64,000 nucleotides of DNA. Source: Algorimicrobium algoritergicola (GTDB taxonomy: Bacteria; Bacteroidota; Bacteroidia; Flavobacteriales; Flavobacteriaceae). The notes under the pieces were generated by a model. The model had not been told where the DNA came from. It was given only the letters and a program-made list of their open reading frames with translations, and ran no database searches. Positions 1 to 64,000 of this stretch are shown here, piece by piece. The position numbers and the translations under genes are program-made. Every line of letters starts with the position of its first letter. Positions within the stretch are counted from its first letter, which is position 1. The stretch lies in assembly GCF_008086165.1 (NCBI RefSeq), contig NZ_VSKL01000001.1, forward strand, positions 558,001-622,000, in the 5' to 3' direction.

Positions 1-30
1 GTGTTTGGGTTTGGACATCAAAGATGAAAG

Positions 31-53
31 AGATTCCTGCCTTCGCAGGAAGT
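31..53. repeat. REP-like palindrome
   Basis: The sequence TTCCTGC-cttc-GCAGGAA (34-51) forms a perfect 7-bp stem with a 4-nt loop. It lies directly behind the stop codon of the DUF4254 gene. There is no clean T-run after it, so it looks more like a small dispersed palindrome, or an RNA-stabilising hairpin, than a classical terminator. Similar short palindromes are common between genes in flavobacteria, from memory. Confidence 0.5.
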
Positions 54-662
54 TTACTTTTGAGAACGCAATACCGGATTTAGTTCATCATCATTGTACA
101 TCTTCATTTGCTTATACACTTTCATGTATTTATCGCCTTTTTCAATATCTGCTAATAAGGTATCTATAGCAGTAGAAAGATCTACGCGTTGTTCCAGTAA
201 CACATTTAGCTTGGTTTGGCAAGCAGCCAAATGCGCATCAGTAGCATCGGTACGTGTTGCTTCTTCATGCATATGATACACTTTAAGCGCTAAAATGGAC
301 AATCTATCAACACCCCAAGCAGGACTTTCCGTATTGATTGTTGCTCCAGTTTTTGGTGTTACATTTTTATATTTTTTAAGAAAATAGCTATCAATATATT
401 CTACCATATCAGTTCTATCTTGATTGGAAGCATCAATTTGACGTTTCAATTTTAAAGCAGCAACTGGGTCAATTTGTGGATCGCGAATAATATCTTCATA
501 ATGCCATTGCACAGTGTCTATCCAGCTTTTTCTGTATAATAAATGTTCTAAAGTCTGAGAATCTTTATCATACGGGTTACTAAAAGGTTGATCGACCGAA
601 TTAATAACGTGATACTTTGCTATAACGCCTTGAAATATTTTATTAGCTTTTTCTGAAAACAT
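54..662 (-). CDS. DUF4254 domain-containing protein
   Basis: This is a soluble, mainly helical protein of 202 aa that I recognise as the DUF4254 family of Bacteroidota; its function is unknown. No signal peptide or membrane segment is visible. The open frame extends upstream to a GTG at 683, but that GTG is part of a TAnnTTTG promoter element (683-690). The ATG at 662 is therefore the better start and gives MFSEKANKIF at the N-terminus. It is divergent from upp. In other genomes, from memory, the family often sits next to a glycosyltransferase; none is adjacent here, but the window ends 53 nt downstream. Confidence 0.8.
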   Translation of the reverse strand: MFSEKANKIFQGVIAKYHVINSVDQPFSNPYDKDSQTLEHLLYRKSWIDTVQWHYEDIIRDPQIDPVAALKLKRQIDASNQDRTDMVEYIDSYFLKKYKNVTPKTGATINTESPAWGVDRLSILALKVYHMHEEATRTDATDAHLAACQTKLNVLLEQRVDLSTAIDTLLADIEKGDKYMKVYKQMKMYNDDELNPVLRSQK

Positions 663-682
663 AATATAAAAATTTTGAAACA

Positions 683-690
683 CAAATATA
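683..690 (-). promoter_or_regulatory. -7 promoter element of the DUF4254 gene
   Basis: TATATTTG read on the minus strand matches the Bacteroidota -7 consensus TAnnTTTG. It lies 20 nt upstream of the ATG at 662 and argues against the GTG at 683 as start codon. Confidence 0.55.
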
Positions 691-734
691 AACCTATTTA
701 TTAACTTTACAGTTCAAAACAAATCCAAAACACG

Positions 735-1394
735 ATGCATATCCATAATATTTCGCTTGAAAATTCTATTTTAAATACCTTTATTTCAGAAATGCGTGAT
801 ATTGACATTCAAAAAGATCCCATGCGTTTTAGACGTAACATTGAACGTACAGGCGAAATTTTAGGCTATGAATTAAGTAAATCTTTAAATTATAAATCGG
901 TCAATGTTCAAACGCCATTAGGTACTGCAGCCGAATTTATATCCACTGATGATATTGTATTATGTTCCATTTTACGAGCAGGTGTTCCGCTTCATAACGG
1001 TTTATTAAATTACTTTGATAAAGCTGAAAATGCTTTTATTTCGGCTTACAGACATCATAAAAATAAACCTGAAAGTTTTGAAATTATTGTAGAGTATTTG
1101 GCCTGCCCTAGTTTAGAAGGCAAAACACTTATATTGGCTGACCCAATGTTAGCAACTGGTCAATCCATGGTGGCAACCTTTGAAGCTTTAAAGCCATTTG
1201 GAAAACCTAAAGCTGTGCATTTGGTAAGCGTTATTGGTGCTCAAGAAGGTTTAGATTATGTGTCCAATCATTTTGATGCAGACGCACATTTATGGATTGC
1301 AACCGTAGATGAAAAACTAACAGACAAAGGCTATATTATGCCTGGATTAGGTGATGCTGGCGATTTAGCCTTTGGCGAAAAGCTACAGAACTAA
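735..1394 (+). CDS. upp: Uracil phosphoribosyltransferase
   Basis: The enzyme makes UMP from uracil and PRPP in pyrimidine salvage, in the cytoplasm. The 219-aa protein carries the PRPP-binding loop LILADPMLATGQS at residues 132-144, the SILRAGVPL segment near 78-86, and the C-terminal uracil-binding loop GLGDAGDLAFG at 204-214. Length is close to the usual size of about 210 aa. The gene is divergent from the DUF4254 gene. Its last 12 bases overlap the 3' end of the opposing DUF6427 gene, so no terminator separates them. A weak -7-like TAACTTTA lies at 702-709. Confidence 0.96.
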   Translation: MHIHNISLENSILNTFISEMRDIDIQKDPMRFRRNIERTGEILGYELSKSLNYKSVNVQTPLGTAAEFISTDDIVLCSILRAGVPLHNGLLNYFDKAENAFISAYRHHKNKPESFEIIVEYLACPSLEGKTLILADPMLATGQSMVATFEALKPFGKPKAVHLVSVIGAQEGLDYVSNHFDADAHLWIATVDEKLTDKGYIMPGLGDAGDLAFGEKLQN

Positions 1395-2306
1395 ACTGGC
1401 AAGGAGCCCAACAATTAAAAGCCATATTAAGACTTCACGAAACCATCTTTCAGGAACTAATTCAATATAATTAGTAACAATAAGTGCCAAAGGTGCTATT
1501 AAGAAAATAAACTCGGCTCCAGATTTTTCTGGTGAAATAATAATAATCACAAGTGCTATAAAAGCCGTAAAAAGAATGAGCAAATACGACGGTCTATAGC
1601 TTTTAGATTGGTTTTTAATTGTTCTTAAATAATAAAACAAAGACCAAATAAAATAAGAGAAGTATATGGTTGCCGCAATGATAATTTGACGATTATTCAA
1701 CATGCTGAAATCGAAATTTTTCCCACTTTCAAACCGATCTACATAATCCCAAAAATCGATATTAAACACTATTAACACAGCATAGGTTAGTATAGCTACT
1801 AAAAGCACACCAATAAAAGGAATTATCCAATTCTTAACATCTGTTATACCATATAAAAAAAGCGCCGCAAAAAGCACGATAAAAAATAACGAACTCCAAA
1901 AAAAGAGAAGGGTTGCTAAAGAAATCCAAATAGTAGCATCCAGAATTTTTTTCTTATTTTCTTTCTTAGAACGCAGACTCACAATGCGCCGTAATGCTAA
2001 CAATATAAACAGATTGGCAATTACTAACTTGGTATTTAAAAATGTTTGAAACATTAACACCATAAACAACCCATAAAACAAGAGGTTGTAACTGTTTTTT
2101 TTAGATAGTCTATTCTTACTGGTAAAAAAATCGAAGATAAAAAGTGACAGCACACAAACACCAAATAGAGCAAGTTGCTTCAACACAAATACTGCATTAA
2201 ATTCAGGGTGCACCCGCAATTTGGCAAGTAAAAAACCGATAAACAATACCATACTCATAATAACAAAATGAATAGGTTTCGCTTTTCTAAAGAATTTTGA
2301 AATCAT
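1383..2306 (-). CDS. DUF6427 family integral membrane protein
   Basis: This 307-aa protein is almost wholly hydrophobic, with roughly nine to ten predicted membrane segments and a short basic N-terminus (MISKFFRKAKP). I recognise it as the DUF6427 family, a flavobacterial polytopic inner-membrane protein of unknown function. A basic cytoplasmic patch (RSKKENKKK) sits near residue 115. It is convergent with upp and shares 12 bp with it; from memory this neighbourhood with upp and DUF6341 recurs in flavobacteria. No catalytic motif is visible. Confidence 0.75.
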   Translation of the reverse strand: MISKFFRKAKPIHFVIMSMVLFIGFLLAKLRVHPEFNAVFVLKQLALFGVCVLSLFIFDFFTSKNRLSKKNSYNLLFYGLFMVLMFQTFLNTKLVIANLFILLALRRIVSLRSKKENKKKILDATIWISLATLLFFWSSLFFIVLFAALFLYGITDVKNWIIPFIGVLLVAILTYAVLIVFNIDFWDYVDRFESGKNFDFSMLNNRQIIIAATIYFSYFIWSLFYYLRTIKNQSKSYRPSYLLILFTAFIALVIIIISPEKSGAEFIFLIAPLALIVTNYIELVPERWFREVLIWLLIVGLLASLVL

Positions 2307-2399
2307 ACAGTTAGGAGAAAATCACTTCTATGGATTTATTGATTGTGGTAAATTACTAATATTCTCTTCAAATTATTGAAATTTAATTTGAAAAAGATG

Positions 2400-2407
2400 T
2401 AATTTTG
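2400..2407 (+). promoter_or_regulatory. -7 promoter element of the DUF6341 gene
   Basis: TAATTTTG matches TAnnTTTG. It lies 58 nt upstream of the ATG at 2466, giving a leader of about 55 nt. Confidence 0.4.
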
Positions 2408-2465
2408 TATCATTACATAATGATTACTATATTACACGTGCTTTAAAAGCCTTAAAATTTATATT

Positions 2466-2693
2466 ATGACCGATTTCTTTTCCGCCATTGAAGACTTATT
2501 TGTAAACGTTTTATTTGCACCCTTTGATGCCTTAAGAGCATTAGAACTTGAAAGCTGGTTTGCTGCAAATACAATTAACTGGATATTAATGATTGTTGGC
2601 GTTGTTGCATTTACATACTGGATGCTACAACTTAAAAAATTCAATGATAACGGTGAAGAAAACAAAAGTATTACTTCACACAGTTATTTATAA
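2466..2693 (+). CDS. DUF6341 family small membrane protein
   Basis: This is a 75-aa protein with an N-terminal amphipathic part (FFSAIEDLFVNVLFAPFDALRAL cut short here), one clear transmembrane segment at about residues 37-54, and a short acidic then polar tail. I recognise it as DUF6341, a small flavobacterial membrane protein of unknown function. Its last six bases overlap the 3' end of the opposing purD gene. It lies between the DUF6427 and purD genes and could act with DUF6427, but that rests only on proximity. Confidence 0.72.
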   Translation: MTDFFSAIEDLFVNVLFAPFDALRALELESWFAANTINWILMIVGVVAFTYWMLQLKKFNDNGEENKSITSHSYL

Positions 2694-3959
2694 ATCGAAT
2701 CCAATATCTTTTCTATAATACATCTTATCAAAATGTAGCTTGTCTATATTTTGATACGTTTTTTTTAGTGCCTCACTGTAGGTATTTCCATAGCTTGTTA
2801 TTGCCATAACACGACCTCCAGAGGTTACTACTTTTCCAGCCTTTAAGCTTGCGCCTGCATGAAAGGGTAACACATCTACCATTTTATCTAAACCCGTAAT
2901 TTCTTTGCCTTTTTCATAAGCTTCTGGATAACCTCCAGAGACTAACATGATTGTTGTAGCAGCACGTTCATCAATTTCAAGGTTAATAGTATCTAATGTT
3001 TGATTCGCAATGGCTTGAAAAATTTCAGCCAAATCATTCTTTAAACGTGGTAAAACGACTTCCGTTTCAGGATCTCCCATACGGACGTTATATTCAATAA
3101 CCTTAGGCTCATTACCTACCTTTATTAATCCAATAAAAACAAACCCTTTATACGGCAAATTATCTTTTTGAAGTCCACTGATTGTTGGTTTAACAACTTG
3201 CTCTTCTATTTTATTTAAAAATTCGGGTGTTGCAAATGGTACTGGCGAAACGGCTCCCATTCCACCTGTATTTAAACCTGTATCGCCTTCACCAATACGT
3301 TTGTAATCTTTAGCCGTTGGAAGAATTTTATAGTTTTTCCCGTCGGTTAAAACAAAGCAACTTAACTCAATCCCATCTAAAAATTCTTCAATAACTACTT
3401 TAGTACTGGCTTCACCAAATTTGGCATCTACCAACATACTTTTCAGTTCAGCTTTAGCTTCTACTAAATCATTTAAAATCAACACGCCTTTTCCAGCTGC
3501 CAAACCATCTGCTTTTAAAACGTAAGGTGGATTTAAAGTTTCTAAAAACTGATAACCCGCTTCCACAGTTCGCGCATTAAAACTCTGATAAGCTGCCGTT
3601 GGAATGTTATGACGGATCATAAACTCTTTAGCAAACTCCTTACTACCTTCTAATTCAGCCGCTGCTTTTTCGGGGCCAATTACAGAAACACGCTTTAAAT
3701 CAGCATCATTTAAAAAGAAATCATGAATACCTTGAACTAACGGATCTTCAGGACCAACAACTACCATGTCAATCTTTTTCTCCAGAACTAATGTTTTTAT
3801 AGCTTGAAAATCGGTAACACCAATGGCTACGTTTTCAGCTATAGCAGCCGTTCCAGAATTTCCAGGTGCTACATATAGTGCTTTACATAATGGACTTTGC
3901 TTTAATTTCCAAGCAAATGTATGTTCTCTACCACCTGATCCTAATATTAAAATATTCAT
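2688..3959 (-). CDS. purD: Phosphoribosylamine--glycine ligase (GAR synthetase)
   Basis: This is the second step of de novo purine synthesis: ATP-dependent joining of phosphoribosylamine and glycine. The 423-aa protein has the N-terminal GSGGREH motif at 7-13, ATP-grasp signatures (LKADGLAAGKGV near 147, GLNTGGMGAVSP near 228), and the metal-binding VIEYNVRMGDPETE stretch near 283. Length is typical. A TAnnTTTG element at 3977-3984 gives a leader of about 17 nt. It stands alone on its strand, away from other pur genes, and is divergent from the CapK-like gene. Confidence 0.97.
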   Translation of the reverse strand: MNILILGSGGREHTFAWKLKQSPLCKALYVAPGNSGTAAIAENVAIGVTDFQAIKTLVLEKKIDMVVVGPEDPLVQGIHDFFLNDADLKRVSVIGPEKAAAELEGSKEFAKEFMIRHNIPTAAYQSFNARTVEAGYQFLETLNPPYVLKADGLAAGKGVLILNDLVEAKAELKSMLVDAKFGEASTKVVIEEFLDGIELSCFVLTDGKNYKILPTAKDYKRIGEGDTGLNTGGMGAVSPVPFATPEFLNKIEEQVVKPTISGLQKDNLPYKGFVFIGLIKVGNEPKVIEYNVRMGDPETEVVLPRLKNDLAEIFQAIANQTLDTINLEIDERAATTIMLVSGGYPEAYEKGKEITGLDKMVDVLPFHAGASLKAGKVVTSGGRVMAITSYGNTYSEALKKTYQNIDKLHFDKMYYRKDIGFDL

Positions 3960-3976
3960 GTTGTTGTTGTTTGCTG

Positions 3977-3984
3977 CAAAAATA
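3977..3984 (-). promoter_or_regulatory. -7 promoter element of purD
   Basis: TATTTTTG on the minus strand matches TAnnTTTG and ends 17 nt before the purD ATG. Confidence 0.55.
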
Positions 3985-4041
3985 ATTGCTTTTACGCTTA
4001 AAAAACAATTATTTTACAAAAACATCTTAAGCCAATTTCTT

Positions 4042-5361
4042 TTGAATTTATTCGACCTTTCATTACAATTTAACGGTTTTCCCATAAAGAAAGCTGAACA
4101 AATTTTGAAAGGTATCCAAACCCAATCAGACCAGGCGTTTGAAGCTTATGTTGAAAAGAAAAAAAATGAAATAGTCACATACCATATTCAAAACAATTCA
4201 TTTTATAGCAACTTGGTAAAAGATGCCAATGTAGCAGATTGGAATTCCATTCCGATTATGACGAAACGCGATTTGCAAAAACCACTACAAGACCGACTTT
4301 CCGCTGGTTATAATCTGAAAAATGTATATATCAATAAAACATCTGGTTCTTCTGGTGATCCCTTTATTTTTGCTAAAGATTATGTTTGCCATGCACTAAC
4401 TTGGTCTGTTATTAAAAACAGATTTGGTTGGTATGGATTAGATTTTAACAACTCCAAGCAAGCGCGGTTTTATGGTATTCCTTTAGATAAAAAAGGCTAT
4501 TATAAGGAACGTTTTAAAGATTTTTTGAGCAGTCGGTTTCGCTTTTCCGTTTTTGATTTAAGCGATGCAGCTTTTGAAGGTTATATTAAAAAGTTTAAAT
4601 CCACACCTTTTGATTATCTAAATGGTTATACCAGTTCCATAGGTCAATTTGCCAAGTATTTAGAACGAAAAGATCTTGTTTTAAAAACAATGTGTCCCAC
4701 ATTAAAAGCTTGTGTGGTAACATCAGAAATGCTTTTTGATGCGGATAAATTACGCATGGAACAACAATTTGGCATTCCAGTAATTAATGAATATGGTGCA
4801 TCTGAACTGGATTTAATTGCATTTCAAAACCTAGAAAACGAATGGCAAATTAATAGCGAAACACTATATGTTGAAGTTTTAGATGATAATAACCAAGTTT
4901 TACCTTTAGGTGAAGAAGGCCGAATTGTGATAACGTCCTTATACAACCAAGCGCATCCGTTTATACGTTATGATATTGGCGATATTGGTATACTTTCAGA
5001 AAAAAGCACGGTAAAAAAACCAATTCTTAAAAAGCTGATTGGAAGAACTAATGATATGGCTGTTTTACCAAGTGGCAAAAAAGCAGCTGGTTTAACTTTC
5101 TATTACATCACTAAAAGTATTATTGAAGATGACGGTTTGGTAAAGGAATTCATAATTCAGCAAACACACCTTGAAACATTTAAAATTATTTATGTTGGTG
5201 TCGAGGACTTATCTGATGAAAAAATGCAACAAATTCGTGATGAAATGACACGCTATTTAGAACCTAATTTAAACATATTATTTGCGCGTCAAGACGTGCT
5301 TGAACGTTCAAAAAGTGGTAAATTGAAACAGTTTTCATCTCTGATAAAGCAACCTTCATAA
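4042..5361 (+). CDS. CapK / phenylacetate-CoA ligase-like adenylate-forming protein
   Basis: The protein belongs to the CapK/PaaK-like branch of the ANL superfamily, often encoded in capsule loci; the substrate is unknown. Visible motifs are the phosphate loop NKTSGSSGDPF, the adenine-site NEYGASELD, YDIGDIG, and KLIGRTND before the C-terminal lid. The frame is open back to 3823, but that part lies inside purD. Family similarity begins at a TTG (4042), giving LNLFDLSLQFNGFPIKKAE and 439 aa, a normal length. An ATG at 3958, overlapping the purD start codon, would give 467 aa. The stop overlaps the next ATG (TAATG), so it is coupled to the GT4 gene. The start is uncertain; the family is not. 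Confidence 0.85.
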   Translation: MNLFDLSLQFNGFPIKKAEQILKGIQTQSDQAFEAYVEKKKNEIVTYHIQNNSFYSNLVKDANVADWNSIPIMTKRDLQKPLQDRLSAGYNLKNVYINKTSGSSGDPFIFAKDYVCHALTWSVIKNRFGWYGLDFNNSKQARFYGIPLDKKGYYKERFKDFLSSRFRFSVFDLSDAAFEGYIKKFKSTPFDYLNGYTSSIGQFAKYLERKDLVLKTMCPTLKACVVTSEMLFDADKLRMEQQFGIPVINEYGASELDLIAFQNLENEWQINSETLYVEVLDDNNQVLPLGEEGRIVITSLYNQAHPFIRYDIGDIGILSEKSTVKKPILKKLIGRTNDMAVLPSGKKAAGLTFYYITKSIIEDDGLVKEFIIQQTHLETFKIIYVGVEDLSDEKMQQIRDEMTRYLEPNLNILFARQDVLERSKSGKLKQFSSLIKQPS

Positions 5362-6524
5362 TGAAAGATACTCTCATTATAACTAGTTATTTTCCACCTG
5401 AAACTGGGGCAGCTTCTAACCGGATTTTTCATTTAGCAACAGGGTTAGAAAAACAAAACTTTAAGGTATCTGTAATTACACCTTTGCCTAATTATCCGAA
5501 AGGAAGGATTTTTGAGGGTTATCGTGGGAAATTCAGACAAACATCTACAGAAAATAATGTAACGATACACAGATTGTGGTTGTATGCGAGTAATTCTAAA
5601 AACAAATTGCTACGCTTATTCGCCATGATATCTTATAGTATGAGTCTAATTTGGTTTTTTATTTGGAACAAAATTCCGAACAAAGTTATTGTACAATCGC
5701 CTCCATTATTAGTTGCTTTTACGTGTATGTTGTGTTTATGGCGTAAAAAAAGAAAGCTCATCTTAAATGTCAGTGATTTGTGGCCAATAGCAGGTTTAGA
5801 ATTAGGTGCTTTTAAAAAGAATTTCAGTTATAAAATGCTAGAAAAAATTGAGCGATTTAATTACAAAAAAGCGGATTTAGTTTTAGGCCAGAGCAACGAG
5901 ATTTTAACTCATGTAAAATCTTTATTTCCAGAAAAAGAAACATTTTTATACAGAAATTACCCTGATTTTGAGCTTCCTGGTTTAATAGAACCATCTATTT
6001 CAGATGACAAAATCACAATGGTTTATGCTGGATTATTGGGCGTGGCTCAAGGAATCTATAAACTATGTGAATCGTTGGATTATACCAATATTGAATTTCA
6101 TATTTATGGCGCAGGTGCTGAAAAAGAAAAAATAGTACAGTTTATTTCTAAAAATCCAGATTTACCCATAGTTTATCATGGCGAAGTTACGCGAACCGAA
6201 TTACATAATGCCTTATTACGTTATGATATTACCATTATTCCGCTACTTAATAGGATTTATGGTTCTGTTCCTTCCAAAATATTTGAATACGCCAGATTAG
6301 GGCTTCCTATGCTTTATTTTGGAGGTGGTGAAGGTGAAAGAATCATTCAACAACACCAATTGGGATGGATAGCTGAAGCTGGAAATTATGGTCATCTAAA
6401 CAAAACCATTCAAGGGTTAAGAAAACATGAATTAAGTTTTAAAAAACGGGGATTGATTCAACAAGCAGCTCAAGAAAATTTTGATTTTAATAACCAATTA
6501 TTAAAATTAAAAGCTGTGCTTTAA
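5361..6524 (+). CDS. Glycosyltransferase family 4 (WbuB-like)
   Basis: This is a GT-B glycosyltransferase of 387 aa, probably acting at the inner face of the cytoplasmic membrane in polysaccharide assembly. The N-terminus shows the typical glycine-rich acceptor loop (YFPPETGAASNRI, residues 9-21). The C-terminal donor domain has the IPLLNRIYGSVPSKIFEYARLG-type region with E-x7-like carboxylates. A hydrophobic stretch near residue 90-135 may attach it to the membrane. Its ATG overlaps the stop of the CapK-like gene. Its stop codon overlaps that of the opposing glycosylphosphotransferase gene by 4 nt. Sugar and linkage cannot be read from the sequence. Confidence 0.88.
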   Translation: MKDTLIITSYFPPETGAASNRIFHLATGLEKQNFKVSVITPLPNYPKGRIFEGYRGKFRQTSTENNVTIHRLWLYASNSKNKLLRLFAMISYSMSLIWFFIWNKIPNKVIVQSPPLLVAFTCMLCLWRKKRKLILNVSDLWPIAGLELGAFKKNFSYKMLEKIERFNYKKADLVLGQSNEILTHVKSLFPEKETFLYRNYPDFELPGLIEPSISDDKITMVYAGLLGVAQGIYKLCESLDYTNIEFHIYGAGAEKEKIVQFISKNPDLPIVYHGEVTRTELHNALLRYDITIIPLLNRIYGSVPSKIFEYARLGLPMLYFGGGEGERIIQQHQLGWIAEAGNYGHLNKTIQGLRKHELSFKKRGLIQQAAQENFDFNNQLLKLKAVL

Positions 6525-7879
6525 TAGGCTTTTTCTTCGCCTCGAACAGCATTTATAAACGTTTTAATAATAATTTTTAAGTCCAAAAGTAAAGACCAGT
6601 TTTCGATATAAAAAATATCATATTTTACGCGACCAATAATATCTTTATCAGTTTCAACTTCACCACGGAATCCACTAATTTGTGCTAACCCGGTTATACC
6701 TGGTTTTACAAAATGACGCACCATAAACTTATCAATGCGTTTAGCGTACATATTGGTATGGCTTACCATGTGAGGTCTAGGGCCAACAACAGACATATCG
6801 CCAAAGAGTACATTGAAAAATTGTGGCAATTCGTCTATACTTGTTTTTCTAATAAACTTTCCGATTTTGGTTATACGCTGATCACCTCGTGTTGCTTGAT
6901 AAAGGTTTGCATCCTTATTTGGTGTCATGGATCGGAATTTATAACAATCAAATTCCTTATAATTAAAGCCATTTCTAGATTGCTTAAAGAAGACTGGTCC
7001 TTTAGATTCTACTTTAATTAAAATGGCAATAATGGGTGTTAACCACGATAAAACAAACACAATAACACAGGCAGAAAACACAATATCAAAAAGACGTTTA
7101 ATAAATTGATTAGCAGATTCCTCCAAAGGAATATTCCTTAAGGATAGAATAGGAATATAATCATAATATTCATATTTCAATTTCTTGGAATAGATGTCTT
7201 TGTTGTCAGGTAAGAACTTAAGAATAATAAGATTATTATCTGCAAAATCAATTACTTTCATCATTTGTGAATTAGAAAGTTCAGATATTGAGCAATACAC
7301 CTCTTCAATAGCTTCCTTTTTTAAAAAATGAAGACAAGCATCTAAATCAAAAGTATCTTTATTTTTTAAATTGAATGTTCTTTTATGTTTATACCCATAT
7401 TCGGGATTAGAATTAAAAAAATTCTCTAAAGCCGTGGTTTGTTTATTCTTTCCTAATATGGCAGTTCTTCTGTAATTTCCTCCAAAGGAAGATCGGTATT
7501 TTTGAAGTAAATAGTAAAAAGCAAACTTAAATACGGTTATTAAAACAAAGGCAGATCCTATGTATTTAAATATATTTTTAGGACGAATATTCAGGTCGTG
7601 GTAAAATCCAGAGTAGGCCAACACAAATAATCCAAAAAGCACCATTTGTCTGAAAATTAAGGACAATATGGTTATTTCTCTAGTATAACGATACACTTCA
7701 TAAAACTTTGAATTAATGGAAATGAACAACCATGCTATGGTTGTAACACTTGCAAAAATTAAAGGGTTTTGAAAATTGAAAAAATATAAAATAGCCAACC
7801 CGTTTATAATACCTAAATCTACCAAATAAGAAATAGGCCTAATATAAATAGAGTATCTACCGTGTTGTATTTGGCTCAT
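6521..7879 (-). CDS. Undecaprenyl-phosphate sugar-1-phosphate transferase (WcaJ-type)
   Basis: This polyprenyl-phosphate hexose-1-phosphate transferase starts the repeat unit on undecaprenyl phosphate. The 452-aa protein has four N-terminal membrane segments, a CoA-binding-like domain (about 140-240), one further membrane helix near 265-287, and the catalytic C-terminal domain with GPVFFKQSRNG, YKFRSM, RKTSIDELPQFFNVL, GDMSVVGPRP and KPGITGLAQISG. Length and domain order match the WcaJ/CpsE class. It is the last gene of the minus-strand polysaccharide operon, one nucleotide overlapping the gene before it. Glucose-1-phosphate is the usual substrate of this class, but galactose cannot be excluded. 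Confidence 0.92.
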   Translation of the reverse strand: MSQIQHGRYSIYIRPISYLVDLGIINGLAILYFFNFQNPLIFASVTTIAWLFISINSKFYEVYRYTREITILSLIFRQMVLFGLFVLAYSGFYHDLNIRPKNIFKYIGSAFVLITVFKFAFYYLLQKYRSSFGGNYRRTAILGKNKQTTALENFFNSNPEYGYKHKRTFNLKNKDTFDLDACLHFLKKEAIEEVYCSISELSNSQMMKVIDFADNNLIILKFLPDNKDIYSKKLKYEYYDYIPILSLRNIPLEESANQFIKRLFDIVFSACVIVFVLSWLTPIIAILIKVESKGPVFFKQSRNGFNYKEFDCYKFRSMTPNKDANLYQATRGDQRITKIGKFIRKTSIDELPQFFNVLFGDMSVVGPRPHMVSHTNMYAKRIDKFMVRHFVKPGITGLAQISGFRGEVETDKDIIGRVKYDIFYIENWSLLLDLKIIIKTFINAVRGEEKAY

Positions 7880-8865
7880 TAATTTTTAATATGCTTAGAG
7901 AAATCCTTGTGCTCGCTTTTGTTTAACTCCTCGGCAGATAGCTGCTTAAAATAGCTATACGTTTTTTCCATGCCTTCTGCTCTGTCTACTTTAGGCGTCC
8001 AGTTTAATAGTTTTTTAGCTAATGTAATATCTGGTTGTCTTTGCAACGGATCATCCGTAGGAAGTTCCTTGTAAATAATTTTCTGATCGGTTCCCGTTAA
8101 TTTTATAATTTCTTCGGCAAAGTCTTTTATGGTAATTTCATGAGGATTACCAATGTTTACGGGATATGAATAATCGCTAAAAAGCAAATTATAAATACCT
8201 TCAACTTGATCATCAACATAACAAAAAGAGCGCGTTTGAGAGCCATCACCAAAAACGGTTAAATCCTCTCCACGTAACGCTTGACCCATAAAAGCTGGTA
8301 TAACCCGACCGTCATTTAGGCGCATTCGTGGTCCATAGGTATTAAAAATGCGTACAATACGCGTTTCAATACCGTGAAATCTGTGATATGCCATGGTTAT
8401 GGATTCCTGAAAACGTTTGGCTTCATCATAAACGCCACGTGGCCCTATGGTATTTACATTTCCATAATAGTCTTCCGTTTGAGGGTGCACCAATGGATCT
8501 CCATACACTTCGGACGTAGAAGCAATTAGTATTCTGGCATTTTTAGCTTTAGCTAGACCTAGTAAATTATGTGTTCCTAAAGAGCCTACTTTTAAGGTTT
8601 GAATGGGTATTTTTAAATAATCAATAGGACTTGCTGGTGATGCAAAGTGTAGGATGTAATCTAGTTCACCTTCAATTTTAATAAATTCCGTCACATCATG
8701 CTCGATAAATTCAAAATTAGGATTATCCAACAAGTGTTTGATGTTTTTCGAATCGCCTGTGATATAGTTATCCATACCAATGACGTGAAATCCTTCTTTT
8801 ATAAACCGATCACTTAAATGAGAACCTAGAAAACCAGCTGCTCCTGTTATTAATACCTTTTTCAT
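7879..8865 (-). CDS. UDP-glucuronate decarboxylase (UDP-xylose synthase)
   Basis: This NAD-dependent short-chain dehydrogenase converts UDP-glucuronate to UDP-xylose. The 328-aa protein has the Rossmann motif GAAGFLGSH at 8-16, the TSEVYGDP segment near 117-124, the UXS signature [18 protein letters not shown], and the catalytic Y146/K150 pair. It overlaps the following transferase gene by one base and its own start touches the end of ugd, whose product is its substrate. That arrangement supports decarboxylation rather than another NDP-sugar epimerase role. Confidence 0.92.
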
Positions 8866-10175
8866 TAATCTATTGTCTTTCTTCCTATTGAGCTATAATA
8901 AAAGCCTTCGTTTTTAATATCCTGAACATCGTATAAATTTCTACCATCAAAAATAACTGGTGCATTCATTTCAGCTTTCAGCTTATTAAAATCTGGTGTT
9001 CTAAAGATACTCCATTCTGTACAGATAATCAAAGCATCGGCATTTTGAATTGCTGCATACATATCTGGTGCAAACTTAACTTTATTGCCAAATTTCCGCT
9101 CCACATTCTCCATAGCTTCTGGGTCGAATGCCGTTATTGAAGCACCACTTTCAAGAAGATCTTCAATTATATACAAAGCTGGTGCTTCGCGAATATCATC
9201 GGTTTCCGGTTTAAAAGCCAAGCCCCAAATAGCAATTTTTTTATCTTTTAAATCGCCTTTAAAGAAGGCATCTATGCGTGGTAATAGTATGCGTTTTTGT
9301 AAATCGTTTACTTTTATAACGGCATTTAAAATATCGAAGTTATAATTGTGATCTTTCCCTGATTTATGGAGTGCTTTCACGTCCTTTGGAAAGCAAGAAC
9401 CACCATAGCCTATTCCTGGGAATAAGAAGCGTTTACCTATTCTAGAATCGGTTCCCATACCAATTCGAACTTTATCAACATCAGCACCAACTTTTTCGCA
9501 GAAGTTAGCAATTTCATTCATAAAGGTGATTTTGGTTGCCAAAAATGAATTTGCGGCATATTTAGTAAGTTCTGCCGATTTTTCGTCCATAATAATTATC
9601 GGGTTTCCAGAGCGTACAAAAGGCTTATAGAGTTTTTCCATTAGTTTGGTAGCTTTATCTGAACTGGAACCTATAACAATACGTTCTGGCTTTAAAAAGT
9701 CTTCTACAGCAAAACCTTCTCGTAAGAATTCTGGATTGGAAACCACATCAAAATCTACAGAGGTTTCATTTGCAATGGCTTCTGTAACACGATCGGCTGT
9801 TCCAACGGGAACGGTACTTTTATCAACAATTACTTTATAACTTTTTAATAATTTCCCAATGTTTTTGGCAGCACCAAGAACATAGGATAAATCAGCCGAA
9901 CCGTCTTCATCTTCGGGAGTTGGTAATGCTAGGAAAATAATATCGCCATGGTTTAGACCTTCCTCCAAAGAGGTTGAGAATTTTAAACGGTCTGCTTTTA
10001 TATTTCTATCGAAAAGTGTATCAAGTAGTGGTTCATATATTGGTACAATACCAGCTTGCATTTTTTTAACTTTATTTTCATCAATGTCAATACATAAGAC
10101 ATTGTTACCTGTTTCGGCCAGACATGTTCCGGTAACTAAACCTACGTAGCCTGTTCCTATTACTGATATATTCAT
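8865..10175 (-). CDS. ugd: UDP-glucose 6-dehydrogenase
   Basis: This enzyme oxidises UDP-glucose to UDP-glucuronate with two NAD. The 436-aa protein shows the N-terminal [10 protein letters not shown] motif at 7-16, DKSTVPVGT near 118-126, NPEFLREG near 147, the lysine region [12 protein letters not shown] near 204-215, and the catalytic cysteine C261 in [10 protein letters not shown]. Length is standard. It is the first gene of a three-gene tail (ugd, UXS, priming transferase) that also has its own -7 element at 10196-10203, so it may be made independently of the upstream operon. Confidence 0.96.
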
Positions 10176-10195
10176 TTTAAGTTATTTAATTGTGA

Positions 10196-10203
10196 CAAAA
10201 ATA
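10196..10203 (-). promoter_or_regulatory. -7 promoter element before ugd
   Basis: TATTTTTG on the minus strand matches TAnnTTTG and lies 20 nt before the ugd ATG, within the 123-nt gap behind the Wzy-like gene. It would be an internal promoter of the long operon. Confidence 0.5.
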
Positions 10204-10298
10204 GGGAAGTAAGATGAAAAAAATACACTTACTTTTAAATTAAACAATAGTACTTTATTTAAACAATGATAGTGAAATTAATAAACACAGTTTCACAT

Positions 10299-11435
10299 TT
10301 ACGTTTTAAGCATTAATTTTTCCCTTAAAACTACCAAAAAAAGAGGGATAGTAGTGTAGATAAAATAATTTCCTGATATAAAGATAATGATTCCAAGAAA
10401 TCCAGAAAAAATCCAAACTAATCTAATTGGCGAAAAAGTAAAAAACGATCTCCAATAAGTATATAAAAAAACGGCACCACCCATAGTCCCAAAAAAATAA
10501 AAAACATCAATAAATCCCATTTCAGATTTAGTCCTAAAATCGGCAACGCCTCCAAAACAATAATTGATCCAACTCCAATTTTCCTTTATATATGGCAGCG
10601 TATCATTAAGAAACAATTGGTTTCTGAATGATAATATGGATGAAAAAACGCCTTCAGATTGTCTTAATTCATTAAAAAAGCCCCATTTAAAAAATAAAAA
10701 ATATCCTGCTAAAATACCTACTATTGGTATTAACATTGCTAGAGCGTACTTATACTTAAATTGTGAGTAATTTACGAGATACAAGATTGAAATAAACAAT
10801 AGGGCTAAATAGATAGTTTTTGTGCCCACTAAAAGCGCACTTATTATAACTAAGAGTGTTTTCCAATTTGAAAAGAAGTGAATTTTGTACTTCATTAAAA
10901 AATAAAACAACACAATTATATACACATAGGATGTTAAAGAAGATGAATATAATAGACCATTATATCCAAATCTTGGGCCTAGATAGGTTTTAAAATATGG
11001 AACACCAAAAACAAATCCGACAACTATTAAAAGGCAGTTGAAAATAATAATAGCTTCAAAAACACGGAATAATTTATTTTTGTTTTGAATTGGAAACTTT
11101 GAAAAATAGATAAATAATACTATTGGAAAAACGTACTTGAAAAACGCCAAAATATTCACATACATTAGACCCTCTGTAATGGATAATTGTCCGATTAAAA
11201 AAAAGCAACATAAAATTACGCCGTACTTTACGAATTTGGATTTAAAATTATGTTTTACAATCATAAACACCATATAGACCGATATAATTCCCTTTATAAT
11301 TTTTGGTATTTCAGAACTATTTCCTGTTGTGATGAATTGTATTTTTGAGTAGCTTTCCGTTATTAAAATTAGCACTAAAAAGACAACCAAAAGGTTCCCT
11401 TCTATTTGCTTATTTATTTTAGATAGCTCTATCAT
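10299..11435 (-). CDS. Wzy-like polysaccharide polymerase / O-antigen polymerase-like membrane protein
   Basis: The 378-aa protein has about ten to eleven hydrophobic segments and a larger polar loop around residues 255-310 (RQSEGVFSSILSFRNQ and following), the usual layout of Wzy polymerases, which are hard to assign by sequence alone. It sits between the lyase gene and ugd in the polysaccharide operon. It is one of three Wzy/WaaL-like proteins in this locus, so its specific role (polymerase, ligase or other) cannot be decided here. Confidence 0.65.
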   Translation of the reverse strand: MIELSKINKQIEGNLLVVFLVLILITESYSKIQFITTGNSSEIPKIIKGIISVYMVFMIVKHNFKSKFVKYGVILCCFFLIGQLSITEGLMYVNILAFFKYVFPIVLFIYFSKFPIQNKNKLFRVFEAIIIFNCLLIVVGFVFGVPYFKTYLGPRFGYNGLLYSSSLTSYVYIIVLFYFLMKYKIHFFSNWKTLLVIISALLVGTKTIYLALLFISILYLVNYSQFKYKYALAMLIPIVGILAGYFLFFKWGFFNELRQSEGVFSSILSFRNQLFLNDTLPYIKENWSWINYCFGGVADFRTKSEMGFIDVFYFFGTMGGAVFLYTYWRSFFTFSPIRLVWIFSGFLGIIIFISGNYFIYTTIPLFLVVLREKLMLKT

Positions 11436-11436
11436 T

Positions 11437-13344
11437 CTAGTAATTTATAAGAATATTTGTTTGATGTTTTTTTGAAAAATTAAAACTGCATGTTAATGTT
11501 GTGGTTTCTTGCTTTACATTAAACGCATTCGAGAACCATCCTAATGGCTCTTCCGTATTTCCAAATGTTATTTTAACCAGTCTGAAAAGTTCACTCTCCA
11601 TAAAAACTGTCACATCATTATTAGAAAGCTTGAGTTTATTATCATCTATCTTTTCAATTTTTACATTTGGATGAAAGTGTAAAAATAAATCTCCAGTATG
11701 TATTTTGTTGTTATTTCCTATAAATTGATCTATAACTTCAATGTTGTTTTCTGTTTTATTGAAATCAATTGATCTTGAGTGCGTAACTCCAAAACGTTTA
11801 AAGGCATCAGTTGTGGCTTGACATACGGTTTTAGTATTTGTTTTAATAAAGGAGTCGATTATAGTTTCAGGAAGATTAATCCAGCTCATTCTTCCATTAT
11901 TAGTAGCATGATTTTTATTGTTGATACTAACAGTATTATGAGCAGTAATACCTCTGAAATAATTTCGCCAAAAACTATATTTTGAATGATACTGATACGT
12001 TCCACTATCAATTAAAAATGGAACACCTTTAGTACTGAAATTGAAATGAAATATATCTGAATGCCCATGAGCGGCCGAAATATGATCGCCAATAGTACCC
12101 ACATCAAACGATAGTTTGGTTTGGTTATCATGATCATACATAAAACAATACCCTGATGTTTCAAATAACGTGTCTGATTCGTTTTGTGTTTGATTTTTTA
12201 TATGAAAATCAGAGCCAAATATCAAATAATTTCTAAAATCTATTTCTTGATAAACTTTAAAATTAGTTTGGAACAGATAGTTGGATGATGCTAATTGAGA
12301 TTGATATAATGAGAAATTGTTATGAAAATATGGGTTAATAACAAAGCCTTCATCATTATCACCAAAAATGGTTTCGTCACTCAAATAGTCTAAATGTTCT
12401 GTAAACAGGAATAGGGTTTTAAATATATCCATTACATTCTCCGATAACGTTATCCCTGCTTGCTGTAAAAACGTTACTGTAATTAGAATTTGGTCGCTAA
12501 CTTCAGCATGATATCTAGAGCACAGTTCCATATGAACACCATCTGCATTTATTTGATTTTCAACTTCCAGATAAAACATGTTACGCCATTTTAAGGCTTC
12601 CTTTTGTGGAACCTTAAAATAAGATGATATGATATTTAACCCCATTAATTCTGCCATTAAATGGTTATTGGCAGAGGAGTAAAGCGACAAATGGTTTTTT
12701 AAATATTGGTAATTACAAGCAAGGTTGTTTTTTATAATGACATCTAACGTGTTTGAAAGCAAATTAAATTGGTTAAGAATACTATGTGTATAAATTAAAT
12801 TAACACTTCGTATACCTATTTCAATACCTGATGTCCAATTTATTGATTTTAAATATGGGTTTTGTGCTGTCCACTCAACAACAATATTTTCTAATTTATC
12901 AAGATATATGGGGTCTTGATTTTCTACATACTTAAAGGCTAAAAAAGGTAGGAATTCTAATCTTGAAAGTTCTAATGTGAATTTCACATCGCCATTTATT
13001 TCAAAATCTTGACGATTAATATTTCCGTAATAATTTAAAGGTGAAGTAATAGTGTTGCAATAGTCTTTACGCCAATTTGATAGGCTAAAAACATCTAAAG
13101 TGGTATTAAAAACGTGGTATTGGGCGTGAAAGGGTTTTTGTTTAAATAAAGTAACAAGATCTTTTTTTATGTAGGGTTTAGCAATATAATTGGGGTTTAA
13201 TACAAACGAACTTGGAATTTTATTCTGCTGGAACTTTCCTTTAATTTTTGTTTGTAAAAATTGAGGAATCCTGTAAAAAAGCACCTCTTTTACACTCATT
13301 AATTTAGCTCTATTATAATACCATTTAAGTTTATTTTGAATCAT
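11437..13344 (-). CDS. Heparinase II/III family protein (polysaccharide lyase-like)
   Basis: The 635-aa protein has an N-terminal all-helical toroid-like domain (about 60-370) with WTSGIEIGIRSVNL, SSANNHLMAELMGL and SRYHAEVSDQ, and a C-terminal beta-sandwich domain with HGHSDIFHFNFSTKG, LIDSGTYQY and RGITAHNTVSI. This is the heparinase II/III architecture, whose characterised members cleave uronic-acid polysaccharides. No signal peptide is visible at the N-terminus (MIQNKLKWYYNRAK), which is typical of members inside capsule operons. It may edit, terminate or release the uronate-containing polymer made here. It is 1 nt from the next gene. Confidence 0.88.
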   Translation of the reverse strand: MIQNKLKWYYNRAKLMSVKEVLFYRIPQFLQTKIKGKFQQNKIPSSFVLNPNYIAKPYIKKDLVTLFKQKPFHAQYHVFNTTLDVFSLSNWRKDYCNTITSPLNYYGNINRQDFEINGDVKFTLELSRLEFLPFLAFKYVENQDPIYLDKLENIVVEWTAQNPYLKSINWTSGIEIGIRSVNLIYTHSILNQFNLLSNTLDVIIKNNLACNYQYLKNHLSLYSSANNHLMAELMGLNIISSYFKVPQKEALKWRNMFYLEVENQINADGVHMELCSRYHAEVSDQILITVTFLQQAGITLSENVMDIFKTLFLFTEHLDYLSDETIFGDNDEGFVINPYFHNNFSLYQSQLASSNYLFQTNFKVYQEIDFRNYLIFGSDFHIKNQTQNESDTLFETSGYCFMYDHDNQTKLSFDVGTIGDHISAAHGHSDIFHFNFSTKGVPFLIDSGTYQYHSKYSFWRNYFRGITAHNTVSINNKNHATNNGRMSWINLPETIIDSFIKTNTKTVCQATTDAFKRFGVTHSRSIDFNKTENNIEVIDQFIGNNNKIHTGDLFLHFHPNVKIEKIDDNKLKLSNNDVTVFMESELFRLVKITFGNTEEPLGWFSNAFNVKQETTTLTCSFNFSKKHQTNILINY

Positions 13345-13363
13345 GGATTGTAATTACTATGAA

Positions 13364-14401
13364 TTAGCTATTAAATAGTGTTTTAAATTGTTCAGATACT
13401 ATCTTTTTAGAATATAAAGATTCAACAAAATCCCTCGTTTTATAATTTGACTTATTTACAAGAAACTTATCCATTGCATTGATAAAATCTCTTTTAATTC
13501 TTGGGTTATATTTTTCACCTGAAACACCATTTTTTATAATATTTTTCAATGCAAAATCATCAGGGCCAATGACAGGAACACCACAGCTCATCGATTCTAT
13601 GGCAACTAATCCGAGACTTTCACTTTTTGATGGAAAAAACAACACATCGATTTTAGTGTAAAATTCAGGCATTTTGTCCTTTTCAAACATATCATATAAA
13701 AATACATTTCCTAAATCTTTTAATTGGTTGATATAAGTATCTCTAGCCTTACCGTAATCTATAATATGAAAATTAAATTTTGAAGCGTTCAAACATTCAA
13801 TTAATATAATTAAATCTTCAATTCCCTTATTAATATCAAAACCTGAAGCAAAGCCTATATTAATAGTGCTAAAAATTTCTTTTTCTATTGACAAAGGTTT
13901 AAAAATATTCAAATCTACACCACCACTTGGAGAAACATGAAATGTTCGATTTTGCAATGCTGGGATTTCTGTTAGTACAATACCTTTAAAATACTTAGAT
14001 GGTACAATAAATATTCCTTTTGAGGGTATAAAAAAATATGAAATTTTATTTAATATTTTTTTATACCTATTTGTATGAACAATATCACCTCCATGAAAAT
14101 TGATAATTATATTTTTCATACTACTGAATCTGAAAATTAATGGAATGAAAAGGTGTGGAAAATGATTAATATATACATATTCATACTTCTTATAATTGTA
14201 AAAAAGTAATCTCATGTAAAATTCAATATAGTTAAATATAGATTTTTTTTCACTAATTAAAACAACCCTATCAACTTCCAAGTTCGCATCAATTAAACAG
14301 CTCTCAATTGATTTAATATACCCACCTCTTTTTGGATGTTTTATTGTGGGATAAGCGTTGTTAATTAGTAATAGGCTTTTTTTTACACTTTTGGAACACA
14401 T
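13364..14401 (-). CDS. Glycosyltransferase family 4
   Basis: This is a GT-B family 4 enzyme of 345 aa. The N-terminal domain begins after a basic leader with LLLINNAYPTIKHPKRGGYI. The C-terminal nucleotide-sugar domain contains the E-x7-E signature in PSKSESLGLVAIESMSCG. A hydrophobic patch near 62-90 could dock on the membrane. The first 41 nt overlap the 3' end of the WaaL-like gene on the same strand; no later ATG rescues a shorter start. Codon use is extremely AT-rich compared with the core genes. Donor and acceptor are unknown. Confidence 0.85.
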   Translation of the reverse strand: MCSKSVKKSLLLINNAYPTIKHPKRGGYIKSIESCLIDANLEVDRVVLISEKKSIFNYIEFYMRLLFYNYKKYEYVYINHFPHLFIPLIFRFSSMKNIIINFHGGDIVHTNRYKKILNKISYFFIPSKGIFIVPSKYFKGIVLTEIPALQNRTFHVSPSGGVDLNIFKPLSIEKEIFSTINIGFASGFDINKGIEDLIILIECLNASKFNFHIIDYGKARDTYINQLKDLGNVFLYDMFEKDKMPEFYTKIDVLFFPSKSESLGLVAIESMSCGVPVIGPDDFALKNIIKNGVSGEKYNPRIKRDFINAMDKFLVNKSNYKTRDFVESLYSKKIVSEQFKTLFNS

Positions 14402-15557
14402 CTATGTTATAAATTAAAAATATAGTTATAATAAAACTAAACAGAACAATCCCTTTATTCCTTACTAAATAAGATTCTGTTAAACAGGAAATTGAAAATA
14501 ATAAAATCGTTGAAATTAAGAATATTTGATTTCTTTTAATTGCAACAAAAAGCATGTAAAATAACATACTTAAAAAAACTAAAAGGCCAAATAAACCATT
14601 AACGCTTAAATAATTTAAATATTGATTATGAGAATTGTATAAATTTTTATATGCTATTACATAACCTGTTTCATAATATCTTATTGTTCGCTCATAACGA
14701 ATTCTTCCTGGTCCAACGCCAAAAAAAGGAGCTTCCTTAAAAATGTCGTATGAAACTTTATTTAGGTCCATCCTTTTGTAAATGTCATTTGTACTAGAGT
14801 TAATAGATATTCTTTCCAGTGTATATGTGTTTTTATCCAGAGCGAGGAAAACACCACAAAGAATTACTGCAACGACTACCGCACGCTTATTCCATTTCAT
14901 AAAAATGAGTATAAGCAAAATTGTAAAAACCACAAGTGATGTGCGTGCAAAAAGAAATATATTATACAATATTGAAAATAGAATCAATAAATTTAATAAA
15001 AACCTATTCATCCTTATTTCTTTATAAGAAGTCAATATGCCAATTAAACTAATAGACAAAAAAAGTGAGAAGTATGAGTGATGTATATTAACATAGTCCG
15101 ACAAATAATGATTATTGAAGTCAATTGATATGTAATTAAAGAAGATACTAAAATCATTTTTAACTAAAAGAATAATAATCGAAATTATTTCTAATAAAAC
15201 GATTCCTAAAAAAAAAGATAGTAAAATTTTTGGTAATAGTTTCTTTATCAATTTTAAATCAATAATTGAAAAAATTGGAAGTATGAAAAAAGTTAGATTT
15301 TTTTCAAGTTCTTTCAAATTGTAGTGTTTTGATTCCAAAATAAAAAAACCAATTAAAACAATTAGTCCAGGTAAAATACTGAAAATATATGCACACCAAT
15401 TAAATTCCAATTTCACTTTCATAAAGCGTTCCATAATGAAAGTTAGTATATACAACAGAAAAATGCCTGTAGTAATATCCATATGAAATAATAAGAAAAA
15501 TATATATGTGATAAAAAACACATTTCTTAACCCAAATTGCGCAATAAAGTCTTTCAT
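14361..15557 (-). CDS. O-antigen ligase / Wzy_C family membrane protein
   Basis: The 398-aa protein has about ten to twelve membrane segments. It carries the Wzy_C hallmark: a long periplasmic loop near 235-300 with KEAPFFGVGPGRIRYE, followed by NSHNQYLNYLSVNGLFG. This family includes both O-antigen ligases (WaaL) and polymerases (Wzy). It lies in the middle of the operon with a 4-nt overlap to the LamG lipoprotein gene upstream. Which of the two reactions it performs cannot be told from sequence. Confidence 0.82.
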   Translation of the reverse strand: MKDFIAQFGLRNVFFITYIFFLLFHMDITTGIFLLYILTFIMERFMKVKLEFNWCAYIFSILPGLIVLIGFFILESKHYNLKELEKNLTFFILPIFSIIDLKLIKKLLPKILLSFFLGIVLLEIISIIILLVKNDFSIFFNYISIDFNNHYLSDYVNIHHSYFSLFLSISLIGILTSYKEIRMNRFLLNLLILFSILYNIFLFARTSLVVFTILLILIFMKWNKRAVVVAVILCGVFLALDKNTYTLERISINSSTNDIYKRMDLNKVSYDIFKEAPFFGVGPGRIRYERTIRYYETGYVIAYKNLYNSHNQYLNYLSVNGLFGLLVFLSMLFYMLFVAIKRNQIFLISTILLFSISCLTESYLVRNKGIVLFSFIITIFLIYNIDVFQKCKKKPITN

Positions 15558-16246
15558 TTCAATGGAAAATTATTGGTAATTGTAAGATGCATTAAAAGTA
15601 TTAATTCATCTTCAGTTAATAATGTTGGAAAAATATAGAAATTATCTAAAGTCCCTTTATAATCATACTTTCTTTTCGAATTATCATTAGTGAATCCAAT
15701 TCTTAAATACGCTTTATCTATAGTAATTTTTGGATCTAATTTTTCTTTAATATATAATTTTCCGTCAACATAAATTGAAAAGTCCCTATTATCGCTATCA
15801 AATAGACATGAAACAAATAGTTGTTCATTCAAATTTAATGCCTTCCTATTTATAAAGGCTACTGAAAAATCTTCTCTAAAACTAAAGTTATGTTTTCTAT
15901 AATCTTTATTATTTGAAATAATAGATAATTTCTGTTTCGAAAGAAATAATGTCAAGATACTCTGCTTGAGGTCATCCTGATAATTCTCCAATAAGCTAAA
16001 TATCACTCCATTTTTGGAATAATTATATGAATTCATCCAAAAAGCAATTGTAAAACTATCATTAGTTAAGCTTACAACCAAAGTATCATTCAAATTAGTT
16101 TCAGGCCCAAAGTGTTTTTTTTTAAATAATATTTTTTCTGATTTTAAAAAAACACTTAAGTTATCTTCCTTTTGAGTCGAACAACTAATACATAAAAATA
16201 ATATTAGAATTATAGTACAATAAATTCTTGTAGGAAAATAATTCAT
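15554..16246 (-). CDS. LamG-like (concanavalin fold) lipoprotein
   Basis: The 230-aa protein starts with a lipoprotein signal peptide ending in a lipobox (FLCISC, cysteine about residue 22). The rest looks like a single LamG/jelly-roll domain: FTIAFWMNSY, the central strand SIYVDGKLY, and the closing GTLDNFYIFPTLLTEDE. Such domains bind carbohydrate or act as structural lectin-like modules. It overlaps both neighbours by 4 nt, a Wzy-like gene before it and a WaaL-like gene after it, so it is co-translated with polymer assembly. A role in holding the nascent or finished polysaccharide at a membrane surface is my inference. Confidence 0.72.
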   Translation of the reverse strand: MNYFPTRIYCTIILILFLCISCSTQKEDNLSVFLKSEKILFKKKHFGPETNLNDTLVVSLTNDSFTIAFWMNSYNYSKNGVIFSLLENYQDDLKQSILTLFLSKQKLSIISNNKDYRKHNFSFREDFSVAFINRKALNLNEQLFVSCLFDSDNRDFSIYVDGKLYIKEKLDPKITIDKAYLRIGFTNDNSKRKYDYKGTLDNFYIFPTLLTEDELILLMHLTITNNFPLK

Positions 16247-17535
16247 GATTTCACTCTATTAAAAACAGGGATCATAAAAATAAAGAAAAGAAAAGCCAAA
16301 ATAAATGTAGGGGAAAAAGGAGCTCCGCCATGTATCCATGTAATTTCAAATGAAATGACAAACATTAATATAACATTATAGTATTTAGAAGATTTTTCCT
16401 TAAGGTTAAAATAAAAATTAAGTATCCCTAAAATTATTCCTAAAAGACAAATTCCTAAAACTCCAAAATCGATATAAAAAGGGCTCAATATAGTCCCGGT
16501 TTTAGTATTATCTGTAATTGCTTTAGTAATATTATTATAAACTTGACCATAATTTCTTTGCTTACCTGGCAATATTGTTGAAATATGTTCTAAAAAGTAT
16601 GTCCCTCCACCGTAATTGTCACCTATTTGATCTCTAATTTGTTGAAAAATTTGCGGCCCTTCTTTAATTGTGTGAAGAATAGGTGATACTAGAAAGTATT
16701 TCTGTGGTAATTGTTCCTTGTACATAATATACCTATAATGATCCATTCCATACTTGTTGACATCTCTATATAACTTTAATAAATTCAAGAAAAAAAACAT
16801 TAATAGAAAAAGGAAAATGGCTTTCTTAAAATGTACTTTAAAAAATCTAGATTTAGAAACTTTAAAGAATACTATTAAGAGTATAAAAAAGATCGTAGTT
16901 CTATAGCCCGATAAAATTGCACTTATAATAAAAAGACTTAAAATAATAATGTTTTTTCGATTAGCCTTTAATAATATGTTGTAATATGAAAAGAATATAG
17001 ATATAAGAAAAACGAGCCTTAATATTGGTTTACTTTCCATTCTAGCGTCTGAAGAAATAAAAATAGGAATTCCTCCTATTTGAATCCAATCGATTAAGAT
17101 ACTTAAAAATCCGGAAACTATTATTATTTTTGATATAATGATGGCAGAACTATCAGTAAACAAACGACTTAACACAAATGTTTTTTCCTTCTTAACTGTC
17201 GAGAAACTTAATAGCGTGTATGAAAGCATAATACAAAATACGAATAACATGAAATATAACTCATTTACATAATCAACGTAAGCACCTCGTTTTATGAAAT
17301 TTATACCACCCAAATACCCATATAACAAAGTAATAAAAGGAACAAAAAGGTAAGGTTCAAATATTTTTTTTTTGAATGTTCTGAAAAAAAGTAATAAGTT
17401 AATTACAATTAAAATTTGTCCAAATATTTTGTAATTTAAGTTTATATTACATAAAATGACCCCTTGAAATAATATCAATGAAAAAAAGAGACAGGTTGTT
17501 ACTATAAACAAGGATAAATTTATTTTTTTAATCAC
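16243..17535 (-). CDS. Oligosaccharide repeat unit polymerase (Wzy-like)
   Basis: The 430-aa polytopic protein has about twelve membrane segments and a large loop near 270-345 containing HTIKEGPQIF and STILPGKQRNYG, followed by TGTILSPFYIDFGVLG. That last motif and the layout fit the O-antigen/repeat-unit polymerase family (Wzy). The start codon is GTG and overlaps the 3' end of wzx by 8 nt. Being directly behind the flippase makes it the best candidate for the main polymerase of this locus. Confidence 0.78.
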   Translation of the reverse strand: MIKKINLSLFIVTTCLFFSLILFQGVILCNINLNYKIFGQILIVINLLLFFRTFKKKIFEPYLFVPFITLLYGYLGGINFIKRGAYVDYVNELYFMLFVFCIMLSYTLLSFSTVKKEKTFVLSRLFTDSSAIIISKIIIVSGFLSILIDWIQIGGIPIFISSDARMESKPILRLVFLISIFFSYYNILLKANRKNIIILSLFIISAILSGYRTTIFFILLIVFFKVSKSRFFKVHFKKAIFLFLLMFFFLNLLKLYRDVNKYGMDHYRYIMYKEQLPQKYFLVSPILHTIKEGPQIFQQIRDQIGDNYGGGTYFLEHISTILPGKQRNYGQVYNNITKAITDNTKTGTILSPFYIDFGVLGICLLGIILGILNFYFNLKEKSSKYYNVILMFVISFEITWIHGGAPFSPTFILAFLFFIFMIPVFNRVKS

Positions 17536-18826
17536 TTCTATAAATATTATAATACGTTTTTATTTTATAATGTTTCTTAATATAAACGGCTCCAAGTAAA
17601 TTCCATAATATCATTCCAAAAGCACTACCTATGGCGACACCTTCTAAACTATAAAAGTTCACTAAAATCAAGCTTAACATTATATTAAAAATTAACGAAA
17701 TTAAAATAAAGCTTTGTAGTTTTTTTTGTTTCCCTGTCATTTGCATCATAGGCCCTACAGCCCCAGTTAATACATTTGTTAATTGAGCAATCAATAGTAT
17801 TCTTAAAACATTTTTACCGGTGATATATTCTTTCCCAAACATTCCTAAAATATTTTCAGAAAAAATAAAGATAAACACAAATATTGGTATACCACAGAGA
17901 AACATTGCTTTTGCAGAAAAGGCAACCGTATCTTTAAGCTCATTAAGTTGATTATTATGGTAGAAAGCGGCGATTTTAGGTGTTAAAATTGTTGCAATTG
18001 CATTATAAACAAATGCTACTAATGTTGCTATTTTTATAGAAGTACTATAAACTCCTATTTTTTCTTCTGACACGTAAAACCCCAATATAAAAATATCACT
18101 CCAACCCATTATCATAACAATAGCAGATGATATCATCATCGGGTAAGACTCCAACAATAAAAACTTAAATGAAAATTCCTGATACTTCACGAAAGTACCT
18201 TTCTGCACTATCGATAATACATGAATAAAAATAATTGTTGCCGTAAAAAACAGCCCAATCAAGTATGCGATTATTGGGATACCAATAACGGTATAAGACA
18301 GTAAATAAAATACCATCAATACAACAAAAGGAATTAAGAATTTCAAGAAATGAAAATACATCCCAAATGTGTTGGTTTTTCTCTCACCTTTAAAAAAACT
18401 ACCGCTAACATCTAAAATTGATAGAAAAGGAATAGCCAATGCAGCTATTCTAATACTTGACTCAACATCTGGCTTTTGATACATTTTTGCAATTAAAGGT
18501 GCCATAAAAAATAAAATAGTACCAACAATAATCGAACTAACAAGAATTAGCTTTATAGACTTAAAATATATATATTTTTTTTGCGATATTTCAGTTGTAC
18601 TAGCAATCCATTTAACAATGGAGGTTTCGACGCCTAATTTGGCAATCATTGCTCCTATTGATAAAAATAAGAATGCTATTGAAAACACCCCTTGGACTTT
18701 TGCACCATACTTATTAGCTAAAATCCAAGTAAACAAAAAACCAAATCCATAACCAAAAACTCGGATAGAAAACACCTTTAAACCTTTATCTAAAATTTCC
18801 TTTTTATTTGAGTTTAAGCTGATCAT
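17528..18826 (-). CDS. wzx: Polysaccharide flippase (Wzx, MOP/MATE superfamily)
   Basis: The 432-aa protein has about twelve to fourteen membrane segments of the MOP exporter type, with the N-terminal pattern GLKVFSIRVFGYGFGFLFTW and paired repeats of six helices. It would flip the undecaprenyl-PP-linked repeat unit to the periplasm. It is followed, with an 8-nt overlap, by a Wzy-like polymerase gene and preceded by the SGNH-type gene with a 46-nt gap. It is a normal, if slightly short, member of its family. Confidence 0.88.
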   Translation of the reverse strand: MISLNSNKKEILDKGLKVFSIRVFGYGFGFLFTWILANKYGAKVQGVFSIAFLFLSIGAMIAKLGVETSIVKWIASTTEISQKKYIYFKSIKLILVSSIIVGTILFFMAPLIAKMYQKPDVESSIRIAALAIPFLSILDVSGSFFKGERKTNTFGMYFHFLKFLIPFVVLMVFYLLSYTVIGIPIIAYLIGLFFTATIIFIHVLSIVQKGTFVKYQEFSFKFLLLESYPMMISSAIVMIMGWSDIFILGFYVSEEKIGVYSTSIKIATLVAFVYNAIATILTPKIAAFYHNNQLNELKDTVAFSAKAMFLCGIPIFVFIFIFSENILGMFGKEYITGKNVLRILLIAQLTNVLTGAVGPMMQMTGKQKKLQSFILISLIFNIMLSLILVNFYSLEGVAIGSAFGMILWNLLGAVYIKKHYKIKTYYNIYRSD

Positions 18827-18872
18827 TTTTAGTGTTTCTAAAATAGTTTGTTAAAGGTTTTGAACTTATAAA

Positions 18873-20381
18873 CTAAAAATTTAACTCCTTGATTATTAAT
18901 TTTTTACCAATTATCCCATTAAACTCGTCCTTATTTACTAAAAATAATTTAATCGTTTTGAATTCTTTAATTTGAGTATTCTTTTGAAAAGTTAATAAAA
19001 TATATTGTTTACCATTATAAGTAATAAAATCAACGTAACTTTTATCTGAAATGAAATTTGAGTTTTTCTTTTTAAATCTCTCCGGCCTTAGTTCAAAATC
19101 TTTTTCAAATACAACTTTATGTATTCCAAAGGCTTTATCATCTAAAATCTCCTTATTAAATCCTTCTTCACATTCAAAAATCACAAAATCGTTCTTATTG
19201 TTTGAAAATAAAGTAAGTCCATTAATTGGTAAACCATTTAAAAATTCATGTCTTTTCTTTAAAGAGTTTCCTTGTTTTAAAATACTTATAACCAATTCTT
19301 CTTGATTTTGGATTGGAAAAGAGTTTGCTAACTTTATATGCTTTTTTAAAAATGTATTATCTTTTAAAGTTTCTATTTCATTTAGCCAAACTTGTTCATT
19401 AGACCTATCATCAAATGTATAGTTAGAATTAATATAATTAGCTAAAAAATTACTTGCCTTTACACTACCCACTATATTTAAATGCCCAGGATCCTTAAAA
19501 TCATCCAAGTTTAAATTTAATTCTTTATAGTACTCATTAAGATTAAGGAAAGGAATATCTAATTGATTGCAAAACATATTTAACTCATCAAACAAATTAT
19601 AATAATTATAATTAGATCTTAAATCTGGAGAAGAAATAATTAAGACTTTAATGTTATTTTTATTGGCTATTTCAATAAAATCTAATAGTTCTTTTTTAGA
19701 ACTGTTAGATAACATAGTTTTCGTGGAGTCTCTTTTAATTTTTTGTTTCGTAAAATTCTTATATTTTAACCTTCCTTTACTTTTGCTAATAATATTATTG
19801 TAACCCAAAAACCCTGAATAATAAAGACCTTTATCTGTATCGATTTCCTCTCTTTTATCATAACTAAAAAAATCAACAGAGGACCATTCTTTATGGTTTC
19901 TAAACAACGGAAACAAAACTCCTAAATACTCACTTTTGTTGTAAATTTTACTGATTTCAGAATATTTGGAGAAATTAAAATTTGAAACAAAATCTAAAGC
20001 TCTAAGCTGATAGCCTTTTGCCTTATCTGTAGATGGAAAGGTCAATGATCCGCCATAAACTTCTAATATAACTAACTTTGGCTTTGTATACTTGAGCGAT
20101 TCTTCTAAAACTAAATCAGTCAATGATAATCGCAAACCATCTGAACCCAAATTATAACTAATAACATTACATTTTTCATTAATAATATGAGGATTATAAG
20201 CTGTGTATGCATGGGAACTACCATAAAATATAATATCAATATCTGTTTTCTTTGCAAGTATTTTAAAATCCTCTGTAGTATTAACAAAATGATTTTTAGA
20301 CGCGAAAACTTTATTAAAATGATTAAAAGTAATTAAGAATAATACTACAAGTATAGCAAATGATATAACAAATTTTTTCAT
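18873..20381 (-). CDS. SGNH-hydrolase-like membrane-anchored protein (MBOAT partner)
   Basis: The 502-aa protein has one N-terminal membrane anchor (about 5-22). The rest appears periplasmic, with an SGNH-type core: block I as GSSHA at 54-58 and the C-terminal catalytic-like D297-x-x-H300 in DPGHLN. The segment SHAYTAYNP near 56-64 is typical of DltD/AlgX-like partners of MBOAT acyltransferases. About 190 further residues follow the SGNH core and I do not recognise them. It lies 3 nt behind the MBOAT gene. The pair probably moves acyl (for example acetyl) groups onto the exported polysaccharide. Confidence 0.7.
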   Translation of the reverse strand: MKKFVISFAILVVLFLITFNHFNKVFASKNHFVNTTEDFKILAKKTDIDIIFYGSSHAYTAYNPHIINEKCNVISYNLGSDGLRLSLTDLVLEESLKYTKPKLVILEVYGGSLTFPSTDKAKGYQLRALDFVSNFNFSKYSEISKIYNKSEYLGVLFPLFRNHKEWSSVDFFSYDKREEIDTDKGLYYSGFLGYNNIISKSKGRLKYKNFTKQKIKRDSTKTMLSNSSKKELLDFIEIANKNNIKVLIISSPDLRSNYNYYNLFDELNMFCNQLDIPFLNLNEYYKELNLNLDDFKDPGHLNIVGSVKASNFLANYINSNYTFDDRSNEQVWLNEIETLKDNTFLKKHIKLANSFPIQNQEELVISILKQGNSLKKRHEFLNGLPINGLTLFSNNKNDFVIFECEEGFNKEILDDKAFGIHKVVFEKDFELRPERFKKKNSNFISDKSYVDFITYNGKQYILLTFQKNTQIKEFKTIKLFLVNKDEFNGIIGKKLIIKELNF

Positions 20382-20384
20382 ATT

Positions 20385-21842
20385 CTAAAATTGAAAATAA
20401 ATAAATTCTGAAACACTATCTTCACCATAGATTCCAAAAATTAATATGACAAAAATAATAGTCAGGTAAACACTATAGCGAAAAACGACCCCTTCTTTAT
20501 TTAAAAGAGCAAAAATACTTTGTTTTTTATGATAATAATCAAAACCTATTAAACTAATAATCGATAAGATTGCAATTATAATTTCTCCTTGACTTAAACC
20601 TAATTCTACAATACTATGCTCATTTTTTGTACTCGCAGAATTACTTATTATATATATCGCATCTTTAAAACTATTTGCCCTAAAAAACACCCAAGCAAAG
20701 CAAACAGTAAAAAAAGTAATAGTCATAAATAACATATTTGAGCCAATACTTTTTAAGTTGAAATTAATAGATTTTAAAAAGTTATGAAGCTTTGGTTTAA
20801 AAGCTTTTTCAAGAACGATAATGATTCCGTGAATTGCACCCCAAATAACGAAGGTCATTGCGGCTCCGTGCCATAATCCACTCACAAAGAAAACAATAAA
20901 CAGGTTTAAATAGGTTCTGTATTTTCCGTTTCGGCTTCCTCCCAAAGGAATGTACACATAATCTCTAAACCATGTTGATAGTGAGATATGCCAACGCCTC
21001 CAAAACTCTGTAATAGATTTTGAAAAATAAGGACTATCAAAATTCTTCATTAAATCAAAACCCATAGTTCTGGCTAACCCAATGGCAATATCAGAATAAC
21101 CTGAAAAATCACAATAGATTTGGAAAGCAAAAAATACAGTCGCGATAATTAAGTCTAAACCACCATGATCTGTAGGATTATTATAAACCTGATTTACCAA
21201 AATAGCCAAACGGTCTGCAATTACCATTTTTTTAAACAGCCCAAAAGCTACTAGTAATAAGCCAGACTTTACCTGATAATAATTAAACTTATATGTTTTA
21301 TAAAATTGAGGTAATAAATGAGAAGCTCTTTCTATTGGCCCAGCAACTAATTGTGGAAAAAACGCAACAAACGTAAAGAAGGATAAAGCATCTTTTGTTG
21401 GTTTTAATTGTTTTCGATAAATATCAATAGTATAACTTAACGTTTGAAACGTATAAAAACTAATACCAACTGGTAGTATAATATTTAATGTTGAAACTTC
21501 TAAATTGTCTCCAAAAAGTTTAAAAGAAGATACAAATGTATCAATGAAAAAGTTGGTGTATTTAAAATAAACTAAAAACCCCAAGTTAACCAATAAACTG
21601 ACTAATAACAATCGTTTTCTTTTAGCATTTCCTTCAGTTTTATTAAGTTGTTTACCAACATAATAATCAACAAAAGAACTAAAGGCTATTAAAAAAAGAA
21701 ATCGCCAATCCCACCAGCCATAAAAAAAATAACTAGCAACCAATAAAAATACGTTTCTTAATTTAAGATTATCGGAAACAAGCCAATATATAACAAAAAA
21801 TATTGGAAAAAAGACAGCAAAATCTATAGAGTTAAATAGCAT
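20385..21842 (-). CDS. MBOAT family O-acyltransferase (AlgI-like)
   Basis: The 485-aa polytopic protein has about eleven membrane segments and the family signatures: CDFSGYSDIAIG near 244-255, SITEFWRRWHISLSTWFRDY near 276-295, and the active-site histidine H325 in SGLWHGAAM. AlgI-type MBOATs pass an acyl group across the membrane for O-acylation of extracellular polysaccharide by a partner protein. The adjacent SGNH-type gene is the likely partner. It lies 17 nt downstream of cysN, so sulfation and acylation genes are in one transcript. Confidence 0.92.
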   Translation of the reverse strand: MLFNSIDFAVFFPIFFVIYWLVSDNLKLRNVFLLVASYFFYGWWDWRFLFLIAFSSFVDYYVGKQLNKTEGNAKRKRLLLVSLLVNLGFLVYFKYTNFFIDTFVSSFKLFGDNLEVSTLNIILPVGISFYTFQTLSYTIDIYRKQLKPTKDALSFFTFVAFFPQLVAGPIERASHLLPQFYKTYKFNYYQVKSGLLLVAFGLFKKMVIADRLAILVNQVYNNPTDHGGLDLIIATVFFAFQIYCDFSGYSDIAIGLARTMGFDLMKNFDSPYFSKSITEFWRRWHISLSTWFRDYVYIPLGGSRNGKYRTYLNLFIVFFVSGLWHGAAMTFVIWGAIHGIIIVLEKAFKPKLHNFLKSINFNLKSIGSNMLFMTITFFTVCFAWVFFRANSFKDAIYIISNSASTKNEHSIVELGLSQGEIIIAILSIISLIGFDYYHKKQSIFALLNKEGVVFRYSVYLTIIFVILIFGIYGEDSVSEFIYFQF

Positions 21843-21859
21843 TATTTTTATCTATTTAA

Positions 21860-23113
21860 TTAAACAATCATTCCAGCAGCAACCGTTTCATTGGTGGCAT
21901 CATCAACTAAAATAATACTTCCTGTAGTTCTGTTTTCTCTGTAGGAATCGATCATTAATGGTTTAGTTGTGCGGATTCTAACTTTGGCAATATCATTCAT
22001 ATTAAGTTCAGAGTCTCCCGAAATACGATCTAAAGTATTTATGTCATATTTGTAAACCACCTCTTTTATCATAGCTGTTTGTTCATTAGATGTGTGTCTA
22101 ATAGAATATTTGGCGCGCGGTTTTGCGGAACTATTATTTAACCAACATAACATAACTTCTATGTCTTGAGAAGGTTCTGGCTTGTTATTAGAGCGAACAA
22201 TCATATCCCCACGACTAATATCAATATCATCCTCTAATGTTATGGAAACAGACATAGGCGCATAAGCCTCATCAAGCTCTTTATCATGAAGGTTTATGCT
22301 TTTTATTTTTGAAGTAAAACCAGAAGGCATAACAGTAATGCCATCTCCTTTTCTCAAAATACCACTGGCTACACGTCCAGCATAACCTCTATAGTCTATA
22401 AAACCATCTCGTTGTGGTCTTAAAACAGTTTGAACTGGGAAACGTGCATCTACTTTATTAATATCACTACTAATATGCATGGTTTCCAATGTGTGTAACA
22501 TAGGAGCACCTTGATACCAAGACATATTTTTTGATTTATTTACCACATTATCACCTAATAAAGCTGACATTGGAATAAAACGAACATCTGTAACAAGCAG
22601 TTTAGAAGCTATTTCTTCAAATTCGATAACAATTCGGTTGTAAACATCTTCTGAAAAATCAACCAAATCCATTTTATTTATACACACAATAATATGTGGT
22701 ATGTTTAATAGAGATGCAATAAAAGCATGTCTTTTAGTTTGTTCTATAACCCCATGCCTAGCATCAATTAATATGGTTGCTACATTGGCTGTTGATGCTC
22801 CAGTAACCATATTCCTTGTGTACTGAATATGACCAGGTGTGTCTGCAATAATAAATTTACGCTTGGGTGTTGTAAAATATCTGTAAGCCACATCAATAGT
22901 GATGCCTTGTTCGCGTTCGTCACGCAAACCGTCTGTAAACAAGGCTAAATCCACACCTTTATGTCCTTTTTTTCTGCTGGTGTTTTCAATAGCTTCTAAC
23001 TGATCTTCAAAAATAGATTTTGAATCGTATAATAAACGCCCAATTAGGGTGCTTTTTCCATCATCAACACTTCCTGCTGTTGTAAAACGTAATAATTGAT
23101 TGTTGTCTAACAT
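21860..23113 (-). CDS. cysN: Sulfate adenylyltransferase subunit 1 (GTPase)
   Basis: This is the regulatory GTPase subunit of ATP sulfurylase, which makes APS from sulfate and ATP together with CysD. The 417-aa protein has G1 AGSVDDGKST at 13-22, G3 DTPGH at 91-95, G4 NKMD at 146-149 and G5 SAL near 184. Length fits a stand-alone CysN; there is no fused APS kinase domain, and CysC is encoded separately. It is preceded by a 111-nt gap with a hairpin (23135-23165). Confidence 0.95.
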   Translation of the reverse strand: MLDNNQLLRFTTAGSVDDGKSTLIGRLLYDSKSIFEDQLEAIENTSRKKGHKGVDLALFTDGLRDEREQGITIDVAYRYFTTPKRKFIIADTPGHIQYTRNMVTGASTANVATILIDARHGVIEQTKRHAFIASLLNIPHIIVCINKMDLVDFSEDVYNRIVIEFEEIASKLLVTDVRFIPMSALLGDNVVNKSKNMSWYQGAPMLHTLETMHISSDINKVDARFPVQTVLRPQRDGFIDYRGYAGRVASGILRKGDGITVMPSGFTSKIKSINLHDKELDEAYAPMSVSITLEDDIDISRGDMIVRSNNKPEPSQDIEVMLCWLNNSSAKPRAKYSIRHTSNEQTAMIKEVVYKYDINTLDRISGDSELNMNDIAKVRIRTTKPLMIDSYRENRTTGSIILVDDATNETVAAGMIV

Positions 23114-23134
23114 GCTTCCTTTTTAAAATTTTTA

Positions 23135-23165
23135 TTTGACCCTAATAAAACTTTAAGGGGTCAAA
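23135..23165. promoter_or_regulatory. Hairpin between cysD and cysN
   Basis: TTTGACCC (23135-23142) pairs perfectly with GGGTCAAA (23158-23165) around a 15-nt loop. It lies in the largest gap within the sulfur gene group. There is no clean T-run, so mRNA processing, partial termination or protein binding are all possible. Function unproven. Confidence 0.35.
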
Positions 23166-23224
23166 TTGTATAAAAACCTTTCAACTGCGCTTAAGGTGAA
23201 ATTTAAATATTGATTCCGTATTTT

Positions 23225-24130
23225 CTAGAAATATCCTTGACGCTTACGGTCTTCCATAGCTGATTCTGAACGCTTATCATCACTTCTGTTTCCGCGTTCG
23301 GTGTTACGCATACCAGCTACTTCTATGGCTATTTTTTCTAATGTATCAGCATCGGATTCATCACCTCCAGTAATGGTAATATCACCCAATGTTCTAAAAC
23401 GTATTTTTTTAGTTACCACTTCTTCGTGATCTTCCAGAATTAAAAATTCGGAATTTGGTATCCATGTACCATCACGTTTAACAACCTCGCGTTCATGTGC
23501 AAAATATAAAGAAGGAATTGCAATATTCTCTCTTTTTATATAATTCCAAACATCCATTTCTGTCCAGTTACTAATAGGAAAAGCTCTAAAATGTTCTCCT
23601 TGAAAATGCTTCCCATTAAAAATATTCCATAATTCTGGGCGTTGGTTTTTAGGATCCCATTGACCAAAATCATCCCTATGTGAGAAAAAACGTTCTTTAG
23701 CACGTGCTTTTTCCTCATCACGACGTCCGCCTCCAATAGCACAATCTATTTTATTAGATTCTATGGCATCTAAAAGCGTTGTAATTTGAAGTGCATTTCT
23801 AGTTGCATTTTTACCTTTTTCTTCAGCCACACGACCATCATCAATAGATTCTTGAACAGAGCCTACAATGAGTTCAACGTTTAATTCTTTAATAATATCA
23901 TCTCTAAATTGAATGGTTTCCGGAAAGTTATGACCCGTATCCACATGCATTAATGCAAACGGAATTTTGGCTGGATAAAATGCTTTTTTAGCTAAATGCG
24001 TGACTAATATAGAATCTTTACCGCCAGAAAACAAAATGGCTGGGTTCTCAAATTGTGCCCAAACTTCGCGCAAAATGAAAATAGCCTCGCTTTCTAACTC
24101 GTCTAAATAATTTAAATAATATTTACTCAT
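23225..24130 (-). CDS. cysD: Sulfate adenylyltransferase subunit 2
   Basis: This is the catalytic ATP-pyrophosphatase subunit of ATP sulfurylase. The 301-aa protein has the PP-loop SGGKDS at 35-40, the GGRRDEEKARAKER segment near 154-167, and the usual C-terminus RQGYF. Length is standard. It follows the small lipoprotein gene by 11 nt and precedes cysN. With CysN and CysC it forms a full PAPS-producing set. Confidence 0.96.
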   Translation of the reverse strand: MSKYYLNYLDELESEAIFILREVWAQFENPAILFSGGKDSILVTHLAKKAFYPAKIPFALMHVDTGHNFPETIQFRDDIIKELNVELIVGSVQESIDDGRVAEEKGKNATRNALQITTLLDAIESNKIDCAIGGGRRDEEKARAKERFFSHRDDFGQWDPKNQRPELWNIFNGKHFQGEHFRAFPISNWTEMDVWNYIKRENIAIPSLYFAHEREVVKRDGTWIPNSEFLILEDHEEVVTKKIRFRTLGDITITGGDESDADTLEKIAIEVAGMRNTERGNRSDDKRSESAMEDRKRQGYF

Positions 24131-24141
24131 TAAACTTTTTT

Positions 24142-24654
24142 TTATTTAAATAATATATCTCTAATTCTAAAACTACCTAATTTACCAGAACTCTTGTAAT
24201 CTCTTCTTTTATAAATATATAGGTCAAGACTATCAAAATAGGTCATATTATTTAATACTTTATTCTCTATTATAAATTTACTATTTCCTATTTCTTTTAT
24301 CTTAGGATTAAAAGAAAAATGTTGCGGCTTTTCTAATGTCCTATCATAAATAAGAATGGCCATACTATAAGCTAAAACTGTTTCATTTAATGTATCATCA
24401 TTTAATTTAAAGACAAACCCAATAAGATTATCGTTTGTTTTTTGAATCCCAAATTTTTCAACTTTATAGTTTTCTAAAAAACTTTCGTTTATGTCTCTAT
24501 AATCTATTAGGGAATCTTCAAAGTTTTCTGTGTCCGAATTAGGTAAAACTAGTTCCGTATTCGTTTTGTTGACCTCAAAATTCTCATTATTTTTATCTGA
24601 TTTGCAGGCTATAAATGTAATAGTCATAAATAAAATAAAAAGTCCTTTTTTCAT
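24142..24654 (-). CDS. Hypothetical lipoprotein inside the sulfur-activation genes
   Basis: The 170-aa protein begins with a lipoprotein signal peptide (MKKGLFILFMTITFIAC; lipid-attached cysteine at 17), then an acidic, asparagine-rich linker of about 40 residues and a small mixed beta domain. I do not recognise the family. It sits 3 nt after cysC and 11 nt before cysD, so it is co-transcribed with enzymes that act in the cytoplasm, although it should itself be exported. A role in sensing or handling the sulfated polymer is possible but only an inference. Confidence 0.6.
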   Translation of the reverse strand: MKKGLFILFMTITFIACKSDKNNENFEVNKTNTELVLPNSDTENFEDSLIDYRDINESFLENYKVEKFGIQKTNDNLIGFVFKLNDDTLNETVLAYSMAILIYDRTLEKPQHFSFNPKIKEIGNSKFIIENKVLNNMTYFDSLDLYIYKRRDYKSSGKLGSFRIRDILFK

Positions 24655-24657
24655 AAT

Positions 24658-25251
24658 CTACAATTTTAATTTTAGGGCTATATAATCAACGATTCGTTGG
24701 GCCGCTGCTTCAACAGTTTCGTTTTCTGTTTTAATTTCTATTTCTGGGTTATCAGGCGCTTCATAAGGTGCTGAAATTCCAGTCATATTTTTTATTTCTC
24801 CTGCACGTGCTTTTTTATAAAGACCTTTTACATCACGACGTTCACATTCTTCTATACTCGTATTTATATAAACTTCGACAAAGTTAACATCTTTAACGAT
24901 ATTTCTAATGTTCTGACGGTCTTTTTTATATGGTGAAACAAAAGCCGCAAGCACCACTAAACCCGCTTCTACCATTAAATTAGCAGTTTCGGCAATTCTA
25001 CGGATATTTTCTGTCCTATCTTCCGGTGAAAAAGTCAAATCCTTATTGATGCCATTTCTAATATTATCGCCATCTAGGCTATAGGTCTTTATACCTTGTT
25101 GAAATAATTTTTGCTCAACCACATTTGCAATAGTTGATTTACCGGAACCTGAAAGCCCTGTAAACCATATTAAAAAGGAGTTATGTCCGTTTTTCTGCCT
25201 TCTATCCTCTGTGCTTATTTGATACTCATGTGGTATGATGTTTTCTTTCAT
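24658..25251 (-). CDS. cysC: Adenylyl-sulfate kinase (APS kinase)
   Basis: This enzyme phosphorylates APS to PAPS, the donor for sulfotransferases. The 197-aa protein has the P-loop GLSGSGKST at 32-40, DGDNIRNGINKDLTFSPEDR near 60-79, and the usual FVSPYKKDR segment. Length is typical of stand-alone CysC. It lies 2 nt behind the DUF2061 gene. With no PAPS reductase in the window, its product probably serves sulfation. Confidence 0.95.
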   Translation of the reverse strand: MKENIIPHEYQISTEDRRQKNGHNSFLIWFTGLSGSGKSTIANVVEQKLFQQGIKTYSLDGDNIRNGINKDLTFSPEDRTENIRRIAETANLMVEAGLVVLAAFVSPYKKDRQNIRNIVKDVNFVEVYINTSIEECERRDVKGLYKKARAGEIKNMTGISAPYEAPDNPEIEIKTENETVEAAAQRIVDYIALKLKL

Positions 25252-25253
25252 AA

Positions 25254-25682
25254 TTAAGGGTTTTTTCTATTCGGTAATCCGTAATTAATTTTATACCAAA
25301 CACGTTCATGGAAATAGTACAATAGCATCTTAGTAATAACTTCGGCAAATCCTATTTTTAAAGCAGCTAATGGATTGCCGGAAATGATCCAAGCCAACGT
25401 CATGGTATCCAATGTACCAACCAATCGCCACGTAACTGTTTTTGCTAAATGTCGTTTTCTGCTCTCAAGCGTTTCACCTTCTTTTGTTAAGTTTATTTTA
25501 TACCAAACACGTTCATGCATATAATATAAAATAGTTTTGGTAGTAACTTCTGCTAACCCTATTTTTAGTCCTGCATATGGATCTCCTGTAATAATCCACG
25601 ATAAAATAATGGTATCTATAGTTCCTATAAACCGCCAGGTTACTGTTTTTGCAATATGCCTTTTATAGGATATGTCGCCCAT
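25254..25682 (-). CDS. Tandem DUF2061 membrane protein
   Basis: The 142-aa protein consists of two DUF2061 repeats. Repeat one runs from about residue 6 to 63 and repeat two from about 76 to 134. Each has K-R-H-x-A-K-T-V-T-W-R, then G-T-x-D-T, a hydrophobic pair of helices, and ends H-E-R-V-W-Y-K-I. DUF2061 is a predicted small membrane domain of unknown function that, from memory, is often found near sulfur-activation genes. The start overlaps the cysQ stop (TAATG), so the two are translationally coupled. Transport of sulfate or a nucleotide is an attractive guess but unsupported. Confidence 0.82.
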   Translation of the reverse strand: MGDISYKRHIAKTVTWRFIGTIDTIILSWIITGDPYAGLKIGLAEVTTKTILYYMHERVWYKINLTKEGETLESRKRHLAKTVTWRLVGTLDTMTLAWIISGNPLAALKIGFAEVITKMLLYYFHERVWYKINYGLPNRKNP

Positions 25683-26479
25683 TATTTACTTACTAAAAAA
25701 TAACTATTAAGTAAATTCTCTTTATTGTAAGCTAAGGGTTTATTGGTTTCTTTTGAAATAACTTTTAGTCCAACAGCGTTACAAATAGCATGGCCCGCAG
25801 CCGTATCCCACTCCATAGTTGGTGCATAACGCGGGTAAACATCTGCCTTACCTTCCGCAACTAAACAAAACTTTAAGGAACTCCCTTTTGAAACAATTTC
25901 CACTTCTTTTCCGCCTCCTTTTAAGCCATCTACAAAATCCAAAGTATCCTGATTCATGTGTGATCTGCTTCCAACTACCTCCACTATTTTAGAGTTATCA
26001 CCTTTTGGTTGAAGTGGTTTTGCTAATTCTAAAACCTGATCCACAGTTACATCATGAGATTCTAAATCTGCTTTAAAAGCATCATTAGTTTCCACATTTG
26101 CATAGTATATAGTTTTTGTGGCAGGCACATAAATAACACCTAATACAGGTTGTCCATGTTTAACCAATGCAATATTAACGGTGAATTCACCATTACGTTT
26201 TATAAATTCTTTGGTGCCATCAACAGGATCTACAACCCAACAGGTTGTCCAATTTTTTCTTTCTGAATAATCTGTTTGTTTATTCTCTTCCGAAATTATG
26301 GGAATTTGAGTCGGTATTAAAAATGAATTTATAACATCATTAGCACGTTTATCAGCTTCGGTAAGTGGCGATTTATCATCTTTTATTTCAACTAAAAAAG
26401 CCGTGTCATAAACTTCCATAATAACTTTCCCAGCTGCTAATGATGCTGCTATTGCAATCTGTAATTGGCTCACTATCAT
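25682..26479 (-). CDS. cysQ: 3'(2'),5'-bisphosphate nucleotidase
   Basis: This enzyme removes the 3'-phosphate of PAP, the by-product of sulfotransferases. The 265-aa protein is of the inositol monophosphatase fold with metal-site motifs ISEEN (62-66), VVDPVDGTKEF (82-92), and EWDTAAGHAI near 222. Length is typical. It is the first gene of the 18-gene minus-strand operon and has a TAnnTTTG promoter 20 nt upstream. The gene order places PAP removal and PAPS supply at the head of polysaccharide synthesis. Confidence 0.94.
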   Translation of the reverse strand: MIVSQLQIAIAASLAAGKVIMEVYDTAFLVEIKDDKSPLTEADKRANDVINSFLIPTQIPIISEENKQTDYSERKNWTTCWVVDPVDGTKEFIKRNGEFTVNIALVKHGQPVLGVIYVPATKTIYYANVETNDAFKADLESHDVTVDQVLELAKPLQPKGDNSKIVEVVGSRSHMNQDTLDFVDGLKGGGKEVEIVSKGSSLKFCLVAEGKADVYPRYAPTMEWDTAAGHAICNAVGLKVISKETNKPLAYNKENLLNSYFLVSK

Positions 26480-26499
26480 TTTATTTAAAAATCAATACG

Positions 26500-26507
26500 C
26501 AAAACTA
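26500..26507 (-). promoter_or_regulatory. -7 promoter element of the cysQ-led polysaccharide operon
   Basis: TAGTTTTG on the minus strand matches TAnnTTTG and lies 20 nt before the cysQ ATG. No comparable element was noticed inside the operon until the one before ugd, so it may drive about 16-20 kb. Confidence 0.55.
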
Positions 26508-26560
26508 AACAATTTATATAATTGAAGCGGCTTACCTATCATTAATTTAAATATATACTA

Positions 26561-26568
26561 TAAATTTG
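26561..26568 (+). promoter_or_regulatory. -7 promoter element of the sulfotransferase gene
   Basis: TAAATTTG matches TAnnTTTG. Its final TTG is the first codon of the longest open frame, so that TTG is unlikely to be the true start. Confidence 0.5.
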
Positions 26569-26589
26569 CAGTATATAAAATCTGCCTTT

Positions 26590-27444
26590 TTGAAAAAGAA
26601 AAACATCTTGTATTTATTGGGTTCTGGTAGAAGTGGTACCACACTATTGGCAACCATACTGAATAGTACCAACGATATAACCACTTCGGGAGAAGTACAT
26701 CAGTTTTACACTTATTTACAAAACAAATCTACATGTTCCTGTGGTGATGTTGTTTGCGAATGTGATTTTTGGAGTGATGTAATAACCGATTTGAATGTAA
26801 GCGAAGATGAGATCCATACGTTTCAAAAAAAACAGAACAACGAGGAAGGACATCGGTATATCCTGTCAATTCTATTAGGTAGAAAGGCTAGTGCCGATTA
26901 TATCGCATCGCAAGAAAGGCTATTTACTGCTATTTCTAATCACACCAATAAAAATTGGATTTTAGATTCCTCAAAGTATATTGGACGGTTTTTGTTATTA
27001 AATCAAATTCCAAGCTTAAAAGTGAAAGGTATTTATGTGGTTAGGGATGTTAGAGGTGTTATAAACTCATTTAATAAACAGGTTCAAACGCCTAAAAAAC
27101 CCATTAATACTATTTTTTATTATTTACTAACTAATTTCTTTGGGCAATTGGTTTGTTGGATACATAAAGATGTAATTAAACTGAAATATGAAGATTTTAT
27201 AGATAATCCTCATGATCACACCCAATATATTTACAGTAAACTTTTAGATCAAAATAATGATGATGTAACTCTAAATGATGTTTTTGAGATGCCTCATATT
27301 ATTGGCGGTAATAGATTAAAGAGTAGTAAAACCATCAAAATAAAAAAGGATACTGCATGGAAAACCACCATTTCCAGACCAAAACAAATATTATATTATC
27401 TGCTTTGCTTACCATTTATGCTACTTAACCGTTACAAACTTTAA
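26590..27444 (+). CDS. PAPS-dependent sulfotransferase
   Basis: The 284-aa protein has the 5'-phosphosulfate-binding loop LLGSGRSGTTLL right at the N-terminus and the 3'-phosphate-binding type segment VVRDVRGVINSF near residue 144. These define the sulfotransferase superfamily. The open frame starts at a TTG (26566) inside a promoter element; the TTG at 26590 gives MKKKNILYLLGSGRSG, which fits the family, and no ATG is nearby. A cysteine cluster (CSCGDVVCEC) near residue 50 may bind metal or form disulfides. It is divergent from cysQ and 3 nt before a deacetylase gene. The acceptor is probably the polysaccharide made here. Confidence 0.85.
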   Translation: MKKKNILYLLGSGRSGTTLLATILNSTNDITTSGEVHQFYTYLQNKSTCSCGDVVCECDFWSDVITDLNVSEDEIHTFQKKQNNEEGHRYILSILLGRKASADYIASQERLFTAISNHTNKNWILDSSKYIGRFLLLNQIPSLKVKGIYVVRDVRGVINSFNKQVQTPKKPINTIFYYLLTNFFGQLVCWIHKDVIKLKYEDFIDNPHDHTQYIYSKLLDQNNDDVTLNDVFEMPHIIGGNRLKSSKTIKIKKDTAWKTTISRPKQILYYLLCLPFMLLNRYKL

Positions 27445-27447
27445 TTT

Positions 27448-28434
27448 ATGACTATTTACATTACATTGGATTATGAATTATTCTTTGGCTCGCAAAGTGG
27501 TGGAATTGATGATTGTATCATAAATCCAACCAACGAGCTTCTTAAAATTGTAGATCCATATAATGTGAAAATCGTCTTTTTTGTGGATGTTGGTTACATC
27601 GATAAACTAAATGAATTCAAGCAACAATATCCAGAATTACAGGAAGACTATAAAAAAATCACCTCTCAAATTAAGTCCCTTTCAGAAAATGGCCATGGTA
27701 TAGAATTACATATTCATCCTCATTGGGAAAACACAGTTTATGACGGTGAAAAATGGGTTTTTGATACATCGCAATACAAACTTCAAGATTTTTCAAAAGA
27801 AGAAGCCTATGCCATTGTTAACAAATACACAACGCTTTTAAACAGTATTTCTGGTAATAAAGCCATTGCCTATAGAGCTGGCGGTTGGAGTGCGCAACCA
27901 TTTTCTCATATTTCCGAAGCTTTAAAAGATGCTGGAATTCATATAGATAGTACCACATATCCAAAAGGTTATCATCAATCCAAGCACCAAGCTTACGATT
28001 TTAGAAATGTAGCCCAATACAAGACGGAATATAGGTTTGAAAACGATATAACCGTTGAAGATCCTAATGGTCACTTTACCGAATACCCCATTAGTTCTTA
28101 TAGATTGAGCCCTGTTTTCTTTTGGCGCTTTGCTTTAGAAAAGATTAAAAAGGACAAAAAACATGTTTCTTTTGGTAATGGTTCTGCTATTTCAAAGCCT
28201 AAAATAGAAGTGATAAAATTAATGACACGCTTTTCAAATAGTGTCGTGTCTATTGATGGTTACAAAGCTTCTTATATGCCGAAGGCGTTTAAAAAGTACA
28301 TAAAAAATACGGATAATGCGGGACACTTTGTTCTAATAGGACATCCCAAAGCGTTTACACCTTATTCTTTACAGGAGACGAAAAAATTTATTAAAAACAC
28401 GTACAAAAACCATACGTTTAGTATTTTTAAGTAA
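27448..28434 (+). CDS. NodB-like polysaccharide deacetylase family protein
   Basis: The 328-aa protein resembles the WalW-like branch of the NodB/CE4 fold. Metal-site-like residues are D8-Y9-E10 at the end of the first strand, H88/H90/H92 in LHIHPHW, and R143 in YRAGGW. No signal peptide is present, so it would act in the cytoplasm, perhaps on lipid-linked or nucleotide sugars. It follows the sulfotransferase gene after 3 nt, in the order expected for N-deacetylation coupled to sulfation. It is convergent with the wecG/cpsF gene, 8 nt away. Activity on an N-acetyl sugar is inferred. Confidence 0.75.
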   Translation: MTIYITLDYELFFGSQSGGIDDCIINPTNELLKIVDPYNVKIVFFVDVGYIDKLNEFKQQYPELQEDYKKITSQIKSLSENGHGIELHIHPHWENTVYDGEKWVFDTSQYKLQDFSKEEAYAIVNKYTTLLNSISGNKAIAYRAGGWSAQPFSHISEALKDAGIHIDSTTYPKGYHQSKHQAYDFRNVAQYKTEYRFENDITVEDPNGHFTEYPISSYRLSPVFFWRFALEKIKKDKKHVSFGNGSAISKPKIEVIKLMTRFSNSVVSIDGYKASYMPKAFKKYIKNTDNAGHFVLIGHPKAFTPYSLQETKKFIKNTYKNHTFSIFK

Positions 28435-28442
28435 GATTCACG

Positions 28443-29183
28443 CTATTTTTTCAGGCGCTCTTTAAAAACCAAGTATAAGAATTTAGAATTACCTACTAAA
28501 TACCGTTTCCACATACGTTGTGGCTCTTGAGCAAATCTGTAGAACCATTCCAATCCGTTATTTTGCATCCATAAAGGTGCTCTTTTTACTAATCCTGAAA
28601 CCACATCAAAACTTCCACCAACTCCCATGGTAAAGTTAACTTTTGATAAATGTTCTTTGTTTTGATATAAGAAATTTTCCTTTTTAGGCGAACTAATAGC
28701 AACAAATAATAATTGGGCTTCACTAGCTTCAATATCTTTGGCTATATCTTGTTCTTCTTCTTTTGAAAAATAACCGTTTCTATAACCAGCAATCAGGTCT
28801 TTACTATATTTTTTAGAATAATGATTGACTACTTTCGAGACAATCTCCTCTTTAGCACCTAAAAAGTAAACTTTATAATTTTCTTTATAAGCTAATTCAA
28901 TCAGGTTCTCCATTAAATCGATACCTGCAACGCGTTCTTTTAAAGGTTTCCCTAAAACTTTAGATGCCCAAACAACAGCCATACCATCTGCGTTTATCAG
29001 ATCGCAGTTATTAACGCTTTCTCGTAATTCGTCATCTGTTTGCATGGCAACAATTTTACCTGCATTTACAACTACATGTTGCAGTCTGTTACCTTGGGAA
29101 ATAGATTCGTTTATCAACATAACCGTTTCTTGCATGGTGAAATTATCTACCTGTGTATTCAGAAACTTAACGCGTGTGGACAT
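28443..29183 (-). CDS. WecG/TagA/CpsF family glycosyltransferase
   Basis: The 246-aa GT26 enzyme has the family motifs NADGMAVVWASK near 53, KERVAGIDLMENL near 71, VYFLGAKEE near 93, SSPKKENFL near 145, and GVGGSFDVVSGLVKRAP near 166. Members transfer ManNAc, ManNAcA or glucose to a lipid-linked acceptor. With wecB and wecC just upstream, the likely donor is UDP-ManNAcA. A hairpin with T-run lies between it and wecC, so it may be expressed at a different level. Confidence 0.9.
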   Translation of the reverse strand: MSTRVKFLNTQVDNFTMQETVMLINESISQGNRLQHVVVNAGKIVAMQTDDELRESVNNCDLINADGMAVVWASKVLGKPLKERVAGIDLMENLIELAYKENYKVYFLGAKEEIVSKVVNHYSKKYSKDLIAGYRNGYFSKEEEQDIAKDIEASEAQLLFVAISSPKKENFLYQNKEHLSKVNFTMGVGGSFDVVSGLVKRAPLWMQNNGLEWFYRFAQEPQRMWKRYLVGNSKFLYLVFKERLKK

Positions 29184-29199
29184 ACTTATTTTTCTATTG

Positions 29200-29232
29200 A
29201 AAAAGGATTATCCAAAATAAGAATAATCCTTG
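29200..29232 (-). terminator. Probable intrinsic terminator between wecC and wecG/cpsF
   Basis: On the minus strand AAGGATTAT (29231-29223) pairs with ATAATCCTT (29211-29203), with an 11-nt loop, followed by a run of five T. It would stop or attenuate transcription leaving wecC. Confidence 0.5.
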
Positions 29233-29254
29233 ACTATTTATTTAAATTTCGACA

Positions 29255-30469
29255 TTAAGCCATAGCATTACAAAAATCTAAAACCACTTTATTACTATCT
29301 AGTTTTAAAGTTTTAAACTCTTTATGAGCTACTAAAAACACAACAATATCAGCCTTTTCTGCTGCTACTTTATAATCCGTTATTTTGAATACTTTGTGTT
29401 CTTCAATATTAGGTTCTACAATAAAGTATTCTTCATTATTAGCATTTTGAAGTACTTTTTGAGCAATATATTTTGCAGGCGACTCTCTTAAATCATCAAT
29501 ATTTGGTTTAAAAGCTAGACCCATTAATGCAATACTTGGTTTGCGTCCTTCTTTTAACTCAAATTCCAATTTAGCTGTTTGTACTTTTTCAGCACACCAA
29601 AACGATTTGTAGTTATTTATCTCTCGCGCCTTACCAATAATTTGAGATTCCATAGGATATTCAGCAACTATAAAATAGGGATCCACAGCAATACAATGAC
29701 CTCCAACACCACAACCAGGCTGTAAGATATTAACTCTTGGGTGTTTATTAGCTAACGCAATAAGCTCCCAAACATTAATATCAGCCTTATCACAAATTAG
29801 TGATAATTCATTGGCAAACGCAATCTGTACGTCTCGTGATGAATTTTCAACTAGTTTACACATTTCAGCAGTTCGTGCGTTTGTTTTATGTAAATCACCT
29901 TCTATAAAATCGCGATAAAAATTAACGGCTTTATCTGTCGATTTTTGATCAACACCACCAATTACACGATCGTTATGAACCAATTCATACATGACATTTC
30001 CAGGAAGCACGCGTTCTGGGCAATAGGCAATATTAATTTTACCTTCTAATTCTGGTCTTTCAGAATAGATAAGGTGCATCATTTTCTCTGTAGTTCCAAC
30101 AGGTGATGTGGATTCAATAATATATAAATCGTCTTCTTTTAATAATGGTAAAACAGCTTTAGTTGCAGCTTCAACAAACGAAATATCTGGTTCATTTTTA
30201 GCCTTAAAAGGCGTAGGAACAACAATTAAATATGTATTGGCTTCTACAGGTGTTGTTGCTGCTTTAAGGTAACCATTTGCTACAGCTTCTGCCACAGCAG
30301 TATCTAATTCTGGCTCTACAATATGAATTTTTCCAGCATTAATAGTTTCAACAACTTTCGGGTTTATATCAACACCGTGAACGTAGGTTTTATTTTTTGC
30401 AATTAATGCTGCTGTTGGTAGGCCAATATACCCTAAACCAATCATTACCACACTGGGAGTTTTACTCAT
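29255..30469 (-). CDS. wecC: UDP-N-acetyl-D-mannosamine dehydrogenase
   Basis: This enzyme oxidises UDP-ManNAc to UDP-ManNAcA. The 404-aa protein of the UDP-glucose/GDP-mannose dehydrogenase family has GLGYIGLPTAAL at 12-23, ESTSPVGTTEK near 119, and the catalytic cysteine motif GCGVGGHCIAVDP near 254-266. The GCGVGGHC form distinguishes it from the Ugd-type GYGGSC of the other dehydrogenase in this locus. It lies 2 nt behind wecB. Confidence 0.93.
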   Translation of the reverse strand: MSKTPSVVMIGLGYIGLPTAALIAKNKTYVHGVDINPKVVETINAGKIHIVEPELDTAVAEAVANGYLKAATTPVEANTYLIVVPTPFKAKNEPDISFVEAATKAVLPLLKEDDLYIIESTSPVGTTEKMMHLIYSERPELEGKINIAYCPERVLPGNVMYELVHNDRVIGGVDQKSTDKAVNFYRDFIEGDLHKTNARTAEMCKLVENSSRDVQIAFANELSLICDKADINVWELIALANKHPRVNILQPGCGVGGHCIAVDPYFIVAEYPMESQIIGKAREINNYKSFWCAEKVQTAKLEFELKEGRKPSIALMGLAFKPNIDDLRESPAKYIAQKVLQNANNEEYFIVEPNIEEHKVFKITDYKVAAEKADIVVFLVAHKEFKTLKLDSNKVVLDFCNAMA

Positions 30470-30471
30470 AA

Positions 30472-31596
30472 TTATAACTTTGAAATAAATTCAACAATTC
30501 GTTTACAAGCCAAGCCATCTCCATACGGATTATGCAACTTGCTCATTTGTGTATAGGCGTCTTTACTGTTTAACAACCTATTGGCTTCCGTAACAATTTT
30601 ATTAGTATCTGTACCAACTAATAGTACGGTTCCAGCTTCTACAGCTTCCGGTCTTTCCGTAGTATCTCTCATTACTAGAACAGGTTTACCTAAACTTGGT
30701 GCTTCTTCTTGCACACCTCCACTATCCGTAATAATTAAAAAGGATTGACTCATTAACCAAACAAATGATGGGTAAGAAAGTGGTGCAATTAATTTAATGT
30801 TTTCAATACCTTCTAAAAGCTCATAAACTGGCTTTTGTACTTTTGGATTTAGGTGAACTGGATAAATAATTTGAACTTCTGGATTTTCTAATGCAATTTG
30901 TTTGAGTGCATTGCAAATATTAATAAATCCTTGCCCATGGTTTTCGCGTCTGTGACCAGTAACTAATACTAACCTTTTAGAAGAGTCTACCAGTGTTTTC
31001 AATTCTTCAACCTCATCATCAGAATACGATTCTGAAGTCACTTTGTTTGAACTATATTGAAGTGCATCAATTACCGTGTTTCCTGTTACTAAAATGGAAG
31101 ATTTATTGATGTTCTCGTTTAATAAATTTTGCTCTGAAGTTGTTGTAGGTGCAAAATGATAATCTGAAACTGAACCTGCAATACTTCTATTTATTTCTTC
31201 TGGAAAAGGTGATCGTTTATTAAATGTTCGTAAACCAGCTTCTACATGACATACTTTAGCGCCAGAATAAAATGCTGCAATACTCGCTGCCATAGTCGTT
31301 GTAGTATCTCCATGAACATAAACATAATCCGGTTTAAATTCTTCTAAAACGGGTTTTAAACTTGTAATAATATCAGCCGTTAAGGTGTATAAATTTTGAT
31401 TTGGCTTCATTAAATCTAAATCGAAGTCAGGTATAATTTCAAAAAAAGATAAAACCTGATCTAACATTTCCCTGTGTTGAGCCGTAATGCAAACTTTGGT
31501 TTCAAAAGTATCCGAGTTTATCAGAAATTCTTTAACTAAAGGAGCCATTTTGATAGCTTCAGGACGTGTTCCAAAAATGATTAGATTTTTCTTCAT
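30472..31596 (-). CDS. wecB: UDP-N-acetylglucosamine 2-epimerase (non-hydrolysing)
   Basis: This enzyme interconverts UDP-GlcNAc and UDP-ManNAc. The 374-aa protein has FGTRPEAIKMAPL at 8-20, QHREMLDQVL near 40, HGDTTTTMAAS near 95, HVEAGLRT near 116, VTGHRRENHG near 214, and TDSGGVQEEAPSLGKPV near 289. Length is standard. It heads the wecB-wecC pair and has a TAnnTTTG element 42 nt upstream. Confidence 0.96.
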   Translation of the reverse strand: MKKNLIIFGTRPEAIKMAPLVKEFLINSDTFETKVCITAQHREMLDQVLSFFEIIPDFDLDLMKPNQNLYTLTADIITSLKPVLEEFKPDYVYVHGDTTTTMAASIAAFYSGAKVCHVEAGLRTFNKRSPFPEEINRSIAGSVSDYHFAPTTTSEQNLLNENINKSSILVTGNTVIDALQYSSNKVTSESYSDDEVEELKTLVDSSKRLVLVTGHRRENHGQGFINICNALKQIALENPEVQIIYPVHLNPKVQKPVYELLEGIENIKLIAPLSYPSFVWLMSQSFLIITDSGGVQEEAPSLGKPVLVMRDTTERPEAVEAGTVLLVGTDTNKIVTEANRLLNSKDAYTQMSKLHNPYGDGLACKRIVEFISKL

Positions 31597-31638
31597 TCAA
31601 AAGACTTATATTAAATTCAATAAAGTTCTTACAGTCAG

Positions 31639-31646
31639 CAAAAATA
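31639..31646 (-). promoter_or_regulatory. -7 promoter element before wecB
   Basis: TATTTTTG on the minus strand matches TAnnTTTG in the 109-nt gap between rfbD and wecB, 42 nt before the wecB ATG. Confidence 0.45.
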
Positions 31647-31705
31647 CCATAATAATTTGTTTATCCTATTTTAGATAACGAAGAATATATTTGATAAAGG
31701 GAACA

Positions 31706-32566
31706 CTAAATGTTTTGTAAACAGTTTATTAGGCTAAAAAGCACCGATTTTTCTTCTAATCTTAAATTATGAACTATTTTAGTAGAAGATAACACAGAAT
31801 ATTGCGGTCTTTGAGCTGGAGTCGGATAGCCAGATGTTGGTATCGGTTTTACTGAAATATCATTTTGGGTGAAATTAAAAATGGCTTGTGCAAAGTCAAA
31901 CCAACTTAAAACACCTTGATTACTGTAATGATATAAGCCGAATTTCTTATTGTGACTTAATATAATTTCCAAAACAACTTCTGCTAAATCTTTGGCATAG
32001 GTTGGACTGCCTAATTGGTCATTTACAACATGTAATTCATCTTTTTCAGAACCTAAACGCAACATGGTTTTCACAAAGTTATTTCCAAATTCAGAATATA
32101 ACCACGACGTTCTAATTATAAAGTGATTCTCTAAAGCAGACTGAACATTCCTTTCGCCTTCCAGTTTAGATGCACCATAAACATTGATAGGATTTGGTGT
32201 ATCCGTTTCTAAATAAGGTTCACGTTTAGAACCATCAAACACAAAGTCTGTGGAAATATGAATTAGAACAACGCCATATTTTTTGCAAGCTTCAGCTAAA
32301 TTTTCAGCTCCTGTAGCATTGATTAAAAAGGCTTCCTCTTTTTCTACTTCAGCTTTATCAACTGCTGTATAAGCTGCACAATTTATGCAATAGTTAAAGC
32401 TATTAGATTGAAAGTATGTGTCTACTTGCTCTTGATTTGAAATATCTAAAGTAGCTTTAGTTGCAAAGGTAAAATTAAGAGCTTCATAATTATTGGCTTT
32501 ATTTAACGCGAATAAAGACTTACCAAGCTGACCGTTAGAACCTGTAACTAAAACGTCTGTTTTCAT
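31706..32566 (-). CDS. rfbD: dTDP-4-dehydrorhamnose reductase
   Basis: This is the last step of dTDP-L-rhamnose synthesis. The 286-aa protein has the nucleotide-binding GSNGQLGKSLF at 8-18, NCAAYTAVDKAE near 62-73, STDFVFDG near 105-112 and the catalytic YGASKLEGE near 129-137. Its ATG overlaps the rfbC stop by 4 nt. It is the last of the complete rfbBACD set. Confidence 0.94.
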   Translation of the reverse strand: MKTDVLVTGSNGQLGKSLFALNKANNYEALNFTFATKATLDISNQEQVDTYFQSNSFNYCINCAAYTAVDKAEVEKEEAFLINATGAENLAEACKKYGVVLIHISTDFVFDGSKREPYLETDTPNPINVYGASKLEGERNVQSALENHFIIRTSWLYSEFGNNFVKTMLRLGSEKDELHVVNDQLGSPTYAKDLAEVVLEIILSHNKKFGLYHYSNQGVLSWFDFAQAIFNFTQNDISVKPIPTSGYPTPAQRPQYSVLSSTKIVHNLRLEEKSVLFSLINCLQNI

Positions 32567-33108
32567 TTGAAAAAAGCTTCAAATGTTGGCAGCAATTTGT
32601 CTTTATCTGATAAAAGCAACTCTTGTTCTGGTAGTTGCCAATCAATATTTAACGTTGGATCGTTATAAATAATTCCAGCTTCCGATTCTTTGTTGTAATA
32701 ATTATCGCATTTATAAGCAAAAATAGCTGTATCACTCAAAACCACAAATCCATGAGCAAAGCCACGTGGTAGAAAAAATTGTTTTTTGTTCTCTTCAGAT
32801 AATTCTAAAGCTTGAAACTCACCAAATGTATGGGAATCTTGTCGTACATCAACGGCAATGTCCAAAACACGACCTTTTATAACACGCACGAGTTTGGATT
32901 GAGCATAATTTCCAGTTTGAAAATGGAGTCCACGTAAAACGCCTTTTGTGGAAAAAGTCTCATTGTCTTGAATAAAATTGACATGTTGACCCGTTGCCTC
33001 AAAAAAGTTTTTCTGATTAAAGCTTTCAAAAAAATAGCCTCTTGAATCCTGAAAAATTTGTGGTTCAAGAATAAAGCAATCCTTTAATTTTGTTTCTGTA
33101 ATTCCCAT
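32563..33108 (-). CDS. rfbC: dTDP-4-dehydrorhamnose 3,5-epimerase
   Basis: This cupin-fold epimerase of 181 aa has FFESFNQKNF near 26, FIQDNETFSTKGVLRGLHFQ near 44-63 with the catalytic histidine H62, and PRGFAHGFVVLSD near 117. Length is typical. It overlaps rfbA by one base and rfbD by four. Confidence 0.95.
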   Translation of the reverse strand: MGITETKLKDCFILEPQIFQDSRGYFFESFNQKNFFEATGQHVNFIQDNETFSTKGVLRGLHFQTGNYAQSKLVRVIKGRVLDIAVDVRQDSHTFGEFQALELSEENKKQFFLPRGFAHGFVVLSDTAIFAYKCDNYYNKESEAGIIYNDPTLNIDWQLPEQELLLSDKDKLLPTFEAFFK

Positions 33109-33971
33109 TATTTATTCAACATACCTAAAAGATTGATGCCATAACCACTTTTTAATAAAGGTTCTGCTAACGCTCTAAATTGATCTTCTGAAATATAACC
33201 CATTTCAAAAGCAGCGGCTTCAATGGAGCCGATTTTTAATCCTTGACGTTGTTCTATAACTTCCACAAATTGTGCTGCCTGCAAAAGCGAATCAAACGTA
33301 CCGGTATCTAACCAAGCTGTTCCTCTATCCAGAATACTAACACTTAATTTTCCTTGTTCTAAATAGGCTTTATTAACGTCCGTTATTTCCAGCTCACCTC
33401 GATGACTGGGTTTGATGTTTTTTGCGACTTCAATAACGGAATTATCATAAAAATAAATACCAGGAACGGCATAGTTAGATTTTGGTTTTTCGGGTTTTTC
33501 TTCAATAGACATAACTTGTCCATCATCATTAAAATCTACAACGCCATAACGTTCTGGGTCATTCACGCGATACGCATAAATAATACCACCATCCGGATTA
33601 TTATTACTCTGAAGCAACTTAGCCAAACCAGAACCATAGAAAATATTATCACCAAGAATTAATGCGACTTTATCTTTTTGAATAAAATCCTCAGCTATTA
33701 AAAACGCTTCAGCTAATCCATTAGGATGCTCTTGAACGGCATATTCAAAGGTGCAACCAAACCTCTTACCATCGCCTAATAACTCTTGAAATAAGGGTAA
33801 ATCTTTAGGTGTAGAAATAATGAGAATTTCGTGTATTCCAGCATACATTAAGGTTGATAACGGATAATAAATCATGGGCTTGTCATAAACAGGCATGAGC
33901 TGTTTACTAACCGATAACGTTAATGGATGTAACCGTGTTCCTGATCCTCCTGCTAGAATAATCCCTTTCAT
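33108..33971 (-). CDS. rfbA: Glucose-1-phosphate thymidylyltransferase
   Basis: This enzyme makes dTDP-glucose from dTTP and glucose-1-phosphate. The 287-aa protein has the nucleotidyltransferase signature [11 protein letters not shown] at 8-18, [20 protein letters not shown] at 21-40, and GDNIFYG near 108. It directly abuts rfbB. Typical length for the long RfbA form. Confidence 0.96.
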
Positions 33972-35000
33972 CTATTTTTTATATTTATCAAAATACCAAT
34001 TAATTGTTTTCTTAATGCCTGATTCAAAATTTTCATCAGCTTTCCAGCCTAAATTAGATTCAATTTTTGATGCATCTATCGCATAGCGAAAATCATGACC
34101 AGGTCTATCAGAAACAAAGGTAATTTGTTCCTTATAAGCTGTGTTTTTTGGTTTTAATTCGTCTAGTGCTTCACAGATAGTATGAGCTATTTCCAAATTA
34201 TTTCGTTCATTTTTTCCACCAATATTATAGGTTTCTCCGGCTTTTCCGGTTTGATATGCTAGGTAAATTCCTTTGCAGTGATCCAAAACATATAACCAAT
34301 CACGAATGTTTTTACCATCGCCATAAATTGGAATATTTTCTCCAGCAATAGCTTTTCTAATTATGGTAGGAATCAACTTTTCATCATGCTGTTTTGGCCC
34401 GTAATTATTGGAGCAGTTTGTAGTTACGACATTCATTCCATAGGTATGAAAATAACTACGAACAATAAAATCTGACGATGCTTTCGATGCACTGTATGGA
34501 CTATTTGGTGCATAGGGTGTGGTTTCTGTAAACAAGCCTGTTTTGCCTAATGTTCCGTAAACCTCATCGGTTGAAATATGTAAAAACCTATTATTCTCAC
34601 AACCTAATTTTAATTGATTTGGACCATTCATCCAGTGCTTTTTGGCAACATCTAATAGATTAAAGGTTCCAAAAACGTTTGTCTCAATAAAGGTATCCGG
34701 GTTTTTGATGGAATTATCTACATGAGATTCTGCTGCAAAATGGATAACACCATTAAACTGATGCTCTTGGAATAGTTTTTCAACTAATTCTCTATCACAA
34801 ATATCACCTTCAACAAAATGGTATTTATCATTATTAGCTATTTCCGTTAAATTAGAAAGCTCACCTGCATAAGTGAGCTTGTCTAAATTTACAATGGATA
34901 TATCTTGAAAATTCTCAAGCAAATGAACTATAAAATTTGAGCCAATAAACCCAGCACCTCCAGTTATTAATAACGTGTTATGCTTCATAGTTTTTGACAT
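33972..35000 (-). CDS. rfbB: dTDP-glucose 4,6-dehydratase
   Basis: This is the second step of dTDP-rhamnose synthesis. The protein has the Rossmann motif GGAGFIGSNF near 13-22, HFAAESHVDNS near 85, STDEVYG near 138 and catalytic YSASKASSD near 169. Two starts are possible: ATG at 35000 (342 aa, overlapping the 3' end of the Wzz-like gene by 23 nt) and ATG at 34988 (338 aa, MKHNTLLITGG), which looks more like family members. The longer form is given. Confidence 0.95.
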   Translation of the reverse strand: MSKTMKHNTLLITGGAGFIGSNFIVHLLENFQDISIVNLDKLTYAGELSNLTEIANNDKYHFVEGDICDRELVEKLFQEHQFNGVIHFAAESHVDNSIKNPDTFIETNVFGTFNLLDVAKKHWMNGPNQLKLGCENNRFLHISTDEVYGTLGKTGLFTETTPYAPNSPYSASKASSDFIVRSYFHTYGMNVVTTNCSNNYGPKQHDEKLIPTIIRKAIAGENIPIYGDGKNIRDWLYVLDHCKGIYLAYQTGKAGETYNIGGKNERNNLEIAHTICEALDELKPKNTAYKEQITFVSDRPGHDFRYAIDASKIESNLGWKADENFESGIKKTINWYFDKYKK

Positions 35001-36048
35001 ATTTAACGGTTTTTCTTGTTACGTAAATTACACATAATAGTAAAAAACCAAATAATGGAAATAGCAAAGAATATCGGTCAGACCATTTTTTAGTTTTTTC
35101 ACCTATCTTTTGAAAGTTTGAAATAACATCAAAATAGACATCTTCATCTACTCTTTTCTCTTGTAATTCTTTTAATTGGTTTCTTAAAACAATTTCTTTT
35201 TCTAACAACTCATATTCTTTAGTGTTAGACCGATCTTTACCTAATGAAAAGCTTTCGCCTCCCAAATTAAACTCTTTAGCTTTCGATTTTGAATCACTTT
35301 CTAATACGTTAATATAAACCTTTTGTAAGGAATCTACTTGAGTTAATTGCGTTACAATGTTGTTCTTTTGAATGGTAAGTAACGAATCTCTCTTTTTCTT
35401 TTTCTTAATAGAATAGTCATTAGTAAATGCTCTGTTTACACCACCTTCCAGCTTGGTAAATATATTGTCATGATAGGCAAGCACGGATATTTTAAATAAG
35501 TCACCGCTATAAATACTCCTATTATTTATAAATTCTTCATAACTGACATCGTAGCGTCTAACACTATCCAAGGTTTTTAAAAACGCATAATATTCAACCA
35601 TTTTTTCGTTTTCTGTTTCAGGCCCCGGTTCAATTTCAAAACCTGCTATTTCAGTAGCTTCTTCTTCACTAATTTCAAAAATATCAGCAATAGTTTCATA
35701 ATTCCGATTACCCAACAGCGCATTGTAATAGCCTACATTAGTAACAAATTGAAACTTAGAATCAAAATAAGGTCTTACCAACATAGATGAACTATATACC
35801 GTTGGTCTGCTGCGCTCCAAAACATAACCAAGTATACCGGCTAAAAGCATAACGATAACAATGATTTTAATGTTAACGATAACAGCTTTTAAAGTATAAA
35901 TAAAAACAGAAAAAATAGCTATAAAAATAGAAGCTATAAATTTAATTAACCTATTAAAAGCATTCCCTATTACATGAAACAACTGCCCTAAGTCAACTTC
36001 TTCCGAATCATTATTAGGCTTATTAGAGTTTTGAGGATTCTCGTTCAT
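34978..36048 (-). CDS. Wzz-like chain-length determinant membrane protein
   Basis: The 356-aa protein has a polar acidic N-terminal tail (about 1-30), a long hydrophobic region (about 33-80) that could form two membrane passes, a large periplasmic part with coiled-coil character (about 225-310), and a C-terminal membrane segment at about 326-343. This is the polysaccharide co-polymerase (Wzz/GumC-like) layout. There is no Wzc tyrosine-kinase domain. It lies 6 nt behind the DUF6909 gene and directly before rfbB. Role in setting chain length is inferred from layout and place. Confidence 0.65.
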   Translation of the reverse strand: MNENPQNSNKPNNDSEEVDLGQLFHVIGNAFNRLIKFIASIFIAIFSVFIYTLKAVIVNIKIIVIVMLLAGILGYVLERSRPTVYSSSMLVRPYFDSKFQFVTNVGYYNALLGNRNYETIADIFEISEEEATEIAGFEIEPGPETENEKMVEYYAFLKTLDSVRRYDVSYEEFINNRSIYSGDLFKISVLAYHDNIFTKLEGGVNRAFTNDYSIKKKKKRDSLLTIQKNNIVTQLTQVDSLQKVYINVLESDSKSKAKEFNLGGESFSLGKDRSNTKEYELLEKEIVLRNQLKELQEKRVDEDVYFDVISNFQKIGEKTKKWSDRYSLLFPLFGFLLLCVIYVTRKTVKYVKNYEA

Positions 36049-36054
36049 ATCTAT

Positions 36055-37749
36055 CTACTGATTATTAAAAATTTGTTGTAATATTTTTCTAGTTATTAAA
36101 TAGGTTGGTTTTACACCTGATGTTCCTAATCCGCCTGATGCTAAAGTTCCGCCTGTTTCTAATGGATTATCACTAGCATAATAGGCGTAACGTACTTTAA
36201 CGTCTGGATTAATCGTTTTTCTTACTTTGGAAGCCGATTGAATTGCCTTTTGATAATGAGCACCTTCCATTTCCAAACCAATAACATGCCACGTGGAATT
36301 ATAGAAAAACCTCAAAATATCTTTATTTTGTAATGATGTTCCTAAAACCGTTATCATAGAACCTTCAAAAACAGCCAAACCATGACCATCTAAATCTGCC
36401 TTTGATAATTCATTTACAAACGGATAATTATCAGCTGTACCTTCAAAAATATGTGCAGAAGGTATCATAATATCGCCTTTTCCACCTTCCAAAATACCTG
36501 CTTTACCCATTATTGAAACGGATGCCACATTTAAATGAATACTTTCATTATCAATCTGAGCCGGTTTTAACAACTCATCAATGGTTTCATAGGCTTGCTC
36601 TCCGAAAGCATAATCCATAACAAATATAATAGGTTTTTCGGATTTCTTATCGGTTTTAGCTATTTCTAAATCAGTTTTCGATAAATCTAACTTTTCCGTA
36701 TCAAAAATCTGCACATCTATGTTGGTTCCAGAAGCGTCTGGTATATAAATCATGCCATTTTCTAAAGCTTGCTTCGTTACCTTGTCTCGTAAGGATTCGT
36801 TTTCTTTTTTACTTATTTCTTCGTAAACCTGAAAAATGGTTTTTTTATTTAGCAAACTTTTTAATGCTGTAGGGGCATAAAGCGTATTCATAACACTATG
36901 CATATTGGCACTAATTATATGAATTGGTCTTTCTAAAAGATTATTTTTATGTAAAATATTTTTAATATTATCTGCCCATATTTCACCATGAATATGATGA
37001 CCTAAACGCTCTCTTAAAACAGGACTAAACGTAATGGTACGCTTATTATTATTTATAACTTCCTCAATGGCAAGCTTTCCTAACCAATAAACAATATGCA
37101 ATAAACGTTCTGGTTGTTCTGGCGTTTGAAATTGTTCGTAAACAAAACGCAACTCATCAAATGTTCTTCCTAAAATATTTGCCGTATGTGTTATGGCAAT
37201 TTCGCGCTCGTTTTGCGTTAGTTTCTTTTTAGCTAAAACAGCTTTTTCTAACTTAATCCAGTCGCGCGTGGTACCACCAGATTCATCAATTAAAACGCGT
37301 TTGCTTATTTTATGAGACTCTACAAACAAAAAGGTCAAGTGGGTTAGAATATCATAAATTTCTGAACGACCTCTTGTAATTTCAATATTCATTTGTTCAT
37401 CGTCAATGCGATAACAATTTCTGCGCCTTTTTGGAGGAATAATAGCTTTAAAATGGGAATTACCATAACCTTCATCACTAGTCAGGTTAATAAACATACA
37501 CTCTTCAATGCCTTGAGGTAATCTATCAATAACATATAAAAGACCTTCTAATTCTGCTTTTTCATCACCAATAGATCCATAAATTTCAGGGCGCAAAAGT
37601 AATAAAGCCTCACGAAGCGTTTCACCCGAAACACCCATAGGCTTATAAAAACCACGATTAAATAAATGTCTCATGGTAATGTACATTCTTTCTATTGCAT
37701 TTGAGCTTTCTTGAGCTCTCGTTCTAGCATGATGCTTTTTCTTGTTCAT
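36055..37749 (-). CDS. DUF6909 family protein
   Basis: The 564-aa soluble protein begins with a basic stretch (MNKKKHHARTRAQESSNAIE) and contains no membrane segment. I recognise the DUF6909 family of Bacteroidota; its function is unknown. A conserved-looking C-terminal half has IPSAHIFEGTADNYP, GHGLAVFEGSMITVLGTS, and VIGLEMEGAHYQKA. That last segment resembles the GLEMEGA motif of nucleoside phosphorylases, so a nucleosidase/phosphorylase-like fold is conceivable. It lies between the GH3 gene (28-nt gap) and the Wzz-like gene (6-nt gap). Confidence 0.75.
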   Translation of the reverse strand: MNKKKHHARTRAQESSNAIERMYITMRHLFNRGFYKPMGVSGETLREALLLLRPEIYGSIGDEKAELEGLLYVIDRLPQGIEECMFINLTSDEGYGNSHFKAIIPPKRRRNCYRIDDEQMNIEITRGRSEIYDILTHLTFLFVESHKISKRVLIDESGGTTRDWIKLEKAVLAKKKLTQNEREIAITHTANILGRTFDELRFVYEQFQTPEQPERLLHIVYWLGKLAIEEVINNNKRTITFSPVLRERLGHHIHGEIWADNIKNILHKNNLLERPIHIISANMHSVMNTLYAPTALKSLLNKKTIFQVYEEISKKENESLRDKVTKQALENGMIYIPDASGTNIDVQIFDTEKLDLSKTDLEIAKTDKKSEKPIIFVMDYAFGEQAYETIDELLKPAQIDNESIHLNVASVSIMGKAGILEGGKGDIMIPSAHIFEGTADNYPFVNELSKADLDGHGLAVFEGSMITVLGTSLQNKDILRFFYNSTWHVIGLEMEGAHYQKAIQSASKVRKTINPDVKVRYAYYASDNPLETGGTLASGGLGTSGVKPTYLITRKILQQIFNNQ

Positions 37750-37777
37750 AAAAATTGTTTAATTATCAAATATACTA

Positions 37778-39280
37778 TTATTTAATCAAATTCAAATCGT
37801 AGATTTTATCCGCAATTTCCCTATCGTTTGATAAGCGTGGTAATTTATTCTGACCGCCTAATTTCCCTATGGATTTCATATAATCTTGAAAACCATTTTT
37901 GGTAATCATTGTTATTTTTAACGGCTGTAAAACACCACCTTTTATTAAATCGAAATAATAACTATTTTGATTCTGTAAAGCCGCATCAATTTTAGTAGCC
38001 AATTGAGAAACGTCTGCCACGTCATTTTCAAACTCTATAAACCACTCATGAAATGGTAATCCCGATTCTGGCGTAATTTGAGGTGCAACCGTAAATTCGG
38101 AAATTTGAAAATTTGTTCCTTCAATGGCTTCTTTTAAAGCTTGTTCCACTTCCTTCCCTATAACATGTTCTCCAAAAGCAGAAATAAAATGCTTTATTCT
38201 ACCAGAAACAATTACGCGAAAAGGTTTTATTGATGTAAACATAATTGTATCGCCAACATTGTATGCCCAAAGTCCTGCATTTGTTGAAATAATCATCACA
38301 TAATTAACACCAATTTTCACATCTTTAAGGGTTAATCTGGTTGGATTCGCGTCAAAAAATGTATCAGCTGAAATAAATTCATAAAAGATGCCAGCATTTA
38401 AAAGCAATAACATGCCTTTTTCATCTTGCTTATCTTGATAGGCGAAAAACCCTTCGCTTGCTGGATATAATTCAATGCTATCAACTTTTCGGCCAATTAA
38501 GTTTTCAAATTTAGCACGATAGGGTTCATAATTTACACCTCCAAAAATAAAAAGGTTGAAGTTTCTAAAAACATCACCCACTTTCTGACCTGTTTTTTCT
38601 TGAATTTTCTCAAAATACATTTGAACCCAAGACGGAATTCCAGAAATAACGGTCATATTTTCTGGAAGCGTTTCTTTAACAATGGCTTCCACCTTGGTTT
38701 CCCAATCTTCAATACAATTGGTTTCCCATGAAGGCATGCGATTTTTCTGAAGATATTCCGGTACAAAATGTGCTACAATTCCTGATAGTCGACCTAATTG
38801 AACACCGTTCTGCTCATGTAAAACAGGACTTCCTTGTAGAAATATCATTTTTCCAGATACGAATTGTGAATTTCCCGTTTCATGAATGTAGGATAAAATA
38901 GCATTTCGAGCAGCCGTAACGTGGGTTGGCATACTTTCTTTGGTTAATGGAATATATTTAGCACCCGATGTGGTTCCAGATGTTTTGGCAAAATACAAGG
39001 GTTTTCCTATCCATAATACATTTGATTCTCCTGCAACAACACGTTCTACGTAAGGTTTTAAGTCTTCATAATCGCGAATAGGTACACGTTTTATAAAATC
39101 GGTATGATTGTTAATGCTTATAAAATCATGATCAGCTCCAAAGGCTGTGGAAGTCGCTTGACTTATGAGTTCCTGAAACACCTGTTCTTGGGTTTCAATA
39201 GGATTATCAATCCACTTTTTCTCTTTTCTAATAATATAACTTGCGAATGGCTTCGCCAATAAAGCTTTTAGTGAAAACAT
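37778..39280 (-). CDS. GH3 auxin-responsive promoter family protein (acyl-adenylating enzyme)
   Basis: This 500-aa protein of the GH3 branch of acyl-acid-amido synthetases shows the ATP loop AKTSGTTSGAKYIPLT near 108-123, YPASEGFFAYQD near 271, and FISAFGEHVIGKEVEQAL near 361. Plant members join amino acids to acidic hormones; the bacterial role is unknown. It overlaps the M23 peptidase gene by one base, so the two are coupled. Length is slightly shorter than plant GH3 proteins of about 600 aa, as usual for bacteria. Confidence 0.85.
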   Translation of the reverse strand: MFSLKALLAKPFASYIIRKEKKWIDNPIETQEQVFQELISQATSTAFGADHDFISINNHTDFIKRVPIRDYEDLKPYVERVVAGESNVLWIGKPLYFAKTSGTTSGAKYIPLTKESMPTHVTAARNAILSYIHETGNSQFVSGKMIFLQGSPVLHEQNGVQLGRLSGIVAHFVPEYLQKNRMPSWETNCIEDWETKVEAIVKETLPENMTVISGIPSWVQMYFEKIQEKTGQKVGDVFRNFNLFIFGGVNYEPYRAKFENLIGRKVDSIELYPASEGFFAYQDKQDEKGMLLLLNAGIFYEFISADTFFDANPTRLTLKDVKIGVNYVMIISTNAGLWAYNVGDTIMFTSIKPFRVIVSGRIKHFISAFGEHVIGKEVEQALKEAIEGTNFQISEFTVAPQITPESGLPFHEWFIEFENDVADVSQLATKIDAALQNQNSYYFDLIKGGVLQPLKITMITKNGFQDYMKSIGKLGGQNKLPRLSNDREIADKIYDLNLIK

Positions 39281-40149
39281 TATTTGAAATCTATAAAATT
39301 AGTCGGATTAATAGGGTATCCATCACTCCATAATTCAAAATGCAAATGTGGCCCAGTAGTAATTGAACCTGTATTGCCAGTTGTGGCTATCACTTCGCCT
39401 GCCGTTACAACATCACCTTGTACTTTAGTAAGCATGGTATTATGTTTATAAACCGAAATTAAACTTTGGCTATGTTCTAAAATAATAACGTAACCAGCTT
39501 CGGTTGTCCAATCGGCAAAAATTACCGTTCCATCAGCAGTTGCTTTAACTGGTGTACCTTTTTCAGCTACAATATCCACAGCAAAATGTTTTTCTTCCAC
39601 ATTGTATTCTTGAGAAATAGTTCCAGAAACAGGTGGAAATAGTATAAAGCTGGAATTGAGTTTTGCCGATTCAAATAAATTGTATTTATCTTCTTTTTTT
39701 ACTTTTTCTCGTAAAATAGAATCCTCTTTCGTTGGCGATAAATCTATAGTTTTAGCCTCTTGTCTTGTAGCTTCAATAATAGAATCTTTGTTAAAATCTA
39801 CTTTATCAACTTCACCATACAACACCTTTTTTATAGATGAAAAATACTGCTCATTTATTGCAATAACTTGTTGTAGCGAATCGGTTTTATAATTTAACTC
39901 TGTTGCACGTTTTTTAAGTGCCACAGATGAGTAACCAGGAATATATTCTCGAAGTGGTGTAAAAGCAATTAAGATGGTCGTGGCAACAATTAAAAAAATG
40001 GCCGATAATGATAATAGAACAAACACATTCAGTCGTGTTAATTTTAAGGAAATACGCTCTTCAAAAGTGTCCTCGTTTAAAATAACCAAACGATACTTAT
40101 TAAGTAGTTTCTTGGTAAACTTTCTGGATTTCTTCTTTTTATTAGCCAT
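39280..40149 (-). CDS. M23 family metallopeptidase (peptidoglycan endopeptidase)
   Basis: The 289-aa protein has a basic N-terminus, one membrane anchor at about 33-55, a coiled-coil-like linker, and a C-terminal LytM/M23 domain with the zinc ligands in KHFAVD (H, D) and PHLHFE (HxH). It should cut or regulate peptidoglycan cross-bridges in the periplasm. The open frame runs on to a GTG at 40158, but that GTG abuts a TAnnTTTG promoter element, so the ATG at 40149 is chosen. It heads a run of minus-strand genes down to rfbD. Confidence 0.88.
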   Translation of the reverse strand: MANKKKKSRKFTKKLLNKYRLVILNEDTFEERISLKLTRLNVFVLLSLSAIFLIVATTILIAFTPLREYIPGYSSVALKKRATELNYKTDSLQQVIAINEQYFSSIKKVLYGEVDKVDFNKDSIIEATRQEAKTIDLSPTKEDSILREKVKKEDKYNLFESAKLNSSFILFPPVSGTISQEYNVEEKHFAVDIVAEKGTPVKATADGTVIFADWTTEAGYVIILEHSQSLISVYKHNTMLTKVQGDVVTAGEVIATTGNTGSITTGPHLHFELWSDGYPINPTNFIDFK

Positions 40150-40157
40150 AGGTTCCA

Positions 40158-40165
40158 CAAAATTA
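40158..40165 (-). promoter_or_regulatory. -7 promoter element of the M23 peptidase operon
   Basis: TAATTTTG on the minus strand matches TAnnTTTG and ends 8 nt before the ATG at 40149, giving a leader of only a few nucleotides. Confidence 0.55.
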
Positions 40166-40240
40166 CTTAAAAATATGGCACTATCGTATTTAGTTCATGC
40201 TAAAGTTGGTGTTAAAACGTTTATATTAAACTTTAATTAT

Positions 40241-40248
40241 TAACTTTG
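40241..40248 (+). promoter_or_regulatory. -7 promoter element of tatA
   Basis: TAACTTTG matches TAnnTTTG and lies 19 nt upstream of the tatA ATG. Confidence 0.55.
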
Positions 40249-40267
40249 TACTTTAAAATAACATACG

Positions 40268-40444
40268 ATGATTTCATTAAGTATATTTTTAGCCCCAGGA
40301 CCATGGCAAATAGTTTTAATTGTCGTGATTGTTTTACTACTTTTTGGTGGTAAAAAAATCCCTGAATTAATGCGTGGTCTAGGTAGCGGAATTAAAGAAT
40401 TTAAGGACGCAAGCAAAGAAGAAGAAACTGATAAAAAAGAGTAA
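40268..40444 (+). CDS. tatA: Sec-independent protein translocase protein TatA/E
   Basis: This is a 58-aa protein. It has a short periplasmic N-terminus ([14 protein letters not shown]), one transmembrane helix (about 14-26), the FGG-K-K-I-P-E-L hinge (FGGKKIPEL at 26-34), an amphipathic helix ([14 protein letters not shown]), and a charged tail of E and K. This is the TatA pattern, including the Phe-Gly hinge. It would form the pore-like part of the twin-arginine export system. It is divergent from the M23 gene and closed by a strong terminator; no tatB or tatC is nearby. Confidence 0.92.
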
Positions 40445-40462
40445 TCTTTTTTAGTACATACG

Positions 40463-40497
40463 AAAAAACCCAACCTGTTATCAAGTTGGGTTTTTTT
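40463..40497. terminator. Bidirectional terminator after tatA
   Basis: AAAAAACCCAAC (40463-40474) pairs perfectly with GTTGGGTTTTTT (40485-40496) around a 10-nt loop, with A and T tracts on both sides. It lies between the convergent tatA and DUF4837 genes and can serve both. Confidence 0.85.
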
Positions 40498-40518
40498 GTA
40501 TCTTATTGTGATTGTATT

Positions 40519-41496
40519 TTAATTAAATTTTATAGATTTAATTATAGCTTCCAACTCAAACATATAATCCCGTTTACTAACCGATGGTGCAAAAGCAAAA
40601 CCTTCAACCACTAGAAGTCGGTTGTTAGCTTTATCATCAATTATATAGTTAACAAATGGTCCAGACATAAAGGCATTTTTAACATCCCAAATACCTCTGG
40701 TTTCATAAGCAAATTTATCATTAATGGTGGTTTTAGCTAAAAAAGGTGTGTAGGCATCTTCAGTTATCATAAACGAGCCGTCTAAAGGTCCTGGAATATG
40801 CTTTTTCCCAATAGAATCTCGAATTTTTATTATTTGACCAACAACGCTGTCATTGTCTTTAATACTTCCATAAGGAAGCTCATACAATAAAACATTGGTG
40901 GTTCCTGTGGTAATATCTTTACGAATCCAGTAGAATTTCCCCTCCTCCGTTGCAATTCTGTAGGCAGATGGGAAGTTTATAGATATGCCTAAATTTTCTT
41001 TAATGGTATTGTTTTTATGAAGCGATAATTTAATGCGTCGTTGCTGCTCTTTTATTTCTTCATTTTTTAAAGCCATCACAATTTGGCCCGCATTATCTCT
41101 TAATTGTTGCGAAATTTCTTCATCTGTTTTACCTGTTACAACCACCACGCGTTGTGGTCTAGCAAACAAATCTTTTGCGATTTTCACTTTTGCAGAATCA
41201 CTTTTTTCAATTTTTAAAACAATCCGACTTTGTCGTGCAAAACCCGTAAAAACAACTGGTGGTAATTGACTTAAAATAAAAAGCGGTTCGTCTTGTGGTA
41301 AGCCGTGAACTGGAGCAGCCAAAATATTCCGAAGTGTCTCTCCTACTTGACCTTCCCATAATTCATTATCTACAACAACCGACAGATTATTGATTTTTCC
41401 CGAAGATTGGGATAAAAGACGTTTATTTGAAGATTTGCTGTCGTTACAGGACGTCATTACAATTAATGACATGAAAATAAGTAATATTTTTTGCAT
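40519..41496 (-). CDS. DUF4837 family lipoprotein
   Basis: The 325-aa protein has a lipoprotein signal peptide (MQKILLIFMSLIVMTSC, lipid cysteine at 17) followed by a serine/asparagine-rich linker. I recognise it as DUF4837, a Bacteroidota lipoprotein of unknown function. Two related halves may be present: one around PLFILSQLPPVVF and one around FYWIRKDITTGTTNVLLYELP. It lies 22 nt behind the lytic transglycosylase gene, suggesting a link to the cell envelope. Confidence 0.82.
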   Translation of the reverse strand: MQKILLIFMSLIVMTSCNDSKSSNKRLLSQSSGKINNLSVVVDNELWEGQVGETLRNILAAPVHGLPQDEPLFILSQLPPVVFTGFARQSRIVLKIEKSDSAKVKIAKDLFARPQRVVVVTGKTDEEISQQLRDNAGQIVMALKNEEIKEQQRRIKLSLHKNNTIKENLGISINFPSAYRIATEEGKFYWIRKDITTGTTNVLLYELPYGSIKDNDSVVGQIIKIRDSIGKKHIPGPLDGSFMITEDAYTPFLAKTTINDKFAYETRGIWDVKNAFMSGPFVNYIIDDKANNRLLVVEGFAFAPSVSKRDYMFELEAIIKSIKFN

Positions 41497-41518
41497 GATG
41501 GTACCTAGTTTATACTGA

Positions 41519-43114
41519 TTAGCCTTTGGAAAGTTTTAATGACATTCCTGGTTTTAAATTGTTACCACTAATATCGTTCCAATCTCGAATATTTTGAACA
41601 GAAACGCCTGGAAATTTTTGTGAAATACTCCAAAGCGAATCACCACTCTTAACAATATATGTGTTTGGTGTTGATTTTGAAGCACTTGAATTATTTGAAC
41701 TGCTAGCCTGCGTAGCAGGATTTCTTGGATAAATAGTTAAACGTTGTCCAATACGTAAATTATTACTCCGTAAACCATTCCATTGTTTTATTTGACTTAC
41801 GCGAACACCATATTTTCTCGCTATTAAGCCCAAATAATCTCCGGATTTTACGCGATATCGTTCCTTACTTTGACTATCAAAAAATTGTGGTAATGGTTTT
41901 TCCCGTTCATCCAATTCAGCTTTTGCAGACGTATAGATAGTATCCTCATTGGTTACAAATGTTCCAACAGCTGTTAGTGGTAGTCGTAATGAATAGTTTT
42001 CCTCTGCAATAAATGGAATGATATCTAATTTATAAGACGGGTTTAAAAACTGTAACTCTTCTATATTAACACCTGTAGCCTCTGAAACTTGATCTAAAGT
42101 AATCATTTGCTTTACATGAATTGTATCGGTTTCAAAATGATGAAATGCTGGTTTTTCAGCAACTAAACCGTGTTCTTCAGCATATTCAATAATATACATG
42201 GTAGCCAAAAATGCGGGAAGATATCCTGCTGTTTCACGTGGTAAATTATGACGAATATTCCAGTAATTTTCATAACCACCTGATCGCCTAATAGCTTTTA
42301 ATACATTTCCTGGTCCCGAATTATAGGCTGCTAATGCTAAATCCCAATCGCCAAACATAGAATATAAAGCCGACAAATATTTAGCTGCTGCTTTGGTGGA
42401 TTTTATGGGATCGCTACGTTCATCTACATAACTACTCACATTTAAACCATATTCTTTTCCCGTAGCAAACATAAATTGCCATAAACCCGTTGCACCAACA
42501 CGCGATCTTGCTCGTGGTTTTAAAGCGGATTCTACAATGGCTAAATACTTAACTTCTAAAGGCACATCTTGCGCATCTAGTTCTTGTTCAAACATGGGGA
42601 AATAGAAATGACTCAAACCCATTAATCTCTCAAAATGAACACGTCTGTTTTTTAAAAACGATTTAATAACACTTTCTAAAGATGGATTGTACGCAATATT
42701 AAATGGCGTTCTGGCATTCAATCGTTCTAAACGGGCTTTTAATGTATCAGTCGGTAAATCTGGATAATAAACTTCCTTGTAATCTAATTTGGAAATAGCT
42801 GTGTAAAGTGTATCATACAAAGTGTTACTATATAATTCTTCCCGCCATTTTTCATCTAATTCTGCAGCAAATTTTAAATCTTTAAGCGATTTAATATCAA
42901 CAGAGTCTGTTTCTATTTCAATCTGCTTTTTATAAAATTGTTGACCATCAATAATAGTATCAACTTCGTAAGACTCGCCAGCAATTAATTGCTCTTCAGG
43001 AATATGCGTTTTTATAATTTTCTTGGGAATAGAATCTTGTGCGTAGGTTATTCCCACAGCAAAAAACACTGCAGAAAGACTTAAACGTATGTTATTTTTA
43101 GTAAAACAATTCAC
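41519..43114 (-). CDS. MltD-like lytic transglycosylase with LysM domains
   Basis: The 531-aa protein begins with a signal peptide ending near AVGITYA-Q (residue 25). The SLT domain spans about 180-320, with catalytic-type E195 in AIVESALKP, then ATGLWQFM, and AYNSGPGNV. Two C-terminal LysM domains follow, about 416-460 (YRVKSGDYLGLIARKYGV) and 486-530 (YIVKSGDSLWSISQKFPG). It would cleave glycan strands of peptidoglycan in the periplasm. The start codon is GTG at 43114; no ATG fits. It lies 38 nt behind pgk. Confidence 0.93.
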   Translation of the reverse strand: MNCFTKNNIRLSLSAVFFAVGITYAQDSIPKKIIKTHIPEEQLIAGESYEVDTIIDGQQFYKKQIEIETDSVDIKSLKDLKFAAELDEKWREELYSNTLYDTLYTAISKLDYKEVYYPDLPTDTLKARLERLNARTPFNIAYNPSLESVIKSFLKNRRVHFERLMGLSHFYFPMFEQELDAQDVPLEVKYLAIVESALKPRARSRVGATGLWQFMFATGKEYGLNVSSYVDERSDPIKSTKAAAKYLSALYSMFGDWDLALAAYNSGPGNVLKAIRRSGGYENYWNIRHNLPRETAGYLPAFLATMYIIEYAEEHGLVAEKPAFHHFETDTIHVKQMITLDQVSEATGVNIEELQFLNPSYKLDIIPFIAEENYSLRLPLTAVGTFVTNEDTIYTSAKAELDEREKPLPQFFDSQSKERYRVKSGDYLGLIARKYGVRVSQIKQWNGLRSNNLRIGQRLTIYPRNPATQASSSNNSSASKSTPNTYIVKSGDSLWSISQKFPGVSVQNIRDWNDISGNNLKPGMSLKLSKG

Positions 43115-43152
43115 GTATTTAGGTTTTAAAATTTGGGGTGATATTATTTATA

Positions 43153-44340
43153 TTAATCTAAAATGGCAGCAATTCCGGGAAGGGTTTTACCTTCAAGACT
43201 CTCTAACATAGCGCCTCCTCCAGTGCTCACGTAACTAACTTGATCCTCAAATCCAAACTGCTTAACAGCAGCAACCGAATCGCCTCCACCTACTAACGAG
43301 AAAGCACCTTCTTTTGTTGCCTCTGCAATGGCATAGCCTAAAGCTATAGTCCCTTTTGCAAAGTTTGGCATTTCAAAAACACCAAGTGGACCATTCCACA
43401 AAATAGTTTTAGAATTTTTAACCACAGTGGCAAAAATTTCTTCGGTTACTGGGCCTATATCTAATCCCATCCAACCATCAGGAATTTCATTGACTGCACA
43501 TGTGTTAGTATGTGCATTATTATCAAAAGCATCAGCAATGATGGCGTCAACTGGTAAATGAACTTCTACATTTTTACGTTTAGCTTTTTCTAAAATGGTA
43601 TTAGCGAACTCCAATTTATCATCTTCGACTAGCGAATTTCCTATCTTACCGCCTTGTGCTTTAATAAAGGTAAAGGTCATACCACCTCCAATAATTAGAT
43701 GATCAATCTTATCTAAAATATTATCAATAATGGTAATTTTACTCGACACTTTGGCGCCTCCTAAAATAGCACAAACAGGCTTTTCACCAGTATTCATCAC
43801 TTTATCAATACTTTTTATTTCTTGGGCTAATAAATAACCAAAACACTTGTTGTCTGGGAAAAATTTAGCCACAATAGTTGTTGATGCATGTGCTCTATGA
43901 GCGGTTCCAAACGCATCATTTACATAAATATCGCCTAATTTAGACAATTGTTCTGCAAATTCCTCATTACCAGCAGTTTCTTCTTCATGAAAACGTAAAT
44001 TTTCTAAAAGAATAATTTGTCCTGGTTTTAAATTATTTACAGCATTTTCAGCTTCTTCACCAACGCAATTAGGAACAAAAAGAACTTCAACACCTAAAAT
44101 ATCTTCAACTTTATCCACAATATGCTTTAATGAAAATTTATCCTCAACACCTTTTGGCCTTCCCAAATGCGACATTAAAATACAACTTCCGCCGTCTTCC
44201 AAAATCTTAATAATGGTAGGTTTAGCCGCAAGAATTCGGGTGGTATCACCAACATGAAGATTGTCATCTAAAGGCACATTAAAATCTACACGAATTAAGG
44301 CCTTTTTGTTTTCAAAATTAAAATCGTCCAATGTTCTCAT
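43153..44340 (-). CDS. pgk: Phosphoglycerate kinase
   Basis: This glycolytic enzyme makes ATP from 1,3-bisphosphoglycerate. The 395-aa protein has RVDFNVPL at 17-24, SHLGRPKG near 59, GGAKVSSKI near 195, and the C-terminal nucleotide site [13 protein letters not shown] and STGGGAMLE near 348-378. Length is typical. It has a TAnnTTTG element 57 nt upstream and probably carries the transglycosylase and DUF4837 genes in the same transcript. Confidence 0.97.
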
Positions 44341-44397
44341 AATGCAATTGTGGTATAAATTATTCCTGTTAAAATATGATTTAATATCATGGATTCA

Positions 44398-44405
44398 CAA
44401 ATATA
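44398..44405 (-). promoter_or_regulatory. -7 promoter element of pgk
   Basis: TATATTTG on the minus strand matches TAnnTTTG; leader of about 55 nt to the pgk ATG. Confidence 0.5.
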
Positions 44406-44516
44406 TATTTTTCAGCCAATAATGACTTAACTTTTAGACTTACTTTAATAGTATTCTATATAATTAAAAGCGGTTTTCTTTTAAAGTATGCTTCACAAAA
44501 AATGAAAAAAAATATG

Positions 44517-44524
44517 TAGGTTTG
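44517..44524 (+). promoter_or_regulatory. -7 promoter element directly before holB
   Basis: TAGGTTTG matches TAnnTTTG and is separated from the ATG by only 4 nt (CCGT). The transcript would begin at or next to the start codon. Confidence 0.55.
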
Positions 44525-44528
44525 CCGT

Positions 44529-45683
44529 ATGCTATTTAGTGATATTCTAGGTCAGGAACATATAAAAAATCATTTAACACAAAGTGCTGATAACGGCCGA
44601 ATTCCGCATGCGCAATTGTTTGTAGGGCCCGAAGGTTCAGGTACTTTACCAATGGCTATTGCCTATGCGCAATATATACTTTGTAGTAATATACAAGGTG
44701 AAAATACCACGGGAAATGAATCTTGTAATATAAAGTTTAAGAATTTTGGACATCCAGATTTACATTTTGCCTTTCCTGTAGCAGCGAATCAAAAAATTAA
44801 AAAACATCCTGTTTCTAGTCATTTTTTGGAAGAATGGCGCGAACTATTAAACCAACAACCGTATGGCAATCTATTTGATTGGTATAAAAAATTAGGCGTT
44901 GAAAACAAACAAGGACGAATAGGTGTTGATGAAGCACAAGAAATTGTAAAAGACTTAACCTTAAAGTCTTATGAAGGTGGTTATAAAATAACCATTATTT
45001 GGATGGCTGAAAAAATGAACACCGAAGCGGCCAATAAATTGCTGAAATTAATTGAAGAACCACCAAATAAAACCATTTTCATTTTAATTGCTGAAGATGA
45101 AGAGCAACTTATCAGCACTATTAAATCGCGTTGTCAAGTATTACATTTCCCACCATTACCGGAAGATGTTATTACCGAAGGTTTAATAAATAGCTATCAA
45201 ATTGAAGCATCTATTGCTGCAAAAATAGCACATCAAGCACACGGAAATTACAATAAAGCCTGTGATTTAGTATATCATGACAGCGAAGATACCCAATTTG
45301 AAACTTGGTTTATTTTCTGGATCCGAAGTGCATTTAAAGCAAAAGGAAACAAAGCTGCTATTCACGATTTAATTTCGTGGAGCGAAGATATTGCCAAAAC
45401 AGGTCGTGAAACACAAAAGCAATTTTTGCAATTTTGTTTGAATTTTTTCCGTCAAGCCATGCTACTAAATTATGGCGCGGAAGACTTGGTTTATTTAGAG
45501 CCCAAAACAGATGGTTTTAAATTGGAAAATTTTGCCCCTTTTGTTCATGGAAATAATATTCTAGATATTTCAAATGAAATTCAAGATGCTATTTATCATA
45601 TTGAACGTAATGGAAATGCTAAAATTATTCTAACGGATTTATCTATAAAACTAACCCGTTTATTGCATAAAAAAGCCAGCTAA
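44529..45683 (+). CDS. holB: DNA polymerase III subunit delta'
   Basis: This clamp-loader ATPase-like subunit of 384 aa shows the AAA+ N-terminus LGQEHIKNHL, a degenerate P-loop GPEGSGTLPMA near 34-44, MNTEAANKLLKLIEEPP near 163, and the sensor-like STIKSRCQVLHFPPL near 196. The P-loop lacks the usual GKT lysine, as expected for a delta' subunit that does not hydrolyse ATP. The gene is monocistronic, with a promoter 4 nt upstream and a terminator after it. Confidence 0.9.
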   Translation: MLFSDILGQEHIKNHLTQSADNGRIPHAQLFVGPEGSGTLPMAIAYAQYILCSNIQGENTTGNESCNIKFKNFGHPDLHFAFPVAANQKIKKHPVSSHFLEEWRELLNQQPYGNLFDWYKKLGVENKQGRIGVDEAQEIVKDLTLKSYEGGYKITIIWMAEKMNTEAANKLLKLIEEPPNKTIFILIAEDEEQLISTIKSRCQVLHFPPLPEDVITEGLINSYQIEASIAAKIAHQAHGNYNKACDLVYHDSEDTQFETWFIFWIRSAFKAKGNKAAIHDLISWSEDIAKTGRETQKQFLQFCLNFFRQAMLLNYGAEDLVYLEPKTDGFKLENFAPFVHGNNILDISNEIQDAIYHIERNGNAKIILTDLSIKLTRLLHKKAS

Positions 45684-45699
45684 ATTAATAGCTGGCTTT
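45672..45699. terminator. Terminator after holB
   Basis: AAAGCCAGCT (45672-45681) and AGCTGGCTTT (45690-45699) form a perfect 10-bp stem with an 8-nt loop between holB and the convergent OmpH gene. Confidence 0.75.
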
Positions 45700-45722
45700 A
45701 TAATATTGTCAGTTTTTAAACC

Positions 45723-46244
45723 TTATTCTGGTTTTTTATAATCCGCATTTAATGCATCTAAAATCTCTTTAGTCAGATCATTTTTATCATCACCATACAT
45801 CACACTTCCTGCTTCATTGCTACCTAAAATGTATGTGTAGCCGTTTTTCTTACCGTAATCTTTTACGTACTCACGTACTTTTTTAATCAGGGTATCAATC
45901 GTTTGTTGGCTTTCCTCTTGAATCTTACTCTCCTCCAATTGGATACGTTGCTGCAACATTTGTTGTTTCTGTCCTAAAGCTTGATATTCAGCTTGCGCTT
46001 GATCTTGTTTCATGCTTTGTGCTTTTAATTGAAATGCTTGTGCTTCTTGTTGAAACGCTTGACCAATACTATCGGTTCTTTTTTCAAAAGCATCAATTTT
46101 AGTTTTGAATTCTGCTTCAATGTCAATTTTTTCTTGGTAGTCATTCACCAAGTCCTTATTATTTACAAAACCAATTTTTTGATTTTCCGTGTTACAAGAC
46201 ACGGCAGTTAAAAATAATAAGAATACTACGAATATGTTTTTCAT
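45723..46244 (-). CDS. OmpH/Skp family periplasmic chaperone-like lipoprotein
   Basis: The 173-aa protein begins MKNIFVVFLLFLTAVSC, a lipoprotein signal with cysteine at 17, followed by GFVNNKDLVNDYQEK and a long, glutamine-rich coiled coil (about 40-125), then a small C-terminal part YTYILGSNEAGSVMYG. This is the OmpH/Skp pattern; Skp-type proteins escort outer-membrane proteins. The open frame extends to 46277, but a TAnnTTTG element lies at 46275-46282, so ATG 46244 is the start. The lipid anchor differs from soluble E. coli Skp. Confidence 0.85.
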   Translation of the reverse strand: MKNIFVVFLLFLTAVSCNTENQKIGFVNNKDLVNDYQEKIDIEAEFKTKIDAFEKRTDSIGQAFQQEAQAFQLKAQSMKQDQAQAEYQALGQKQQMLQQRIQLEESKIQEESQQTIDTLIKKVREYVKDYGKKNGYTYILGSNEAGSVMYGDDKNDLTKEILDALNADYKKPE

Positions 46245-46274
46245 GATCTGATTTTTAATTTTTTTAAATCGGCA

Positions 46275-46282
46275 CAAATGTA
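46275..46282 (-). promoter_or_regulatory. -7 promoter element of the OmpH gene
   Basis: TACATTTG on the minus strand matches TAnnTTTG, 30 nt upstream of the ATG at 46244. Confidence 0.5.
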
Positions 46283-46478
46283 ATAAAGTAAATAGTTTGT
46301 TTTTAAAAAAGGTGCAATTTTTACGCTATAAACATAAATTATAACAAATTAATAATCTATAACAAAAATTGATTGAAAACGACTTGTTTATACGATGCTT
46401 TAAAAAGAGTTGAAAGTTTTTGAAGCACAGAATATGCAGAAGCCTTAAAAATGGGCTTATTTCGCCTTAAATTGCGTT

Positions 46479-47330
46479 TTAAGCCTTTTTTACAACATAA
46501 ATAAGCGAAGAATAGGCGCCAGACCGTTTAGCCGCGCGATTAGAACGAAATCCAATTCTAAATGCCTTTAAAAAATTCATTTTCCCTGTTTTATATTTTT
46601 CAGAAAGTAGACTAACATAATATGCATCAAAAATCATGGGTTTTGTTTCCACAATTTTTAAACCCTGTTTCTCCATTAATTGCTTCATGCCTTTTTCTGA
46701 AAAATGCCAAAGATGTCTTGGCACATCATAGGCTGCCCAAAAATTCTGGTAGTATTCAGCATCGTAACTATTATAATTAGGAACAGCAATAATCAAAGTT
46801 CCGGAATTTCTTAATAGTCTTTTATATGAAATGATCTGTTCTTGAAAATCTGGCAAATGTTCTAATACATGCCAAAGGGTAATAACCTCAAAACTTTCAT
46901 TTTTTAAATTAGAAAGTTCATGTGCATCTTGAACGGCATCCTGTGTTTTACCATTTGCTATTTTACGTGCTTCTGCATTAGGTTCAATTCCAGAAACTGT
47001 CCAATTATTCTGTTGCGCTGCTTGCAAAAAATCGCCAGTTCCACAACCAATATCTAATAACGATTTATCTGAAGTAGTATAAGAATTAATTAATTTCAGT
47101 TTGCGTTTTAGCGCAATGGAACGAATAGCATGGTACGCTTTTTCAAAGAGGTTTCGTTTAGAATCTGTGTGGGAAATATAATCTTCACTTTTATAATAAG
47201 CAGGTAAGTCTTCTAAATTAGGTTGTGGTGTTGTTACCAAAATTTCAAATTCTGGATGCCTTTCTAATTGAAATATTTCATTGGAAACGGAATAATCTTT
47301 AACCTGAAAATCTATTCTATTCGTACTCAC
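46479..47330 (-). CDS. Class I SAM-dependent methyltransferase
   Basis: The 283-aa protein has the SAM-binding motif LLDIGCGTGDFL near 90-101, the acidic strand end SGIEPNAEA near 115, and the post-I motif LWHVLEHLPD near 150. The segment NYNSYDAEYYQNFWAAYDVPRHLWHF is typical of the UbiG-like group found in polysaccharide and quinone pathways (quoted here in part: AAYDVPRHLWHF). The substrate is unknown. The start is GTG at 47330. It lies behind mnmG, separated by 77 nt holding a parS-like site. Confidence 0.87.
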   Translation of the reverse strand: MSTNRIDFQVKDYSVSNEIFQLERHPEFEILVTTPQPNLEDLPAYYKSEDYISHTDSKRNLFEKAYHAIRSIALKRKLKLINSYTTSDKSLLDIGCGTGDFLQAAQQNNWTVSGIEPNAEARKIANGKTQDAVQDAHELSNLKNESFEVITLWHVLEHLPDFQEQIISYKRLLRNSGTLIIAVPNYNSYDAEYYQNFWAAYDVPRHLWHFSEKGMKQLMEKQGLKIVETKPMIFDAYYVSLLSEKYKTGKMNFLKAFRIGFRSNRAAKRSGAYSSLIYVVKKA

Positions 47331-47384
47331 TTCTATTCTTTTACTATGCTTAATATTATGATTTTTGAAGAAAACACTCCGAAC

Positions 47385-47398
47385 GTTCCACGTGGAAC
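47385..47398. promoter_or_regulatory. parS-like palindrome downstream of mnmG
   Basis: GTTCCACGTGGAAC is a perfect 14-bp palindrome that matches the core of the ParB-binding consensus TGTTNCACGTGNAACA. It lies 10 nt behind the mnmG stop, between mnmG and the methyltransferase gene. A second copy lies upstream of mnmG. Confidence 0.75.
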
Positions 47399-47407
47399 AT
47401 TAAAAAA

Positions 47408-49279
47408 TTAGCGTCCTAAATAAACTAATAATACCGAAATATCACTTGGTGAAACACCACTAATTCGAGATGCTTGAGAAATAGTAACTGGTTGAATTTT
47501 ATTCAACTTACCACGTGCCTCCATACTCATAGATTGCATGTTTGTATAATCAAAATTCTTCGGTATTTTTATATTTTCTAGCCTCGTTAACTTATCCGCA
47601 TTGTTCTTTTCCTTATTAATATACCCAGCGTATTTAACTTGAATTTCGGCCTGCTCTATTTCTTCCGTATCCAAATTCTGTTCTATAATATACGCATCAA
47701 CACTTGCCACTTTACGCATATCATGTATGGTGATATTCGGTCTAGCAAATATTTTAAACATCTTATCAGATTGTGACATAGGTGCAGAATCATTCGCTTC
47801 CAAAATCGGATTTATCTCTTCTGGCTTAACACTAGTTTCTTTAAAAAAGTCAACAAAAGCTTCCGCCTTACTATGCTTTTCCTCCATACGTTTTAAACGC
47901 TTTTCTGATGCCAAACCTAAATCGAAAGCCATAGGTGTTAATCGGATATCCGCATTATCTTGACGCAACAATGTTCTATATTCCGCGCGAGATGTAAACA
48001 TTCTATAAGGCTCTTCGGTTCCCTTGGTAATCAAATCGTCCACCAAAACACCTATATACGCTTCACTTCTTGTTAGTATAAAAGGATCACGTTCTTGAAC
48101 TTTTAAGCTGGCATTAATTCCTGCCATTAATCCCTGAGAAGCGGCTTCCTCATAACCCGTAGTTCCATTAATTTGGCCTGCGAAATATAAACCTTCAACT
48201 AACTTGGTTTCTAATGTGTGTTGTAATTGTGTTGGTGGAAAATAATCGTATTCAATAGCATATCCTGGACGGAAAAATTTCACATTTTCAAAACCAGCAA
48301 CCGAACGCAATGCTTTAAATTGGACATCCTCTGGCAAGGATGTTGAGAAGCCATTTACATAATATTCTACGGTATCCCAACCTTCCGGCTCCACAAATAA
48401 TTGATGTCTATCTTTATCGGCAAACCTATTAATTTTATCTTCAATAGACGGACAATATCGCGGCCCTAAACTTTGAATCCGTCCGTTAAACATGGGAGAC
48501 CTATCAAAACCTTCACGCAGTAAATCATGAACCTCATTACTAGTATATGTTAGATGACAAGAGCGTTGTTTAGTTAACGGTTTAGTAACATCTAAATACG
48601 AGAATTTTTCTGGAACAGCATCACCTGGTTGCTCAACCATTTTAGAAAAATCTAATGAACGTCCATCTACTCGAGGCGGTGTTCCTGTTTTCATTCTACC
48701 AGATTCAAAACCTAATTGAACAAGTTGCTCCGTGATTCCGGTTGCAGCTCTTTCGCCCGCTCGTCCACCACCAAAATTTTTGTCACCAATATGAATTAAA
48801 CCATTTAAAAAAGTACCATTCGTTAGAACAACACTTTTGGTTCTTATCTCTATTCCTAACGACGTTTTTACACCAACAACTTTATGATTTTCTACTATTA
48901 ATCCTGAAACCATTTCCTGATAGAAATCCAAATTTTTAGTTTGCTCTAACATATTCCGCCAATCTTCAGCAAAACGCATCCGGTCACTTTGAACCCGTGG
49001 ACTCCACATAGCAGGTCCTTTAGACTTGTTTAGCATTTTAAACTGAATAGCAGACGTATCACTTACAATACCACTATAACCTCCCAGCGCATCAATTTCA
49101 CGAACAATCTGACCTTTAGCAATTCCACCCATAGCAGGATTGCATGACATTTGCGCAATATTTTGCAAATTCATGGTTATAAGAAGCGTTTTACTTCCCA
49201 TATTGGCAGCAGAAGCAGCAGCCTCACTTCCAGCGTGACCTCCTCCTACTACAATTACATCGTAAACTTCGTTAAACAT
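47408..49279 (-). CDS. mnmG: tRNA uridine-5-carboxymethylaminomethyl modification enzyme
   Basis: With MnmE this FAD protein installs the cmnm5 group on U34 of some tRNAs. The 623-aa protein has the FAD motif GGGHAGSEAA near 11-20, SCNPAMGGIAKG near 48, and GYEEAASQGLMAGINA near 377, plus the C-terminal helical domain. The frame is open to a TTG at 49321 (MFHVEQ...), but those codons are the parS-like palindrome; the ATG at 49279 is the real start and gives normal length. The gene has parS-like sites on both sides. Confidence 0.96.
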   Translation of the reverse strand: MFNEVYDVIVVGGGHAGSEAAASAANMGSKTLLITMNLQNIAQMSCNPAMGGIAKGQIVREIDALGGYSGIVSDTSAIQFKMLNKSKGPAMWSPRVQSDRMRFAEDWRNMLEQTKNLDFYQEMVSGLIVENHKVVGVKTSLGIEIRTKSVVLTNGTFLNGLIHIGDKNFGGGRAGERAATGITEQLVQLGFESGRMKTGTPPRVDGRSLDFSKMVEQPGDAVPEKFSYLDVTKPLTKQRSCHLTYTSNEVHDLLREGFDRSPMFNGRIQSLGPRYCPSIEDKINRFADKDRHQLFVEPEGWDTVEYYVNGFSTSLPEDVQFKALRSVAGFENVKFFRPGYAIEYDYFPPTQLQHTLETKLVEGLYFAGQINGTTGYEEAASQGLMAGINASLKVQERDPFILTRSEAYIGVLVDDLITKGTEEPYRMFTSRAEYRTLLRQDNADIRLTPMAFDLGLASEKRLKRMEEKHSKAEAFVDFFKETSVKPEEINPILEANDSAPMSQSDKMFKIFARPNITIHDMRKVASVDAYIIEQNLDTEEIEQAEIQVKYAGYINKEKNNADKLTRLENIKIPKNFDYTNMQSMSMEARGKLNKIQPVTISQASRISGVSPSDISVLLVYLGR

Positions 49280-49302
49280 GTCTACTGGATTTATATGATT
49301 GA

Positions 49303-49322
49303 ATTGTTCCACGTGGAACAAT
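49303..49322. promoter_or_regulatory. parS-like palindrome upstream of mnmG
   Basis: This is a perfect 20-bp palindrome whose core TGTTCCACGTGGAACA (49305-49320) matches the ParB-binding consensus TGTTNCACGTGNAACA at all 16 positions. It lies 23 nt before the mnmG ATG and within its predicted 5' leader. It is not coding, although it can be read as MFHVEQ. Confidence 0.8.
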
Positions 49323-49365
49323 GAATTTATAGTTTTACTTTTATCTTAGAGTTTAAAAAGAATTC

Positions 49366-49373
49366 CAAAATTA
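49366..49373 (-). promoter_or_regulatory. -7 promoter element of mnmG
   Basis: TAATTTTG on the minus strand matches TAnnTTTG. The predicted transcript start is upstream of the parS-like site. Confidence 0.5.
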
Positions 49374-49396
49374 AAAGTCTGCAAATATACGATATA

Positions 49397-49816
49397 TTAT
49401 GAGATATCTTTTAGCACCTTCAGATAGTGATTTTCCATACTTCGCATGGCTTCAGATTCAGCTTCCGATTTATCTTTATAACCACAATAATGTAACACAC
49501 CATGAACCATAACCCGATGCAACTCATCACTAAAAGACGCCTTGAAATCTTGCGCATTATCAGCTACACGTTCAGTGGAAATATAAATATCCCCCTGTAT
49601 GACATTTCCTACAGTATAATCAAAACTGATAACATCGGTTAGGGTGTCGTGATCGAGATATTCCACATTTAAATTATGTAAATAATCATCATCACAAAAA
49701 ATATAGTTGATTTCACCCAACTCAAAATTTTCAGAAACAATCACACGTTCTATCCAAGTTTGCAGTATTTGAATATTATCTATTTCAAAATCGTTTTCGT
49801 AATTAAAACTAATCAT
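49397..49816 (-). CDS. ybeY: Endoribonuclease YbeY (16S rRNA maturation)
   Basis: The 139-aa protein has the YbeY fold motifs NYIFCDDDYLHNLN near 37-50, TDVISFDY near 60-67 and the metal site HGVLHYCGYKD at 105-115. The usual pattern is H-x3-H-x5-H; here the third histidine is D115, which I believe is normal in Bacteroidota. It would take part in 16S rRNA 3'-end processing. It overlaps the DUF4175 gene by 8 nt and shares its operon. Confidence 0.92.
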   Translation of the reverse strand: MISFNYENDFEIDNIQILQTWIERVIVSENFELGEINYIFCDDDYLHNLNVEYLDHDTLTDVISFDYTVGNVIQGDIYISTERVADNAQDFKASFSDELHRVMVHGVLHYCGYKDKSEAESEAMRSMENHYLKVLKDIS

Positions 49817-52800
49817 TGGCTTTTTTAAAATACTCTTGAACTTTCTTTTTATAAACTGGCTGCAAAGGTAAACTTTGGCGATTTAAAATCTCAATGGTAT
49901 TGAAATATTGTTTAGCCGTGGGAATTTGATTATTCGTATTATTTTGAAATTCTTCACGATTTGTATTCGCTTTACGTTTCGTATCTTCACCTTGCTCCAG
50001 GGCTGCATTTTCCATTTTCAATAATTGATGCTGTAAATTCATCATTTTTTGAAGCGTTTGATTGGTAAAACCTTTATTCAATAAATCCATTTCCACGTCT
50101 TCCATCTGCTTTAAAATTGCATTACCAATACCATTTTTTCCTTCCTTGGCCAATTTATCTTGTAAAGCTTGACGGATTTCTTGCTGCTGCTGATATATTC
50201 TAAACAACTCCCCTTTACTAATTTCGCTGCCTTCACCTTCACCCATTTGGCTTCCTTCTTGATTGCCATTTTTACCTTCTTTTCCAGGCTTACCTTCTTG
50301 CCCACTTTTACCATCTTCACCAGGTTTATCGCCTTCTTTTTTGCCTTTTTCACCCTTCTCGCCTTCACCTTCGTCTTTGGGTTCACCTTTTTCACCCTTC
50401 TTCATGCCATCTTGCATTTCCTTATTCAATTCTTCCTGACTCTTTATAATATCTGGTAATCCTTGTTCAGGTTTTCCACCACTACCAGCTCCAGATGCTT
50501 GCATTTGCATCTGCATCTGATTCATAATATCACTTAAAAAATTAGCTAAATTATTAGCGGCTGTTATGGTGTATTGTTGATTAGCTATACCTTGATACAA
50601 TCTATTTTCCGAAAATTGCTCCAGCGATTTATCGATATTAAAAAACACGTCTGATATTTCCTTATTTACCGATTCTGATAATTTAGGTTGACGCAATGAT
50701 AAAGCAAAAAGACTATCATCCACGTGAGAGAAATGTTCTTTTAAATCGTTCTGTTTCCGTAAATAGGTGGCATATTTATTATGGTTAATTTCAATGCCTT
50801 TAAACCGTTCCATTAAATTTTCTTGATCGAATGAAAACAAGATAAGGTTATCTAAAATCTGACGCAACATATCCAGATCCTCCTGCATCTGCTCGCCTCC
50901 TCCAGATTGCATGGCCATCTTCATTTTCTCACCCATTTGTTTCATTTTCTCAGCAGCTTGCTTTTGCTTCTTTTGAGCATTTTGCTGATTCTTTTCAGCA
51001 TCTTCATCCTGATTTTGTCCTTCGTTTTCTTCTTTTTCGCCTAACTCATCAGAGGCTTCCTTTTGATCTTTTTTAATGGATTCTTCCTGCTTCTCATCAT
51101 TTGGAACATCCATAGGTTGTTTCAAATCCTGATTATCTTTTTGCAATTCTTCTAAAGACTTCTGAAAATCTTCAAACTTTTCGTTCAAATCATCTTGTGA
51201 TTCTTTGGTGTTTTTTTCTTTTGTCTCTTCAGCTAATTTCTCCTGTTCCTCTGCTAATTTTTCGAGATCTTGTTGTAGCTTTTCTAATTTTTTAGCCACA
51301 TAATATCGCTTCGTCAATTCCAATAATTGTTCTAAACTCCGCTTCTGATTTTTATTTTGTTTGGCTAGTTCTTCAAGTTTTTCACTTAATTCTTCTTTAT
51401 TGATTTTCTCTTGAAGTTTCTCCAACTCTTCCAAAAGTTTCTCATCCTTTTTAAGCTGCTCTTCATTTTCCTTTAAACGTTCCTTTAAATCTTCTTTAAA
51501 AATATCTTCTTCTTTATTTTCTTTTTGAAATTCCTCTAAATTTTCTTCTAATTTCTTATTGAAATTTTTCATCATGTCTTCCTGTTGCTTCTGACGCTTC
51601 AAAAAGTTTTCAAATTTCTTTTTATCATTGAAATTCAATTCGGATTTTTCTTTTTGTGTTTTAGAAAATTCTTCAAGCTCTTTTTCGCGCTCGCTCATTT
51701 TCTCCAAAGATTTATTTAAATCCTTAATGGTTTCATTTTGTTGTTGCAACTGTTTGTCTTCAGTTTCCGCTTGTGTTAACTTTCTATAGCTATAGGTCTT
51801 ACTTTTGGTGCTTTTAAAATTGCTAATAACATCATTATCAAATACTTGAAAGTATAAATCATAACTCACACCTTCAATAAGTTCCAAATTATTAGGAAAA
51901 GCGGTTATAAATTCACCAATATTCCCATTGGAAATAGGAATAGCTTCTGTTTTACGCTGTTTTTCATCAGCAGACGGATAGTAAACCAATTGCAACTTGC
52001 GTAAGCCATAATCATCCGTTGCTTGCCCATAGAAATACATGCTTTGTTGATTCATGCTGTCAATTTCCATCTTTACGCGAAGTTCTGGATAATCATCTTT
52101 TATAACATCAATAGAAAATGCCAAACGTTCATAATCTTTTAAAGAATTATTACTAGTAGATATGGTATAATCAAACGCATTATACACTGTTTTTGTTAGG
52201 TTGAAATCACCTGTATTTTCAGTTGCAAATTGTAACGTATCGGTTGTATACAATTGTACATTCTCCGTTGCTTTTGTTTGTAAGTTCCAGGATACTTTGG
52301 TGCCTTGAGGAATAACGGCATTTCCGGTTCCTGTTAATACTTCATCTACTTTATTAATGTAGGATGGATAATCTAAAACCATCTCGAACCCCATAATTGA
52401 TGGGACTTCAGAAACTTTTAGCACATACGGCTTTGAGGTTACCGAATTGGCATTAAGTTGGAATTCTATATCATTTTTTAAGCGACTAAAAACAAACTCG
52501 AAATCGCCAGCACCTTTTTGTTGCAGAAAATAGGTTTCATTATTATAGGTGATTTTAGCATTTTCAGGAATCACATTTCCTACGGTTTTCACGTGTAACG
52601 TAAAGTCTTTGTTTTCCGTTGTCGTTAAATTTTCATTCACTACAAAAAACTGAAAAGGCGCAGGTGGTTCATACGCCGTATTATGGTTAACAACGCGATT
52701 ATAACTATCGCTAAACCAACTTATTTGTCCTGATAAAACCGATAATAAAATAATAACTATAGGAATAGCAGCATATTTTACATAGCGTAAATTCTGCTTG

Positions 52801-53261
52801 AAATTGATGGCCAATTTAAAAGGAATAGGCTGTAATTCTTCAGATTTCTGATTGATACTTGCCAGTAATAATTCAGATTCAACACCTTGCTCTTTCAACT
52901 GTAAAACATTCAGCAATTTATCATTGACTTCAGGGAAATGTGTACCGATAATTTTGGAAGCTTGCACGTAATCTATTCCTTTTTTTAATTTAAATAGTTG
53001 CGCTAAAGGCATGGCTATAAATTTGATAAATAAGCCGATTTCAACTGCAACAAAAACCCAAAATAAAATAGTTCTAGACGTGGTATTTAGCCAAAAAACA
53101 TATTCAACGAATAGCGTAAATAGAAAGTATAGAAATCCAATAGCAAAAAATAATATGCTACCTTTTATAAGCTCGTTTGTGTAATAACGCCTTACAAAAG
53201 CTTCTAATTTCTGAAGAATGATATTAAAATGAGACACGTTTTTTATTGATTTTCTTTTCAA
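49809..53261 (-). CDS. DUF4175 family large membrane protein with coiled coil and collagen-like tract
   Basis: This is a 1150-aa protein. Two membrane helices lie near 37-80 and a third near 163-183; a beta-rich, probably periplasmic part covers about 190-500; a very long E/K/Q-rich coiled coil runs over about 505-790; and a glycine-rich tract with collagen-like G-x-x triplets (GEKGEPKDEGEGEKGEKGKK type) lies near 960-1025. I recognise the DUF4175 family of Bacteroidota, function unknown. Low-complexity parts make wrong-frame shadow ORFs common here. It heads an operon with ybeY. It is probably an envelope-spanning scaffold, which is my inference. Confidence 0.8.
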   Translation of the reverse strand: MKRKSIKNVSHFNIILQKLEAFVRRYYTNELIKGSILFFAIGFLYFLFTLFVEYVFWLNTTSRTILFWVFVAVEIGLFIKFIAMPLAQLFKLKKGIDYVQASKIIGTHFPEVNDKLLNVLQLKEQGVESELLLASINQKSEELQPIPFKLAINFKQNLRYVKYAAIPIVIILLSVLSGQISWFSDSYNRVVNHNTAYEPPAPFQFFVVNENLTTTENKDFTLHVKTVGNVIPENAKITYNNETYFLQQKGAGDFEFVFSRLKNDIEFQLNANSVTSKPYVLKVSEVPSIMGFEMVLDYPSYINKVDEVLTGTGNAVIPQGTKVSWNLQTKATENVQLYTTDTLQFATENTGDFNLTKTVYNAFDYTISTSNNSLKDYERLAFSIDVIKDDYPELRVKMEIDSMNQQSMYFYGQATDDYGLRKLQLVYYPSADEKQRKTEAIPISNGNIGEFITAFPNNLELIEGVSYDLYFQVFDNDVISNFKSTKSKTYSYRKLTQAETEDKQLQQQNETIKDLNKSLEKMSEREKELEEFSKTQKEKSELNFNDKKKFENFLKRQKQQEDMMKNFNKKLEENLEEFQKENKEEDIFKEDLKERLKENEEQLKKDEKLLEELEKLQEKINKEELSEKLEELAKQNKNQKRSLEQLLELTKRYYVAKKLEKLQQDLEKLAEEQEKLAEETKEKNTKESQDDLNEKFEDFQKSLEELQKDNQDLKQPMDVPNDEKQEESIKKDQKEASDELGEKEENEGQNQDEDAEKNQQNAQKKQKQAAEKMKQMGEKMKMAMQSGGGEQMQEDLDMLRQILDNLILFSFDQENLMERFKGIEINHNKYATYLRKQNDLKEHFSHVDDSLFALSLRQPKLSESVNKEISDVFFNIDKSLEQFSENRLYQGIANQQYTITAANNLANFLSDIMNQMQMQMQASGAGSGGKPEQGLPDIIKSQEELNKEMQDGMKKGEKGEPKDEGEGEKGEKGKKEGDKPGEDGKSGQEGKPGKEGKNGNQEGSQMGEGEGSEISKGELFRIYQQQQEIRQALQDKLAKEGKNGIGNAILKQMEDVEMDLLNKGFTNQTLQKMMNLQHQLLKMENAALEQGEDTKRKANTNREEFQNNTNNQIPTAKQYFNTIEILNRQSLPLQPVYKKKVQEYFKKAND

Positions 53262-53440
53262 CCTACTAAACTACAATTTTTTTTGGTCGATAATAATCTA
53301 TAATTGATAACATTATGTTAACAAAAGCGTCTTGAAAACAGGGTTTTACTCCAATTTGCACCAAATTTGATAAAAACATCAGGCTTTTATAAGTCACAAT
53401 ATTGAATTTATCCGCTTCTCTGTCGCTTTATGCTAATTTC

Positions 53441-53472
53441 TTTGCGGTTTGTTAATTGCTATTCTATCTTTG
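53441..53472 (+). promoter_or_regulatory. Promoter of gltX
   Basis: A TTTG at 53441-53444 (-33 element) and TATCTTTG at 53465-53472 (-7 element) are separated by 20 nt, the spacing expected in Bacteroidota. The start codon at 53492 follows 19 nt later. Confidence 0.65.
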
Positions 53473-53491
53473 CGCTATCAAAACAAAAAAC

Positions 53492-55012
53492 ATGTCAAAA
53501 CCCGTACGCGTGCGCTTTGCACCAAGTCCAACAGGACCTTTACATATAGGTGGTGTTCGCACAGCCCTTTTCAACTATTTATTTGCTAAAAAACACAACG
53601 GAACGTTTATACTTCGTATTGAAGATACGGATCAAAATCGTTTTGTTGAAGGTGCAGAAAACTACATTGAAGAATCTTTAAAATGGTGTGGTATTACGGT
53701 TGACGAAGGTGTAAATACCAACGAGAAATTTGGCCCATACAGACAAAGTGAGCGTAAAGAGATTTATAAAAAATATGCAGATCAGTTAATTGCGAATGGC
53801 AAAGCTTATTATGCATTTGATGCCGCAGACGATTTAGACACACACCGAAAAAATCATGAAGCTGAAGGGAAAACCTTTATTTACAATTGGCATAATCGTG
53901 AAAAAGGCCGTTTGGTAAACTCGCTCGTGCTGTCTGCTGAAGAAACGCAAGCAAAACTAGATGCTGGTGATGATTATGTGATTCGTTTTTTATCACCTCA
54001 AGATGAAACACTGCATTTAACAGATATAATTCGTGGTAAAATGACCATTGATACCAATATTTTAGATGATAAAGTATTGTTTAAAAGTGATGGTTTACCA
54101 ACCTATCATTTAGCCAATATTGTGGACGACCATTTAATGGAAATTTCCCATGTTATTCGTGGCGAAGAATGGTTACCATCTTTAGCATTGCATTATCAAT
54201 TATATGATGCTTTTGGTTGGGAAAAGCCTGAATTTGCACATTTACCATTGATTTTAAAACCAACCGGAAAAGGAAAGTTAAGCAAGCGCGATGGCGATAA
54301 ACTCGGTTTTCCTGTATTTCCATTGGCCTATAAAGATCATCAAACAGGCGATGTGTCTTTAGGCTATCGCGAAGCTGGTTATTTTCCAGAAGCTGTTGTC
54401 AACTTCCTAGCCTTTTTAGGTTGGAATCCAGGAACAGAACAGGAAATTTTTAGCATGGACGAGCTGATTGCTGCCTTCGATTTAAACCGTGTGAATAAAG
54501 CAGGAGCCCGTTTTGATCCAGACAAAACCAAATGGTTTAACCACCATTATATGCAAGAGCAATATAATGATGATTTAGCTATTACGTTCAAGCAAATTCA
54601 ACCAGAATTAGCCGAAATTGATGTGAATTATGTAGAACTCGTAGTCGCACTGATTAAAGAACGCGCAACCTTTGTTACTGATTTTTGGGCATTAAGTCAC
54701 TTTTTCTTCCAAACGCCAACCGATTTAGACGAAAAAGCGGTTAAAAAAGCATGGAAAGAGGATTCTCCAGAACTTATGACGCAAGTCGTTTCAGTTATTG
54801 AATCTGTGGAGGATTTTACAGTTGAAAACCTTCAAACTGAATTAAAAGGTTGGATTACCAAAAACGAAATAGGTTTTGGTAAAGTCATGATGCCCTTGCG
54901 ACTCGCGTTAGTTGGCGCCTTACAAGGACCTGAAGTGTTTGATATTATGTATTTAATTGGTAAAGAAGAAACCAAACGTCGTATTGAGAATTTGGTGAAT
55001 ACGTTAGGATAA
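53492..55012 (+). CDS. gltX: Glutamate--tRNA ligase
   Basis: This class I synthetase of 506 aa has the HIGH-type motif PSPTGPLHIGG at 10-20, the LRIEDTDQNR segment near 40-49, and the KMSKS-type motif GKLSKRDGD near 258. The frame is open to 53456, but a promoter element lies there, and MSKPVRVRFAPSPTG at 53492 is the usual start. No clear terminator follows; 185 nt of noncoding DNA separate it from the next gene. Confidence 0.97.
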   Translation: MSKPVRVRFAPSPTGPLHIGGVRTALFNYLFAKKHNGTFILRIEDTDQNRFVEGAENYIEESLKWCGITVDEGVNTNEKFGPYRQSERKEIYKKYADQLIANGKAYYAFDAADDLDTHRKNHEAEGKTFIYNWHNREKGRLVNSLVLSAEETQAKLDAGDDYVIRFLSPQDETLHLTDIIRGKMTIDTNILDDKVLFKSDGLPTYHLANIVDDHLMEISHVIRGEEWLPSLALHYQLYDAFGWEKPEFAHLPLILKPTGKGKLSKRDGDKLGFPVFPLAYKDHQTGDVSLGYREAGYFPEAVVNFLAFLGWNPGTEQEIFSMDELIAAFDLNRVNKAGARFDPDKTKWFNHHYMQEQYNDDLAITFKQIQPELAEIDVNYVELVVALIKERATFVTDFWALSHFFFQTPTDLDEKAVKKAWKEDSPELMTQVVSVIESVEDFTVENLQTELKGWITKNEIGFGKVMMPLRLALVGALQGPEVFDIMYLIGKEETKRRIENLVNTLG

Positions 55013-55197
55013 TTTTTAATAATAAGAAGATTGGAGTTTATACTGGATTGTTAAGTCTTGATGATTTTCAACGTTCTAAAATTCATTTTTATTTATGGAT
55101 ATCATGGATATTCAAAGTTACCGCTTATCGAAAAGTATTAAATTATATTTAAATAATTAGTACATTCAAAATTATTAAACTTAACCTAAAAATATCT
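55013..55197. other. Intergenic region after gltX
   Basis: I see no RNA, terminator or confident gene in these 185 nt. One plus-strand frame stays open for about 40 codons (LLSLDDFQRSKIHFY and following) but has no start codon or ribosome site; it may be a decayed remnant or chance. Confidence 0.3.
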
Positions 55198-55800
55198 ATG
55201 AGAAATATTTTAATCTTCATGGGGTTTTTACTCGTTTCAAATTTTTATATTCAAAGTCAAAATGTTGTTTTTGAATTTCAAAATAGTGAAAAAATTGAAA
55301 GCTATTTAGTAGAGCATCAACTAAAATTTAATAACAATGATATAGTCATTTTTAAGGTATTTGAAGATTTTTTTAAGTTTAATAATGATGGCTATTTAAT
55401 AGGTCCTGTTGTACATGTTTTCAATAAAGATGGCTTGTATTTAGAGTATATTAAAATAGCTGATATAATTGATAAGCTCGCTAACTTTAAAAGAATCAGA
55501 AACAAACCTAAAAAAGAAGCCTTACACATTGATAGCTGGTTTAACGGACTTGTTAATTATAAAACCTTACAACCTTTAGTAAAGCAACAAAATACAGACT
55601 ACTATTTTGTGTTGAGTTGGGCTAAATTCTTTAATAAACCTGAAAATATAGATGCTGTTTTCAAATGGTATGAAGTTTTAGAGCGTCAAAAATTAAAAGG
55701 TGAAAATATTCAAATTGTTTTATTGAATATGGATTTTCAAGATTCCTGGGAATTATCACCTGAAAAGAAAGAAGATTTACTTAAACAGGCTAATAAATGA
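55198..55800 (+). CDS. Hypothetical secreted protein
   Basis: The 200-aa protein has an N-terminal signal peptide (ILIFMGFLLVSNFYIQSQ-N, cleavage near 20) and a soluble mixed domain of about 180 residues with no cysteine. The segment YYFVLSWAKFFNKPE and the ordered strands could fit a thioredoxin-like fold, but no active-site motif is present. I do not recognise the family. Its stop overlaps the start of the next gene (ATGA), so both are co-translated and probably act together in the periplasm. Confidence 0.6.
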   Translation: MRNILIFMGFLLVSNFYIQSQNVVFEFQNSEKIESYLVEHQLKFNNNDIVIFKVFEDFFKFNNDGYLIGPVVHVFNKDGLYLEYIKIADIIDKLANFKRIRNKPKKEALHIDSWFNGLVNYKTLQPLVKQQNTDYYFVLSWAKFFNKPENIDAVFKWYEVLERQKLKGENIQIVLLNMDFQDSWELSPEKKEDLLKQANK

Positions 55801-56309
55801 GAACTTTAATAGTATTCCTATTTTTTTGTTTCTATTTACCAACTTCTGCACAGAATTATGCGCCAGAACAAACTGAAAATATAAAAATAGCCTATCTACC
55901 TATAAATGAATTAGAGGAACAAATAAACAGCTCCAAAAGTGCTATAAAAATTATTTATTTTTATAGCACTACGTGTTCCGCGACTTTAGAATTTAACCCG
56001 ATTATCAATGATTATTATTTGAAAAATAAAGATAAATTTGAACTATTTGTTATTTCACGAGAATCAAAAAGAAATCAAGAAACATTATATAATGATCTAT
56101 TTTACGAAGGTTTTTACTTTCCTGTTTATTTAACTAACAAAAAATCATTTTCAACTATTATAAAAACCTTGTGTTCAGATTGTAATGAAGATGTTATGAG
56201 TGATTCTAGCTTTTATATTTTGGATGCTGACAATACGTTATTAGCTCAAAGTCATTATGATTTAACAGCAGATGAAAAGAAGAATTTGCTAATTAAATAC
56301 ATTGAGTAA
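55797..56309 (+). CDS. Thioredoxin-like exported protein without CxxC
   Basis: The 170-aa protein has a signal peptide ending at TSA-Q (about residue 18). It appears to have a thioredoxin-like core: KIIYFYSTTCSATLEFNPI near 49-67 in the place of a redox loop, ELFVISRES, FPVYLTN, and SSFYILDADNTLLAQ. The active-site position has a single cysteine (TTCSAT) rather than CxxC; a CSDC pair occurs later near 124-127. It may be a redox-inactive or thiol-peroxidase-like relative of TlpA. The ATG overlaps the previous stop. Confidence 0.6.
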   Translation: MRTLIVFLFFCFYLPTSAQNYAPEQTENIKIAYLPINELEEQINSSKSAIKIIYFYSTTCSATLEFNPIINDYYLKNKDKFELFVISRESKRNQETLYNDLFYEGFYFPVYLTNKKSFSTIIKTLCSDCNEDVMSDSSFYILDADNTLLAQSHYDLTADEKKNLLIKYIE

Positions 56310-56384
56310 TACTTTACAGTACTACTTGAAATCTCATGAAATCTGTTTATTTGAGATTCCTCACTTTCACTCTAAATGCAGCTT

Positions 56385-57068
56385 TTAAAACGAAATCATA
56401 GCCGTAAACGCCAACATAGATTGGTTTCCTTTAAACTTATTTGGGTTTCCTGTTTGGTCTAAATTATTATCATTTAGCTTATCCAACGTGTTTAAAAACC
56501 CGTAAATATATTGCGCTTTAAGTCTAAAGTGGCTAAATCCAGCTGATAATCCAATAGCACCATCCACATTAAAACGGCTTATTTCTTTTATGTCTTTTGC
56601 TAACAGGTTGGTGTAATTCGCAATAAAATAATTTTCTTGATTTTGATCATCAAGTTCCAATTCACCATTAAATTGCAACATAGGTCCAACATCAATAGTT
56701 AAAAAGCTTCCTATTAATTTCACATGCATTAATAAAGCTATTTGAGCGGTAAAAACTTTATAGTCTATAAATTCCTCATTGGAGAGTAAAACAGGTTTTG
56801 CAGCTATTCCTAAATGGTTTTCAGCGAGTTGAATGGTATAACTCACATTGTACCATTTGTTAGGTAAATCTACCGTTGCTGAAGCACCAGCCATCCAACC
56901 GTTGCCCTTTTTCGTGGTGAAATTATCAGTTAAAATATCATATTGGGTAATACCACCAGAAATCCCGATACCATTAACAATTTTGTAGTTTTTAGGCTGC
57001 GCAAAACCTATTGTAACAAAACTAATACAAATGGCGACTAATAGAATACCTGATTTTGAGTATAACAT
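56385..57068 (-). CDS. Outer-membrane beta-barrel protein, hypothetical
   Basis: The 227-aa protein has a signal peptide (ending IGFA-Q, about residue 23), alternating amphipathic strands, and a C-terminal phenylalanine (AMISF), as expected for a small outer-membrane beta-barrel. Glycine and aromatic residues are regularly placed (GIGISGGITQYD, GWMAGASATVDLP, GAIGLSAGFSHFRL). It resembles the PorT/OmpW-like barrels common in Bacteroidota, but I cannot name a subfamily. A TAnnTTTG element lies 21 nt upstream. Confidence 0.65.
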   Translation of the reverse strand: MLYSKSGILLVAICISFVTIGFAQPKNYKIVNGIGISGGITQYDILTDNFTTKKGNGWMAGASATVDLPNKWYNVSYTIQLAENHLGIAAKPVLLSNEEFIDYKVFTAQIALLMHVKLIGSFLTIDVGPMLQFNGELELDDQNQENYFIANYTNLLAKDIKEISRFNVDGAIGLSAGFSHFRLKAQYIYGFLNTLDKLNDNNLDQTGNPNKFKGNQSMLAFTAMISF

Positions 57069-57089
57069 GATTTATGTGTCTGTTTGTAA

Positions 57090-57097
57090 CAAACCTA
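57090..57097 (-). promoter_or_regulatory. -7 promoter element of the beta-barrel gene
   Basis: TAGGTTTG on the minus strand matches TAnnTTTG, 21 nt before the ATG at 57068. Confidence 0.5.
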
Positions 57098-57230
57098 TGA
57101 AAAAAATAGGATAAATATTTCTTTTTCTAGATAACCACGTCATTCCGAATAGATTTATTTTCAAATAACACCTTACCAACAAAATATACATTAAATTAGT
57201 AAATCCATTTTAACCTTTAAAAATCACTCT

Positions 57231-58148
57231 ATGTTATTATTTGTTCCCTTTATATTAGTAGGTCTTTTTATTCTATTCTCCTCCTTTTTTATGGTGAAGC
57301 AACAAACGGCTGCCATTATTGAACGTTTTGGAAAATTTCACAGTATTCGCCAATCTGGTTTACACATGAAAATTCCTTTAGTAGATAAAGTTGCAGGCCG
57401 ATTGAGTTTAAAAATTCAACAATTAGATGTTATTATTGAAACCAAGACTTTGGATGATGTATTTGTAAAACTGAAAGTTTCTGTACAGTATAAAGTAGTA
57501 ACGGAAAAAGTATATGATGCCTTTTACAAGCTAGATTATCCGCATGATCAAATTACGAGTTACGTATTTGATGTGGTGCGTGCTGAAGTACCAAAAATGA
57601 AGTTAGATGATGTTTTTGTTAAAAAAGATGATATTGCATTAGCCGTAAAAGCAGAATTAAATGATGCGATGATGGATTATGGTTTTGATATTATTAGAAC
57701 TTTAGTAACCGATATTGATCCAGATGCACAAGTAAAAATAGCTATGAACCGTATTAATGCTGCAGATAGAGAAAAAACAGCTGCGCAATATGAAGGTGAT
57801 GCACAACGTATTTTAATTGTTGAAAAAGCCAAAGCGGAAGCTGAAAGTAAACGATTACAAGGTCAAGGTATTGCAGATCAACGTCGTGAAATAGCACGTG
57901 GTTTGGAGGAATCTGTTGACGTGTTAAATCGTGTTGGTATTAATAGTCAAGAAGCATCAGCATTGATAGTTGTAACCCAACATTATGATACCTTGCAAGC
58001 TATAGGTAGTGAAACGAACAGTAATTTAATTTTACTTCCAAATTCACCACAAGCAGGTAGCCAAATGCTAAATGATATGGTAGCTAGTTTTACGGCTAGT
58101 AACCAAATTGGTGAAGCCATGAAAAACAATAAAAAAAATAAAGAATAA
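57231..58148 (+). CDS. SPFH/band 7 (stomatin-like) membrane protein
   Basis: The 305-aa protein has one N-terminal membrane segment (about 2-20), the SPFH domain (about 22-200; ERFGKFHSIRQSGLHMKIPLVD, shown in part: GLHMKIPLVDKV), and a charged helical region rich in A, E, K and R (KAKAEAESKRLQGQG near 198-212). Stomatin-like proteins form oligomeric rings that organise membrane domains and associate with proteases. There is no adjacent NfeD gene. A TTTAACC stretch precedes it but no clean TAnnTTTG was found. Confidence 0.9.
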   Translation: MLLFVPFILVGLFILFSSFFMVKQQTAAIIERFGKFHSIRQSGLHMKIPLVDKVAGRLSLKIQQLDVIIETKTLDDVFVKLKVSVQYKVVTEKVYDAFYKLDYPHDQITSYVFDVVRAEVPKMKLDDVFVKKDDIALAVKAELNDAMMDYGFDIIRTLVTDIDPDAQVKIAMNRINAADREKTAAQYEGDAQRILIVEKAKAEAESKRLQGQGIADQRREIARGLEESVDVLNRVGINSQEASALIVVTQHYDTLQAIGSETNSNLILLPNSPQAGSQMLNDMVASFTASNQIGEAMKNNKKNKE

Positions 58149-58233
58149 GGTCTTCAAAAATTGATTTAATTCTTTTTTAAGAGGAACATATAGCCATTAA
58201 AACTTCAGATTGAAAACTTCAGAATTACAAAAT

Positions 58234-58446
58234 TCAATCGGCTTTATGTTCCTCTTTATATTTCTTGATAATATCCTTCAGACTTTCCAAATAATTTTCT
58301 AAATCCTTAACATCAATATCTGGGTTTTGTTGACTAGGAATGGTCATAGGCATTTCATCTAAATGCTCATAAACTTCTGGGTAGTTGGTTTCAATATCGC
58401 GCGTTACAGTCGCAATTTCCGTAAGTAAATCTTTTGATTTTTTCAT
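58234..58446 (-). CDS. Small acidic hypothetical protein
   Basis: The 70-aa protein is predicted to be helical, with a first helix (LLTEIATVTRDIETNYPEVY), a proline-containing middle (MPMTIPSQQNPDID) and a second charged helix (LENYLESLKDIIKKYKEEH). It has no cysteine, signal or membrane segment. I do not recognise a named family, but codon use looks real and it has an ATG. It is convergent with the SPFH gene and lies 78 nt behind the GNAT-like gene. Confidence 0.6.
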   Translation of the reverse strand: MKKSKDLLTEIATVTRDIETNYPEVYEHLDEMPMTIPSQQNPDIDVKDLENYLESLKDIIKKYKEEHKAD

Positions 58447-58524
58447 AATTATTATATTTGATTAGAGTGGATATAAGGTATTACAATATCCATAAATAAC
58501 AAAAGAAATTCTGTTAGCTATTTG

Positions 58525-59685
58525 TTAATTTGACTTAAATGGATGACGTTCTTCCCACGTTTTTGACGGATTCATCAACCTGAAAATATTTTTAAGTATC
58601 ACATTCATAAACCAATTGGTATGTTTTAAATACATGACCATATCTTTCGGTTTTGCACCAATAGAACTTTTTATTTCCATAGCAGTTCTGGCATAAACAA
58701 TGGATTTAAATTGATTATTAATACCAAATTCAGCCATATCATACAACATATTTAAATACAGCTGATGCTTATATTGATACTCGGAGCTATAGCCTAAAAA
58801 GTAGGTTTCCAATTGCTCGTTATTTAGAATTAGGGTGTAAAATCCAACCAATTCATTTTGAATATAATATCCAAACACCTTAAAGTTTTCACCTAATTGT
58901 TTTTTGAAGGTATAAAAATGATTTTCTGGTAATATGAAGCTATTTATTTTAGCGTTGTTGGAAACGTTTTTATATAATTTATAGAGTGTTTCCGATTGGT
59001 TAAAAACTGCCGCTTCATCCAATTCCTTGGTGATCATTTTTTTAGATTTTTTTCTTGCTGATTTATAACGATCTCGATATTTTTTATGCAAATCTGAAAT
59101 ATAATCATCAAAATGCGCCCAATGTTCAGGAAGGTTCATTACCATGTTTGGTTGCACAATCAATTGATGGAAACCTGATGTATTTAGTGTATTTTTAGTT
59201 TGCAGAATGGTATCTGTTAGGAAATAATCTTTTAATAAAATAGCTCTAATTTTTTTATTAAAAACAGTCTTAATTTTACGTTTTAGGACATCAACAGCTT
59301 TTAATAATGTTGACATAAATTCTTCATTTGTCATAGCATCAGACTTAAAATGCATTCCATGCTGACCTGTATGTGTTAAATTCCCTACCACCAATATATT
59401 TCCTCTCAAAATCTTTGAAATCTGATTTTTAAAACGCTCTTGAAAACAAGAATCTTCTTGGTTTCGGAACATGTCATTAAGGTATAATTTAACGCGTTGC
59501 ATTACGGCAATACCAACTAATTCTTGTTCTATATAAAATCCGAAATAATAAAGCGTAATATTTTTTGGAGCAGCTACTTCTAAAGCTTTTAAATATGTAG
59601 TTTGCAGAAAAATATCATGTACAACCAATGCATCCCAAACTAGTGGTAAATCATTTGCAGATGTAAATAGTTTTGTTTCTATCAA
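58525..59685 (-). CDS. GNAT/FemAB-like acyltransferase, hypothetical
   Basis: The 386-aa protein looks like a double-GNAT protein of the FemAB-like or BioF2-like group: an N-terminal half with FGFYIEQELVGIAVMQRVK, and a C-terminal half with DLHKKYRDRYKSARKKSKK, GYYIQNELVGFYTLILN and YARTAMEIKSSIGAKP. It may transfer an amino acid or acyl group. The open frame reaches a TTG at 59715, but that lies in a terminator stem; the TTG at 59685 (IETKLFTSANDLP follows) is a better start. No ATG fits. Confidence 0.65.
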   Translation of the reverse strand: MIETKLFTSANDLPLVWDALVVHDIFLQTTYLKALEVAAPKNITLYYFGFYIEQELVGIAVMQRVKLYLNDMFRNQEDSCFQERFKNQISKILRGNILVVGNLTHTGQHGMHFKSDAMTNEEFMSTLLKAVDVLKRKIKTVFNKKIRAILLKDYFLTDTILQTKNTLNTSGFHQLIVQPNMVMNLPEHWAHFDDYISDLHKKYRDRYKSARKKSKKMITKELDEAAVFNQSETLYKLYKNVSNNAKINSFILPENHFYTFKKQLGENFKVFGYYIQNELVGFYTLILNNEQLETYFLGYSSEYQYKHQLYLNMLYDMAEFGINNQFKSIVYARTAMEIKSSIGAKPKDMVMYLKHTNWFMNVILKNIFRLMNPSKTWEERHPFKSN

Positions 59686-59695
59686 AGTATCATGA

Positions 59696-59724
59696 AAAAA
59701 GACTGATTGTAGCAATCAGTCTTT
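59696..59724 (-). terminator. Intrinsic terminator after the DUF1761 gene
   Basis: AAAGACTGATTG and CAATCAGTCTTT form a perfect 12-bp stem with a 3-nt loop (59698-59724), followed by T residues on the minus strand. It lies 23 nt behind the DUF1761 stop and overlaps the open frame of the next gene. Confidence 0.85.
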
Positions 59725-59746
59725 AAGGTTATATAATCATTACAAA

Positions 59747-60229
59747 TTAATTCCAGCCACAAACAATACCTCCCATTATGGTTAAACTGATTATCCAATA
59801 ACCACTATTAATGAAAATGTATTTCCAGCTTTTACGTTCAAATAAAGCATTAATGGCCAAAATAGGAAATACAAATAACACGCCAGCCATACAACCGTGT
59901 AAAGCACCATGTTTAAAGGTTCTAAATGCTAAACCATAATCGTCCATAAAAGCTGTATATGATGGTAAAGCTTTTGTAACATCTCCACCAATCATACCTA
60001 AAGCTCCTGTTTGATGAATGGTTAAAAATTGTAAAATAAAGGCAATTAAAACCGAAAATATAAACGTGAGAATAAAAATTACAAACATGTTTCCACCTTT
60101 TAAAGATTCCGAAGTTAAACCAGATTCACGCATCCAAGCGTTTCCAAATGTTTTTGGGTTGTACCAAATAAAACCCAAAATTAACGGAACCAAAGCAGCA
60201 ACCAAAATGGCCAAAAAATTAATATCCAT
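59747..60229 (-). CDS. DUF1761 domain-containing membrane protein
   Basis: The 160-aa protein has four membrane segments (about 4-22, 50-70, 108-128, 138-157). The DUF1761 signature is visible: GFIWYNPKTFGNAWMRESG near 19-37 and FRTFKHGALHGCMAGVLFV near 101-119. Function unknown. It is followed by a strong terminator and appears monocistronic. Confidence 0.87.
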   Translation of the reverse strand: MDINFLAILVAALVPLILGFIWYNPKTFGNAWMRESGLTSESLKGGNMFVIFILTFIFSVLIAFILQFLTIHQTGALGMIGGDVTKALPSYTAFMDDYGLAFRTFKHGALHGCMAGVLFVFPILAINALFERKSWKYIFINSGYWIISLTIMGGIVCGWN

Positions 60230-60308
60230 AGTTAGTTATTTAAAAATTAGTATTTTAAAGATAGATGAAAATTATGATTTATAATTTTAACTGGATAAAA
60301 ATCAAAAA

Positions 60309-60339
60309 AAACCTTGAAACAATTCATGCTTCAAGGTTT
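60309..60339 (-). terminator. Intrinsic terminator after glnS
   Basis: AAACCTTGAA (60309-60318) and TTCAAGGTTT (60330-60339) form a 10-bp stem with an 11-nt loop, followed on the minus strand by a run of T. It lies 24 nt behind the glnS stop. Confidence 0.85.
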
Positions 60340-60363
60340 AAAATTACACTATATTTTTTGTGT

Positions 60364-62370
60364 TTATAACGCTTTTGCTTCAGCTACCAACAAGTCATTT
60401 TTGTCATCTAAAGCTTTAGCTATAAAATCATTAATTTCTGAATTTCGTTCTAATCCATTATTCAGTAAAACACCTAATGTTATCATGGTAATAATTCGCG
60501 TTCCTACCTTTTTTGCAGACGTTCCAAACAAGGGTTCAACATCACTATAGGATACATTTTGTGCCAATTCCTCAATTTCGGATTTTGCTTTTTCGCGATC
60601 GTCATCTTTCATTCTATCATACTTTTTCCCGTATGATTTTATCTGCTCAATAGCTGGTCTATTAGATTGTTGCTTTTGTTTTTGAGCTGGTTGATTTACA
60701 TCATTTTTGGGTTTTTGTTTTGCCCAAGTATCTCGTAATCCAACCGTTTTATTGAAAACTAATTTTTCTGAAGAACTATCATCATCCACATTAAAATAAC
60801 CCAAACGTTGAAATTGGAACCGCTCTCCTACTTTCGCTTCTAGCAAACTTGGTTCTACAAAAGCATCAATAATTTTTAAAGATTCTGGATTTATAAATTC
60901 CATAAAATCTTTATCAGCATGATTATCTGGAGCTTCATCTAAAAACAATCTATCATACTCGCGAACTTCCGCTTTAATAGCATGCTTTATAGACACCCAA
61001 TGCAAGGTTCCTTTTACTTTTTTCTCGGTATCTTCAGAATAGGTAGCATGAATTTCTGTAACGTTTCCATCAGCATCTTTCACTACTACTTCTGCTTTGA
61101 TGATGTAGGCATTTTTCAAGCGGACTTCACCTCCTAATTTCAATCGGAAAAACTTACTGCTTGCTTCTTCTTTAAAATCGTCTTTTTCAATATATAACTC
61201 ACGTGAAAAAGGTACTTTTCTAAAACCTGCCGAATCATCTTCCTGATTATTTTCAGCTTCCAACCACTCCTCTTTTCCTTCTGGATAATTAGTGATAACC
61301 AACTTAACAGGATCTAAAACAGCCATCACTCGCGGTGCCGTTTTATTTAAATCCTCACGAATACAGAATTCTAAAAGCGATACATCAATAACGTTATCAC
61401 GTTTGGCTACACCTACTTTATCAATAAACTGCCTGATAGAATCTGGTGTGTAACCACGACGACGCAAACCTGAAATGGTTGGCATTCGTGGATCGTCCCA
61501 ACCCGTTACAGCACCTTGCTCAACCAATTTAAGCAACTTACGTTTACTCATAATGGTATAACTTAAGTTCAATCGGGCAAATTCACGTTGTTTAGGAAGC
61601 ATTGGTAAGGCTTCTGGTTGGTATTTATACACTTGCTCCTTGAACCAGTCGTAAAGCTCTCTATGCGGCTTAAATTCAAGGGAACATAAAGAGTGTGAAA
61701 TTTGTTCCATATAATCACTTTCACCATGTGTCCAGTCGTACATGGGATAAATACACCAATCGTTTCCTGTTCTGTGGTGTGATTTCTTTAAAATACGATA
61801 CATCAACGGATCACGCATCAACATATTTGGATGTTGCATATCTATTTTTGCACGCAACACATGAGAACCTTCTGGAAATTCGCCAGCTTTCATGCGCTGA
61901 AATAAATCCTGATTTTCTTCAATACTACGATTTCGGTATGGACCATCAACACCAGGTTGTGTTGGTGTGCCTTTCTGTTCTGCCATAGCTTCACTGGATT
62001 GTGAATCTACATAGGCTTTTCCTTCTTTGATTAATGCTACTGCCCAATCATATAACTGCTGAAAATAATCAGATGAATACAATTCATTAGCCCATTGATA
62101 GCCTAACCATGCAATATCACGTTTGATAGCATCTACATATTCCTGCTCTTCTTTGGCTGGATTGGTATCATCAAAACGTAAGTTTACAGGTGCTTGGTAT
62201 TTTTCACCCAAGCCAAAACTAATACCAATAGCTTTGGTGTGACCAATATGTAAATAACCATTCGGTTCTGGTGGAAAACGAAAGCGAAGTGCTTCTTTTT
62301 CTAATCCATTCCTTAAATCTTCTTCTATAATATGCTCAATAAAATTGAGTGATTTTGTTTCTTCAGACAT
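60364..62370 (-). CDS. glnS: Glutamine--tRNA ligase with C-terminal extension
   Basis: This class I synthetase of 668 aa has PPEPNGYLHIGHTKA near 33-47, RFDDTNPAKEE near 66, and the KMSKS-type IMSKRKL near 269. The conserved body ends near residue 555 with GLRDTWAKQK. About 110 further residues follow: a Q/N/K-rich linker and a helical domain (IKSYGKKYDRMKDDDREKAK, then ITMITLGVLLNNGL). Annotation pipelines sometimes name this class a YqeY fusion, but the tail is shorter than YqeY. The frame is open to 62448, but a promoter at 62400-62407 puts the start at the ATG 62370. Confidence 0.95.
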   Translation of the reverse strand: MSEETKSLNFIEHIIEEDLRNGLEKEALRFRFPPEPNGYLHIGHTKAIGISFGLGEKYQAPVNLRFDDTNPAKEEQEYVDAIKRDIAWLGYQWANELYSSDYFQQLYDWAVALIKEGKAYVDSQSSEAMAEQKGTPTQPGVDGPYRNRSIEENQDLFQRMKAGEFPEGSHVLRAKIDMQHPNMLMRDPLMYRILKKSHHRTGNDWCIYPMYDWTHGESDYMEQISHSLCSLEFKPHRELYDWFKEQVYKYQPEALPMLPKQREFARLNLSYTIMSKRKLLKLVEQGAVTGWDDPRMPTISGLRRRGYTPDSIRQFIDKVGVAKRDNVIDVSLLEFCIREDLNKTAPRVMAVLDPVKLVITNYPEGKEEWLEAENNQEDDSAGFRKVPFSRELYIEKDDFKEEASSKFFRLKLGGEVRLKNAYIIKAEVVVKDADGNVTEIHATYSEDTEKKVKGTLHWVSIKHAIKAEVREYDRLFLDEAPDNHADKDFMEFINPESLKIIDAFVEPSLLEAKVGERFQFQRLGYFNVDDDSSSEKLVFNKTVGLRDTWAKQKPKNDVNQPAQKQKQQSNRPAIEQIKSYGKKYDRMKDDDREKAKSEIEELAQNVSYSDVEPLFGTSAKKVGTRIITMITLGVLLNNGLERNSEINDFIAKALDDKNDLLVAEAKAL

Positions 62371-62399
62371 ACGCTGTTCTCTATTCGAAATATGAAGCA

Positions 62400-62407
62400 C
62401 AAAATTA
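62400..62407 (-). promoter_or_regulatory. -7 promoter element of glnS
   Basis: TAATTTTG on the minus strand matches TAnnTTTG, 29 nt before the ATG at 62370. Confidence 0.5.
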
Positions 62408-62470
62408 GGTAATTTTAGACTAATTGTAACATTTGAATGATTTTTCACACCTATAATTAAAACTTATACC

Positions 62471-62680
62471 ATGCAACACAGAAATTACGAATGTCCAAAA
62501 TGCCATAATCGGACTTACGATATGGATCAAATGCAGGCAACAGGCGGTTTATTTACAAAACTTTTTAACATCCAGAATAAAAAATTTACGTCTGTAACAT
62601 GTCAAAAATGTACGTATACCGAATTTTATAAATCGAAAACTAGTAGCATTAGTAATATATTTGACTTCTTTACAAATTAA
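62471..62680 (+). CDS. Small zinc-ribbon protein
   Basis: The 69-aa protein carries two CxxC knuckles, CPKC at 8-11 and CQKC at 44-47, separated by a basic, phenylalanine-rich stretch (GLFTKLFNIQNKKF), with a C-terminal ISNIFDFFTN. It fits the YpzJ-like nucleic-acid-binding zinc-ribbon group. The role is unknown. It is divergent from glnS (22 nt between open frames) and 69 nt before folB. Confidence 0.75.
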   Translation: MQHRNYECPKCHNRTYDMDQMQATGGLFTKLFNIQNKKFTSVTCQKCTYTEFYKSKTSSISNIFDFFTN

Positions 62681-62737
62681 ATAACTTTACGATATTAATT
62701 TCTTTCAGAATTTCTCTTGAAGTCACCTTCTGAATAG

Positions 62738-62745
62738 TATTTTTG
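62738..62745 (+). promoter_or_regulatory. -7 promoter element directly before folB
   Basis: TATTTTTG matches TAnnTTTG, with only 4 nt (CAAT) before the ATG, as at holB. A leaderless mRNA is predicted. Confidence 0.55.
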
Positions 62746-62749
62746 CAAT

Positions 62750-63118
62750 ATGGGAACAATTAAAGTGGAAAATATTCGGGTTTTTGCCAATCATGGTTGC
62801 TTAAAGGAAGAAACCAAAATTGGTAGTGATTACCGTGTGGATTTAGAGATAAAAGCCAATTTACAAACATCAGCCAAGACAGATTTACTTCAAGATACGG
62901 TTGACTATGTATTTCTAAATAAGGTGATTCGTGAAGAAATGGCACAACCTTCCTATTTACTAGAAACGGTTGCCAAACGTATTTTAAATCGCATTTTTAA
63001 AGAAGATACCATGGTTAGTAAAGCCACGGTTTGGGTCAGTAAAATTAATCCACCTATTGGAGGCGATGTGGAAATGGTAACAATAAAAATGAGTGACAAG
63101 CGAAAAAAGCAAAAGTAA
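62750..63118 (+). CDS. folB: Dihydroneopterin aldolase
   Basis: This enzyme of folate synthesis splits dihydroneopterin into 6-hydroxymethyl-dihydropterin and glycolaldehyde. The 122-aa protein has the family pattern VENIRVFANHGCLKEETKIG at 5-24, DTVDYVFLNKVI near 48-59, LLETVAKRI near 70-78 with the catalytic-type glutamate, and NPPIGGDVEMV near 102. Length is typical. No other folate gene is close by. Confidence 0.93.
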   Translation: MGTIKVENIRVFANHGCLKEETKIGSDYRVDLEIKANLQTSAKTDLLQDTVDYVFLNKVIREEMAQPSYLLETVAKRILNRIFKEDTMVSKATVWVSKINPPIGGDVEMVTIKMSDKRKKQK

Positions 63119-63142
63119 GTAGCGAAACACTTATATTTTTTT

Positions 63143-63150
63143 TACATTTG
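63143..63150 (+). promoter_or_regulatory. -7 promoter element of tRNA-Cys
   Basis: TACATTTG matches TAnnTTTG, 46 nt before the mature tRNA 5' end. Confidence 0.5.
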
Positions 63151-63172
63151 CCACCACGTTAGAAATAACAAG

Positions 63173-63192
63173 ATACCTTTTTTCAAAGGTAT
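63173..63192 (+). other. Hairpin in the tRNA-Cys 5' leader
   Basis: ATACCTTT (63173-63180) and AAAGGTAT (63185-63192) form a perfect 8-bp stem with a 4-nt loop, ending 4 nt before the tRNA. It could affect 5' processing by RNase P; untested. Confidence 0.45.
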
Positions 63193-63196
63193 TTAA

Positions 63197-63267
63197 GGTG
63201 TCGTGGCCGAGTGGCTAGGCAGTGGTCTGCAACACCATCTACAGCGGTTCGAATCCGCTCGACACCT
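63197..63267 (+). tRNA. tRNA-Cys (GCA)
   Basis: A full cloverleaf can be drawn. The 7-bp acceptor stem is GGTGTCG/CGACACC (63197-63203 with 63260-63266), the D stem is GCC/GGC, and the anticodon stem GTGGT/ACCAT holds loop CTGCAAC with anticodon GCA at 63229-63231. The T arm is AGCGG-TTCGAAT-CCGCT and the discriminator base is T. CCA is not encoded. The D stem is short. It is transcribed alone from the TACATTTG promoter and is followed by a terminator hairpin and a tandem array of copies of its own 3' end. Confidence 0.95.
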
Positions 63268-63270
63268 CTA

Positions 63271-63305
63271 AAAAAGAGTTACTTTTAAAGTAGCTCTTTT
63301 TTTTT
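63271..63305 (+). terminator. Terminator of tRNA-Cys
   Basis: AAAAGAGTTACTT and AAGTAGCTCTTTT form a stem (with one G-T wobble) followed by a run of T, 3 nt behind the tRNA. A second copy with small changes lies at 63485-63520 in repeat unit two. Confidence 0.8.
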
Positions 63306-63454
63306 GTTTTAAATTTTTAGAAAATTTTGAGTAATGTGGTTACAGCGGCTCGAGGCTTATTAATTGACACCTCAAAGAACCTTCAACTTATGTTAGAGGT
63401 TTTTTTCTAATTTTTAAGAAAAATTAATTAAAGATAAACCATCTACAGCGGTTC

Positions 63455-63470
63455 TCCCGAAATTTCGGGA
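63455..63470. repeat. 16-bp palindrome replacing the T-loop, copy 1
   Basis: TCCCGAAATTTCGGGA is a perfect palindrome placed between AGCGGTTC and CGCTCGACACC of the tRNA-like sequence. Confidence 0.85.
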
Positions 63471-63669
63471 CGCTCGACACCTCTAAAAAAAGGGTTACTT
63501 TAAAAGTAGCTCTTTTTTTTGTTTTAAATTTTTAGAAAACTTTGAGTAATGTGGTTACAGCGGCTCGAGGCTTATTAATTGACACCTTAAAGAACCTTCA
63601 ACTTATATTAGAGGTTTTTTTCTAATTTTTAAGAAAAATTAATTAAAGATAAACCAACTACAGCGGTTC

Positions 63670-63685
63670 TCCCGAAATTTCGGGA
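63670..63685. repeat. 16-bp palindrome replacing the T-loop, copy 2
   Basis: This is identical to copy 1 and at the same place in the third, partial unit. The tRNA-like sequence breaks off 9 nt later at GACA. Confidence 0.85.
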
Positions 63686-63714
63686 CGCTCGACAATTTTA
63701 AAGGTTTTGGGATT

Positions 63715-63749
63715 AAGACCTAACAGGTTTCTAAAACCTGTTAGGTCTT
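63715..63749. repeat. Long REP-like palindrome / terminator
   Basis: AAGACCTAACAGGTTT and AAACCTGTTAGGTCTT form a perfect 16-bp stem with a 3-nt loop (CTA). It lies between the tRNA array and the convergent partial gene. ACCTAACAGGTTT-type palindromes recur between genes in flavobacteria, from memory. It may terminate transcription from either side. Confidence 0.7.
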
Positions 63750-63780
63750 TAAGTAAACAAGCTTATTAAATAGCGACGTA

Positions 63781-64000
63781 TTACTTGGTTGTCACTTCAC
63801 AAAAGCAGCGAAAACCTGTGTAGGTATTTGGTAATATAATTTGAGTTTCAGATTTCCAATTCTCACCAAAATATTGATCATCACCAGTAATTTCCGAAAT
63901 ATTATAGCTAACATATTTCTTTTTAGGATGTTTCTTTATTTTTAATTCTAATGGATTATCTGCTTCATAAGCTTTAAAACGCTTTGAAGCTTTAAAATAT
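63781..64000 (-). CDS. C-terminal fragment of an unrecognised protein (runs off the window)
   Basis: The minus strand is open from the window edge to a TAA at 63781-63783, giving 72 codons of a C-terminus. The fragment reads YFKASKRFKAYEADNP, then a K-rich stretch, SYNISEITGDDQYFGENWKS, and ends TYTGFRCFCEVTTK. The closing GFRC motif resembles the end of formylglycine-generating enzyme (FGE/SUMF1-like) proteins, but the usual GGSW and arginine motifs are not in the visible part. Identity is therefore open. Confidence 0.55.
   Translation of the reverse strand, partial: YFKASKRFKAYEADNPLELKIKKHPKKKYVSYNISEITGDDQYFGENWKSETQIILPNTYTGFRCFCEVTTK

Follow-up and report, generated by a model that had tools for sequence, protein, structure and literature searches.

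We found that the tandem array behind tRNA-Cys in the window (the whole 64,000-nucleotide stretch analysed, C11:558001-622000 of a 3.54-Mb genome in 29 contigs) is probably the partly decayed footprint, devoid of an open reading frame (ORF), of a family of selfish GIY-YIG elements nested at tRNA genes in Bacteroidota. A complete element of this family would be a small stand-alone GIY-YIG gene beside an intact tRNA gene, bounded by a partial tRNA copy in which the presumed cut site is swapped for a short hairpin. Because the GIY-YIG ORF is missing, the window array is no complete element.

The first-pass annotation had reported tandem copies of the tRNA-Cys 3' end with periods of 204 and 215 bp, in two of which GAATC of the T-loop was replaced exactly and the flanks were kept. 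We confirmed this observation, which proved more general than could be seen locally; the interpretation placed on it was supported in part. ACCATCTACAGCGGTTC starts at 63234, 63438, and 63653 (the last with one mismatch), giving spacings of 204 and 215, and two segments of 190 nt, 63298-63487 and 63513-63702, share 96% identity. In copies A2 and A3 (Table 1), two parts of the tRNA remain, one running from the anticodon-arm end to C56 and the other from nt 62 onward, with AGCGGTTC and CGCTCGAC preserved around TCCCGAAATTTCGGGA. At 63438-63518 and at 63653-63693 there is a partial copy beside an intact tRNA, a hairpin at its junction, and an exact local replacement.

Table 1. Features of the tRNA-Cys array (window coordinates) and the second marked locus of this genome (contig coordinates)
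Feature	Position	Strand	Remarks
Intact tRNA-Cys (GCA)	63197..63268	+	ARAGORN; Rfam gives 63197-63267; T-loop GTTC followed by GAATC
Terminator-like inverted repeat and T-run behind tRNA-Cys	63270..63303	+	
Unit B1, decayed partial copy (TTACAGCGGCTCGAGGC..GACACCTC) and terminator-like hairpin	63340..63406	+	limits by eye
Copy A2, 5' part, ACCATCTACAGCGGTTC, anticodon-arm end to C56	63438..63454	+	
Hairpin mark TCCCGAAATTTCGGGA in copy A2, in place of T-loop nt 57-61 (GAATC)	63455..63470	+	
Copy A2, 3' part, CGCTCGACACCTC (acceptor side), and terminator of tRNA-Cys	63471..63518	+	
Unit B2, second decayed copy, 215 bp past B1	63555..63621	+	limits by eye
Copy A3, 5' part, ACCAACTACAGCGGTTC	63653..63669	+	
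Hairpin mark TCCCGAAATTTCGGGA in copy A3	63670..63685	+	
Copy A3, 3' part, CGCTCGAC	63686..63693	+	homology stops after it
tRNA-Arg, this genome (G000)	C22:610855-610928		one marked copy 97 nt downstream (L363, L382; G000:C22:610855-611111)

The marked copies alternate with the decayed units B1 and B2. The half-periods of roughly 102 bp proposed earlier are present as TTACAGCGGCTCGAGGCTTATTAATTGACACCTC plus a terminator-like hairpin from about 63340 and again, with one base changed, from about 63555; judged by eye, these units are decayed. A B-like unit also lies behind tRNA-Cys of congener G005, and none was seen in the 700 nt from the tRNA-Cys start in congeners G001 to G004. Copies and hairpins were judged by eye in the reading of the array, of the congener tRNA-Cys loci, and of the nuclease-first loci described below.

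The exact 16-nt palindrome occurs at two places in the 3.54-Mb genome, both inside the array. Its 14-nt core, with up to two mismatches, was found twice in the window against 0.08 expected, again both times in the array, and looser variants (CCCGA-N4-TCGGG-N-C) occur at two further places in the genome, one of them in 16S rRNA. Looking beside other tRNAs, as had been proposed, we found a similar hairpin mark in relatives and the exact palindrome nowhere else in this genome. The array is flanked by FolB upstream and by an FGE-sulfatase-domain gene and a LysE-type gene downstream. It holds no GIY-YIG gene, and there is no GIY-YIG ORF between tRNA-Cys and the marked copy; the three GIY-YIG matches in this genome are all far from all 36 listed tRNA matches. 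That this architecture is shared by many independent assemblies, a few of which consist of one contig, argues against an assembly artefact; the copy number here may be wrong.

Directly behind the array, at 63715-63749, lies a member of a longer palindrome family (GACCTAACAGG../GACCTCACAGG..). It recurs at L040, at L342 (2540), at G000:C24:128303 (L082), and behind tRNA-Cys of G004; in the L082 copy the centre is replaced by TCCCGACATTTCGGGA.

To follow the mark beyond this locus, we scanned 397 family genomes with a pattern made up of GTTC, YCCCGA, a gap of 2 to 8 nt, and TCGGGR. The pattern matched in 46 of the 397 and its backward-read control in one; GTTC and the arms are demanded by the pattern itself, which favours the sharing of arms among T-loop marks. 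We retrieved 75 stretches covering most of the places listed, a set that excludes the window's own marks, three G065 places, the Cys array of G012, and places counted but not listed, and we counted hits with identical context (60 nt on each side) once. The family set comprised 99 distinct hits, of which 77 had a tRNA on the same strand within 2.6 kb. The 3' part of the neighbouring intact tRNA was matched (at least 9 of 12 nt) by 67 of the 99. Exactly 5 nt were missing in 65 of these 67, and 62 were downstream of the tRNA. Eleven isotypes were marked (Phe 20, Leu 9, Cys 8, Val 7, Ala 5, Pro 5, Tyr 5, Gly 3, Arg 2, Asp 2, and Thr 1).

A wider contig set came from a scan over 84,980 species, with at least 119 stretches. 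Among the matches listed, it held 159 distinct hits, of which 95 were flank-matched, with exactly 5 nt removed (register 0) in 72, register +1 in 16, and -1 in 7. As a null, randomly drawn tRNAs of other isotypes passed the flank threshold in 34 of 3,066 trials for the family set and 19 of 4,301 for the contig set. The hits left out (32 in the family set and 64 in the contig set, one of the latter at an edge) fell below the threshold or had no same-strand tRNA, and they include D-arm marks, tRNA-less loci, and an interspersed GGGCGTTC repeat. Flank-matched hosts included Flavobacterium, Maribacter, Psychroflexus, Gillisia, Polaribacter, Ulvibacter, Algoriphagus, and Chitinophaga, together with metagenome-assembled genomes labelled Chlorobiota and Magasanikbacteria. 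T-loops of many isotypes carry the mark across many genera, which supports the idea of a mobile element acting with T-arm precision.

Tandem arrays of marks occur at several isotypes. The largest array, at tRNA-Arg (L300), has 10 marks at 85-86 bp; further arrays have 7 marks at about 127 bp (Leu) and 6 marks at 82 bp (Val). In the units read, spacing ran from 35 to about 390 bp, with one pair at 617 bp, and the content was either nothing or a GIY-YIG gene. An interspersed repeat, (G)GCGTTC-hairpin-[TG]CGGGCTTT, occurs with no tRNA nearby at L160-L163, L170, L173, and L178 and has GTTC and the CCCCGA..TCGGGG arms in common with the T-loop marks. In G065 (L063/L201), a pseudo-tRNA-Phe upstream of the intact tRNA-Phe carries two hairpin marks, one in the T-loop and one between the D-arm and the anticodon arm, where CAATG is replaced.

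Some of the marked loci carry a partner gene. In tRNA-Phe arrays, whose units are roughly 370 bp long, an ORF of about 94 codons lies between the tRNA and the mark; in most Phe units it starts 41-67 nt past the tRNA and ends 5-17 nt ahead of the mark. The corresponding gap is 4-54 nt in Ala, Val, and Met units, and the placement of the ORF differs at L131, L153, and L177. All four ORFs tested matched PF01541 (GIY-YIG) with E values of 6e-10 to 3e-15. Y6, Y17, G19, R27, H31, and E65, which we take to be the catalytic residues of GIY-YIG enzymes, are invariant in 16 of 16 partner ORFs, all from elements elsewhere than the window locus. The fold model of the partner protein is confident (pLDDT 94).

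A same-strand GIY-YIG match lay within 1.5 kb at 10 of 43 family loci and, among the matches listed, at 23 of 68 contig loci; no opposite-strand match lay within 1.5 kb in any of the 111 marked rows. These rows (43 plus 68) represent at most 106 loci, because five loci occur in both sets. In total, 33 of the 111 T-loop-marked rows had a GIY-YIG match and 78 lacked the partner ORF (for the contig part, among the matches listed). With the same limit on the contig part, a same-strand GIY-YIG gene was present in 26 of 27 rows with the mark 313-370 nt behind the tRNA, in 3 of 71 with the mark at most 155 nt behind it, in 4 of 8 at other distances, and in none of 5 with the mark upstream of the tRNA. 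There are therefore two main size classes, and the window array belongs to the short, ORF-less one.

Some further GIY-YIG loci were seen in these surveys. L408 (G200:C1:541797-544319, from a one-contig genome) holds six similar GIY-YIG units spaced 378-381 bp apart, together with a truncated one. At L329, L331, L333, G023:C4, and G017:C10, GIY-YIG matches begin no more than about 330 bp from a contig end, which would fit assemblies breaking at these repeats. Palindromes of the form ATTCCTGC-N4-GCAGGAAT adjoin GIY-YIG genes at L335 (1463 and 1786), L334, and L337; at L335 they lie on both sides of the gene, and the fetched stretch has no tRNA. GIY-YIG genes between palindromes outside tRNAs are possibly a related type of element.

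This genome itself holds a second case. We examined 30 of its loci, with 32 distinct tRNAs (of 36 matches), for partial copies and, by reading, found two real ones, at Cys and at Arg, both with hairpins. In the tRNA-Arg copy (Table 1), ATTCCGCGCAAAGCGGAA stands in place of the anticodon arm, and the hairpin differs from the Cys mark. We compared this locus across G000, G002, G003, and G004. Congener G002 is identical to G000 through the tRNA-Arg terminator and has no copy, which makes it an empty site; G004 has no copy either; and in G003 an intact 103-aa GIY-YIG ORF lies between two marked copies. The locus shows gain or loss of a copy within the genus and both the ORF-bearing and the ORF-less state. 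In G000 it is the first copy, not the marked one, that has the terminator of G002, so simple insertion at the cut site is not favoured.

We also searched from the nuclease side, demanding no hairpin, with a nuclease profile in 60 relatives and 50 chosen genomes, and inspected 55 fetched loci. An intact tRNA was present in the fetched stretch at 29 of 34 loci with E at most 1e-14, and at 27 of these 29 visual inspection showed a partial copy with a hairpin at its junction (the exceptions were L332 and the unclear L421); 10 of the 27 had already been found through marks. Weaker matches had a tRNA nearby in 5 of 21 cases. The sample is not blind, because the profile was built from ORFs of marked loci, nearly all of them beside a tRNA. 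Strong matches (E at most 1e-14) occurred in 17 of 25 marked versus 4 of 25 unmarked genomes. Excluding ten marked genomes with the nuclease at a marked locus left 7 of 15 versus 4 of 25 (p = 0.04), and with co-located loci removed in this way the comparison weakly supports the element reading.

These searches returned hairpin-marked partial copies of tRNA-Phe, -Asn, -Val, -Met, -Arg, -Pro, and -Leu. The part replaced by the hairpin is the anticodon arm in Val, Arg, and Pro, the anticodon loop in Met, and the 5 nt before the T-stem in Asn; 5'-type elements have a copy of a 5' part of the tRNA, placed upstream of the intact gene. Hairpin sequences were of the types YCCCGA, TTCCG, TCACGCC, and CCTGCC and differ among anticodon-arm, D-arm, and T-loop marks. 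A nuclease tree (n = 60; 93 columns, many forks without resolution, near-copies included) clusters by target, with a Phe T-loop clade of 22 (95/88) and 9 target-label changes versus a shuffled mean of 24.4. Of 13 GIY-YIG rows without a tRNA, 11 form one clade (99/99) apart from the tRNA-nested nucleases, and two, L336 among them, group with 5'-type Arg nucleases. At L414 (1243-1329), a full-length tRNA-Asn with a hairpin replacing the nucleotides before the T-stem lies directly upstream of the intact tRNA-Asn. ARAGORN nonetheless predicts a tRNA at the marked copy, so that annotations may list it among functional genes.

The closest parallel is SegB, a stand-alone GIY-YIG enzyme of phages T4/T6 whose gene lies beside tRNA genes. 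The report on the T6 enzyme (PMC13096335) states that it cuts inside tRNA genes, prefers RAWTSGAAC (23 of 83 mapped sites), and drives a tandem amplification that requires its catalytic residues and homologous recombination through UvsX/UvsY functions. The reverse complement of that motif as given there, GTTCSAWTY, corresponds to nt 53-61 of the tRNA T-loop, of which the hairpin takes out SAWTY and spares GTTC. The replaced 5-mers fit SAWTY at 37 of 43 family loci versus 13 of 32 tRNAs of this genome (p = 4e-5) and less strongly in the contig set (43 of 68 among the matches listed, p = 0.028); in both tests loci are not independent and isotypes are uneven. From the SegB motif, the loss of SAWTY to the hairpin, and the fit of the targets, we infer that the T-loop nucleases cut the tRNA gene between GTTC and RANYC and that the extra copy is uncuttable.

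We propose that the element homes as follows. In the T-loop class, the nuclease would cut the T-loop of a tRNA gene at this site, and the break would be repaired by recombination with an element-bearing copy, delivering the ORF and a marked 3' copy and leaving the upstream tRNA whole. Repeated breakage and recombination would grow or shrink the tandem units. The hairpin would protect the extra copy from cutting and render it of no use as a tRNA. The mark could double as an addiction device, since a tRNA gene that lost the element through the short repeats would be left with the hairpin. ORF-less arrays such as that of the window would derive from, or depend on, ORF-bearing elements.

Several points count against the element reading. 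Since the presumed cut site survives in the intact tRNA, an active enzyme would cleave its own host. SegB belongs to phages, and the motif was present at the minority of its mapped sites noted above. The sequence of the hairpin varies from one class to another, so its role is putative. This genome has no GIY-YIG gene at the array or beside any tRNA, most marked rows are without an ORF, and 23 of 95 contig-set hits, among the matches listed, are one nucleotide off register.

An alternative is that slippage duplicates tRNA 3' ends with their terminators without any selfish agent, that copies last only if a hairpin abolishes their likeness to a tRNA, and that the nucleases are passengers. The majority of ORF-less arrays and a smallest unit of 35 bp would suit this account. 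However, the exact junction and the YCCCGA arms common to genera and isotypes call for a specific process (arms being selected by our pattern), and the nucleases lie on one strand only, immediately before the mark in most Phe units, and cluster by target. We consider local duplication unlikely.

We think it distinctly improbable that a RAYT (Y1) transposase moves REP-like palindromes with a preference for GTTC in the T-arms of duplicated tRNA ends. The T-loop hairpin does sit behind a fixed GTTC, which our pattern demanded, and PMC3733652 and PMC6006769 describe REPs as short hairpins behind a fixed tetranucleotide with a proposed dedicated mover enzyme. A separate Y1 subclass, 2.6, with atypical structures is described for Bacteroidetes, and this genome has one Y1_Tnp gene. 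However, the mark replaces 5 nt of a cut-site-like sequence in partial tRNA copies and is not an insertion, contrary to the earlier suggestion of a palindrome inserting in T-arms, and the linked gene is GIY-YIG. We dropped RAYT, and with it the suggested REP-like agent, because the many dispersed copies expected were not found in this genome and the lone Y1_Tnp gene has no YCCCGA hairpin in the stretch read (L381 1201-2300). The notion that all hairpins form one REP family is contradicted by the differing sequences of anticodon-arm, D-arm, and T-loop marks.

The array might instead function as RNA, either as tandem terminators or through transcripts like the rtT RNA of E. coli tyrT, and its units do retain a terminator-like hairpin. 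In E. coli, tandem repeats behind tyrT each carry the tRNA-Tyr 3' end; we know of no hairpin-replaced T-loop or nuclease gene there. Within 60000-64000, Rfam at E up to 1 gave no rtT match, and only the tRNA scored above the gathering threshold. Presence and absence among congeners speak against a conserved role, and we judge this reading very unlikely.

Integrases acting in the T-arm leave tandem tRNA 3' ends that start in the T-arm, as seen here, and repeated insertion, with each copy the att site of a lost island, had been suggested earlier. We dropped this reading as hardly probable at all, because no integrase was found among ten ORFs scanned with Pfam (of 11 of at least 80 aa in C11:620000-632000, around and downstream of the array; nine had matches); the closely spaced units are empty or hold GIY-YIG, the hairpin destroys the crossover region, and 5'-type copies and D-arm and anticodon marks occur.

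Unlike the proposed elements, SegB is a phage gene that amplifies a segment with a full-length tRNA, and partial tRNA copies and hairpin marks are absent from the available part of its description (PMC13096335). A tblastn search of 50,697 phage records with one Phe-type protein found nothing at E up to 1e-3, so carriage by phages is unsupported at that sensitivity. The closest solved sequences are the small GIY-YIG proteins of UPF0213 (PDB 1zg2 and 1ywl; E about 5e-8), which are of similar size, and 1zg2 was the sole Foldseek match with E at most 0.001 to the predicted fold of the partner protein. Slx1 and I-TevI followed at E values of 0.02 to 0.4; SLX1 is much weaker, at 0.003 by sequence and 0.02 or worse by fold. 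Searches of open-licence papers yielded no description of hairpin-marked partial tRNAs combined with GIY-YIG. More tentatively, these elements may be a new selfish class, widespread in Bacteroidota, of minimal GIY-YIG homing endonucleases with isotype-specific tRNA targets that keep the tRNA whole beside a cut-proof, hairpin-marked copy.

The proposal is directly testable, because the likely cut site of a nuclease can be read off the tRNA that is marked. If it is true, some small GIY-YIG genes of bacterial chromosomes would parasitize tRNA genes at specific sites, and a single explanation would cover odd partial tRNAs that carry foreign hairpins. Amplification of the kind driven by SegB would extend from phages to bacterial chromosomes, and the family would be a source of new minimal sequence-specific nucleases. 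It would also illustrate how an essential gene can house an element and still stay intact.
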